Shown here: positions 1-34,971 of the stretch, in pieces | Numbering within the stretch: position 1 is the stretch's first letter | Layout: every line of letters starts with the position of its first letter | Origin: Gemmatimonadota bacterium | GTDB taxonomy: Bacteria; Gemmatimonadota; Gemmatimonadetes; Gemmatimonadales; GWC2-71-9 | Reading direction: 5' to 3' | NCBI GenBank assembly: GCA_016209985.1 | Contig: JACQVB010000052.1 | Coordinates: 1-34,971 of the forward strand | DNA: 34,971 bases | Translations under genes and position numbers: made by a program | The notes under the pieces: model-generated | The model's database searches: none | Told to the model about the DNA's origin: nothing | Seen by the model: the letters and a program-made list of their open reading frames with translations, nothing else

Positions 1-381
1 AAACTGTCCAAGCTGTTCTACGACCGATTGGGCGAGGAGATCGCTGACGAACTCGTGAACTGGTTCAATCAAGTGGACGCCGCCTCCCGGAGCGATCTTC
101 GGGAGTTCAACGAGCTCAACTTCTCCCGGTTCGATGCGAAGCTTGAGCAGCGACTCGCCGAGCATCATGCCAAACTCGACACCAGGATTGAACGCCTGGA
201 CGCCAAGATTGACCGTGTCGCCGCGGCGCTAGAGCACAAAGTGGGTAACGAGCTGTTTGAAAGGAGAATCGGAGAAATCGAGGCTCAGATGGAGCGCCGG
301 TTCACCGAGCACGGCCGTTATCTGTTCTACGCATGGCTCAGCTTGCTGATCCCGATCATCGGATTGTGGATGCGCCGATAG
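1..381 (+). CDS. Coiled-coil protein with C-terminal membrane anchor (5' end outside window)
   Basis: The reading frame is open from base 1 (K-L-S-K-L-F-Y...), so the gene probably begins upstream of the window. A TTG at 28 is an internal start candidate but lacks convincing support. The middle is a charged, heptad-rich coiled coil (repeated LDAKI/RLDAK stretches). The last 20 or so residues are a hydrophobic helix (YAWLSLLIPIIGLW) ending in a basic MRR, which suggests a C-terminal tail anchor with the coiled coil in the cytoplasm. I recognise this architecture from small hypothetical proteins of Gemmatimonadota-like genomes but know no function. It may oligomerise at the membrane; this is inference only. 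Confidence 0.75.
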   Translation, partial: KLSKLFYDRLGEEIADELVNWFNQVDAASRSDLREFNELNFSRFDAKLEQRLAEHHAKLDTRIERLDAKIDRVAAALEHKVGNELFERRIGEIEAQMERRFTEHGRYLFYAWLSLLIPIIGLWMRR

Positions 382-385
382 GATT

Positions 386-431
386 CTCAGTACGGTTTGT
401 CAGGTTGTTGCCCTGAATTCGCCGTACTGAG
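386..431. repeat. Nested inverted repeat between two genes
   Basis: CTCAGTACGG (386-395) and CCGTACTGAG (422-431) are perfect 10-bp inverted arms. Inside them TCAGG and CCTGA form a second pair, so the whole can fold as a two-tier hairpin. It lies just after the coiled-coil gene. No T-run follows on either strand, so a classic intrinsic terminator is not supported. It could be an mRNA 3'-end stabiliser, a protein-binding palindrome or a dispersed repeat. Confidence 0.6.
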
Positions 432-514
432 TCCATAGGGTTACGAAGGCGGTCGGGTGTCCTTCTGGTATCTTCCGAGAGTCCATTCGGCGGTATCTAG
501 GAGGGGGAGGGATC

Positions 515-2998
515 ATGCTCGACACGCTCCGCCGTGACTTCTCCCACGCTGTTCGCTCCCTACGCCGTACTCCCGCCTTCACCATCACCGCTGCCCTCAT
601 CCTCGGCCTCGGCATCGGGATGGCAAGCGCCATGTTCACGGTATTTCAGGCGGTGTTGCTGAAGAGGCTGCCGGTACAGGATCAGGATCAGATCATAGAG
701 TTGTCGGGAGTGGGAGCCGGTGCCGCCCGGGAAGTGCCCCTCTCTCTCGATCAATACACGCAGTTCCAGCAGCAGAATCGCACGCTCCAAAGCGTGGCCG
801 GGTTCGCGCACTGGGGGGCCGCGCCCAGTGCCGTCATGGATGGCGAGCGACTCTTTTCCCTTCGTCATGCGGTCGTCACCGGCAACTTCTTTGAGGTGCT
901 GGGCGCCGCCCCATACCTCGGGCGCCTATTCGTCCCCACCGACCAGACTGAATACGGCCCGGTCAACACCAGTCCCGACGTTCTCTCGACCGTCATCAGC
1001 TACGATACCTGGCGCCGGCAGTTCGGCGGCGACCCGCGGATTTTCGGCCGTCGCCTGCGCCTGCCGGAGGTGAAGTGGAACCCCACCATCGTGGGTGTCG
1101 CTCCGCCCGGACTCGATTATCCGCGTGGCGTCGAGATATGGACGCCGAACGCCTACCCCGGCGGTATGGATCTCGTCGCGCGGCTAGCGGCCGGCGCGAC
1201 TGCCGCGGCGGCACGCGCTGATTATGCGGCCTTCGTCAAGAACGATCCCACTTTCATCAAGATGGGCGTCGCCAGCCAGATCGGTGCCCGGTCTGCGCCA
1301 CTCGAGCAAATGGTTGTCGGCGACGTGAAACCGGCGCTCGTCACTCTGACGGCCGCGGTCGGTATGCTGTTGCTGCTCGGGTGCGTAAACGTCGGCAACT
1401 TGCTGTTGCTCCGCGCCGCGGGGCGTGCGCGGGAGCGAGCGGTGCGCCGGGCGCTCGGCGCCGGAACCAGCAACATCGTGAAGCAGCTTGCGACGGAGAG
1501 CGCCCTGTTGGCCCTGGGCGGTGGGCTCCTCGGGCTCGGCATGTCGAAGCTGGTGCTCGCGCTCCTCATCCGTTTCGCGCCGGAGGGTCTTCCGCGCCTC
1601 GACATGATCCGGCTGGCGCCGGCACCACTGGTCGTCACCGCCGGGCTCACACTCTTCGCGGTGGTGTTTTTGGGTTTGCTGCCCGCCCTCCTTTCGACGC
1701 GATTCGATCTCTCATCCCAGCTCCGGGCCGATGCGCGCTCAGGCACTGAAGGCCGGCGCCTGCGCCGAGTGCGACGAGCGCTGGTCGTGTCCCAGATGGC
1801 GCTCGCCCTGGTGCTGCTGGCCGGCGCGGGTCTCTTGATGCGAAGCTTTGGCCGGCTCTCCGGCCTCGACCTGGGTTTCCCGACGGAGCACGTCTCCGTG
1901 GTTGGCGTTTCGATGCCGTGGGAAGGTTGGGTGGTGCAATGCGGCGGCATGCCGCCGCAGTCGGATAGCGTCGGCAACAAGCGCCTCTCGGATTGCGTGG
2001 ATGCTCGCATCTATCAATTCCACGACCAGCTCGCCCAAGCATTCGACGCATTGCCCGGCGTCGAGAAGGCGTCCTCGGTAGCGGGACAGCCGTTCCTCGG
2101 GTCGAATGTCTTCATGACCAAGCTCGTCGCCGAGGGACAGTCCGATGCGGAGGCTTCGACGAACCCGTGGGTCGGCTTCGACTTTGTGGGTCCGGAGTAC
2201 TTCGCTGCGTTGGGACTGCCTATTCTGCGGGGCCGAGCCCTCATGGCCGCCGATCGAGAAGGATCGGCTTACGTGGCGGTCGTCAGTCAGGGAATTGCCA
2301 AGCAGCTCTGGCCGGGAGAAGATCCGATCGGGAAGCGCGTTCGCATGGGTGGTCCGGACCAGCCCGAGGTCACCGTCGTCGGGCTGGTGGGTGACATTCA
2401 TTTCCGCGAGCACCGGCGCTCGACGCCGATGATCATACGGCCGTTTCGCCAGCGCGGCCTGGCGCAGGGTACGCTGGTGATGCGGACCGGCCCAACGGTT
2501 CCGTCCTTTTCTGCGATCCGCAACGCGGTCCACGTGGTCGACCCGCACGCGGTCCTCGTCAAATCGCGCTCGATGGATGAGCTCAGGGCGCCGCAGATTG
2601 CCCAGCCGCGTCTGAACGCATGGCTCTTGTCGGCCTTTGCTTTCGTAGCGGTCCTGCTCGCCGCCATCGGCCTCTACGGCATCATGGCCTCGGCCGTATC
2701 CCAACAGACTCGCGAGTTTGGTGTGCGCATGGCTCTCGGCGCGGCGCCGGAGCGGCTGCGCCAAATGGTGCTGGGCCAGGCGCTCACCGTCGCAGGAGCA
2801 GGGGCAGCAATGGGGCTGATTGGCGCGCTGGCAGGCTCGAGACTGCTTACCTCGATGCTCTTCGAGATCAGCCCAACCGATCCGGTAACCCTCATCGGGG
2901 TGTCGGTGCTTTTGCTGGCCGTCGCATTGCTCGCTGCCTACCTGCCCGCCCGACGCGCGACGAAGATTGATCCGGCGCAGGCGTTGCGCGCAGAATAG
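515..2998 (+). CDS. ADOP-type ABC transporter permease (MacB/FtsX family, duplicated)
   Basis: 827 residues. It has the two-unit architecture of acidobacterial duplicated orphan permeases. The order is an N-terminal helix at about 22-44 (AALILGLGIGMASAMF), a MacB-type periplasmic domain, and an FtsX block with several helices at about 275-405 containing the signature RARERAVRRALGAG. After a basic linker, a second helix follows, then a second periplasmic domain, and a C-terminal FtsX block with REFGVRMALGA and a final PARRATKIDPAQALR. The start is set by a strong purine-rich Shine-Dalgarno (AGGAGGGGGAGG) a few bases upstream. No ATPase gene is adjacent, as is normal for this family. Members are thought to act in MacB-like export or envelope mechanotransmission; the substrate is unknown. 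Confidence 0.93.
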   Translation: MLDTLRRDFSHAVRSLRRTPAFTITAALILGLGIGMASAMFTVFQAVLLKRLPVQDQDQIIELSGVGAGAAREVPLSLDQYTQFQQQNRTLQSVAGFAHWGAAPSAVMDGERLFSLRHAVVTGNFFEVLGAAPYLGRLFVPTDQTEYGPVNTSPDVLSTVISYDTWRRQFGGDPRIFGRRLRLPEVKWNPTIVGVAPPGLDYPRGVEIWTPNAYPGGMDLVARLAAGATAAAARADYAAFVKNDPTFIKMGVASQIGARSAPLEQMVVGDVKPALVTLTAAVGMLLLLGCVNVGNLLLLRAAGRARERAVRRALGAGTSNIVKQLATESALLALGGGLLGLGMSKLVLALLIRFAPEGLPRLDMIRLAPAPLVVTAGLTLFAVVFLGLLPALLSTRFDLSSQLRADARSGTEGRRLRRVRRALVVSQMALALVLLAGAGLLMRSFGRLSGLDLGFPTEHVSVVGVSMPWEGWVVQCGGMPPQSDSVGNKRLSDCVDARIYQFHDQLAQAFDALPGVEKASSVAGQPFLGSNVFMTKLVAEGQSDAEASTNPWVGFDFVGPEYFAALGLPILRGRALMAADREGSAYVAVVSQGIAKQLWPGEDPIGKRVRMGGPDQPEVTVVGLVGDIHFREHRRSTPMIIRPFRQRGLAQGTLVMRTGPTVPSFSAIRNAVHVVDPHAVLVKSRSMDELRAPQIAQPRLNAWLLSAFAFVAVLLAAIGLYGIMASAVSQQTREFGVRMALGAAPERLRQMVLGQALTVAGAGAAMGLIGALAGSRLLTSMLFEISPTDPVTLIGVSVLLLAVALLAAYLPARRATKIDPAQALRAE

Positions 2999-3068
2999 GT
3001 GGGACAATCCTCGGCTAGCCAGACGAGGGAACGCTTTGTGTGTATTAGTCCCGGCCTGAGAGAGCCTG

Positions 3069-3148
3069 CCCTGAGCGCAGCGAAGGGGCGCTCGCCAAGC
3101 GCTCTTCAGAGCGCACCGAACTCGCCGAGCGCGGGCTGTCAGCCCGCG
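3069..3148. repeat. Dispersed GAGCGCAGCGAAGG-type motif plus GC hairpin
   Basis: This lies in the gap before the methyltransferase. CCCTGAGCGCAGCGAAGGG at 3069-3087 has complementary ends and resembles a motif scattered through many environmental bacterial genomes. Its conceptual translation contains the familiar ALSAAKG peptide. Downstream, CGCGGGCT-GTC-AGCCCGCG (3130-3148) is a perfect 8-bp hairpin. A related motif (CCCGAGCGAAGCGAGGG) recurs at 17983-18008 inside a gene start. No T-run follows. The reading frame stays open from 2999, but I do not think this stretch is translated. Confidence 0.55.
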
Positions 3149-3217
3149 ACACGGCCGCGCCTTGATCGTCTCTTGACCCCTCCGGTGCATCCTTCCGCAC
3201 CTCGACCGGAGCGCATC

Positions 3218-3880
3218 ATGAGCGGCACGCTGACCAGTTCGGCCCAACGCCTTCCCCAAACCATTGAGCCGGCGTCTGCTTCTCCGACGGCACGGCTCGA
3301 CACCGAATATCAACCTTTCCCCGGCGAAGACGGCCGCGACTGGCGGCAGCAGCACATCGAAATCCCCCTGATGCTCTGGTTGATGAAGCTCCCGCGCCAC
3401 CGACGGGTGCTCGAGATCGGGTGTGGGCGCGGAGTCGCCCTGCCGGTACTGGCACGCCGTCTCGCGCCGCTCCGGTTGGTGGGCGTCGACATCGCCTTTT
3501 CGTTTCTGTGCGAGGCCCGGGAGCGGGTCCGAGCCGCGGGAGTCTCGGCCGAGCTGATATGGGCCGACGCGCGCGACTTGCCGTTCGAAGACGCATCGTT
3601 CGACGTGGTGATCGATTTCGGAACCCTGTTCCATATCTCGCGATCGGCGAATGGTCTGGCGCAGATCGGACGGGTGCTGGCCCCCGAAGGGGTGTTCGTG
3701 ACCGAAACGCGGGTCAGCCAACTGCTGTCGCATCCGGTCCGCTCCCGCGGGCGATCGATTCCCTGGGAGGCCACGTCGCTGCTAGCCCCGGCTCGCACGG
3801 CGTGGCTCTGGGAGAGCCGGAAGCGGATCGAGCCATTGCGTGGGGCATCCTTGCGCGGGGCATCCTTGCGCGGGACCTGA
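3218..3880 (+). CDS. Class I SAM-dependent methyltransferase (Methyltransf_11 type)
   Basis: 220 residues. Motif I, VLEIGCGRG, binds S-adenosylmethionine. The acidic residue of motif II is in VGVDIAFS, and the post-motif DARDLPFEDASFDVVIDFGTLFHI is typical of small-molecule or quinone-type methyltransferases. The ATG at 3218 is chosen because GGAG lies about 6 bases upstream. The open frame extends back to 2999, but that part is repeat-rich and unlike the family. The C-terminus is odd: the last 45 bases are a 15-bp tandem repeat (LRGAS-LRGAS-LRGT) ending in the stop codon. The substrate cannot be told from sequence. Confidence 0.85.
   Translation: MSGTLTSSAQRLPQTIEPASASPTARLDTEYQPFPGEDGRDWRQQHIEIPLMLWLMKLPRHRRVLEIGCGRGVALPVLARRLAPLRLVGVDIAFSFLCEARERVRAAGVSAELIWADARDLPFEDASFDVVIDFGTLFHISRSANGLAQIGRVLAPEGVFVTETRVSQLLSHPVRSRGRSIPWEATSLLAPARTAWLWESRKRIEPLRGASLRGASLRGT
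3836..3880 (+). repeat. 15-bp tandem repeat, three units, at the methyltransferase 3' end
   Basis: Units begin at 3836, 3851 and 3866, each TTGCGYGGGGCATCC. The third unit diverges at its end (CGGGACCTGA), where it contains the stop codon. Because 15 is a multiple of 3, the array simply repeats LRGAS. It is an in-frame minisatellite that could expand or contract without frameshifting. Confidence 0.85.
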
Positions 3881-3925
3881 CGTAGCGGGCACCTTACCTC
3901 CGTCATTGCCGGGAGTGCTGAATCC

Positions 3926-4087
3926 ATGGCTGATCCGGACCGCAAGCAGATCCAGGAAGAAATCCGCGCCGCGTTTGGGCCGATCTTCAAAGTGCTGGGC
4001 GTCCTGTTGGTTCTTGCCCTCGCCGCCGGCTTGGCGGTGATATTCTACTTCATGCACCTGGCCGGCGGCTTGTGGGGAGGAAGCTAG
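3926..4087 (+). CDS. Small single-pass membrane protein, 53 aa
   Basis: A 53-codon frame running from ATG at 3926 to TAG at 4085. An N-terminal acidic/basic amphipathic segment (MADPDRKQIQEEIRAAFGP) precedes one strong transmembrane helix at about 21-43 (VLGVLLVLALAAGLAVIFYF). A short glycine-rich tail (LAGGLWGGS) ends it. The sequence pattern is clearly protein-like, and the gene sits between two co-directional genes. Only weak ribosome-binding purines (GGGAG) lie further upstream. The function is unknown; small membrane proteins of this sort often modulate a partner transporter. Confidence 0.65.
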   Translation: MADPDRKQIQEEIRAAFGPIFKVLGVLLVLALAAGLAVIFYFMHLAGGLWGGS

Positions 4088-4153
4088 CCCAGGGGAACCT
4101 CGCAGCGGGCGGGTCGGTTCTCGCTACAACGCGGAGATCAGCCAGGAGGTCGC

Positions 4154-5068
4154 ATGTCCATCCGCCCCATCAAGAGCATCGTTCAGGCCAAACCCACGAT
4201 TGAAGGTGCCGGCGTCAAGCTCCGCCGAGCGTTCGGCTTCGGCAACACCACCGAGTTCGACCCGTTTCTCCTGTTCGACGATTTCCGGAACGAGAACCCC
4301 GAGGACTTCCTCGCCGGCTTTCCGTGGCATCCCCACCGGGGGATCGAGACCATCACCTACGTGCTGAAAGGCACGGTCAAGCACGGTGACAGTCTGGGCA
4401 ACAGCGGGACGCTCGGCTCCGGCGACGTGCAATGGATGACGGCGGGAAGCGGTATCCTGCATCAGGAAATGCCCAAGGGCGACGACCAGGGGAAGATGCA
4501 CGGGTTTCAGCTCTGGGCGAACCTGCCCGCCTCACTCAAGATGACGCGGCCTCGCTATCAGGACATCGGGGGCCGCGACATTCCCGAGGTGACGGACGAC
4601 GATGGGACCCGGGTGCGGGTCGTCTGTGGCGAATTCTGGGGGCAGAAGGGCCCGGTCGAGGGTGTCGCCGCGGATCCGCGGTATCTCGATATCTGGGTCC
4701 CAGCCGGTAAGCGGAAGAAGCTGCCGGTCGAGACAACCCGGCACGCCTTTGCCTACGTGTTCGAAGGATCCGGGGACTTCCGCGATGCATCAGACCCGCA
4801 CGGCGTCACGACCGAACAGGTGTCGGCAACCGGGGTCGCCGCGAACGCGGTGGTCGAGCGGACCGGGAACCGGTCGCTCGTACTCTTCGACCGGGGAGAC
4901 GAGGTGGTCGTCCAGGCGGGTGAAGAAGGCATCAGGTTCTTGCTGGTCTCGGGAAAGCCGCTGGAGGAGCCGGTCGCCTGGTACGGCCCTATAGTAATGA
5001 ATACTCCGGAGCAGCTCCGGCAGGCTTGGACTGAGCTGCAGGACGGGACGTTCATTAAGCATCGGTAG
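4154..5068 (+). CDS. Pirin family protein (bicupin)
   Basis: 304 residues, the usual length for bacterial pirins. The N-terminal cupin carries the metal ligands in WHPHRGIET (His59, His61) and GSGILHQEMP (His103, Glu105), matching the HxH...HxE arrangement of the family. The C-terminal cupin (about 165-290) lacks a full metal set, as is normal. AGGAGG lies 3-4 bases before the ATG. Some pirins have quercetin 2,3-dioxygenase activity and others act as redox-responsive partners of other proteins. The actual role here cannot be deduced. The gene is followed by a heptamer repeat array rather than a recognisable strong terminator. Confidence 0.93.
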   Translation: MSIRPIKSIVQAKPTIEGAGVKLRRAFGFGNTTEFDPFLLFDDFRNENPEDFLAGFPWHPHRGIETITYVLKGTVKHGDSLGNSGTLGSGDVQWMTAGSGILHQEMPKGDDQGKMHGFQLWANLPASLKMTRPRYQDIGGRDIPEVTDDDGTRVRVVCGEFWGQKGPVEGVAADPRYLDIWVPAGKRKKLPVETTRHAFAYVFEGSGDFRDASDPHGVTTEQVSATGVAANAVVERTGNRSLVLFDRGDEVVVQAGEEGIRFLLVSGKPLEEPVAWYGPIVMNTPEQLRQAWTELQDGTFIKHR

Positions 5069-5073
5069 ACCCC

Positions 5074-5155
5074 TCGCGAGCGCGGAGCTTGGAGTTCGGA
5101 GCGCGGAGCTAAAAGGGACTTAACTCCGCGCTCCGCGTTCCGCGCTCCGCACTCG
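5074..5155. repeat. Inverted 7-bp repeat array A (CTCCGCG/CGCGGAG)
   Basis: The left arm, 5074-5108, is five heptamers ending in GAG (TCGCGAG, CGCGGAG, CTTGGAG, TTCGGAG, CGCGGAG). The right arm, 5124-5155, is CTCCGCG, CTCCGCG, TTCCGCG, CTCCGCA, CTCG. The arms are reverse complements with a few mismatches around a 15-base loop, giving a long GC-rich hairpin after the pirin gene. A weak accgg/ccggt hairpin with a short T tract follows at 5189-5207. Confidence 0.9.
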
Positions 5156-5248
5156 AAAAGGGCTGTGGCGGGGGTGAAGCGGGGAACCACCGGCTTTTCC
5201 CGGTTTCTAACTCAGAAGGGGCAGTTTTCTTTCTGAAAGGGCCCGAAC

Positions 5249-5611
5249 ATGAAATCCCAACCCAAAGATCGATACGAGGAACTTCAACGCGAGCTCGATC
5301 CCCACCGCGCCGAGCAGCAGAAGGCAGTGGCGGAGGAGACGGCATCGAGGCTTGCCTCGCGTGGCATTCTGGTGACCGGCAAGGAATCCCCGGACGAGCT
5401 GGCGGACGTGTTGTCTGCCGTTGAGCAGTTCGAAATGCTGGTGGTCTCGCATGGCGGTGACTTGATGGTCGATGACTTGAAGAGCAGCGAGCCCGACGAT
5501 CCCGACTTCCGGTTGCCTCGCCGGGAGCGTGGTGAAAGCCTGGCCGAATACGTGAAACGGATCGACCAGGCCAGCGAGAAGCTCGCCCGGGAGCCGATGC
5601 CGGGAGACTAG
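5249..5611 (+). CDS. Conserved hypothetical protein, 120 aa
   Basis: A charged soluble protein without signal peptide or membrane segment. The N-terminal half (MKSQPKDRYEELQREL...AEEETASRL type) looks like a helical hairpin. The middle (ILVTGKESPDELADVLSAVEQFE) and an acidic DDLKSSEPDDPDF loop follow, and a helix ends it (YVKRIDQASEKLAREP). AAAGGG precedes the ATG by about 9 bases. Codon use matches the neighbours. I do not recognise a domain. Confidence 0.7.
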   Translation: MKSQPKDRYEELQRELDPHRAEQQKAVAEETASRLASRGILVTGKESPDELADVLSAVEQFEMLVVSHGGDLMVDDLKSSEPDDPDFRLPRRERGESLAEYVKRIDQASEKLAREPMPGD

Positions 5612-5663
5612 CAGCGCCAAGGTTGCGACGTACCTTTGGGTTCCGGCCCATAACGGAGCCCGC

Positions 5664-5684
5664 ATGGTCAAGCCGCGCCTGTGA
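5664..5684 (+). other. Possible 6-codon leader ORF coupled to the antiporter start
   Basis: ATG at 5664 has CGGAG about 5 bases upstream and reads M-V-K-P-R-L-stop. Its TGA (5682-5684) overlaps the GTG start of the antiporter (5681) in a GTGA junction, the same coupling seen between many genes here. The antiporter GTG has no good Shine-Dalgarno of its own, so the leader could feed ribosomes to it. Alternatively a one-base change has separated the real ATG from its gene. Confidence 0.35.
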
Positions 5685-6970
5685 CACTGGCCGTCTCGAC
5701 GGCCGCCTTGCAAGGACACGGCGCTGAGGTCGCCACGGTTGTCATCGCCCTTGCCGTGATGCTGGGCGCCGCCAAGCTCGGCGGCGACCTGGCAGTGCGG
5801 GTGGGTCAGCCGGCGGTCCTCGGAGAGCTGGTGGCCGGCGTCGCCCTGGGCAACGCGTTCCTGATCGGAATTCCCTGGTTCCGTTCCTTCACCACCAATC
5901 CGTCCATCGACGTTCTCGCCCAGCTCGGCGTGCTCATTCTGCTGTTCGAGGTCGGGCTGGAGTCCACGGTACGCGACATGATGCGCGTGGGGATTTCCTC
6001 CCTTTTGGTCGCGGTCCTCGGCGTCATCACGCCGTTCGCGCTGGGATGGATTGTGGGCGCGCTGATCCTCCCCGGGCACAGTCCCTATGCTCATGCGTTC
6101 CTCGGCGCGACGCTGACCGCGACCAGTGTGGGGATTACCGCTCGCGTGCTGGGCGACCTCGGCAAGTCCAAGTCGCCCGAGGCGCGCATTATCCTGGGTG
6201 CGGCCGTGATCGACGATATCCTCGGCCTCATCATTCTGGCGATCGTTACCGGCGCGGTGCAGGGAGCCGACCGGGGCGAGTCGCTGGACTACGGAAGCAT
6301 CGGGGCGATCGTGGGCAAGGCGGTGGTCTTTCTCTTCGGCGCCCTTGCACTCGGCCTGGTGGTCTCGCCGCGTCTCTTCCACTTTACCTCCAAGCTCCGC
6401 GGCCGGGGCGTCCTGCTAGTTACCGCGTTGGTGTTCTGCTTCCTGCTCTCGTATCTCGCGTCGATCATCGGTCTGGCGCTGATCGTCGGCGCCTACGCCG
6501 CCGGGCTGATCCTCGAGGACGTACACTGGAAGGACTTCACGGAACGGGGCGAGCACCAGCTCGAGGAGTTGATTCATCCGATCTCGACGGTGCTGGTGCC
6601 CGTCTTCTTCGTCCTGATGGGCATGCGGGTCGAGCTGGCGGCGTTCGCCAAGATGGAAGTGCTGGGGCTCGCGGCGCTGCTGACGCTGGTGGCGGTGATC
6701 GGCAAACAGGCCTGCTCTTTGGGAGCCATCGGACACGGGCTCGACCGGCTTTCCATCGGCATCGGGATGATCCCGCGTGGGGAGGTCGGGCTGATTTTCG
6801 CGGGCATTGGAACCACCCTCATGGTGGGTGGAGAGCGGATCGTGGACGAAGGCGTATTTTCCGCTATCGTGATCATGGTGATCGTGACCACGATGGCCAC
6901 TCCGCCGGCGCTCAAGTGGAGCCTGGGGCGGCGGCGGGAGCGAGGCAACGCGGGAGGTCGCAACGGATGA
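5681..6970 (+). CDS. Cation:proton antiporter, CPA2/NapA-Kef type
   Basis: 429 residues with about 12-13 hydrophobic helices and no C-terminal RCK/TrkA domain. The paired acidic motif VIDDILGLI (Asp178-Asp179) in the middle helix matches the Asp-Asp of electrogenic NapA/NhaA-type exchangers. TATSVGITARVL is the unwound-helix partner motif, and IGMIPRGEVGLIF near the C-terminus is typical of the family. It should exchange Na+ or K+ for H+ across the inner membrane. The start is GTG, see the overlapping leader ORF. The stop overlaps the cytochrome gene (ATGA), so it may be cotranscribed with the molybdoenzyme module. Confidence 0.93.
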   Translation: MTLAVSTAALQGHGAEVATVVIALAVMLGAAKLGGDLAVRVGQPAVLGELVAGVALGNAFLIGIPWFRSFTTNPSIDVLAQLGVLILLFEVGLESTVRDMMRVGISSLLVAVLGVITPFALGWIVGALILPGHSPYAHAFLGATLTATSVGITARVLGDLGKSKSPEARIILGAAVIDDILGLIILAIVTGAVQGADRGESLDYGSIGAIVGKAVVFLFGALALGLVVSPRLFHFTSKLRGRGVLLVTALVFCFLLSYLASIIGLALIVGAYAAGLILEDVHWKDFTERGEHQLEELIHPISTVLVPVFFVLMGMRVELAAFAKMEVLGLAALLTLVAVIGKQACSLGAIGHGLDRLSIGIGMIPRGEVGLIFAGIGTTLMVGGERIVDEGVFSAIVIMVIVTTMATPPALKWSLGRRRERGNAGGRNG

Positions 6971-7629
6971 ACCAGGTGCGCCGGCATCACTGGATCGTGC
7001 GCCTGACCCATTGGTCGGCCTTCGTGTTGATCTTCGCGATGGTGGCGAGCGGGCTGCAGATCTATCGCGCCTACGCGCGATTCGGCCCGCGCGACCACTC
7101 CTATCCCAACTTCCTGGAGAACGCCGATTTCCCGCAATGGTCGCGACTGGGCGGCTGGCTGGCCGGCGGCCTCAACTGGCACTTCTTCTTGATGTGGCCG
7201 CTGATCGGGGTCGGCCTGCTCTATGTGGGCTACCTCCTGGTGAGCGGCGAATGGCGGAAGCTGGTCTTCCGAGCGCGCGACGTGCGGCCGGCCATTTCCA
7301 TGGCCCGCTACTATGCGCGGCTCGACAAGGAGCACCCGCCGCAAGGCAAGCACAACGCGCTCCAGAAGCAGGCATACACCGGCGTCATGCTGCTGGGCAT
7401 TCTTTCCGTAGTGACCGGCTTTGCCATCTGGAAGCCAATTCAGCTTTTCTGGCTTACGGCACTGTTCGGCGGGTATCAGCTTGCCCGCTACTGGCACTTC
7501 TGGGCGGTCTGGCTCTTCGTCAGCTTCGCGATCGTCCACGTGATTCTGGTCTTCACCGCCGACCCAGCTTCGCTCCGGGCGATGATCACCGGGTGGTACC
7601 GGGGGAGGTATACGAATGACACACCCTGA
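6967..7629 (+). CDS. Cytochrome b561 / Ni-Fe hydrogenase-type cytochrome b subunit
   Basis: 220 residues with four main transmembrane helices. Candidate haem ligands are His7/8 and His15 in the first helix (RRHHWIVRLTHWSAF), and the two His of RYWHFWAVWLFVSFAIVHVIL in the last helix. These fit the di-haem b561 fold of quinone-linked membrane anchors. It starts within an ATGA overlap with the antiporter and overlaps the molybdoenzyme start by 14 bases. It is therefore the likely quinol-oxidising electron donor to that enzyme, a role played by YedZ/MsrQ in the enterobacterial system but here filled by a different family. Confidence 0.9.
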   Translation: MNQVRRHHWIVRLTHWSAFVLIFAMVASGLQIYRAYARFGPRDHSYPNFLENADFPQWSRLGGWLAGGLNWHFFLMWPLIGVGLLYVGYLLVSGEWRKLVFRARDVRPAISMARYYARLDKEHPPQGKHNALQKQAYTGVMLLGILSVVTGFAIWKPIQLFWLTALFGGYQLARYWHFWAVWLFVSFAIVHVILVFTADPASLRAMITGWYRGRYTNDTP

Positions 7630-8446
7630 ACGAGGTGTCAGGTGCCAGGTGTCAGGTGTCAGGGATGCGCTGCTCGGCGTTTCGGAAAAGGGAGCTGAGC
7701 CGCGGAGCACCCTGACACCTGACACCTGGTACCTGACACCTGACCCCTGGCACCTGACACCTTCTCGCCGTGCTTTCCTTGCATCCAGCGCGGCTACGGT
7801 GTTGGCCGCCTGCGGCTGGGACGGTGGCCGAGCGCTCAAGCCGGTGATGTACGGTGCCAGCCGGTTCAATGACTGGTTCAGCGAGCGACTCTTCTCGGAA
7901 TCGAAGCTTTCGCCCAAGTTCGACGCGGCGCGCCGCTCGAAGAGCTTCCCCAATTACCACATCAGTGAGATGACGCCGGTGCTGGACGATCCGGCCCAGT
8001 GGCGACTGGAAGTCGGCGGGCTGGTGTCGACCCCGCTGTCCCTTTCGCTGGAGGACATCCACCGGCTGGAGCGGACCAGCTACACGGTCGAGCATCATTG
8101 CGTCGAGGGGTGGTCGGCGGTCGCGTCATGGGCCGGCGTGCCGCTTCGAGCCATCGCGCAAAAGGCGGGAGTAAAGCCCGACGCGCGTTACGTCCGATTC
8201 GATTCGTTCGACGACGAGTACTACAACGGGTGGGATTTGAAGTCGGTCATGCACCCGGAAACGATTCTGGCCTACGCCTTCAACGACCGCGAGCTGATGC
8301 CCGATCATGGAGCGCCGCTTCGTCTCTACGCACCGCACAAACTGGGTTACAAGCTGACGAAATACCTGACCAAGGTAACCTTCACTGCTGATCGTCCCGG
8401 GGGGTATTGGGAAGACCAGGGATATCCGTGGTTTGGAGGAGTATGA
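7616..8446 (+). CDS. Molybdopterin-dependent oxidoreductase, YedY/MsrP-sulfite oxidase family, Tat lipoprotein
   Basis: 276 residues. A Tat motif S-R-R-A-F-L (residues 50-55) is followed by a hydrophobic stretch and a lipobox LAAC (Cys66), so the enzyme is probably exported folded and lipid-anchored. The oxidoreductase molybdopterin domain follows, with the Mo-ligating Cys162 in VEHHCVEGWS and the conserved HGAPLRLYAPHKLGYK region. The family reduces methionine sulfoxide in periplasmic proteins or oxidises sulfite; the substrate here is open. Unusually, residues 5-49 before the Tat motif are encoded by an inverted heptamer repeat array. The start ATG 7616 overlaps the cytochrome gene; no better start lies between the array and the Tat motif. 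Confidence 0.92.
   Translation: MTHPERGVRCQVSGVRDALLGVSEKGAEPRSTLTPDTWYLTPDPWHLTPSRRAFLASSAATVLAACGWDGGRALKPVMYGASRFNDWFSERLFSESKLSPKFDAARRSKSFPNYHISEMTPVLDDPAQWRLEVGGLVSTPLSLSLEDIHRLERTSYTVEHHCVEGWSAVASWAGVPLRAIAQKAGVKPDARYVRFDSFDDEYYNGWDLKSVMHPETILAYAFNDRELMPDHGAPLRLYAPHKLGYKLTKYLTKVTFTADRPGGYWEDQGYPWFGGV
7633..7762. repeat. Inverted 7-bp repeat array B (AGGTGTC/ACCTGAC) inside a coding region
   Basis: The left arm, 7633-7664, is AGGTGTC, AGGTGCC, AGGTGTC, AGGTGTC, AGGG. The right arm, 7710-7762, is CCCTGAC, ACCTGAC, ACCTGGT, ACCTGAC, ACCTGAC, CCCTGGC, ACCTGAC, ACCT. The loop is 45 bases. The whole hairpin lies between the start codon and the Tat signal of the molybdoenzyme gene and stays open in its frame, giving peptides such as CQVSGVR and TPDTWYLTPDPWHLTP. 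Confidence 0.92.
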
Positions 8447-8712
8447 GCCTCACCCCTGTCCCCTCTCCGTTACCGGAGAGGGGGACGGCAGCCCACGCCG
8501 TTCTTCTGGTGGCTCTGGCCAGCATGGTAATGCCAGGCTGCGGGCGCACCCGCGACATGCCCGAAAAAGTGGAGATGCACGACAGCATGCCGGTGATGCG
8601 CGCCCTGACCGACATGAAAGCGGCCGATTCGATGCTCGACACGATGCCGGGCGGGGAAATGGCGCGGGGCGACTCCACGGCGGCGATGAAGCTCCTGAGG
8701 AAGAAAATGTAA
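8443..8712 (+). CDS. Small putative lipoprotein
   Basis: 89 residues. ATG 8443 overlaps the molybdoenzyme stop (ATGA) and has GGAGG 3-4 bases upstream. Residues 17-32 are a hydrophobic signal core ending in a lipobox-like MVMPGC (Cys33). The mature part is methionine- and aspartate-rich (KVEMHDSMPVMRALTDMKAADSMLDTMPG). The Met/Asp/His content could suit metal (copper) binding, or a substrate for methionine-sulfoxide repair by the upstream enzyme; both are inference. Codons 6-14 are formed by a strong GC hairpin repeat. The family is not recognised. Confidence 0.7.
   Translation: MSLTPVPSPLPERGTAAHAVLLVALASMVMPGCGRTRDMPEKVEMHDSMPVMRALTDMKAADSMLDTMPGGEMARGDSTAAMKLLRKKM
8460..8483. repeat. CCCCTCTCCG-TTAC-CGGAGAGGGG hairpin in early codons of lipoprotein
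   Basis: A perfect 10-bp stem with a 4-base loop, preceded by CTCACCCCTGTC. The whole corresponds to a dispersed intergenic motif of many GC-rich genomes whose translation reads LTPxPSPLPERG. Here it lies 15 bases after the start codon, where it encodes PSPLPERG and could limit ribosome entry. Confidence 0.85.
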
Positions 8713-8726
8713 GAACGGCATAGGCC

Positions 8727-8758
8727 TTGTCAGAATCCCCTCCGATCATGCGTAGTAT
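8727..8758 (+). promoter_or_regulatory. Weak candidate promoter before the TonB receptor gene
   Basis: TTGTCA (8727-8732) and TAGTAT (8753-8758) resemble -35 and -10 boxes, but the 20-base spacer is long. The -10-like box ends 11 bases before the GTG start, and no Shine-Dalgarno is visible, so a leaderless or nearly leaderless message is possible. Confidence 0.22.
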
Positions 8759-8769
8759 TAGTACGACCC

Positions 8770-11307
8770 GTGTTTACCTCCACGCAGGCATTCTTCGCGC
8801 GACTCGCAGCCGTCGCCGTCTTCGTCCTGGCCGTTCCGGGGCAGCAGGTTCACGCCCAAGCGGCTGATCGTCCCGTCGCGGACGGCGTCGTCACCGGATT
8901 CGTGATCGACGCCGCCACCGGATCGGCGTTGAGCAGCGCGATCGTGGCGATCGAGGCCGCCGGTGACGTCACGGTGGTGAAGCCGGCCGAGTCGGGCGTA
9001 TTCCTCGCGCGCGGCGCCACGGCCGTAACCGACGCCGATGGCGGGTATCGCTTCGCCGGCTTGAATGCCGGGGCCTATCGCCTGCGCGTGCGGCATTTGG
9101 GCTACCGCGAAGCGGTGATCGACGTCGAGCTATCCCTCGCGGTGGCGTTCCAGGTCTCGGTCGGCCTGGTGGTGAGCCCGATCCGTCTCGAGCCGATGGG
9201 CGTGGTCGCGACCGGTGCCACCTTCGGCCGCACTCGGTCGAGCCTGGACGAGGCGATGCTGGGGCGGGTGGATGCCGAGTCCATGCGCCAGGAGCACTTC
9301 CTCGAAAGCGACGCCAGGGTGCTCACCCTCTCGGAGGTGACGGAGGCGGTGACGCTGGGCGAGACCGATCTTCTCCGGGCGCTCCAGCGCCTTCCGGGCG
9401 TTTCCGCGCGTGACGATTACATGGCAGGGTTCTGGACTCGTGGGGCGCCGTGGGGTCAGACGCGCGCCTATTACGACGGCCTCCCTCTGTTCAATCCGGT
9501 TCACGCGTTCGGCCTGCTGTCCGGTCTCAACCCTGACGCGGTTGGGCTGGCCAGCTTCCATCCCGGCGTGCGCAGCGCTGGCATCGGGGAGGGGGCGGCC
9601 GGGGTGCTAAATGTCGAGTCGCGCGGCGCGGCGCGGCCCGGCCTGCACGGCATCGCCGAGCTGTCGGTCACCAGCGCGCGAGGCGCGCTCGAATCGGAGT
9701 CACAGGATGGAAGCCGAGGCCTGGTTGTCAGCGCGCGGCGTTCGTATGTCGATGCCGCGACCCGGCTCGCCCGGCTCGCGGGCGGCGACTCGGCCGTCTA
9801 CGTGCCCTACTCCTTTCTGGACCTCACTGCCCGGGGTGACCTGCGGGTCGGACCACGCACGGCCATCATGGCGAGCGGAGTCTGGGCGGAGGACGATATT
9901 CGCGGCAGTGTGCGCCGGTTGTTGCGGAATACGAGGGGACATTGGGGGAACCGGATCGCGCGGGTGGGCGCCGAGCAGGGCGTGGGCAAGGCGCGCGCGC
10001 GGACGATGCTTGGAGTGAGCCGATTCGATGCCCTGATCAATCCACCGGTAGCGGTGCCGACGGGGGACAACCTTGCCGTTGCCGAGCCAGCGATCCGGCC
10101 GGTTCCGCAACACGGCGCGACGCTGAACGGTCTGACCGTGCTCACGGTCTCCGCCGACCTCGCCCAGTCGAGCGGAGCGCGCCGCCCATCGTGGGCCGGC
10201 GGCGTTCAGCTGAACCATTATCGCCAGACCTTCAGCGGACAGTATCCGCGGCCGTACCCGGTCGCCGTGCTTCCCGATACGCTCTTCCTTTTCGAGACGC
10301 TCACGGTACCGGCCGTCTGGGCGGAGCATCGATGGATCGGAGCCGGGCATTGGGCGCTGGAAACGGGCCTCCGGGCCGAAGTGCCGTCCCGCGCGCTCCA
10401 CGCGCCGCGACTGGCGCTCGCCCCGCGGGTGAGCGCGCGATACAGCACCGGCCGAGTCTCCTGGTCGGCCGCGGTGGGCCGGTCTTGGCAGTACACCCAG
10501 GCATTGGCGCCGGCCGGACCGAGTGTAGGGCCCGATCTCTATCTGACCGATGTCTGGCTGCTCTCGGCGGACACGGTCCCGGCGATCCGTGCCGACATCG
10601 CCACCCTGGGAACCGAGATCTCCTTGAGTTCCGGATGGCTGGCGAGTGCCACCGCGTACGTCCGGCGGAGCACCGGTGTCGCCGTACCGGACCCGGAGCC
10701 TGGGGTCCTCAGCCGCCGCCGGCCTATTTTCGTCACCGCCTGGAACCAGGCGCGCGGCATCGAGGTGGGGATCAGGCGCGTCGTAGGGAGGACCACCGCG
10801 TCGCTGTCCTACACACTGTCACGCTCGATGCTCGACGCGGGCGGTTACCGGTATCCATCGCCCGCGGACCGCCGCCACGTGATTGACGCGACCGCCATGT
10901 ACCGGGCGACCCCCGGGTTCCGGGTGGGAGGCGCGATGACCATCGGAACGGGTGCGCCGTTCTCGAGATTCATTCTGAGCCGGCCGGCCTGCGATACCCT
11001 GCTTGGTTGCGGGGCCGACACGCTGGTGGCGGAGCGGATCGAGCTGCCCAACGGTTCCCGCACGGCCGCCTACGGATCGATCGATCTGTTGTTGGACTGG
11101 GAAGGGATGTTGGGCAGGGCGCGCGTGGGCGCCTTTTTGCAGGTGCGCAACGTGCTGAACCGGTCGAATGCCGTCACCTACACCGGGTCGCTGGAGCCGT
11201 GCTCGCCGGCGCCGCCGACGGTCGTGGAAGCGCGCCCCGGGACCTGCGACCAGTTCGACCGTGGGGTTCCGCTGTTGCCGCTGGCCGGTGTCCGGATCGC
11301 TTTTTGA
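8770..11307 (+). CDS. TonB-dependent receptor with carboxypeptidase-regulatory N-terminal domain
   Basis: 845 residues beginning with GTG. A signal peptide (about 1-31, cleaved after VHAQA) is followed by a carboxypeptidase-regulatory-like beta-sandwich (about 38-115, GVVTGFVIDAATG...GYRFAGLNAGAYRLRVRHLGY). A TonB plug comes next (about 195-290, LLRALQRLPGVSARDDYMAGFWTRG...GVLNVESRG), then a long beta-barrel ending in aromatic Phe, as outer-membrane proteins do. The substrate is unknown. The last 20 bases overlap the ECF sigma gene, which suggests cotranscription and possibly surface-signalled control. Confidence 0.9.
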   Translation: MFTSTQAFFARLAAVAVFVLAVPGQQVHAQAADRPVADGVVTGFVIDAATGSALSSAIVAIEAAGDVTVVKPAESGVFLARGATAVTDADGGYRFAGLNAGAYRLRVRHLGYREAVIDVELSLAVAFQVSVGLVVSPIRLEPMGVVATGATFGRTRSSLDEAMLGRVDAESMRQEHFLESDARVLTLSEVTEAVTLGETDLLRALQRLPGVSARDDYMAGFWTRGAPWGQTRAYYDGLPLFNPVHAFGLLSGLNPDAVGLASFHPGVRSAGIGEGAAGVLNVESRGAARPGLHGIAELSVTSARGALESESQDGSRGLVVSARRSYVDAATRLARLAGGDSAVYVPYSFLDLTARGDLRVGPRTAIMASGVWAEDDIRGSVRRLLRNTRGHWGNRIARVGAEQGVGKARARTMLGVSRFDALINPPVAVPTGDNLAVAEPAIRPVPQHGATLNGLTVLTVSADLAQSSGARRPSWAGGVQLNHYRQTFSGQYPRPYPVAVLPDTLFLFETLTVPAVWAEHRWIGAGHWALETGLRAEVPSRALHAPRLALAPRVSARYSTGRVSWSAAVGRSWQYTQALAPAGPSVGPDLYLTDVWLLSADTVPAIRADIATLGTEISLSSGWLASATAYVRRSTGVAVPDPEPGVLSRRRPIFVTAWNQARGIEVGIRRVVGRTTASLSYTLSRSMLDAGGYRYPSPADRRHVIDATAMYRATPGFRVGGAMTIGTGAPFSRFILSRPACDTLLGCGADTLVAERIELPNGSRTAAYGSIDLLLDWEGMLGRARVGAFLQVRNVLNRSNAVTYTGSLEPCSPAPPTVVEARPGTCDQFDRGVPLLPLAGVRIAF

Positions 11308-11809
11308 CCGGACGCTCCTCGGCGCGCTGTACCAACAGCACCACGAGGAGCTGTTCCGTTACGCCGCCCGCTTCACGGGAGATGCGGATCTGGCGGAGGA
11401 CGTCGTTCAGGAAGCGTTCCTGCGACTGTCGGAGCGCCCGCCGGCGCAAACGGAAGCGATCCGCGCGTGGCTGTTTCGCGCGGCGACCACGATCGCCATC
11501 GACACGCACCGCACCCGGCGCAGGCGCACCGCGCTGGCCGAAGCAGGCGCCGACCGCCTGCCGATGGCGGAGCAAGGTCCCGATCCGGCGCGGTCGGCGG
11601 AGCGGGCGGATCTGCGGCGGCGGGTCCGGACGGCGCTGGAACAGCTGGACGCTCGCGATCGCGCGGTGCTGTTGATGCGGGAAGAGGGGTTTGCGCATCG
11701 GGAGATCGCGGAGGCGGTGGGGACCACGACCAAATCGGTGGGAACGATGATCGCACGCGCGCTGGGCAAACTGGCCCGCCACCTGGAGCTGACCGAGTCC
11801 GACGTATGA
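11288..11809 (+). CDS. ECF-type RNA polymerase sigma factor
   Basis: 173 residues. Sigma region 2 is LYQQHHEELFRYAARFTGDADLAEDVVQEAFLRL, with the usual D-x-AEDVVQE helix. Region 4 is LDARDRAVLLMREEGFAHREIAEAVGTTTKSVGTMIARALGKL, a helix-turn-helix for -35 recognition. The GTG at 11288 is chosen because family alignment starts there; it lies inside the receptor gene. A longer open frame to 11168 would only add out-of-frame receptor sequence. The stop overlaps the anti-sigma start (ATGA). Confidence 0.92.
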   Translation: MSGSLFDRTLLGALYQQHHEELFRYAARFTGDADLAEDVVQEAFLRLSERPPAQTEAIRAWLFRAATTIAIDTHRTRRRRTALAEAGADRLPMAEQGPDPARSAERADLRRRVRTALEQLDARDRAVLLMREEGFAHREIAEAVGTTTKSVGTMIARALGKLARHLELTESDV

Positions 11810-12549
11810 TGAACGAATCGAACGAGCTGACGCACATCGACGCAGGAGACCTGGTGCGGCTGATCGACGGCGAGCTATCGCTGGACGATCGCGCAGCCCT
11901 CGACTCCCACCTCTCGCGGTGCAGGGACTGCGTCGCGCGACGGGAAGCCGTCCGCGGGCAAGCGTCGGCGATCAGGGAGCTGCTGCGGTCGGCGGATGTG
12001 ACGCCGCCCGCGACCCCGTTGCGGGTGGCGGTGGCCCCGGTGAAAACAAGTGCTGCCGTTCGCTGGCGGGCAGCGGCGGTCGTCGCGCTGGTGGTCGCCG
12101 GGGCGGTCGCGGCTCCTCCGGTACGCGCGTGGATTGCGAATGTCGCAAGGGCGGCGTGGTCCAGCGTCACGGGCGGAAAGAATCGACCCGTCTCGCAGTT
12201 CGTCCCGGTCGAGCCGGGAGAGGCCGGGGCCGTGTCGTTCGTGCCGGTGGGCTCGACCTTCACCATCAGCGTTCCGGCACCGGCACCGGCTCGCGTGATC
12301 GTCGAAGCCGTGGAGGGAAACCGGGTCAGCGTGATCGGGTCGAGGGGGCAACCCGTACCGGGACTGGTGGTGTTGCCGAGCGAGGTTCGGTTTACCCAGC
12401 CGTCCGGGGGCTCCGGACCTGACTATTTCGTGCGGGTGCCTTTGACTCTTCAGTCCATCAACATCGTGATCGGCGGCCGCAGCCTTCAGACGTTGCGTCC
12501 GGTGACGGCCGGTGAACGTTGGACCGTTCCGCTCGGGCCCGACCGCTGA
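11806..12549 (+). CDS. Zinc-finger (ZAS-type) transmembrane anti-sigma factor
   Basis: 247 residues. The N-terminal cytoplasmic domain carries H-x3-C-x2-C (His35, Cys39, Cys42 in SHLSRCRDC), the hallmark of zinc-binding anti-sigma domains that hold ECF factors. One membrane helix follows at about 85-103 (AAAVVALVVAGAVAA). The periplasmic part of about 140 residues is beta-rich (VPVGSTFTISVPAPAPARVIVEAVEGNRVSVIG) and is likely the sensor or protease-accessible domain. The ATGA overlap with the sigma gene fits strict co-production. Release would free the adjacent sigma factor; the signal is unknown. Confidence 0.88.
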   Translation: MMNESNELTHIDAGDLVRLIDGELSLDDRAALDSHLSRCRDCVARREAVRGQASAIRELLRSADVTPPATPLRVAVAPVKTSAAVRWRAAAVVALVVAGAVAAPPVRAWIANVARAAWSSVTGGKNRPVSQFVPVEPGEAGAVSFVPVGSTFTISVPAPAPARVIVEAVEGNRVSVIGSRGQPVPGLVVLPSEVRFTQPSGGSGPDYFVRVPLTLQSINIVIGGRSLQTLRPVTAGERWTVPLGPDR

Positions 12550-12596
12550 CAGAAAACCGATGTCTGGTGCGTTCCAATGGCGGTCTCTGACGGGGT

Positions 12597-13037
12597 ATGA
12601 CCATGCGGATTCTGTGCGGGGTGGTGGCCCTGAGTCTCGCGCTCGCGGCCTGCGGTGGCAGCGAGGTGACGTCCGATCAAACGCCGCTTGGCGGCAGCGG
12701 CGTGCGGGGCAGCACGAACAGCGGGGGAGACACGACGGTGACTCCACCGCAGACCGGCGGTGCGGTCGCCTCCGTGACCATCGTGGTGGCACCGATGCCA
12801 GGCGGTCGGAAGATCGTGAAGGGTGACAGTCTGGGGTTCTCGGCCATCCTCAAAGACGCGAATGGAGTCACGCTCAACGGGCGCAGCATCACCTGGACGG
12901 CGGCAAATCCCGAGATCGTACGCCTGGACTGGTCGTCAGGCTCCTATGCGATCGGTCGCGCGGTGGCGGCGGGCACCGCGGTGATTACGGCGACCAGCGA
13001 GGGGAAGAGCGGGAGTGCGACGGTAGAAGTCCAGTAA
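12597..13037 (+). CDS. Lipoprotein with Big2-type immunoglobulin-like domain
   Basis: 146 residues. A signal peptide with lipobox ALAAC (Cys19) is followed by a flexible Gly/Ser/Thr linker (about 20-55). One bacterial Ig-like domain comes last (about 58-145: VASVTIVVAP...KGDSLGFSAILKDANGVTLNGRSITWTA...GRAVAAGTAVITATSEGKSGSATVEV), the usual BIG_2 pattern. ATG 12597 or 12603 could start it. It sits 47 bases after the anti-sigma gene in the same direction, so it may be part of that operon or a target of it. The role is probably adhesive or structural at the cell surface. Confidence 0.85.
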   Translation: MTMRILCGVVALSLALAACGGSEVTSDQTPLGGSGVRGSTNSGGDTTVTPPQTGGAVASVTIVVAPMPGGRKIVKGDSLGFSAILKDANGVTLNGRSITWTAANPEIVRLDWSSGSYAIGRAVAAGTAVITATSEGKSGSATVEVQ

Positions 13038-13038
13038 A

Positions 13039-13109
13039 GAAAAGAGTGCGCAGTGAGCAGAAAGCAGATGGCCGATGAGCCTTCTGCTTTCTGCGCACTG
13101 CGCACTTTT
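13039..13109. terminator. Inverted 7-bp repeat array C (GCAGAAA type), probable two-way terminator
   Basis: The left arm (13039-13069, AGAGTGCGCAGTGAGCAG... with GCA every 7 bases) and the right arm (13081-13109, CTTCTGCTTTCTGCGC...) are near-perfect reverse complements over about 28 bases. The array starts directly after the stop codon of the Big2 lipoprotein and ends 5 bases before the stop of the convergent FKBP gene. The right arm runs into CACTTTTCGTTTTA, and the left side carries AAAGAAAAG (T-rich on the minus strand). It can therefore work as a hairpin terminator in both directions. Confidence 0.75.
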
Positions 13110-13113
13110 CGTT

Positions 13114-13770
13114 TTACTTGAAGGATATCAGCTCTATCTCGAACACCAGCGGCTGATTGGGCCCGATGGCGGGCGGCGAGCCCTGCTCACCATAGGCCAG
13201 GTTGGACGGAAGCCAGAACTGGTACTTGGAGCCCGGAGTCATCAGCTGGACTCCTTCGGTCCATCCCGAGATGACGCGGTTCAACGGGAAGGAGACCGGT
13301 TGCCCGCCGTAGGAGCTGTCGAAGGCGGTGCCGTTCGGTAACGTGCCCTTGTAGTGCACCGTTACCGTGCTGGTGGCCTTGGGATGGGTACCCTTTCCTT
13401 CGCGCAGCGCCTTCCACTGTAACCCACTCGGCGTCGTCTTCACGCCTTCGTTCTTCGCGTTGTCAGCGAGGAACTTGTCCCCCTCGCCGGTTGCGGAATC
13501 AAGCCGCTTCTGCTGGAATGCCATGACGATGTTCCTCATCTGCTCGGGCGCGAACCGGCCCGGCTTCTTGTTCATAGCGTCCTGGACGCCCTGTGCGAAC
13601 GCCTCCGGTCTGGCCGGAGCGCCCTGTTGCTGGAGTGTGCCGCCAATCTGGAAACCGATGATGTAGCTCACGCTGTCCTCGGCCGACGCCAGGTTCACGT
13701 TGCCCCCACCGGTCTGCTTCCCGCAGGCGGCCACCAGGGCAACGATGACGCCGACGCGAAACGTCTTCAT
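13114..13770 (-). CDS. FKBP-type peptidyl-prolyl cis-trans isomerase, lipoprotein
   Basis: 218 residues. The start ATG at 13770 has GAGGAG about 7 bases upstream; the longer open frame to 13875 is not conserved-looking. A short signal peptide ends in a lipobox VALVAAC (Cys16). An FKBP N-terminal dimerisation domain follows (about 28-115, DSVSYIIGFQIGGTLQQQG...FLADNAKNEGVKTTPSGLQ). The FKBP fold comes last (TVHYKGTLPNGTAFDSSYG...VISGWTEGVQLMTPGSKYQFWLPSNLAYGEQGSPPAIGPNQPLVFEIELI). It should assist folding of exported proteins in the periplasm, like FkpA/Mip. The gene converges on the Big2 lipoprotein and diverges from tldD. Confidence 0.93.
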   Translation of the reverse strand: MKTFRVGVIVALVAACGKQTGGGNVNLASAEDSVSYIIGFQIGGTLQQQGAPARPEAFAQGVQDAMNKKPGRFAPEQMRNIVMAFQQKRLDSATGEGDKFLADNAKNEGVKTTPSGLQWKALREGKGTHPKATSTVTVHYKGTLPNGTAFDSSYGGQPVSFPLNRVISGWTEGVQLMTPGSKYQFWLPSNLAYGEQGSPPAIGPNQPLVFEIELISFK

Positions 13771-13804
13771 TCCGAGACTCCTCGTGGACGTGGGAAAAAG
13801 AAAG

Positions 13805-13820
13805 GGGCCGCGTGCGGCCC
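13805..13820 (-). terminator. Terminator-like hairpin in the FKBP 5' leader
   Basis: GGGCCGC-AC-GCGGCCC read on the minus strand forms a 7-bp GC stem, followed directly by CTTTCTTTTT. It lies about 35 bases upstream of the FKBP ATG, in the leader rather than after a gene. It could attenuate FKBP transcription, or end antisense transcripts from the divergent tldD side. No T-run exists on the plus strand. Confidence 0.5.
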
Positions 13821-13909
13821 ACCCCCAATCTAATAGAGGAGTGCGGGGGTAGCGAAGTGCCGGTACGCCACACACCTTTCCGACTCCTCACCCGACGGCG
13901 GAGCTCTCC

Positions 13910-15529
13910 ATGGCTGATCGTCGCGAATTCGTAAAGCAGGCCGGCGTGCTCGGTCTCGCCCTCACCGTCGATCCAGGTCACCTGGTCACCTGGCCGGTTC
14001 AGAACTACGTCCAGGGACGTACGCTCCGCATGGACGCCGTGATCCGCGACCTGCTGATGGAAGCGTTGAACGCGGCCAAGCTGGCGGGCGCGTCCTACGC
14101 CGACGTGCGGATCGGGCGCCAACGCCAGAGCTCGGTGCAGACCCGCGAGCACCAGATCGTCAACGTCGGGGACTTCGAGACTTCGGGCTGCGGAGTGCGG
14201 GCCGTGGTGGACGGCTGCTGGGGATTTGCCGCCACACCGCGGTTGACCAAGGATGGCGTGGCCCGGACGGCCCGCGAGGCTGCCGCCATTGCCAAAGCCA
14301 ATCGGCTGGCTCGCGATCAGCGAGTCGAGCTGGCAGCGGCCCAATCCTACGCGGATGCGAGCTGGCGCAGCGACTACACGATCGACCCGTGGGACATCTC
14401 GCTGGAAGAAAAGACCGATCTCCTGTTGCGGGCCAATGCCGAAGCGCTGAAGGTGGCGAATGTGCGGTTCGTGAACTCGGGCCTTTCGTTCGTGAAGGAC
14501 GAGCGGAACTTCGCTTCGACCGACGGCTCGGTGATCATCCAGGAGTTCATCCGCTGCCAGCCCAGCGTCAACATCACGGCCGTCGCCAGCGACTTCACCG
14601 ACTTCCAGAGCCGGGCCAACATCGCGCCGCCGGCGGGCCGGGGGTGGGAATACGTGAAGCAGGTGGACCTACTGGCCAACATGGGCCGGTGGGCGGAAGA
14701 AGCTGCCGCCAAGCTGAAAGCGAAGTCGGTGGACGTCGGACGCTACGACCTGATCCTGCACCCCTCGCATCTCTGGCTCACCATCCACGAATCGATCGGG
14801 CACTCGACCGAGCTCGATCGGGCCATGGGCTACGAAGCGAATTACGCCGGCACTAGCTTCTTGGCACCACCCCAGAAGATGCTCGGCGCCATGAAGATCG
14901 GCTCCGAGCTGATGAACATCCGGGGCGACCGCTCCCAGAAGGGCGCGGTATCCACCATCGGCTACGACGACGAAGGCGTGCAGCCGGACGACTTCACCAT
15001 CGTCAAGAACGGCGTGCTCAACGATTACCAGACTACCCGCGAGCAGGCGAACTGGATCAAGTGGTGGTATGACAAGCAGGGAACACCGACCCGCTCGCAC
15101 GGCTGCTCCTACGCGCAGAACTGGAGCAGTGTCCAGTTCCAGCGCATGCCCAACGTGTCGTTGTTGCCGGGCGAGAAGGCGGTGAGCTGGGACGACCTGA
15201 TCGCCGCGACGGAGAACGGCATCGCGATCATCGGCGACGGCTCTTTTTCGATCGACCAGCAGCGCTACAACGCCCAGTTCGGCGGCCAGGTCTTCTACGA
15301 GATCAAGAACGGGAAGGTGGCCGGCATGTTGAAGGACGTGGCCTATCAGCTCCGGACGCCCGATTTCTGGAGCGCCATGGACCTGATCGGCGGCGCGGCC
15401 ACCTATGAGCTGCACGGCGCCTTGAATGACGGCAAGGGCCAGCCGGGACAATCCAACGCCGCCGGTCACGGGGCGGTTCCGGCGCGCTTCCGGCAGCAGA
15501 ACGTGATCAATACCGGGAGGCGCCGGTGA
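13910..15529 (+). CDS. tldD: TldD-family metalloprotease subunit
   Basis: 539 residues. The zinc-protease motif HESIGHSTELD (His293, Glu294, His298) is in the catalytic TldD subunit's expected place. The N-terminal half has the family pattern YADVRIGRQRQSSVQTREHQIVNVGDFETSGCGVRAVVDGCWGFAATP. TldD pairs with TldE to form a cavity protease that cleaves unfolded or short peptides, including some ribosomal peptide precursors and CcdA in E. coli. Here the first residues read MADRREFVKQAGVLGLAL, which resembles a Tat signal (R-R-E-F-V-K plus hydrophobic run). An exported version is possible. GGAG precedes the ATG, and the stop overlaps tldE (GTGA). Confidence 0.94.
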   Translation: MADRREFVKQAGVLGLALTVDPGHLVTWPVQNYVQGRTLRMDAVIRDLLMEALNAAKLAGASYADVRIGRQRQSSVQTREHQIVNVGDFETSGCGVRAVVDGCWGFAATPRLTKDGVARTAREAAAIAKANRLARDQRVELAAAQSYADASWRSDYTIDPWDISLEEKTDLLLRANAEALKVANVRFVNSGLSFVKDERNFASTDGSVIIQEFIRCQPSVNITAVASDFTDFQSRANIAPPAGRGWEYVKQVDLLANMGRWAEEAAAKLKAKSVDVGRYDLILHPSHLWLTIHESIGHSTELDRAMGYEANYAGTSFLAPPQKMLGAMKIGSELMNIRGDRSQKGAVSTIGYDDEGVQPDDFTIVKNGVLNDYQTTREQANWIKWWYDKQGTPTRSHGCSYAQNWSSVQFQRMPNVSLLPGEKAVSWDDLIAATENGIAIIGDGSFSIDQQRYNAQFGGQVFYEIKNGKVAGMLKDVAYQLRTPDFWSAMDLIGGAATYELHGALNDGKGQPGQSNAAGHGAVPARFRQQNVINTGRRR

Positions 15530-16893
15530 GCCAGACACGGGAGCGGGTCATGTCCCGCGACGAGATGCAGGCGGTGTTGGAGCGGGTGATGCGTCTCAAG
15601 AACGCCGACCGGCTGGCTGCGTCCCTCAGCAGCTCGTGGACCGGCAACACCCGCTTTGCCGCCAACCAGATGTCCACTTCGGGATCAGTCGAGAACACCC
15701 AGCTCGGCGTGACCGCGTGGTTCGAAAATCGCCGCGCTGGTGTCTCCACCAATGACTTCTCGGACACGGGGCTGGAAGCGGCGGTCCGCAAAGCCGAGGC
15801 GCTCGCCAAGATCAGCCCGGCCGATCCGGAGGACATGCCGCTGCTCGGCCCACAGACGTATCAACCGGTGCCGGCGTATTTCGATCGCACGGCGACGAGC
15901 ACGGCGGAGGATCGCGCCCGGGCGGCGATGAGCGCGCTCGAGCTCGCCCGGAAAGCGGGCGACCTCGAGACGGCCGGGTTCCTGATCGTGAACGCCTTCT
16001 CGCAGGCGATCGCCAACAGCGCCGGCCTGTTCGCCTATCATCGGACCACCGGCGATACCTACACGGTCACGGTGCGGACCAAGGATGGCACCGGCGCCGG
16101 CTGGGCCGGGGCCGACAACGCTGATTGGGCAAAGCTCGATTTCACCAAGGTGGCCCAGCGCGCCATCGAGAAGGCGCGGGCCTCGCGCAATCCGGTCGCC
16201 ATCGAGCCGGGTCGCTATACCGTGATTCTGGAAGCGCAGGCCGTGGGGGATCTGGTCCAACTCCTCGGCGGCGGCTTTGGCGGCGGGCCGCTCTCCGCGC
16301 GTTCCGCGGACGAAGGCCGCAGCCCATTCACCAAGGAAGGTGGCGGCAACAAGATCGGTGAGAAGGTGGTAGACGAGCGGGTGACGCTCATCTCCGATCC
16401 CCAGGATCCCGACCTGCTCGGCCAGCCTTTCGATGGCGAAGGCTTCCCTCTGGGACGACAGGCGTGGATCGAGAATGGGGTGCTCAAGAAACTCGCCTAT
16501 ACCCGCTTCTGGGCCCAGAAGCAGGGCAAACAGCCCACCGGCAGCTCCAGCACCATCAAGCTGCTGGGTGGCGCCACGACCCAGGAAGAGATGGTCCGCT
16601 CCACCGACCGCGGCGTGCTAGTGACGCGGCTCTGGTATCTGCGCCAGGTGGACCCCCGCACCGTGCTGTATACCGGGCTCACTCGCGACGGCACGTTCCT
16701 GATCGAAGGCGGAAAAGTCTCCCGCGCGATCAAGAATTTCCGGTTCAACGAATCTCCGTTATTCATGCTCAACAACCTGGAAACGCTGGGCCCGACCGAA
16801 CGGCTCGCCGGCGCCGAGGGGGGCGGCGACATCGTGATGCCCCCGATCAAGGTTCGCGATTTCAACTTCACCAGCCTGTCCGACGCGGTGTAG
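15526..16893 (+). CDS. tldE: TldE/PmbA-family protein, non-catalytic partner of TldD
   Basis: 455 residues with a GTG start coupled to the tldD stop. It lacks the HExxxH motif, as expected for TldE, and shares the family core: LGVTAWFENRRAGVSTNDFSDTGLEAAVRKAEALA, IANSAGLFAYHRTTGDTYTVTVRTKDG, EPGRYTVILEAQAVGDLVQLLG, and the C-terminal TGLTRDGTFLIEGGKVSRAIKNFRFNES. It should form the heterodimer with the upstream protein. No Tat-like N-terminus is visible, so if TldD is truly exported the pair would need to travel together, or the TldD signal is vestigial. Confidence 0.93.
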   Translation: MSQTRERVMSRDEMQAVLERVMRLKNADRLAASLSSSWTGNTRFAANQMSTSGSVENTQLGVTAWFENRRAGVSTNDFSDTGLEAAVRKAEALAKISPADPEDMPLLGPQTYQPVPAYFDRTATSTAEDRARAAMSALELARKAGDLETAGFLIVNAFSQAIANSAGLFAYHRTTGDTYTVTVRTKDGTGAGWAGADNADWAKLDFTKVAQRAIEKARASRNPVAIEPGRYTVILEAQAVGDLVQLLGGGFGGGPLSARSADEGRSPFTKEGGGNKIGEKVVDERVTLISDPQDPDLLGQPFDGEGFPLGRQAWIENGVLKKLAYTRFWAQKQGKQPTGSSSTIKLLGGATTQEEMVRSTDRGVLVTRLWYLRQVDPRTVLYTGLTRDGTFLIEGGKVSRAIKNFRFNESPLFMLNNLETLGPTERLAGAEGGGDIVMPPIKVRDFNFTSLSDAV

Positions 16894-16894
16894 C

Positions 16895-16930
16895 CGCTGA
16901 TCGCGCTGATTACGCCGATCGACGCAGATG
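16895..16930 (+). repeat. 9-bp repeat array overlapping the moxR start codon
   Basis: Four consecutive nonamers: CGCTGATCG, CGCTGATTA, CGCCGATCG, ACGCAGATG. The last three bases are the ATG of the MoxR gene. The array fills nearly all of the tldE-moxR gap. No Shine-Dalgarno is present. Confidence 0.75.
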
Positions 16931-17956
16931 GCATCCGGCATCGAGCATAGGACGTCTCGCGGCGATTCGCGAGCAGACCTGGTCGCCGCGGCTCAGCACC
17001 TGCGCGCCGCGGTCGCCAGCCGCATTCTCGGGCAGGAACAGGTGCTCGATGAGATCCTCATGGCGCTGCTCGCCGGCGGGCACGCCTTGCTGGTCGGGGT
17101 ACCCGGCCTGGCCAAGACTCTCCTGATCCGTTCGGTGGCCGAAGCGATGCGGCTGGAATTCCGTCGCATCCAGTTCACGCCCGATCTCGTGCCCAGCGAT
17201 ATCACCGGCACGGAGCTGCTGGAAGAAGACGCCGCGACCGGACGCCGTGAGTTTCGGTTCGTGCGCGGTCCCATCTTCACCAACATCCTGCTGGCCGACG
17301 AGATCAACCGTACCCCGCCGCGCACCCAGGCGGCGCTGCTGGAAGCGATGCAGGAGCACCGCGTCACCGCGGCAGGCCAGACGCTCGCGCTGCCCGAACC
17401 GTTTTTCGTGCTCGCCACCCAGAATCCGATCGAGCAGGAAGGGACTTATCCACTGCCGGAAGCGCAGCTCGACCGATTCCTCTTCGATGTGCGGATCCGC
17501 TATCCGTCGGCGGAGGACGAAGTGGCGGTGTTGCGCGCCACGACCGGCCTGGAGGAGCGTCCGCTGGAACCCGTGCTCGACGCGCAAGAAGCACTCGGTC
17601 TCCAGTGCCTCACGCGTGGTCTTCCCGCGGCCGACGCCCTGCTGCGGTATGCCGCCAGCCTGGTGCGCGCGACCCGACCGGAAGAGCCGGGGGCGCCTGA
17701 CCTCGTCTCGCGATACGTGCGCTGGGGCGCGGGGCCGCGGGCGGGGCAGGCGCTGGTGCTGGGGGCCAAGGCGCATGCCGTGCTCGCCGGCCGTCACGTG
17801 ACTCATCCTGACGACGTGCGCCGCGTGGTGCATCCGGTCCTGCGGCACCGGGTGTTGCTCAACTACGAAGCCGAAGCGGACGGCGTGACGGTGGAGCAGG
17901 TAATCGATGTGGTGCTCACTGCGGTGCGGCCATCGGAAAGCGGGATTCCGCTCTAA
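16928..17956 (+). CDS. MoxR-family AAA+ ATPase
   Basis: 342 residues. Walker A GVPGLAKT (57-64), Walker B LLADEI (121-126), sensor-type LATQNPIEQEGTYPLPEAQLDRFL, and a C-terminal lid with the arginine-rich VHPVLRHRVLLNYEAEADGV. MoxR ATPases act as chaperone-like remodellers for partners that usually carry VWA-type folds, here the DUF58 and BatA-like proteins downstream. The start ATG comes from a nonamer repeat and the first 15 or so residues look non-conserved. The gene is separated from DUF58 by 12 bases. Confidence 0.95.
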   Translation: MASGIEHRTSRGDSRADLVAAAQHLRAAVASRILGQEQVLDEILMALLAGGHALLVGVPGLAKTLLIRSVAEAMRLEFRRIQFTPDLVPSDITGTELLEEDAATGRREFRFVRGPIFTNILLADEINRTPPRTQAALLEAMQEHRVTAAGQTLALPEPFFVLATQNPIEQEGTYPLPEAQLDRFLFDVRIRYPSAEDEVAVLRATTGLEERPLEPVLDAQEALGLQCLTRGLPAADALLRYAASLVRATRPEEPGAPDLVSRYVRWGAGPRAGQALVLGAKAHAVLAGRHVTHPDDVRRVVHPVLRHRVLLNYEAEADGVTVEQVIDVVLTAVRPSESGIPL

Positions 17957-17968
17957 CCTTTTCCCCTC

Positions 17969-18598
17969 ATGCGCGAAGACGTCCTGTCATCCCGAGCGAA
18001 GCGAGGGAGCCGGAGCCCCGGCAGTTTCCTCGACGCCCTTCGCGGCCTGACCTGGCCCGCTCGCCACATCGTTCGCTTCGGCGCCGCGGGCACCCATCGC
18101 TCGCGCATCCGTGGTCCCGCCCCGGAATTTTCCGAATATCGCGCGTTTCGTCAGGGCGACGATCCGCGCCGGCTCGACTGGAAGCTGCTGGCCCGGACCG
18201 ATCGGGCCTATCTCCGGCTCACCGAAGATCGGGCCACCGTCGGCACGATGTTCGTCGTCGACGCGTCGCGCTCGATGGACTTTCCTGAACGCGAGCCGAC
18301 CAAGTGGAGTGCGGCGATCCGATTGGCGACCGGCCTGGCGCAGGTGGCGTATCAGTCCGGAGATCCCGTGGGACTGCTGATTGCCGGGGCGAACGTCTCG
18401 CTTCCGCTTCGCGCCCGGCGCGGGGTGGTCGCCGATATTGCCTCGCGTCTCGGGGGGGTGAGGCCGGTCGCCGGAGCCGGTCTCGCGCGGGACCTGGGCC
18501 GTCGAGCACTGGCGTCCCGGGTCGTCATCGTGTCGGACTTCCTGGACGACGAGGATGCATTGCGCCGTCGTCGCCGCCCACGTGGCCCGCGGTGGTGA
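17969..18598 (+). CDS. DUF58 protein, N-terminal part (frame lost at about 18565)
   Basis: 209 codons until TGA. The DUF58 signature EYRAFRQGDDPRRLDWKLLARTDRAYLRL is intact, followed by the VWA-like metal-site motif VVDASRSMDF (DxSxS). The frame then runs into an arginine-rich nonsense tail (RRRRRPRGPRW) exactly where the family should continue. The continuation is found in the +1 frame (18555-18860). Removing one C from the CC at 18565-18566 restores an approximately 297-residue DUF58 protein of normal length. The N-terminus (residues 5-13) is encoded by a dispersed CCGAGCGAAGCGAGGG repeat, and no Shine-Dalgarno is seen. This is either a frameshift mutation, a sequencing error or, less likely, a recoding site. 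Confidence 0.85.
   Translation: MREDVLSSRAKRGSRSPGSFLDALRGLTWPARHIVRFGAAGTHRSRIRGPAPEFSEYRAFRQGDDPRRLDWKLLARTDRAYLRLTEDRATVGTMFVVDASRSMDFPEREPTKWSAAIRLATGLAQVAYQSGDPVGLLIAGANVSLPLRARRGVVADIASRLGGVRPVAGAGLARDLGRRALASRVVIVSDFLDDEDALRRRRRPRGPRW
17983..18008 (+). repeat. Dispersed CCGAGCGAAGCGAGGG-type repeat within DUF58 start
   Basis: CCTGTCATCCCGAGCGAAGC and the following GAGGGA match a motif common in environmental genomes, translated here as LSSRAKRGS. It is related to the motif at 3069-3087. It lies five codons into the DUF58 frame and suggests the annotated N-terminus was created by the repeat. Confidence 0.65.
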
Positions 18599-18860
18599 GG
18601 TTCACGCCATACGTGTGGTCGCGCGCGAGGAGCTCGAGCCGCCGTCCTCCCCGTTCACCGCGACCGATCCGGAAAATGCGGCCGTGGCGCGCACATTCGA
18701 CCCCGGCACCCGGGACCTCTACCTGACCCGTTTCCTGGACTGGAGCGAGAAATTGGCCGCTCGGTGGCGAGCCACCGGGGCGGCGGTCCGGTGGCATGAC
18801 GTGCGGACTGGCGAGCCGGTGATCGCGGCGATCCGGCGAGTGGTAGGGAAGGGTCGGTGA
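18555..18860 (+). CDS. DUF58 protein, C-terminal part in shifted frame
   Basis: The frame from ATG 18555 encodes CAVVAAHVARGGEVHAIRVVAREELEPP...ARTFDPGTRDLYLTRFLDWSEKLAARWRATGAAVRWHDVRTGEP, which is the normal C-terminal third of DUF58 proteins. It overlaps the N-terminal part by 44 bases. Independent translation from 18555 is conceivable but the ATG has only weak purines upstream. More likely both pieces belong to one gene with a single-base indel. Its stop overlaps the BatA-like start (GTGA), so operon integrity is preserved. Confidence 0.8.
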   Translation: MHCAVVAAHVARGGEVHAIRVVAREELEPPSSPFTATDPENAAVARTFDPGTRDLYLTRFLDWSEKLAARWRATGAAVRWHDVRTGEPVIAAIRRVVGKGR

Positions 18861-20041
18861 GCTTTCTCGCTCCGGTCTGGCTGGGTGTCGCGTTTGTGGG
18901 GGCGGCGCTGACCACGGCATTGCATTTCCTCAGCCGCTCGCGACCCCGCTCGAGAGTCCTTCCCACCACGCGCTTTGTTCCGGCGGCGAGCGTCCGCACC
19001 CTGGCACCGGCGCCACGCGCCACCGATCTGTCGCTTCTTGTGCTCCGGATTGTGAGCCTCCTGCTCATCGGCGCCGCTCTCGCACGTCCGGTATGGAGAA
19101 CGGCTCGCCCGTCCCCCGCGATCATCGCGCTGGCCGACGGCTCGGCGGGCGCGGACAGCCAGGCGGTGGCGAGCGCGATGCGAGTGCGCAGGCCTCGTCC
19201 CGACACGGTGATCTGGTTCAAGTCATTGTCCACCGGACTGGTCGGCGCCCGACGCGCAGGGGCGCGGCTGGCATCGCGCGCCGATTCCGTCGAACTCGTG
19301 GTGATCTCTTCGTTTGCGGCCGGGCTGTGGGATGCTGCCACGACCTCCATTCGACAGACATGGCCGGGTCGCGTGCGGTTGGTCGGTGAACCGGTGCGCG
19401 CTCCCGAAGGTGCCGCCGTGGAGATCGACACCGATCCCGATGATGCCCTGCGGGCGGCGCTCGACCGTCTCGAGCGGCGCGGAGGTCGCGCCATCGTTCT
19501 CGTCCGGAGGCATCGCCCGTCGGCCGAGGACTCGGCGCGAGTGCGCGGGCGGGGAGGGGTGCTTCTCATCTGGCCCCGGGCCGAGCCTGGCGCGCGCGGA
19601 CAGACGAACGCGGTGTTGGCGGCCGGTGTCGCCGTGGTGGGGCCAATGGTGCGCTTTGCCGCGCCCTCGGGATCTCCGATCTCCCACTTCGCAGACGGGG
19701 CAGTCGCCGCCGGCGAGCGGCCGCTGGGCATCGGGTGCGAGCGCGAAGTCGCCTTTTCGCTGGATGCCGGGGACGCGCTGCTGAGGCCGGCGGGCCTCCG
19801 ATTGGTCCAACGACTGATCGCGCCGTGCGGAGACGGATGGACGCCTGACGGATATGCCCCGCTCGACAGCGCCCGGCTCGCATCGCTCGAGGGAACCGGT
19901 GGAGCGGCGCCCGCAAGCGCGTTGCGCGACGATCGGCCCCGGCCGCCCGCAGCGATTCCCCTGGTGCTTGCGGGGCTCGCCCTGGCGGTCGAGCGAATGG
20001 CTCGCCGAAAGCGAGCGAAGTCGCCGGCGGACTTGCCATGA
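18857..20041 (+). CDS. BatA-like membrane protein (aerotolerance-regulator N-terminal domain)
   Basis: 394 residues with a GTG start overlapping the previous stop. The N-terminal FLAPVWLGVAFVGAALTTALHFLSR and a second helix (DLSLLVLRIVSLLLIGAALARPVWR) form the two-helix BatA domain. The following region aligns where a VWA domain should begin, but its metal motif is degenerate: ALADGSAGADS replaces DxSxS. One further helix lies near the C-terminus (IPLVLAGLALAVERMARR). It probably anchors the MoxR/DUF58 assembly at the inner membrane. Confidence 0.82.
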   Translation: MSFLAPVWLGVAFVGAALTTALHFLSRSRPRSRVLPTTRFVPAASVRTLAPAPRATDLSLLVLRIVSLLLIGAALARPVWRTARPSPAIIALADGSAGADSQAVASAMRVRRPRPDTVIWFKSLSTGLVGARRAGARLASRADSVELVVISSFAAGLWDAATTSIRQTWPGRVRLVGEPVRAPEGAAVEIDTDPDDALRAALDRLERRGGRAIVLVRRHRPSAEDSARVRGRGGVLLIWPRAEPGARGQTNAVLAAGVAVVGPMVRFAAPSGSPISHFADGAVAAGERPLGIGCEREVAFSLDAGDALLRPAGLRLVQRLIAPCGDGWTPDGYAPLDSARLASLEGTGGAAPASALRDDRPRPPAAIPLVLAGLALAVERMARRKRAKSPADLP

Positions 20042-22086
20042 CGTTCCTGGTGATGAGGTTGAATCGAGCACGGCGCACCGTGGATCGGGCGCTGGGTGTT
20101 CGCATTCTCCTGATCGCTGGTGCCGGGTATGGAGCGGTAGTGCTGGCTGCGGCCCTGCTCGATGCGGTCCTCGAGTTACCGAGCTGGTGGCGTCGGATAC
20201 TGGCGGCGATGGCCGGCGTTGGGGCCGCCACCACCGCCCTCCGCCTCATTTTGCTCGCCTGGCGCTCACGGTCCGATGAGTCGCTGGCACTATGGATCGA
20301 AGCCCATCATCCGCTGGACTACCTGCTGGTGACCGCCGCCGACCCACGATGTGCCGGCAATCCGGAGCTGGAGAAGGCGCTGGCCGCTCGGGAATTCGAG
20401 CCGGCAGTGTCGCGCGCCGCGTGGCGGGGCGTCCGCCGGCCGGCGATTGCCGCGGCCCTCATCGGGGTGGCGACCATGGTGTTGCTGCCCGCGCCGCGCC
20501 TCGCGCGGGTCGTTCGGCCGCGGGCCGGCGATGTGTTGAACCTGCCGGCACGAACGTTTTCGTCACGCACGCGTCCACTGGTCGTCCGCTATACCGCCCC
20601 GGCGTACGCCGGCGGCGAAGCCGTCACGTTCGAAGATCCCACGAGCATCCGGGGACTCGAAGGCGGAAGCCTCGAAGTCCGAGGGCCGGGAAATCCGGAT
20701 GGTCTGGTCGTGGCCATGGGAGACACGCTGTTTCAGGCCAGCAAAGACGAGTCCCGCTGGCAGGTGAGATTGGGCATGCCCCCTTCACCGGCGGTTCTCC
20801 GCATCCGTGACGGTCCGGTAGAACGCTTGCTCGGTTTGGAACCGGTCAGAGATACCATTCCCGCCGTGAGGCTGGTTGCTCCTGACCGCGACAGCGTGGT
20901 TCGGGTTGCCAGCGGGCGCATCCGCCTCGCTGCCCTGGCCAGCGACGATCGCGGACTCGCCCGCGGGTGGTTTGAGCTCATCGTCAGCTCCGGCACCGGA
21001 GAGCTCTTCCGGTTCCGCACTTCTGCCATCGGCCGGCGGTCACTCGGCGGGCGTTCGGACTCGTTGTCCGCGATTCTGCGTCTCGACTCGCTGCAACTTC
21101 AGCCCGGCGACATCCTGCATCTGCGCGCGGTCGCGACGGATCTCGGTCCCGGGTATCGCGGCCTGGGATCGTCCGAAACGCGCACGATACGAGTGTCGCG
21201 GCCTGGCGAGGCGGACACCGCCGCGGTGGTGCTCATGCCACCACTGCCGGGAGACACGGCGGCCCTTTCCGAGCGGCTCCTCATTCAACTTGCCGAAGCG
21301 CTGGAAGCGCGCCGCTCCCGGCTCGCCCGGCCGGTGCTGGTGCGAGAGTCGCAGGATATCGGGCGCGACCAGGCCAACCTCAGGAAACAGGTGGCAGATA
21401 TCGTGTTCACCCGCCTGTCCACCGACGTCGAGGGCGAGCATGCCCACCGTGCCCAGGCCGACACGGCGTCAGATCTCACCCCCGGAGAGCTGCTGCGGCA
21501 GGCGGAGGAAGCCACCGCCCCGGACTCCGAAGAGCAGCTCGATTTTCAGCGGGAGGAAACGCCCGTCGTCGCCATCAACCGGCCGCTGCTGGAGGCCTAC
21601 AACGCCATGTGGGATGCGTCGCGCGAGCTGGATATCGGTGAGCCGGGACGGGCGCTCCCGCACATGCGCGCGGCGCTGGAAGCCATCCAGCGCGCCAGGG
21701 CGGCCGAGCGGGTGTATCTGCGTGGTCGCGCGGTGCCCGCGGTGGTGGATGTGAATCGGGTCCGGTTATCCGGAAAGCGCGAGGATCTGCGACCCGTCGC
21801 TCGCGCACCCGGGCCGGCGGGCCTCTGGGAACAGCGACTCAGGCGATTCGTGGCCGCGATCTCCCTGATACCGGCCGACGTGCCGGCAGCTCGCGACTCT
21901 CTCCTGGTGTTGCGGCTCGAGCTCCTGCCCGATGCGCCGGCCGTGGCAGCCTCCCTGGGCGAGGCCATTGCGGCGCTCCGCGGAGGCCGGAATCCATTGC
22001 CGCCATTGGCCTCCGCTCGTGCCGCTCTCGCGGGGGAGCCCAGCCTGAGGCGTGGCCTCGGTGGCTGGGAAAGGGCCGGCTGGTGA
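20038..22086 (+). CDS. Large DUF4175-like membrane protein
   Basis: 682 residues with an ATGA overlap on both sides. Two N-terminal helices (about 22-45 and 50-75) and a third (about 138-152) are followed by a long non-membrane region. That region includes Ig-like beta segments (LVVRYTAPAYAGGEAVTFEDPTSIRGLEGGSLEVRG), as in DUF4175 proteins, then a helical coiled region (about 415-590, EALEARRSRLARPVLVRESQDIGRDQANLRKQ). Proteins of this shape recur in MoxR-BatA clusters. The function is unknown; the architecture suggests a periplasmic arm anchored in the inner membrane. Confidence 0.75.
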   Translation: MTFLVMRLNRARRTVDRALGVRILLIAGAGYGAVVLAAALLDAVLELPSWWRRILAAMAGVGAATTALRLILLAWRSRSDESLALWIEAHHPLDYLLVTAADPRCAGNPELEKALAAREFEPAVSRAAWRGVRRPAIAAALIGVATMVLLPAPRLARVVRPRAGDVLNLPARTFSSRTRPLVVRYTAPAYAGGEAVTFEDPTSIRGLEGGSLEVRGPGNPDGLVVAMGDTLFQASKDESRWQVRLGMPPSPAVLRIRDGPVERLLGLEPVRDTIPAVRLVAPDRDSVVRVASGRIRLAALASDDRGLARGWFELIVSSGTGELFRFRTSAIGRRSLGGRSDSLSAILRLDSLQLQPGDILHLRAVATDLGPGYRGLGSSETRTIRVSRPGEADTAAVVLMPPLPGDTAALSERLLIQLAEALEARRSRLARPVLVRESQDIGRDQANLRKQVADIVFTRLSTDVEGEHAHRAQADTASDLTPGELLRQAEEATAPDSEEQLDFQREETPVVAINRPLLEAYNAMWDASRELDIGEPGRALPHMRAALEAIQRARAAERVYLRGRAVPAVVDVNRVRLSGKREDLRPVARAPGPAGLWEQRLRRFVAAISLIPADVPAARDSLLVLRLELLPDAPAVAASLGEAIAALRGGRNPLPPLASARAALAGEPSLRRGLGGWERAGW

Positions 22087-22691
22087 CGTTCGCGTTCGCG
22101 ACTCTCCAATACGAGTCGGGCGATTGGGACAGCGCACCGCTGGTACCGGCGAACGTCGTCGACTCCGTGGCGCGCTACACGGAGCTCGACGTCGCGCCCG
22201 CCGGCGTCGTCGTGTCGTTGTCGTCGCGCGATGTCTTCCGGTATCCGTTCACCTATCTCACGGGACATCTGCCGGTGCGGTTCACCCCCGCGGAGCGTGC
22301 CAATCTGATCGAATACGTGGACCGCAGCGGGTTCCTGTTCATTGACGATCACAATCACGATATCGACGGCCAGTTCCACCGGACCGTGACCGACGAGCTG
22401 ACGCGCGCCTGCGGGCCGATGATCGTTCTGCCCAACGACCACGCGCTATACCGGGCCTTCTTCACCTTTTCGAATGGGCCACCCACGACCTCGCACGAGC
22501 TGAACGGCTGGGGAGACAATCTGGTTCACAAAACCCTCAAAGCAGTGGTGCGGGACGGCCGGATCGGGGTGCTGTACAGCAACAAGGACTATTCGTCGGA
22601 GTGGAGCTATCATCCGGAGAACAAGCGATTTCTTCCGGTCGATAACACGAAGTTCGCGGTGAACCTGGTGGTGTATGCGCTCACGCGTTGA
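22083..22691 (+). CDS. DUF4159 domain protein
   Basis: 202 residues, GTG start overlapping the DUF4175-like stop. The DUF4159 pattern is clear: FAFATLQYESGDWD near the N-terminus, then PFTYLTGHLPVRFTPAERANLIEYVDRSGFLFIDDHNHDIDG, and a late SEWSYHPENKRFLPVDNTKFAVNLVVYALTR. The family has a GATase-like alpha/beta fold and is regularly found with MoxR-DUF58-BatA genes. No signal peptide is visible, though the family may be periplasmic elsewhere. It overlaps the following gene by 17 bases. Confidence 0.88.
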   Translation: MTFAFATLQYESGDWDSAPLVPANVVDSVARYTELDVAPAGVVVSLSSRDVFRYPFTYLTGHLPVRFTPAERANLIEYVDRSGFLFIDDHNHDIDGQFHRTVTDELTRACGPMIVLPNDHALYRAFFTFSNGPPTTSHELNGWGDNLVHKTLKAVVRDGRIGVLYSNKDYSSEWSYHPENKRFLPVDNTKFAVNLVVYALTR

Positions 22692-23916
22692 AGTCGTGTT
22701 GTCGGCTCTGGCCCTGGCGGCGTTTACCGTGCTGGCGATCGCGGCATGGATGCCGCCTGCGGTTCCTCACTTCGCTCTGGCGGCAGGGCATCTGGAGCGC
22801 GTGCTCCCAGAATGGACCGCGCGGCCGCGGGCCGAGACACTGCATGTCGATCTCCATGAGCAGTTGAGTCCGGCTGAACGTGACTGGCTTGCCGCGCTGA
22901 AATGGGTGGGGAGTGCCGTCACCTGGAACGGGGGTCTTCCTGTCGCAGCAGTCGAGGCGGAACGGGAGTCCGGCAACGGAGGCGCGGTCCTCGCACGCCT
23001 GGTGGCGGCAGCCGCCGCCCGAGTCGTCTCGAGAGACCAGCTCGGCACGATCGACTCCCTGGAGAGTGCCGATCCGGCTATGGAACTGCGACTGCCGCTG
23101 GTGGTTGGAGACCTGGCCGTCGAGATAAGTGGCGTCGATCTGCGGCAGGCTCCGTCGGTCTCGAGGCGACGCAATGTCGTGGTGCTCGCTACCGCCGGAT
23201 GGGAATCGCGCTTTGTGATTGCTGCGCTGGAATCGGAGGGATGGCAGGTGGATGCGCGGCTGCGGGTCGGCCCCGGGATCGCCGTGACGCAGGGGATTCC
23301 GCTGCCTCTGGATACTGCGCGTCACGGAACGGTGATTGTCGAGGGCGCGGTCGATCGGCAGACCGCAACCGCGATCGAGGCGTTGGTACGATCGGGCGGC
23401 GGCTTGGTGCTGTCGGGCTCGAGCGGCGGCCTGGAAGACCTCGCGCCCGGCCGTCCCGGGAGAGCGGTGCGTCCGGTGGGTGGCCTCAGCATACCGGCAG
23501 CGCGACGAGACCTGGAATTCCGGCCGCTCGCGCGAGTGGCCGCCGATGCGGAAGCGCTGGATGTGACTGGCGGCGGCGTGCGCGCGGCGGCGCGACGGGT
23601 GGGCGCCGGGCGGGTACTCCAAATCGGCGATGAAGACACGTGGCGGCTGGCGATGGGTAGCGATGCCGGCCGCCGCGAGCACACGCGCCTCTGGTCCCGG
23701 GCCGTTGCCTTCGTCCGCCCGAGAGATCCCGCCACGCCCACCGTCGGCGACGATGTCGCTCCCCGTGCGGCGCTGGTCTCGGCGCTGGGCCAACCGGGAA
23801 GCGCCGGTGGTGTGCGGCCAACCGCCAAGGTGCCGTGGGAGACGTTGGCCGGCGGGTTACTCTTTGCCGCGCTGATCGCCGAATGGACGGCCAGGCGGCT
23901 GCGGGGAAGGGCGTGA
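22675..23916 (+). CDS. GATase-like membrane protein closing the MoxR operon
   Basis: 413 residues. An N-terminal helix (about 7-27, VVLSALALAAFTVLAIAAWM) and a C-terminal helix near 390-408 frame a soluble region. That region contains Rossmann-like pieces (RRRNVVVLATAGWESRFVIAALESEGWQVDARLRVG and IEALVRSGGGLVLSGSSGGLEDL) and the late RRVGAGRVLQIGDEDTWRLAMG. This resembles the glutamine-amidotransferase-like part of long BatA-type proteins. No catalytic Cys triad is evident. It ends 24 bases from the convergent sortilin-like gene, with no obvious terminator between. Confidence 0.75.
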   Translation: MRSRVEVVLSALALAAFTVLAIAAWMPPAVPHFALAAGHLERVLPEWTARPRAETLHVDLHEQLSPAERDWLAALKWVGSAVTWNGGLPVAAVEAERESGNGGAVLARLVAAAAARVVSRDQLGTIDSLESADPAMELRLPLVVGDLAVEISGVDLRQAPSVSRRRNVVVLATAGWESRFVIAALESEGWQVDARLRVGPGIAVTQGIPLPLDTARHGTVIVEGAVDRQTATAIEALVRSGGGLVLSGSSGGLEDLAPGRPGRAVRPVGGLSIPAARRDLEFRPLARVAADAEALDVTGGGVRAAARRVGAGRVLQIGDEDTWRLAMGSDAGRREHTRLWSRAVAFVRPRDPATPTVGDDVAPRAALVSALGQPGSAGGVRPTAKVPWETLAGGLLFAALIAEWTARRLRGRA

Positions 23917-23940
23917 TGGTGAGGCCGATCCGGTGTGCGC

Positions 23941-26900
23941 TCACTGCAGGCTGACCATGACGTTCTGGATGTTCCGCTCCCGGAGCTTGGCATTGAACTG
24001 CGTCAGGTCACGGCTGAGTAGCTGCTCGAGTTGTCCCCGTACCGTGGTGATTTCCTGCTCCAATAACTGTTTTACCTCTCGTTGCTGGGTGGTGGGTGCA
24101 AAGTCGGAGCTGGCAATACCACCGGCGAGGTAGTTGATCTTGGCGGTGAGCTTGGCTGGCCGCCGGAGATTGTCCTGCCCCCGTCCCGTGACGGTGAGTT
24201 GATGCAGGTTCTCCTCCACCGCGATGAATTTCTGCTCCAGCGAATCGGCCGCGGCACGTACATCCTTGGTCTGATCGTCGCTGGCAAGGAGTCGACCGAT
24301 GGATTGGAGCTGCGCCCGAACCACCTCGATCTGGTCAACCATGGCAACTGAAGTCGCCAGGTCGTTCTGGAGCTGGGATAACACCGATACTTGGTCGCGG
24401 ATGTCCTGCTCGCTTCCCGCGGAGGTTGGGTCCTTGAGCACCACCAGCGGTTGGGTTTCTTCGCGCTCGCCCGCCTTGAGCTTCACGGTGTAGGTCCCCG
24501 GAGGCATCAGGATCGACATGGTACCGATGCCGGCGGAACGCCAGCCCTCGGGTCCGGGTCTGACGTCGGGTGAGTACAGCGGGCTGGTCCGGAGCCGTGC
24601 CTGCCGGGTCGAGTCGCTCTGAAGATTCCAGGAGACGCGGTTGAGGCCCACGTTCCGGGTCCCGGTGAGCGTTCGTACGGTTTTCCCTTGCGCGTCCAGG
24701 ATGGTGATCTTGGCCGAGTCCTTGGGCGCAGACTTGAGATAGTAGTTCAACACCGCGCCGTAGGGCGGATTCTGCCCGGCGGTGGGATCGTCCGGCATCG
24801 TCGCCGGCGCCGTGATATTCCGGAACCGGAATGCTGCGCGGGGCTTGAAGAAATGCAGATCCTTCGCTGCCACCTCCGAATTGAGCTGCTGGAATGGAGA
24901 AAGATCGTCCAGGATCCAGAAGCCGCGGCCGTAGGTCGCGATCACCAGGTCGTTGAAGCGTTCCTGGATCACCATTCCGTAGACCGGGGCGCGCGGCAGG
25001 TTGTGCTGGAGGGGCTGCCAGCTTTCGCCGTCATTAAACGAGAGGTAGACCCCGTTCTCGGTACCCAGATACAGTAACCCGCGGCGGACCGGGTCCTCCC
25101 GGATGATGTGCGCGTAGCCCATGGGCACTTTGGGAAGGCCGTTGACGATGAGCTTCCAGGTTCTTCCGTAGTCGGCGGTCCGGTAGACCCAGGGGTCGCG
25201 GTTGTTGACCTGGTGTCCGTCCACCGTCAGGTACGCCACGGCGGTGTCGAAGCGGGACGGCTCGATGTTGCTGATCGTCGCCCACCCGGGAAGGCCGGGA
25301 AGATTGGCGGTGACATTGGTCCAACTGGTCCCACCGTCCCGGCTCAGTTGCACCAATCCGTCGTTGGTTCCCACCCACAGCAGTCCCGGTCTGAGTGGGG
25401 ACTCGGCAAGGGCGAAGATCACGTCGCCGTACTCGACGCCGATGTTGTCCGGCGTCAGCCCGCCGGAGATCTGCTGCTTGCTCTTGTCGTTCCGGGTCAA
25501 ATCGGGGCTGATCACGGTCCAACTCCGCCCGCCATCGGTCGTGACGTGCACGTGCTGGCTGCCGATGTAGACTTTGTTGTGATCGTGGGGCGAAATCGTG
25601 AGCGGCGCGTTCCAGGTGAAACGATACTTCACTTCGGCCGCGGGATATCCGATGGTGCTCACCGGCCAGACTTCGACCTGCTGCGCCTGCCGGATGCGTT
25701 CGTCATAGCGGACCACGATTCCACCGACCGAGCCGGATCCTGAGGCACTCGACCAGATGACGTTGGGATCGGTGGGATCCGGCGTGGCCCATCCGCTCTC
25801 ACCGCCACCCACGGCGTGGGTCTCACCGCGAGGGATTCCCCCCCCGCCGCCGCCACCTCCGAAGCCTCCCAGTCTGCTGTTGCTGGGGACACGATAAGAC
25901 GGGCCGTCCTGCTTGTTGCCGTAGACATTGTAGGGGATCGCGTTGTCCACCGTGGCGTGATACATCTGCGCGATGGGGAGCTGGATACGGTACCAGGTCT
26001 TTCCGCGCGTGTGGGAGATCGAAACGCCGCCATCATTCCCCACGATCATGCGATTGGAGTTGCCCGGATCGATCCACACGTCATGATTGTCACCGCCGGG
26101 CGAAGCGGCACCGGCGGTGGTGTCTGCCGTCCGTCCCCCATCCAGGCTCCGGGTCCATGCGGCCGAAAGGAAGTACGTCTCATTCTCGTTGTCGGTCGCC
26201 ACCGCCATCCGGGTGTAGTAGGGCTGACGGCCACCATACTGACGGTCGTAACTGACGACCTGCCACCGTTCACCGCCGTTATCCGAGCGCCACAGCTCGC
26301 CCCGGTCGGTTTCCTGTCCGTGCCAGGGCAGGCCGTCACCGGTCTCGATCTGTGCGTAGATCCGATTCGGATTCGTCCGGGGAATGGCGAGGGACACTTT
26401 GCCGAACGGCTTGGTGGGAAGACCGTTCCCGGTGAGCTTCTTCCAGGTGGTGCCTCCGTCAGTGGTACGATAGATGCCGCTGCCGGGCCCGCCGCTCTCG
26501 CGACCCCAGGTCTTGATCTCGAGCTGCCAGGTCGCGGCGAACAAGATCCGTGGATTGCTGGGGTCCATCGCGACATCCACCGCACCGGTGTTCTCGTCGA
26601 CGAACAGGACTTTCTCCCAGCTCTTGCCACCGTCCATCGTGCGATAGAGACCGCGGTCGGGCTGGGGACCGTAGCTGTGCCCCATCGCGGCGACGTAGAC
26701 GACGTCCGGATTGGTGGGATGAATCACCACGCGCGCGATGCGCCCGCTGTTCTCGAGCCCGAGATGGGTCCACCTCTTTCCCGCGTCGGTCGACTGGTAC
26801 ATGCCATTGCCGATCGAGATGTGGCTGCGGATCCACGGTTCGCCGGTTCCGGCGTAGATCACGTTGGGGTCGGATGGGGCGATGGCCAGCTGGCCGATCG

Positions 26901-27228
26901 ACTGTACCGGCATGCTGTCGAAGATCGGCTCCCAATGCACGCCGCCGTCGGTGGTCTTCCAGATACCTCCGGAAGCTGCGCCGACGTAATAGGTCAGGGG
27001 ATCGCCGGGGATTCCCACCACCGCCGAGATGCGGTTCCCCACCGGACCGATGTAGCGGAAACGAATTGGTCGTATCGCGCTGTCCGGCAGCATTGGCGGC
27101 TGCGCCGTCACCTCAGCGGCTGGGGGCTGGGGCTGGCGGCGTTGAGCGTGGCCCGGCGCAGCGTACGATGCCAGGATTGCGACGGCCAGCGTGAGGGGAG
27201 GGAGCAGATTCTTGGGTCGGAAGCTCAT
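23941..27228 (-). CDS. Exported sortilin/VPS10-like beta-propeller protein
   Basis: 1095 residues. The start ATG 27228 has AGGAG about 7 bases upstream and a clear signal peptide (SFRPKNLLPPLTLAVAILASYAAPGHAQ). About ten Asp-box/BNR-type turns follow (TTDGGVHWEPI, STDAGKRWTHL, TMDGGKSWEKV, TTDGGTTWKKL, SRDGGTSWTNV, TADYGRTWKLI), forming one or two large propellers. A glycine-only stretch lies near residue 465. The C-terminal third has an Ig-like section and a helical tail (about 940-1090). Such proteins are often annotated as glycosyl hydrolase or VPS10 domain proteins, but sialidase active-site residues are not evident. They are abundant in Gemmatimonadota and Acidobacteriota; function unknown. 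Confidence 0.9.
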   Translation of the reverse strand: MSFRPKNLLPPLTLAVAILASYAAPGHAQRRQPQPPAAEVTAQPPMLPDSAIRPIRFRYIGPVGNRISAVVGIPGDPLTYYVGAASGGIWKTTDGGVHWEPIFDSMPVQSIGQLAIAPSDPNVIYAGTGEPWIRSHISIGNGMYQSTDAGKRWTHLGLENSGRIARVVIHPTNPDVVYVAAMGHSYGPQPDRGLYRTMDGGKSWEKVLFVDENTGAVDVAMDPSNPRILFAATWQLEIKTWGRESGGPGSGIYRTTDGGTTWKKLTGNGLPTKPFGKVSLAIPRTNPNRIYAQIETGDGLPWHGQETDRGELWRSDNGGERWQVVSYDRQYGGRQPYYTRMAVATDNENETYFLSAAWTRSLDGGRTADTTAGAASPGGDNHDVWIDPGNSNRMIVGNDGGVSISHTRGKTWYRIQLPIAQMYHATVDNAIPYNVYGNKQDGPSYRVPSNSRLGGFGGGGGGGGIPRGETHAVGGGESGWATPDPTDPNVIWSSASGSGSVGGIVVRYDERIRQAQQVEVWPVSTIGYPAAEVKYRFTWNAPLTISPHDHNKVYIGSQHVHVTTDGGRSWTVISPDLTRNDKSKQQISGGLTPDNIGVEYGDVIFALAESPLRPGLLWVGTNDGLVQLSRDGGTSWTNVTANLPGLPGWATISNIEPSRFDTAVAYLTVDGHQVNNRDPWVYRTADYGRTWKLIVNGLPKVPMGYAHIIREDPVRRGLLYLGTENGVYLSFNDGESWQPLQHNLPRAPVYGMVIQERFNDLVIATYGRGFWILDDLSPFQQLNSEVAAKDLHFFKPRAAFRFRNITAPATMPDDPTAGQNPPYGAVLNYYLKSAPKDSAKITILDAQGKTVRTLTGTRNVGLNRVSWNLQSDSTRQARLRTSPLYSPDVRPGPEGWRSAGIGTMSILMPPGTYTVKLKAGEREETQPLVVLKDPTSAGSEQDIRDQVSVLSQLQNDLATSVAMVDQIEVVRAQLQSIGRLLASDDQTKDVRAAADSLEQKFIAVEENLHQLTVTGRGQDNLRRPAKLTAKINYLAGGIASSDFAPTTQQREVKQLLEQEITTVRGQLEQLLSRDLTQFNAKLRERNIQNVMVSLQ

Positions 27229-27352
27229 AGGAACTCCTGCGGATCTTGGAGGCTGGGGAGGCGGCAATCGCCAGCTATCATTCGCTCTGGTGCAGGCGCT
27301 GACAAGGTCCACTTCGCTTTTCCTTCACTGACCCCAGTGGTAACCTACCGCC

Positions 27353-27960
27353 GTGCCGCATCCTCCGGATGGTCTCCGCCCGATCGTCTTCATTCTGGTC
27401 GGACTTGCGGGCCCCGCCATCGCTCAATCGCGGCCGGTGACGGTTCAGGTTTCCGCGCAGGCAGTAGCTGGTTACACCCGGGTCGATCCGGTTCCGCGCG
27501 ACTCGGCGCTGGCCGAGGTGAAAATCGAGCAGCCGAGTGGGCGCGGACCGAGGAGGTCCAGCGGTTCACCAGCTGGCTGTTCGAAGCATCGTGGGCCTCG
27601 GGGCCACATCGCCCGTACTACCGCGTCGAACGGACCGACCGCCCCGAGGAAGAACGGCTCCTCGATCCGTTTCGATCGGTTCGGCCGTATTTCGAGAATG
27701 CCATCCTCGAGGTCAGCCACTGGACGGTGCATACCGTCGGCTATGGCATCACCGTGCCCGCGCGTGTCGTCGTGGAGCCGATCGGGGAAATCGGCTACGC
27801 CAGCGTGAGCGAGGCATCGGGCGGCTTGTTCACGGCCGCGGGCTTTTTCGGGCGGTCCTCTCTTTGGTCCCTCACGGTGGCCCTTCGCGTGCGTTCGGCG
27901 GGACCAACCCATCGGATGGGTCGATACGGAGTGAGCGAGCCGATGGCGCGTCATCACTGA
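27353..27960 (+). pseudogene. Frameshifted exported protein of unknown function
   Basis: GTG 27353 opens a frame with a signal peptide (LRPIVFILVGLAGPAIAQS) and VTVQVSAQAVAGYTRVDPVPRDSALAEVKIEQ, which then turns into low-quality sequence. The convincing continuation is in another frame: AEWARTEEVQRFTSWLFEASWASGPHRPYYRVERT...VHTVGYGITVPARVVVEPIGEIGYASVSEASG up to TGA 27960. Adding one base between 27532 and 27533 (KIEQ-AEW) gives a single 202-residue exported protein. The restored protein has no cysteine-rich or catalytic motif that I recognise. A TAACCT box lies six bases before the GTG. It may be a real loss or a sequencing indel. Confidence 0.65.
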
Positions 27961-28060
27961 CCGGGAAGTAGGTCATGCCACCACTTCCCTCCTGTCCCTT
28001 CCCGCTTTTTCTTTGTACCCACATTCGCGTTTTGCCGGACTTCCCGATCAAAGGATCCGC

Positions 28061-28471
28061 ATGGCGAGCAAGGCCGCCCGCGTGGTCGTTCTCCACTCGG
28101 CCGAAGTTCATCGGGCCTCCATGGGCGACCGCGTGCTCGCCCGGGTGAAGCTCGAGCGCCCCTCGCGCGGTTTCTATATAGGGACGGCGGAGCTGGGTCA
28201 GGCGCCGGCCGGTGATCTGCGTTGCAGCGCGGAGGCCGCCCTTCACGCGCTGAGCCAGGCGGTGGGTCACGTGACTCCCGTCCGCTTCGAGCTTCGTGAC
28301 GTAGAGACCTTCGAGGCCTTCGGCAAAGAGGCGGTGATGGTCTGCCTCACCGTCACCATCGAGCACCAGTCCCGCACGCTGATGGGGTTCTGTCCCGTCG
28401 GCGAGGATCGGGCCAAGGCGGCGGCGCGGGCGGTGCTGGATGCGACGAATCGGCTGCTCGGAGTCGGTTGA
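28061..28471 (+). CDS. Hypothetical alpha/beta protein, 136 aa
   Basis: ATG 28061 is chosen because AAAGGA lies 5 bases upstream; the open frame to 28013 has no such support. The protein has regular alternating strands and helices. VVLHSAEVHRASMGDRVLARVKLERPSRGFYIGTAELGQ is followed by a helix (AEAALHALSQAV), then RFELRDVETFEAFGKEAVMVCLTVTIEHQSRTLMGFCPV, and a last helix RAKAAARAVLDATNRLLG. The ending is reminiscent of small domains that occur alone in GC-rich bacteria, but I cannot name the family. It is followed by repeat array D. Confidence 0.68.
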   Translation: MASKAARVVVLHSAEVHRASMGDRVLARVKLERPSRGFYIGTAELGQAPAGDLRCSAEAALHALSQAVGHVTPVRFELRDVETFEAFGKEAVMVCLTVTIEHQSRTLMGFCPVGEDRAKAAARAVLDATNRLLGVG

Positions 28472-28477
28472 AAAAGG

Positions 28478-28606
28478 GGTGTTAGGTCTTGGGTGTTGGG
28501 TCTTGGGTGTCAGCTACCTGAGTTGCCGATGGTGAAGTGCCATCAGCCCTCGACCTGACTTCTTCCATCCCCAAGACCTAAGACCCAACACCCAATACCC
28601 AACACC
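28478..28606. repeat. Inverted 7-bp repeat array D (GGTGTTG/GGTCTTG)
   Basis: The left arm, 28478-28512, is GGTGTTA, GGTCTTG, GGTGTTG, GGTCTTG, GGTGTCA. The right arm, 28572-28606, is CAAGACC, TAAGACC, CAACACC, CAATACC, CAACACC, the reverse complement with few changes. Five units on each side are separated by a 59-base loop. It fills the gap between the small unknown protein and the PLP enzyme; the right arm ends 18 bases before the ATG. Confidence 0.92.
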
Positions 28607-28624
28607 TTCTATCCAGGGGACACG

Positions 28625-29779
28625 ATGCACAACAGCACCCACCGCCTCGCTACCCGCGCCATCCACGCCGGCGAGCCCGAACCCCGCATCATGGGTTCGG
28701 TTACCGTACCGATTTTCCAGAGTGCCATGTTCGAAACGGCGGGTGGGGAGGGCTATCACGACATCAGGTACATCCGCCTGAACAACACGCCCAACCATCA
28801 GGCGCTGCACGCGAAGCTCGCGGCCATGGAGGGCGCGGAGGCTGGACTGGTTGCCGCGAGCGGCATGGCGGCGATCACGAGTGCGTTACTGGCGGTGTTG
28901 TCGACCGGGGACCATCTGCTCATCCAGGACTCGCTCTACGGCGGGACCCACGATTTCGTGACGCACGACCTGCCGGATTTCGGTATCAGTTACGACTTCA
29001 TCGATGCGGATGACGCCGGGAGCTGGAAGGGCAAGCTCAAGCCGACGACCAGGGCGATCTACGTGGAGGCGATGTCAAACCCGCTGCTTCAGGTGACCGA
29101 TCTGAAGGCCGCCGCCGCCTTTGCCAAGGAGAACGGACTCGTCTCGCTGATCGACAACACGTTCGCCAGTCCGGTGAATTTCCGCCCGGCGGAATGGGGA
29201 TTCGATCTCTCGTTACACAGCTGCACCAAGTATCTGAATGGCCATTCCGACATCGTGGCTGGTGCGGCGATCGGCCGGAAGGACCTGGTCGAGAAGGTCC
29301 GGCACAAGCTGAATCATCTGGGAGGCTCGCTCGACCCGCATGCGTGCTTCCTTCTGGATCGGGGCATCAAGACCTTGGTGGTCAGGATGAAGCACCACAA
29401 CGAGAGCGCGCTCACCGTCGCGCGGTTCCTCGAAGGGCACGCGGCCGTGGCCCGGGTGAATTACCCCGGGCTGGACAGTCACCCGCGGCGCCGGCGCGTG
29501 GAAGAGCTGTTCGACGGGTTCAGCGGGATGCTGAGCTTCGAGGCCAAAGGTGGGCTCAAGGCGGCCGAGCGATTCATCGAACGGGTGACGATCCCGATCA
29601 AGGCCCCGAGCCTCGGCGGGGTGGAGTCCCTCGTCACTCAACCGGCGAGAACCTCCCACTCGGGGATGAACCCGGAAGACCGCAAACTCCTGGGTATCTC
29701 CGACAGTCTGATCCGCGTTTCCGTCGGGCTCGAGGCTACTGAAGATTTGATCGAGGACTTCGAGCAGGCGCTAAAGTGA
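28625..29779 (+). CDS. Cys/Met-metabolism PLP enzyme (cystathionine gamma-lyase/synthase, methionine gamma-lyase family)
   Basis: 384 residues, full length for the family. The PLP-binding lysine is Lys202 in LHSCTKYLNGHSDIVAG. Other family motifs are AASGMAAITSALLA (phosphate binding), QDSLYGGTHD, YVEAMSNPLLQVTDL, SLIDNTFASPV and the C-terminal SLGGVESLVTQPARTSHSGM. It should use pyridoxal phosphate for transsulfuration or sulfur-amino-acid cleavage. The exact reaction is not decidable by eye; YIRLNNTPNH replaces the more usual YxRxxNPT. The stop TGA is inside the first heptamer of array E. Confidence 0.92.
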   Translation: MHNSTHRLATRAIHAGEPEPRIMGSVTVPIFQSAMFETAGGEGYHDIRYIRLNNTPNHQALHAKLAAMEGAEAGLVAASGMAAITSALLAVLSTGDHLLIQDSLYGGTHDFVTHDLPDFGISYDFIDADDAGSWKGKLKPTTRAIYVEAMSNPLLQVTDLKAAAAFAKENGLVSLIDNTFASPVNFRPAEWGFDLSLHSCTKYLNGHSDIVAGAAIGRKDLVEKVRHKLNHLGGSLDPHACFLLDRGIKTLVVRMKHHNESALTVARFLEGHAAVARVNYPGLDSHPRRRRVEELFDGFSGMLSFEAKGGLKAAERFIERVTIPIKAPSLGGVESLVTQPARTSHSGMNPEDRKLLGISDSLIRVSVGLEATEDLIEDFEQALK

Positions 29780-29860
29780 GAAGTAAGAAGTGAGAAGTAA
29801 GAGGTGAGAAGTGAGAAGTACTCCAGGTAACCTCCTTCTCACTTCTCACTTCTCATTCTT
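29775..29860. repeat. Inverted 7-bp repeat array E (AGTGAGA/TTCTCAC)
   Basis: The left arm, 29775-29820, is AGTGAGA, AGTAAGA, AGTGAGA, AGTAAGA, GGTGAGA, AGTGAGA, AGTA. The right arm, about 29836-29860, is TTCTCAC, TTCTCAC, TTCTCAT, TCTT. It sits between convergent genes and provides both stop codons: the TGA at 29777-29779 for the PLP enzyme, and the TGA read on the minus strand at 29846-29848 for the thioesterase, whose last residues KNEK come from the array. It may serve as a shared hairpin terminator. Confidence 0.92.
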
Positions 29861-30280
29861 TTCCATCTCGTGTATCCGTCCCCGCACCGACACCGGGAGC
29901 GGAGTCTTCTGCTGGCTGGCGTAGTCGAACGACACGATGATGGCCGAGCCTTCACCGACCACTTCTCCCCGCCCGACCGACTTCGCGACGTATTCCATCG
30001 TAAACCGGTCTTGGCCGACGTCGCTGACCCGCGTTCCGACCTCGACGGTGTCGGGGTGAAATACCGGCGCCCGGAAACGACAACTCGTCGAATGCAGGAT
30101 CGCGCCGATCTTGTCGCGATGGTAGGACTCCACCAGCCCGCACCGCTCGAGGTATTCCATGCGGGCCTGTTCGAACCAGGTAAAGAACACCGCGTTATTC
30201 ACATGACCGTACGCGTCGACATCTCCCCAGAGGACGGGAATGCGAACGAGGACGGGGAATGAGCCGGACATTGGAGACAT
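29846..30280 (-). CDS. Acyl-CoA thioesterase, 4HBT hotdog family (YbgC/FadM type)
   Basis: 144 residues from ATG 30280 (ATG 30271 is an alternative). The hotdog active-site motif WGDVDAYGHVNNAVFFTWFEQARMEYL carries the catalytic Asp and the His-Val-Asn-Asn of the family. Further family features are HSTSCRFRAPVFHPDTVEVGTRV and FTMEYVAKSVGRGEVVGEGSAIIVSFD. It hydrolyses acyl- or aryl-CoA thioesters in the cytoplasm. An open frame continues upstream to 30430 through the tRNA gene and is rejected as a start. The C-terminal KNEK and stop codon derive from repeat array E. Confidence 0.9.
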   Translation of the reverse strand: MSPMSGSFPVLVRIPVLWGDVDAYGHVNNAVFFTWFEQARMEYLERCGLVESYHRDKIGAILHSTSCRFRAPVFHPDTVEVGTRVSDVGQDRFTMEYVAKSVGRGEVVGEGSAIIVSFDYASQQKTPLPVSVRGRIHEMEKNEK

Positions 30281-30289
30281 GAAAGGCGT

Positions 30290-30345
30290 GAAGAGTACAG
30301 AGTGAAGAGGGAAGAGTACTCTACCACTCTTCACTCGTTTTCCTC
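30290..30345. repeat. Short 7-bp repeat array F (GAAGAGT/CACTCTT)
   Basis: Left heptamers GAAGAGT, ACAGAGT, GAAGAGG, GAAGAGT (30290-30317) meet right heptamers ACTCTAC, CACTCTT, CACTCGT (30318-30338). GAGTGAAGAG (30300-30309) pairs with CTCTTCACTC (30327-30336), and AGAGTACTCT (30313-30322) is a perfect palindrome at the centre. It lies between the 3' end of tRNA-Ser and the thioesterase start, both on the minus strand. Confidence 0.75.
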
Positions 30346-30357
30346 TGCACTGCTTTA

Positions 30358-30444
30358 CGGAGAGGGTGGGATTCGAACCCACGATACCGTTGCCGGTATA
30401 CCGGTTTTCGAGACCGGCTCCTTCAGCCACTCGGACACCTCTCC
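30358..30444 (-). tRNA. tRNA-Ser (anticodon CGA)
   Basis: 87 bases on the minus strand. The acceptor stem GGAGAGG pairs with CCTCTCC, with discriminator G; CCA is not encoded. The D-arm contains TGGCTGAAGGA, the anticodon stem CCGGT/ACCGG encloses the loop CTCGAAA (anticodon CGA, reading UCG), a long class II variable arm (TATACCGGCAACGGTATC) follows, and the T-arm is GTGGG-TTCGAAT-CCCAC. All parts fit a serine tRNA. Confidence 0.97.
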
Positions 30445-30450
30445 TCGCGA

Positions 30451-30598
30451 GCCGTCAGCCAACAGCCATCAGCCGTCAGCCGTCAATGAACCATGCTCGC
30501 TTACACGATTGGAGATCGAAGGATAATAGATTGATGCTCACATGAGCGGCACTACTGTTTTCGATACCAATCCCCGATGGCTGACGGCTGATGGCTGA
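30451..30598. repeat. Inverted 7-bp repeat array G (GCCGTCA/TGGCTGA), supplies a start codon
   Basis: The left arm, 30451-30485, is GCCGTCA, GCCAACA, GCCATCA, GCCGTCA, GCCGTCA. The right arm, 30578-30598, is TGGCTGA, CGGCTGA, TGGCTGA. The loop of about 92 bases holds a candidate promoter. The left arm begins 7 bases from the 5' end of tRNA-Ser. The right arm contains the ATG (30591-30593) of the dehydrogenase gene, so its first residues M-A-D are repeat-derived. Confidence 0.9.
30501..30529 (+). promoter_or_regulatory. Candidate promoter for the dehydrogenase gene
   Basis: TTACAC (30501-30506) and TAATAG (30524-30529) are separated by 17 bases and lie in the loop of repeat array G, about 60 bases before the ATG. 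The boxes are imperfect. The same AT-rich spot reads TATTAT on the minus strand and might serve tRNA-Ser instead. Confidence 0.35.
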
Positions 30599-31532
30599 CA
30601 TCCTCATCGCCTCGGAGCTCCGGGATCTGATCGGCGACGATCCCGTCCCCGGCCACACGGTCCGCTGGCTGGATGCCTGCGAGCCCACCCCGAAAGGGGA
30701 CTATGTGGCCATCATCCCCCTGCTTTCCCGCTGGATGGGTGGGACCCAGTTCAAGGACCTCCGAAACCTGAAGATCGTGGCCAACTGCGCCACCGGGGTC
30801 GACAACGTCGATCTGGTGGCGGCCGAGCTGAACCGAGTAGCGGTCACCAACACGCCCGGCGTCCTCACGGAGTCTACCGCCGATCTGACCTGGGCCCTGA
30901 TTCTCGCCGTGGCGCGACGGCTCAAGGAGGGGATGCGTCTCGTCACCGACGGCCAGTGGAGAGGTTGGCACCCGACACTGCTCCTGGGTGAGGAGCTTGC
31001 CGGGAAGGTGATCGGAATCGTGGGTGCGGGCCGGATTGGCCAGGCGGTAGGGCGCCGGGCGAAAGGGTTCGGAATGCGAATCCTGTACACCGCGCGGAAC
31101 CGGAAGCCCGAGTTCGAACAGTCCACCGGCGCCGCACGGCTGGACCTGGCCACTCTGCTCGGTCAAGGCGACGTGGTCTCAATACATCTGCCTGCCACGC
31201 CGGAGACCAAGGGCCTGATGAACCGCGAGCGCTTCGCCGGCATGAAGCGCGGCGCGCTCTTCATCAACACCGCGCGGGGCGACATCGTTCGAGAGCCCGC
31301 GCTGGTGGAAGCGCTGGAGCAGGGGATCCTCGCAGGTGCCGGGCTCGACGTGTTTGCCGAGGAGCCCAAGGTCAACGATGCGCTGATCGCTCACCCGCGG
31401 GTGGTGACACTGCCGCACCTGGGAAGCGCTACCCGGGAGACTCGGACTGCGATGGCCGATCTTGCCGTGCAGAACGTGCGGGCCGTGCTCGCCGGTGAGG
31501 CGCCGCTCACTCCGGTGTTCAAGAGTCGGTAA
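30591..31532 (+). CDS. D-isomer-specific 2-hydroxyacid dehydrogenase (glyoxylate/hydroxypyruvate reductase type)
   Basis: 313 residues. The NAD(P)-binding motif is GIVGAGRIGQAVGRRAKGFG (about 143-162). Catalytic residues are visible as Arg in NTARGDIV, Glu in DVFAEEP and His in LPHLGSAT, in the standard order. It reduces small 2-keto acids such as glyoxylate or hydroxypyruvate, or oxidises the D-hydroxy acids. The ATG is embedded in repeat array G and has no Shine-Dalgarno, so translation initiation may be unusual or weak. The gene is followed by the pyrR promoter and is probably a separate transcription unit. Confidence 0.93.
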   Translation: MADILIASELRDLIGDDPVPGHTVRWLDACEPTPKGDYVAIIPLLSRWMGGTQFKDLRNLKIVANCATGVDNVDLVAAELNRVAVTNTPGVLTESTADLTWALILAVARRLKEGMRLVTDGQWRGWHPTLLLGEELAGKVIGIVGAGRIGQAVGRRAKGFGMRILYTARNRKPEFEQSTGAARLDLATLLGQGDVVSIHLPATPETKGLMNRERFAGMKRGALFINTARGDIVREPALVEALEQGILAGAGLDVFAEEPKVNDALIAHPRVVTLPHLGSATRETRTAMADLAVQNVRAVLAGEAPLTPVFKSR

Positions 31533-31571
31533 GAGACGGTAAGGGCGCATCGTTATCGGCCCCTGCCGTCG

Positions 31572-31600
31572 TTGACTATCTCCTTGGCGCGTCTTAACTT
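31572..31600 (+). promoter_or_regulatory. Strong sigma-70-type promoter of the pyr operon, nearly leaderless
   Basis: TTGACT (31572-31577) and TAACTT (31595-31600) are separated by exactly 17 bases. Transcription should begin around 31606-31608, only about 4-6 bases before the pyrR ATG at 31612. No Shine-Dalgarno fits in that space, so the pyrR message is probably leaderless. Confidence 0.6.
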
Positions 31601-31611
31601 GCCCCCGGCAA

Positions 31612-32163
31612 ATGACAGTGGCCGGCAGCCGCAGTGCCCTCCTCGACGCCCGCGCCATCAAGCGGGCGCTCGACCGTATGGCCAAGGAAATCATCAGTCT
31701 CGCGGGCGGTTCCGAGCACCTGGTGCTGATCGGGATCCAGCGGCGTGGGGTCGAGTTGGCTGAACGCCTGGCCCATCTCATCACCGAAAAGTCGGGCAAA
31801 GCGGTCGAGCGCGGCGCGCTCGATATCACGCTGTATCGCGACGATCTGGAGACGGTGGGGCCGAGGCCCCTGGTCGGGCAGACCCATCTGCCCGGCGAGC
31901 TCTCCGGGAAATGCGTCATTATTGTGGACGACGTGCTCTACACCGGCCGCACCGTGCGGGCCGCGCTGGACGAGTTGGCGGATTTCGGGCGCCCGTCGCG
32001 GGTCGGGTTGTCGGTCCTGATCGACCGCGGCGGCCGCGAGCTGCCGATCCAGGCGGACATCGTGGGCAAATCAGTCGACGCCCGTCGGGGAGACCGGGTC
32101 GATGTCCTCCTCCAGGAAGTGGATGGACGCGATGCGGTCGAGCTGGTCCGGGAGGCCAGCTGA
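31612..32163 (+). CDS. pyrR: PyrR: pyrimidine operon regulator / uracil phosphoribosyltransferase
   Basis: 183 residues. The PRPP-binding loop [13 protein letters not shown] is at 102-114. [14 protein letters not shown] and DITLYRDDL are the PyrR-specific segments that set it apart from other phosphoribosyltransferases. In Firmicutes PyrR binds pyr mRNA leaders to cause attenuation, and the protein also makes UMP from uracil and PRPP. Here the promoter leaves essentially no leader, so classical attenuation in front of pyrR is not visible. The stop overlaps the pyrB start (TGATG). Confidence 0.95.
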
Positions 32164-33140
32164 TGGCGCTCTCCCTTGGCAAGGACCTGATCGGGCTCGA
32201 AGAGCTCTCCGCCGATCAGATCCGGCTCATTCTCGACACCGCGGAGCCGTTCAAGGAAGTGAGTGAGCGCGCCATCAAGAAAGTCCCGACCCTCCGCGGC
32301 AAGACCATCGTCAACCTCTTCTTCGAATCCTCCACCCGCACCCGCATCTCTTTCGAGTTTGCCGAAAAGCGCCTGTCCGCCGATACGGTGAACGTCGCCT
32401 CCTCCGGCTCCTCGGTGGAGAAGGGCGAGAACCTGGTGGACACCGCGCGCAATCTGGAGTCGATGCGGATCGATATGGTGGTCATGCGGCATCCTTCGTC
32501 GGGAGCGGCGCAGTTTCTGGCCAAGCGGATCCGCTCGAACGTGATCAATGCGGGAGACGGCACCCACGAGCACCCCACCCAGGCCCTGCTCGATCTGCTC
32601 ACCATTCGCGACCGGCTGGGTCGGATCGAGGGTGTGAAAGTCTGCATCTGCGGCGACATCCTGCACAGCCGCGTGGCCCGGAGCAACATCTGGGGCCTCG
32701 TGAAACTCGGCGCCGAGGTGGCGGTCTGCGGACCACGGAGCCTCATGCCGCGGGGGATCGAGGGGCTCGGTGTGAAGCTGTTCCGCCGCATCGAGGAAGC
32801 CATGGAATGGGCCGAGGTGCTGAACGTGCTGCGGCTCCAGCTCGAGCGCATGCAGGCGGGTTTCATCCCGTCGCTGCGGGAGTACAACCGGGTCTTCGGC
32901 GTCACGGTCGAACGGCTGGCACGCGCTTCCCGCAAACTGCTGGTTCTCCATCCCGGCCCGATGAACCGCGGGGTCGAGATCGATTCACGGGTCGCTGATG
33001 GAGAACAGTCGGTAATTCTGCACCAGGTGACCAACGGGGTGGCGGTACGCATGGCGGTGCTCTACTTGCTGGCCGGCGGGAATCCGGAACGGGCCGAGGC
33101 GGCGAAGGGGCAGGGCTCGAGCCGGGAGGGTGCCGAGTGA
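32163..33140 (+). CDS. pyrB: Aspartate carbamoyltransferase catalytic subunit
   Basis: 325 residues. The carbamoyl-phosphate loop [12 protein letters not shown] (from about residue 54) and [17 protein letters not shown] are the signature motifs. A later stretch, [12 protein letters not shown], is the conserved C-terminal loop. It condenses carbamoyl phosphate with aspartate in the second step of UMP synthesis. ATG 32163 overlaps the pyrR stop, and the GTG of pyrC overlaps its own stop, so all three genes are coupled. No pyrI regulatory subunit is in the window. Confidence 0.96.
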
Positions 33141-34459
33141 AGCCGATTCTGCTCAAGGGTGGCCGGGTGATCGACCCCTCGGCTAATCGGGATGAAATTG
33201 CCGATCTCCTGATCGAGAACGGCAAGATTGCGGGCCTGGGCAGCGTGGCGTCGCGGGAAGGTGCGGACGTGATCGATGTGACCGGAAAGATCGTCGCCCC
33301 TGGCCTGATCGATGTGCACGTCCACCTCCGTGAGCCCGGCCAGGAGCACGTGGAGACGATCGCCACCGGCGCGAGGGCGGCGGCCGCGGGAGGATTCACC
33401 GCCGTCTGTGCCATGCCTAACACCGACCCGGTCACCGACAACCAGGCCGCCGTCGGATTCATCGTGAAGCAGGCCCAGGACGCCCGCGCGGCCAGGGTCT
33501 ATCCCATCGGCGCGATCTCCCTGGGGCAGAAGGGCCAGCAGCTCGCCGAGTTCGGCGAGATGGTAGGCGCCGGGGCCGTGGCGGTAAGCGATGACGGCAA
33601 ACCGGTCATCTCGAGTCATCTCATGCGAACCGCCCTCGAGTATGCCCAGACGTTCGGTATCCCGGTGGCCGATCATTGCGAGGACCACACGCTGGCGGCC
33701 GGTGGTGCGATGCACGAAGGACTGGTCGCCACGCGGCTGGGGCTGCGTGGCACACCGGCAGCCGCCGAAGAGATCATGGTGGCCCGCGACATCATTCTTG
33801 CGGAGTTGACCGGCGGACAGGTACATCTGTGCCACATGTCCACCCGGGGCTCGGTGGCCCTGATCCGCTGGGCCAAGGACCGCGGGGTGGTGGTCACGGC
33901 GGAAGCGACGCCGCATCACTTCACGCTCACGCACGATGCGTGCGGCGGATACAACACCAACGCCAAGATGAACCCGCCGCTGCGGGAGGCGGAGGACATC
34001 GCCGCCATTCGCGACGCGCTCAAGGATGGCACCATCGACGTGATCGCTTCGGACCACGCGCCCCATCACTACGACGCGAAGGAGCGTGATTTCGACGACG
34101 CACCGTTCGGCATCGTGGGGTTGGAGACGGCGCTCGGGCTCGGCATGACCGAGCTGGTGCGGCGCGGCACGTTGACACTCCCACAGCTCGTGGCTCGCAT
34201 GAGCACGGAGCCCGCCCGGGTCTTCCGGCTGCCGGGCGGCACCCTGCGAACCGGTGCACCCGCCGACGTCGTGGTGTTCGACCCCGACGCCGACTGGGTG
34301 GTGGATCCCTCGACCTTCCGATCCAAGAGCCGCAACTCGCCCTTCGCGGGTCGCCAGTTGATCGGCCAGGTGGAGCTGACGATCGTCGGGGGCACGATGG
34401 TCTTCAATCGAGCGAGTGCGCAGATGGGCAGTGCGCAGAACGCAGATGTCGCCCGTTAG
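33137..34459 (+). CDS. pyrC: Dihydroorotase
   Basis: 440 residues, GTG start within a GTGA overlap. Zinc-site motifs are [14 protein letters not shown] (His61, His63) and [15 protein letters not shown] near the C-terminus. Between them are [22 protein letters not shown] and [10 protein letters not shown], which mark the type I dihydroorotase class. It closes carbamoyl-aspartate to dihydroorotate. The last 15 or so residues ([15 protein letters not shown]) are encoded by heptamer repeat array H and are unlikely to belong to the ancestral protein. Confidence 0.96.
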
Positions 34460-34487
34460 TTTCTGCTTTCTGCGCTCTGCATTCTGC
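34420..34487. repeat. Inverted 7-bp repeat array H (GCAGAAC/TTTCTGC) overlapping the pyrC 3' end
   Basis: The left arm has GCAGATG (34420-34426) and then GCAGTGC, GCAGAAC, GCAGATG (34428-34448). The right arm, 34460-34487, is TTTCTGC, TTTCTGC, GCTCTGC, ATTCTGC. The left arm lies inside pyrC, and the right arm begins at the base after its stop codon. The motif is close to array C at 13039-13109. Only 17 bases separate it from the next ATG. Confidence 0.9.
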
Positions 34488-34504
34488 AACGGAGGCGTGT
34501 TCTG

Positions 34505-34971
34505 ATGCGACGGGACATCGCGCGCGAGATTGCGTACTGCTGTCGTCGTCTCGCGGATGCCGGGCTGATCGCGGGGCAGGATGGCAACGTGTCGGTGCGG
34601 GTAGGCGCCGACCGGGCCCTGGTCACGCCGGCCGGGCTCATCAAGGGCGAGATCGCGCCGGACGACATGGTCGAGGTCGATCTCAACGGCCGGCGGATCC
34701 GGGGGCAGCGCCGCCCGTCCAGCGAAATCGACATGCATCTGCGTATTCTGAGAGCGCGTCCCGACGTCGTGGCGGTGGTGCATGCGCATCCGCCGGTCGC
34801 CACCGGGTTCAGCGTGGCGGGCGAGTCGTTTAACGCTTGCGTGCTTCCTGAACTTATCTTCCAAGTCGGCTGGGTCCCGCTGGTGCCCTACGGCACGCCG
34901 GGAACGGCGGAACTCGGCGAGCAGTTGGAGCCGTTTATCAGGGGATATGACGCGCTGCTGCTGGCGAACCA
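34505..34971 (+). CDS. Class II aldolase/adducin family protein (3' end outside window)
   Basis: The first 155 codons are open to the window end. GGAGG lies 9 bases before the ATG. Family motifs are GLIAGQDGNVSVR, TPAGLIKGEI, the acidic PSSEIDMHLRIL, and the zinc-binding VVHAHPPVA. These match fuculose-1-phosphate aldolase-like enzymes and related methylthioribulose dehydratases. Residues seen cover about two thirds of a normal 210-240 residue protein. The position behind pyrC may be incidental, with array H between them. The substrate is not decidable. Confidence 0.9.
   Translation, partial: MRRDIAREIAYCCRRLADAGLIAGQDGNVSVRVGADRALVTPAGLIKGEIAPDDMVEVDLNGRRIRGQRRPSSEIDMHLRILRARPDVVAVVHAHPPVATGFSVAGESFNACVLPELIFQVGWVPLVPYGTPGTAELGEQLEPFIRGYDALLLAN

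Follow-up and report, generated by a model that had tools for sequence, protein, structure and literature searches.

Inverted heptamer arrays behind stop codons in a Gemmatimonadota genome and an in-frame copy ahead of a Tat motif

The window analysed here is a stretch of 34,971 nucleotides from contig JACQVB010000052.1 of a Gemmatimonadota bacterium (GCA_016209985.1), a MAG of 4.64 Mb in 289 contigs. Within it, two inverted arrays of 7-bp units stand in frame between the start codon and the Tat motif of a putative molybdoenzyme. The first-pass annotation had read this arrangement as phase-variation-like control, in which the loss or gain of units would turn the enzyme on or off. The locus therefore raises the question of whether the hairpin is a switch or an insertion that the gene has tolerated. 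Its features are as follows.

6967 to 7629, forward strand: cytochrome b561-type membrane subunit (Ni_hydr_CYTB; Pfam PF01292, E 7e-29, translation), stop codon TGA at 7627-7629
7601 to 7608, forward strand: Shine-Dalgarno-like GGGGGAGG, 7 nt ahead of ATG 7616
7616 to 8446, forward strand: molybdoenzyme ORF of 276 aa, Oxidored_molyb / sulfite-oxidase fold family, beginning within the end of the cytochrome gene
7633 to 7663, forward strand: left arm, G-rich, AGGTGTC x 4.4, period 7, starting 3 nt after the cytochrome stop
7664 to 7710, forward strand: loop of 47 nt, translated in frame within the leader
7711 to 7762, forward strand: right arm, C-rich, CCTGACA x 7.4, period 7
7763 to 7780, forward strand: Tat motif S-R-R-A-F-L, adjoining the array; both Arg invariant in an eight-sequence alignment
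7802 to 7813, forward strand: lipobox-like L-A-A-C; Cys66 invariant in the alignment

The presence of inverted heptamer arrays in frame between ATG 7616 and the Tat motif was confirmed. The right array was also scored with a period of 21 (2.5 copies, 93%), and the best arm pair of the hairpin comprises 32 nt with 97% complementarity and 45 nt between the arms. As RNA, the hairpin is predicted to fold at -96.9 kcal/mol, whereas shuffled versions averaged -57.8 (z = -9.7) and 0 of 200 matched it; as DNA, the fold has a z of -7.8. Both arms are degenerate, the longest perfect run in each being 18 bp or 2.57 units, and the copy numbers are those assembled in the MAG with the exact unit number uncertain. 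No terminator was called at the hairpin and a T-run is absent behind both arms. As a result, an intrinsic terminator was rejected.

The frame from 7616 to 8446 is open across both arrays and its predicted product begins MTHPERGVRCQVSGVRDALLGVSEKGAEPRSTLTPDTWYLTPDPWHLTP-SRRAFL. A pure CCTGACA array of at least three units presents TGA in every frame. The molybdoenzyme frame is still open because both in-phase positions of the right arm (codons 7727-7729 and 7748-7750) read TGG; TGA is kept in 5/5 out-of-phase units, and the remaining two frames through the right array are closed. Across the rest of the genome sample, the A is present in 68% of units, and the chance that both in-phase units are non-A is about 0.10. 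The two TGG codons are consistent with selection and were dropped as proof of it, given this p value and the fact that any open frame must show TGG. The expectation that most changes in unit number would break the frame held: by computation, the gain or loss of one or two units in either arm ends the product at 22-37 aa, and that of three units keeps it.

Matches to the molybdoenzyme were found in 78 of 81 Gemmatimonadota-related genomes searched, a count that includes distant superfamily members, and 51 loci were drawn from a species-wide collection. Close orthologues begin at the homologous ATG, usually followed by 2 to about 20 residues and then the Arg pair. Against the nearest relatives (69% identity), 44 alignment columns are found in the molybdoenzyme alone. 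The proposal that the hairpin was inserted between a start codon and a Tat signal agrees with these orthologues, which have no insert and reach RR soon after the ATG; they also begin near the Tat motif, as had been suggested for a check, with a few to about 20 residues ahead of RR. The array is in the molybdoenzyme frame ahead of S-R-R-A-F-L as first described, although the insert amounts to about 43 codons and not to the 45 or so residues given. Deleting 129 bp would give MTHPERSRRAFL, which is much like orthologous leaders such as MTDRPLSRRDLL. From orthologues that share no more than about 70% identity, we infer that an insertion of ~43 codons occurred.

The first-pass annotation had missed that the insert adjoins the stop codon that ends the upstream gene. 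The cytochrome stop overlaps the molybdoenzyme start as ATGACACACCCTGA here and as ATGACTGA in several orthologues (cases read by eye), an overlap that is common to the orthologues even though they lack the insert. A purine run like GGGGGAGG is also found ahead of the orthologues' ATG. The hairpin begins at +18 relative to ATG 7616 and, folded in isolation as RNA, also base-pairs with part of the Shine-Dalgarno region; ribosomes ending the cytochrome gene would traverse this pairing. Synthesis of the molybdoenzyme probably starts at ATG 7616 and gives the protein an extended n-region, and coupling to the upstream cytochrome gene may aid its translation.

PF00174 (Oxidored_molyb) matches the molybdoenzyme with an E of 3e-38, and C162 in HHCVEGW, the Cys ligand, is invariant in the alignment. 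The closest PDB structure is 1xdq (E 3e-17, over 139 residues), which we take to be E. coli YedY. The view that the protein is a periplasmic repair enzyme, MsrP, was not established: the MsrP model scored 98.3 bits with a cut-off of 207, and the SorA, SoxC and SorT models were each below cut-off as well. The MsrQ/YedZ haem partner is not beside the gene, where the neighbor, considering the adjacent gene only, is the cytochrome b561 of PF01292. An MsrPQ identity was rejected since the MsrP cut-off was not reached. Judged by its sequence, the safest name is a putative Tat-exported, sulfite-oxidase-fold molybdoenzyme with a cytochrome b561 partner.

At the same operon junction, octamer arrays (ACGCCAAG or ACGCTACG) occur in some other genera; they are read as TPRRQDAK-like peptides and lie, where measured, 5-8 nt past the same cytochrome stop. 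The ACGCCAAG arrays in frame as TPRRQDAK are of near-constant length (L051, 2960-2985; L056, 1439-1461; L070, 2900-2929; L073, 2897-2930). Leaders in the octamer-bearing genera are also almost constant in length, with 15-17 residues ahead of the Arg pair, and are thus unlike a unit-number switch. Since the exact octamer is scarce in these genomes (1-3 perfect sites), dispersal is not claimed for it.

The heptamer hairpin belongs to a class that is dispersed throughout its genome. About 250 period-7 arrays (172 + 77) were found in 1.05 Mb of sequence, and 158 were counted in 524 kb as compared to 1 after shuffling. AGGTGTC words are present at more than 60 other sites in the genome. The 17-mer pattern AGGTGYCAGGTGYCAGG has 163 exact matches in the genome; 80 relatives have 0-2 apiece, and the reversed control has 0. 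The same type of hairpin is built from the heptamers AAGTGAG, GGGAAGA, GGTGCGT, GGAGTGC, AGCCATC and GGGTCTT, and similar hairpins built from other words occur in other genera. The 5' arm is the G-rich arm in 51/54 hairpins of a first contig set and in 15/20 of a holdout. A fold-back origin, with one arm copied from its partner, was rejected because identity between the arms of one hairpin (0.85) is not above that across different hairpins (0.86, p 0.18). Mobilization of a RAYT/IS200 type was also rejected: the genome has a single Y1_Tnp match, on a contig whose first 20 kb are free of period-7 arrays. One RVT_1 match was found when a link to reverse transcriptase was considered. Three more hairpins were identified in the window.

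28478 to 28606, no strand assigned: further hairpin of this class (heptamers GGTGTTA / TAACACC), 6 nt past a stop
29774 to 29855, no strand assigned: heptamer hairpin (AAGTGAG / CTTCTCA), flanked by two convergent stops
30456 to 30598, no strand assigned: heptamer hairpin (AGCCATC / GGCTGAT), ahead of the gene at 30591

Other observations concern the makeup of the arrays. At 5073-5154 of the window, neighboring CTCGGAG and CTCCGCG heptamer tracts are probably the remains of a hairpin of this class that has decayed. The word CAGTATC lies at most 25 nt past the 3' arm in 7/30 AGG-type hairpins, where about 0.02 would be expected, and never on the 5' side; AGGTGTC hairpins with this 3' flank are located at L093, L096, L098, L101, L103 and L104. 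A CTTTAYGG-like core is common to several AGGTGTC-hairpin loops. Together, the flank and the loop core suggest that members of one subfamily spread as a unit extending beyond the arms. A composite array at L114 (15110-15217) turns from an AAGTGAG type into a GTGCGTG type within one tract, which is a hint of how word families convert into each other. A second genome of the same order (G073; loci L161 and L162) has arrays of different heptamers, GGAGTCA and AGGAACG.

With respect to placement, genes were called with a simple home-made composition-based caller. Since the first contig set had been chosen partly for AGGTGTC matches, a holdout was also run on 526 kb from other contigs, most of which had not been picked for such matches. 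Although 90% of the sequence was called coding, 139/172 arrays are intergenic. The leftover spacer is 40 bp or less at 66% of hairpin junctions in the first set, compared to 3.2% expected under length-proportional targeting; the corresponding values for the holdout are 72% and 1.6%. Gaps to the stop codon fall inside -20 to +10 nt in 44/49 cases and in 20/24 of the holdout, these 20 spanning -17 to +6 nt, and the holdout gaps on the start side are all at least 10 nt. Convergent junctions are enriched (15/62) and divergent junctions are scarce (4/62). A model that gives each stop codon one chance fits the numbers of co-directional and convergent junctions (p 0.64), whereas a model that gives each junction one chance is rejected (p 0.003). 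The hairpin at 7633-7762 obeys the stop rule with a gap of +3 from the cytochrome stop, and it is atypical only in that the next gene starts upstream of that stop. Selection for some function behind stop codons could explain the stop-abutting pattern equally well.

Arrays are also found in frame within other genes. A GGGAAGA hairpin at L114 (12765-12881) lies between the CN_hydrolase (amidase) and NAD_synthase domains of an NAD synthetase, another array separates the MoCF domain of CinA from its KH domain, and a third is inside a membrane protein. N-terminal arrays, MTREEGRGKREECIPVAALLLAAATA and MRSLKKCVVRGAWCVGLLALG, are ahead of or within signal-peptide-like stretches. The NAD synthetase was dropped as proof of an array in an essential gene since the genome has other NAD_synthase matches. 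Given these in-frame arrays, the molybdoenzyme leader may be considered one of several in-frame insertions that have been tolerated.

With a probability of about 0.78, the hairpin is a tolerated insertion of the dispersed, stop-abutting heptamer class and not an on/off switch. It is in the molybdoenzyme frame because the cytochrome stop overlaps the molybdoenzyme start; with that stop within the first codons of the molybdoenzyme, a copy set 3 nt past it would necessarily fall inside the next frame. The insertion would then have survived for three reasons. Its landing site would be the n-region of a Tat signal, a region expected to tolerate extra length. The net length would have kept the frame, as indicated by the return to MTHPERSRRAFL upon removal of 129 bp, and the stops of a pure CCTGACA array would be missing from the frame in use.

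A phase-variable switch, in which slipped-strand loss or gain of 7-bp units toggles the molybdoenzyme, draws on the truncations computed above and on an array near the N-terminus, the usual place of switching repeats. However, the arrays are short, with degenerate units and perfect runs of at most 18 bp (2.57 units), the class is genome-wide and mostly outside genes behind stops, and comparable frame-sensitive arrays lie within NAD synthetase, CinA and others, among which the molybdoenzyme gene does not stand out. For the closest known repeats, which are associated with genes of random classes, phase variation was judged unlikely (PMC4692102). A switch is very improbable here, and phase variation of the molybdoenzyme is best described as unsupported rather than disproved. 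If the true start were after the array, at the GTG 7799 chosen by the composition-based caller, or if the gene were decaying, the hairpin would be simply intergenic. This is hardly plausible: a start at 7799 would drop the RR motif, a sequence scan from the array end to SRRAFL found no ATG, GTG or TTG in frame, and ATG 7616 with its Shine-Dalgarno-like run sits at the start used by orthologues. The RR pair, Cys66 and the catalytic region are also intact and invariant. Least credible is a short-read assembly that misplaced or collapsed the arrays, despite the 289 contigs of the MAG and the many near-identical array families, as the arrays are below typical read length, the locus is internal to its contig with a consistent gene order, and contig ends in the holdout are not enriched in arrays (1 versus 1.4 expected).

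A functional role as an RNA element is unlikely, though compatible with a tolerated insertion. Hairpins abutting stops would act on the mRNA, by stabilizing the upstream transcript, by attenuating or ending transcription, or by making reinitiation less frequent. At this junction the hairpin would set the ratio of cytochrome to molybdoenzyme. The very close placement past stops, the bias toward convergent and away from divergent junctions and the strong predicted RNA fold point in this direction; yet neither arm is followed by a T-run or a called terminator, the arm identities (0.85 versus 0.86) give no sign of selection for exact pairing, and orthologous operons manage without the hairpin. A bolder and doubtful proposal is that an inverted heptamer-array family is actively placed past stops by a mechanism that recognizes gene 3' ends or ribosome-free RNA. 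At overlaps, such a family would rewrite the downstream N-terminus and lead to frame-gated variation of an export signal.

For the gene, the consequence of a tolerated insertion is modest: an enzyme, presumably exported, with a repeat-derived leader. For the genome, a placement that resembles one chance per stop codon makes the origin and spread of bacterial heptamer repeats testable. As a caution, finding 7-bp repeats within a reading frame does not on its own count as evidence for phase variation.

A report of such repeats in Gemmatimonadota was not found in the literature searched; several known systems offer a comparison. A phase-variable contingency locus shares the frame shift upon unit change but not the tract, which is long and near-perfect in such loci and limited to 2.57 perfect units here. 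The STRR heptamers of filamentous cyanobacteria are dispersed tandem heptamers in several words, as are the present arrays; they are not known to occur as paired inverted arrays behind stop codons. REP, BIME and REPIN elements are dispersed intergenic hairpins (PMC8266576, PMC3116915) and resemble the present class in their large number and location, but in the present class the arms consist of tandem heptamers and the loops vary. Unlike REP moved by TnpA-REP (RAYT), there is no RAYT gene flanked by repeats, the sole Y1_Tnp match being the one described above. The TAACTGA repeats of marine Beggiatoaceae are likewise intergenic heptamer arrays in many copies, but they are direct, in a single orientation and just upstream of start codons (PMC4679880).

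The closest likeness is with GGGAATC and GGGGA(C/T)T, heptamer repeats that are dispersed in Xanthomonas and Nostoc (Rehm et al. 2015, PMC4692102). Those repeats are often inverted pairs (70 in Xcc, 75 in Xac) and mostly intergenic, at an average of 28 nt from the upstream ORF and scarce between divergent genes. Their function was not found, and phase variation was thought unlikely because the associated genes are of random classes (PMC4692102, in which Calothrix heptanucleotides are also cited). The Gemmatimonadota arrays share the tandem 7-bp units (at least 2 copies), G-rich on one strand, in many places in the genome, as well as the frequent inverted pairing, the strong intergenic bias, the nearness to the 5' ORF, the scarcity between divergent genes and the random classes of the associated genes. 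They differ in that the main word AGGTGTC has G2 tracts only, and not the GGGANTN or quadruplex-capable G3 form, and in being from a different phylum, with several word families per genome, a tighter position on the stop codon, and in-frame copies in signal peptides and linkers. Thus, the Gemmatimonadota class matches the Xanthomonas and Nostoc repeats in kind, working alike without being the same repeat.
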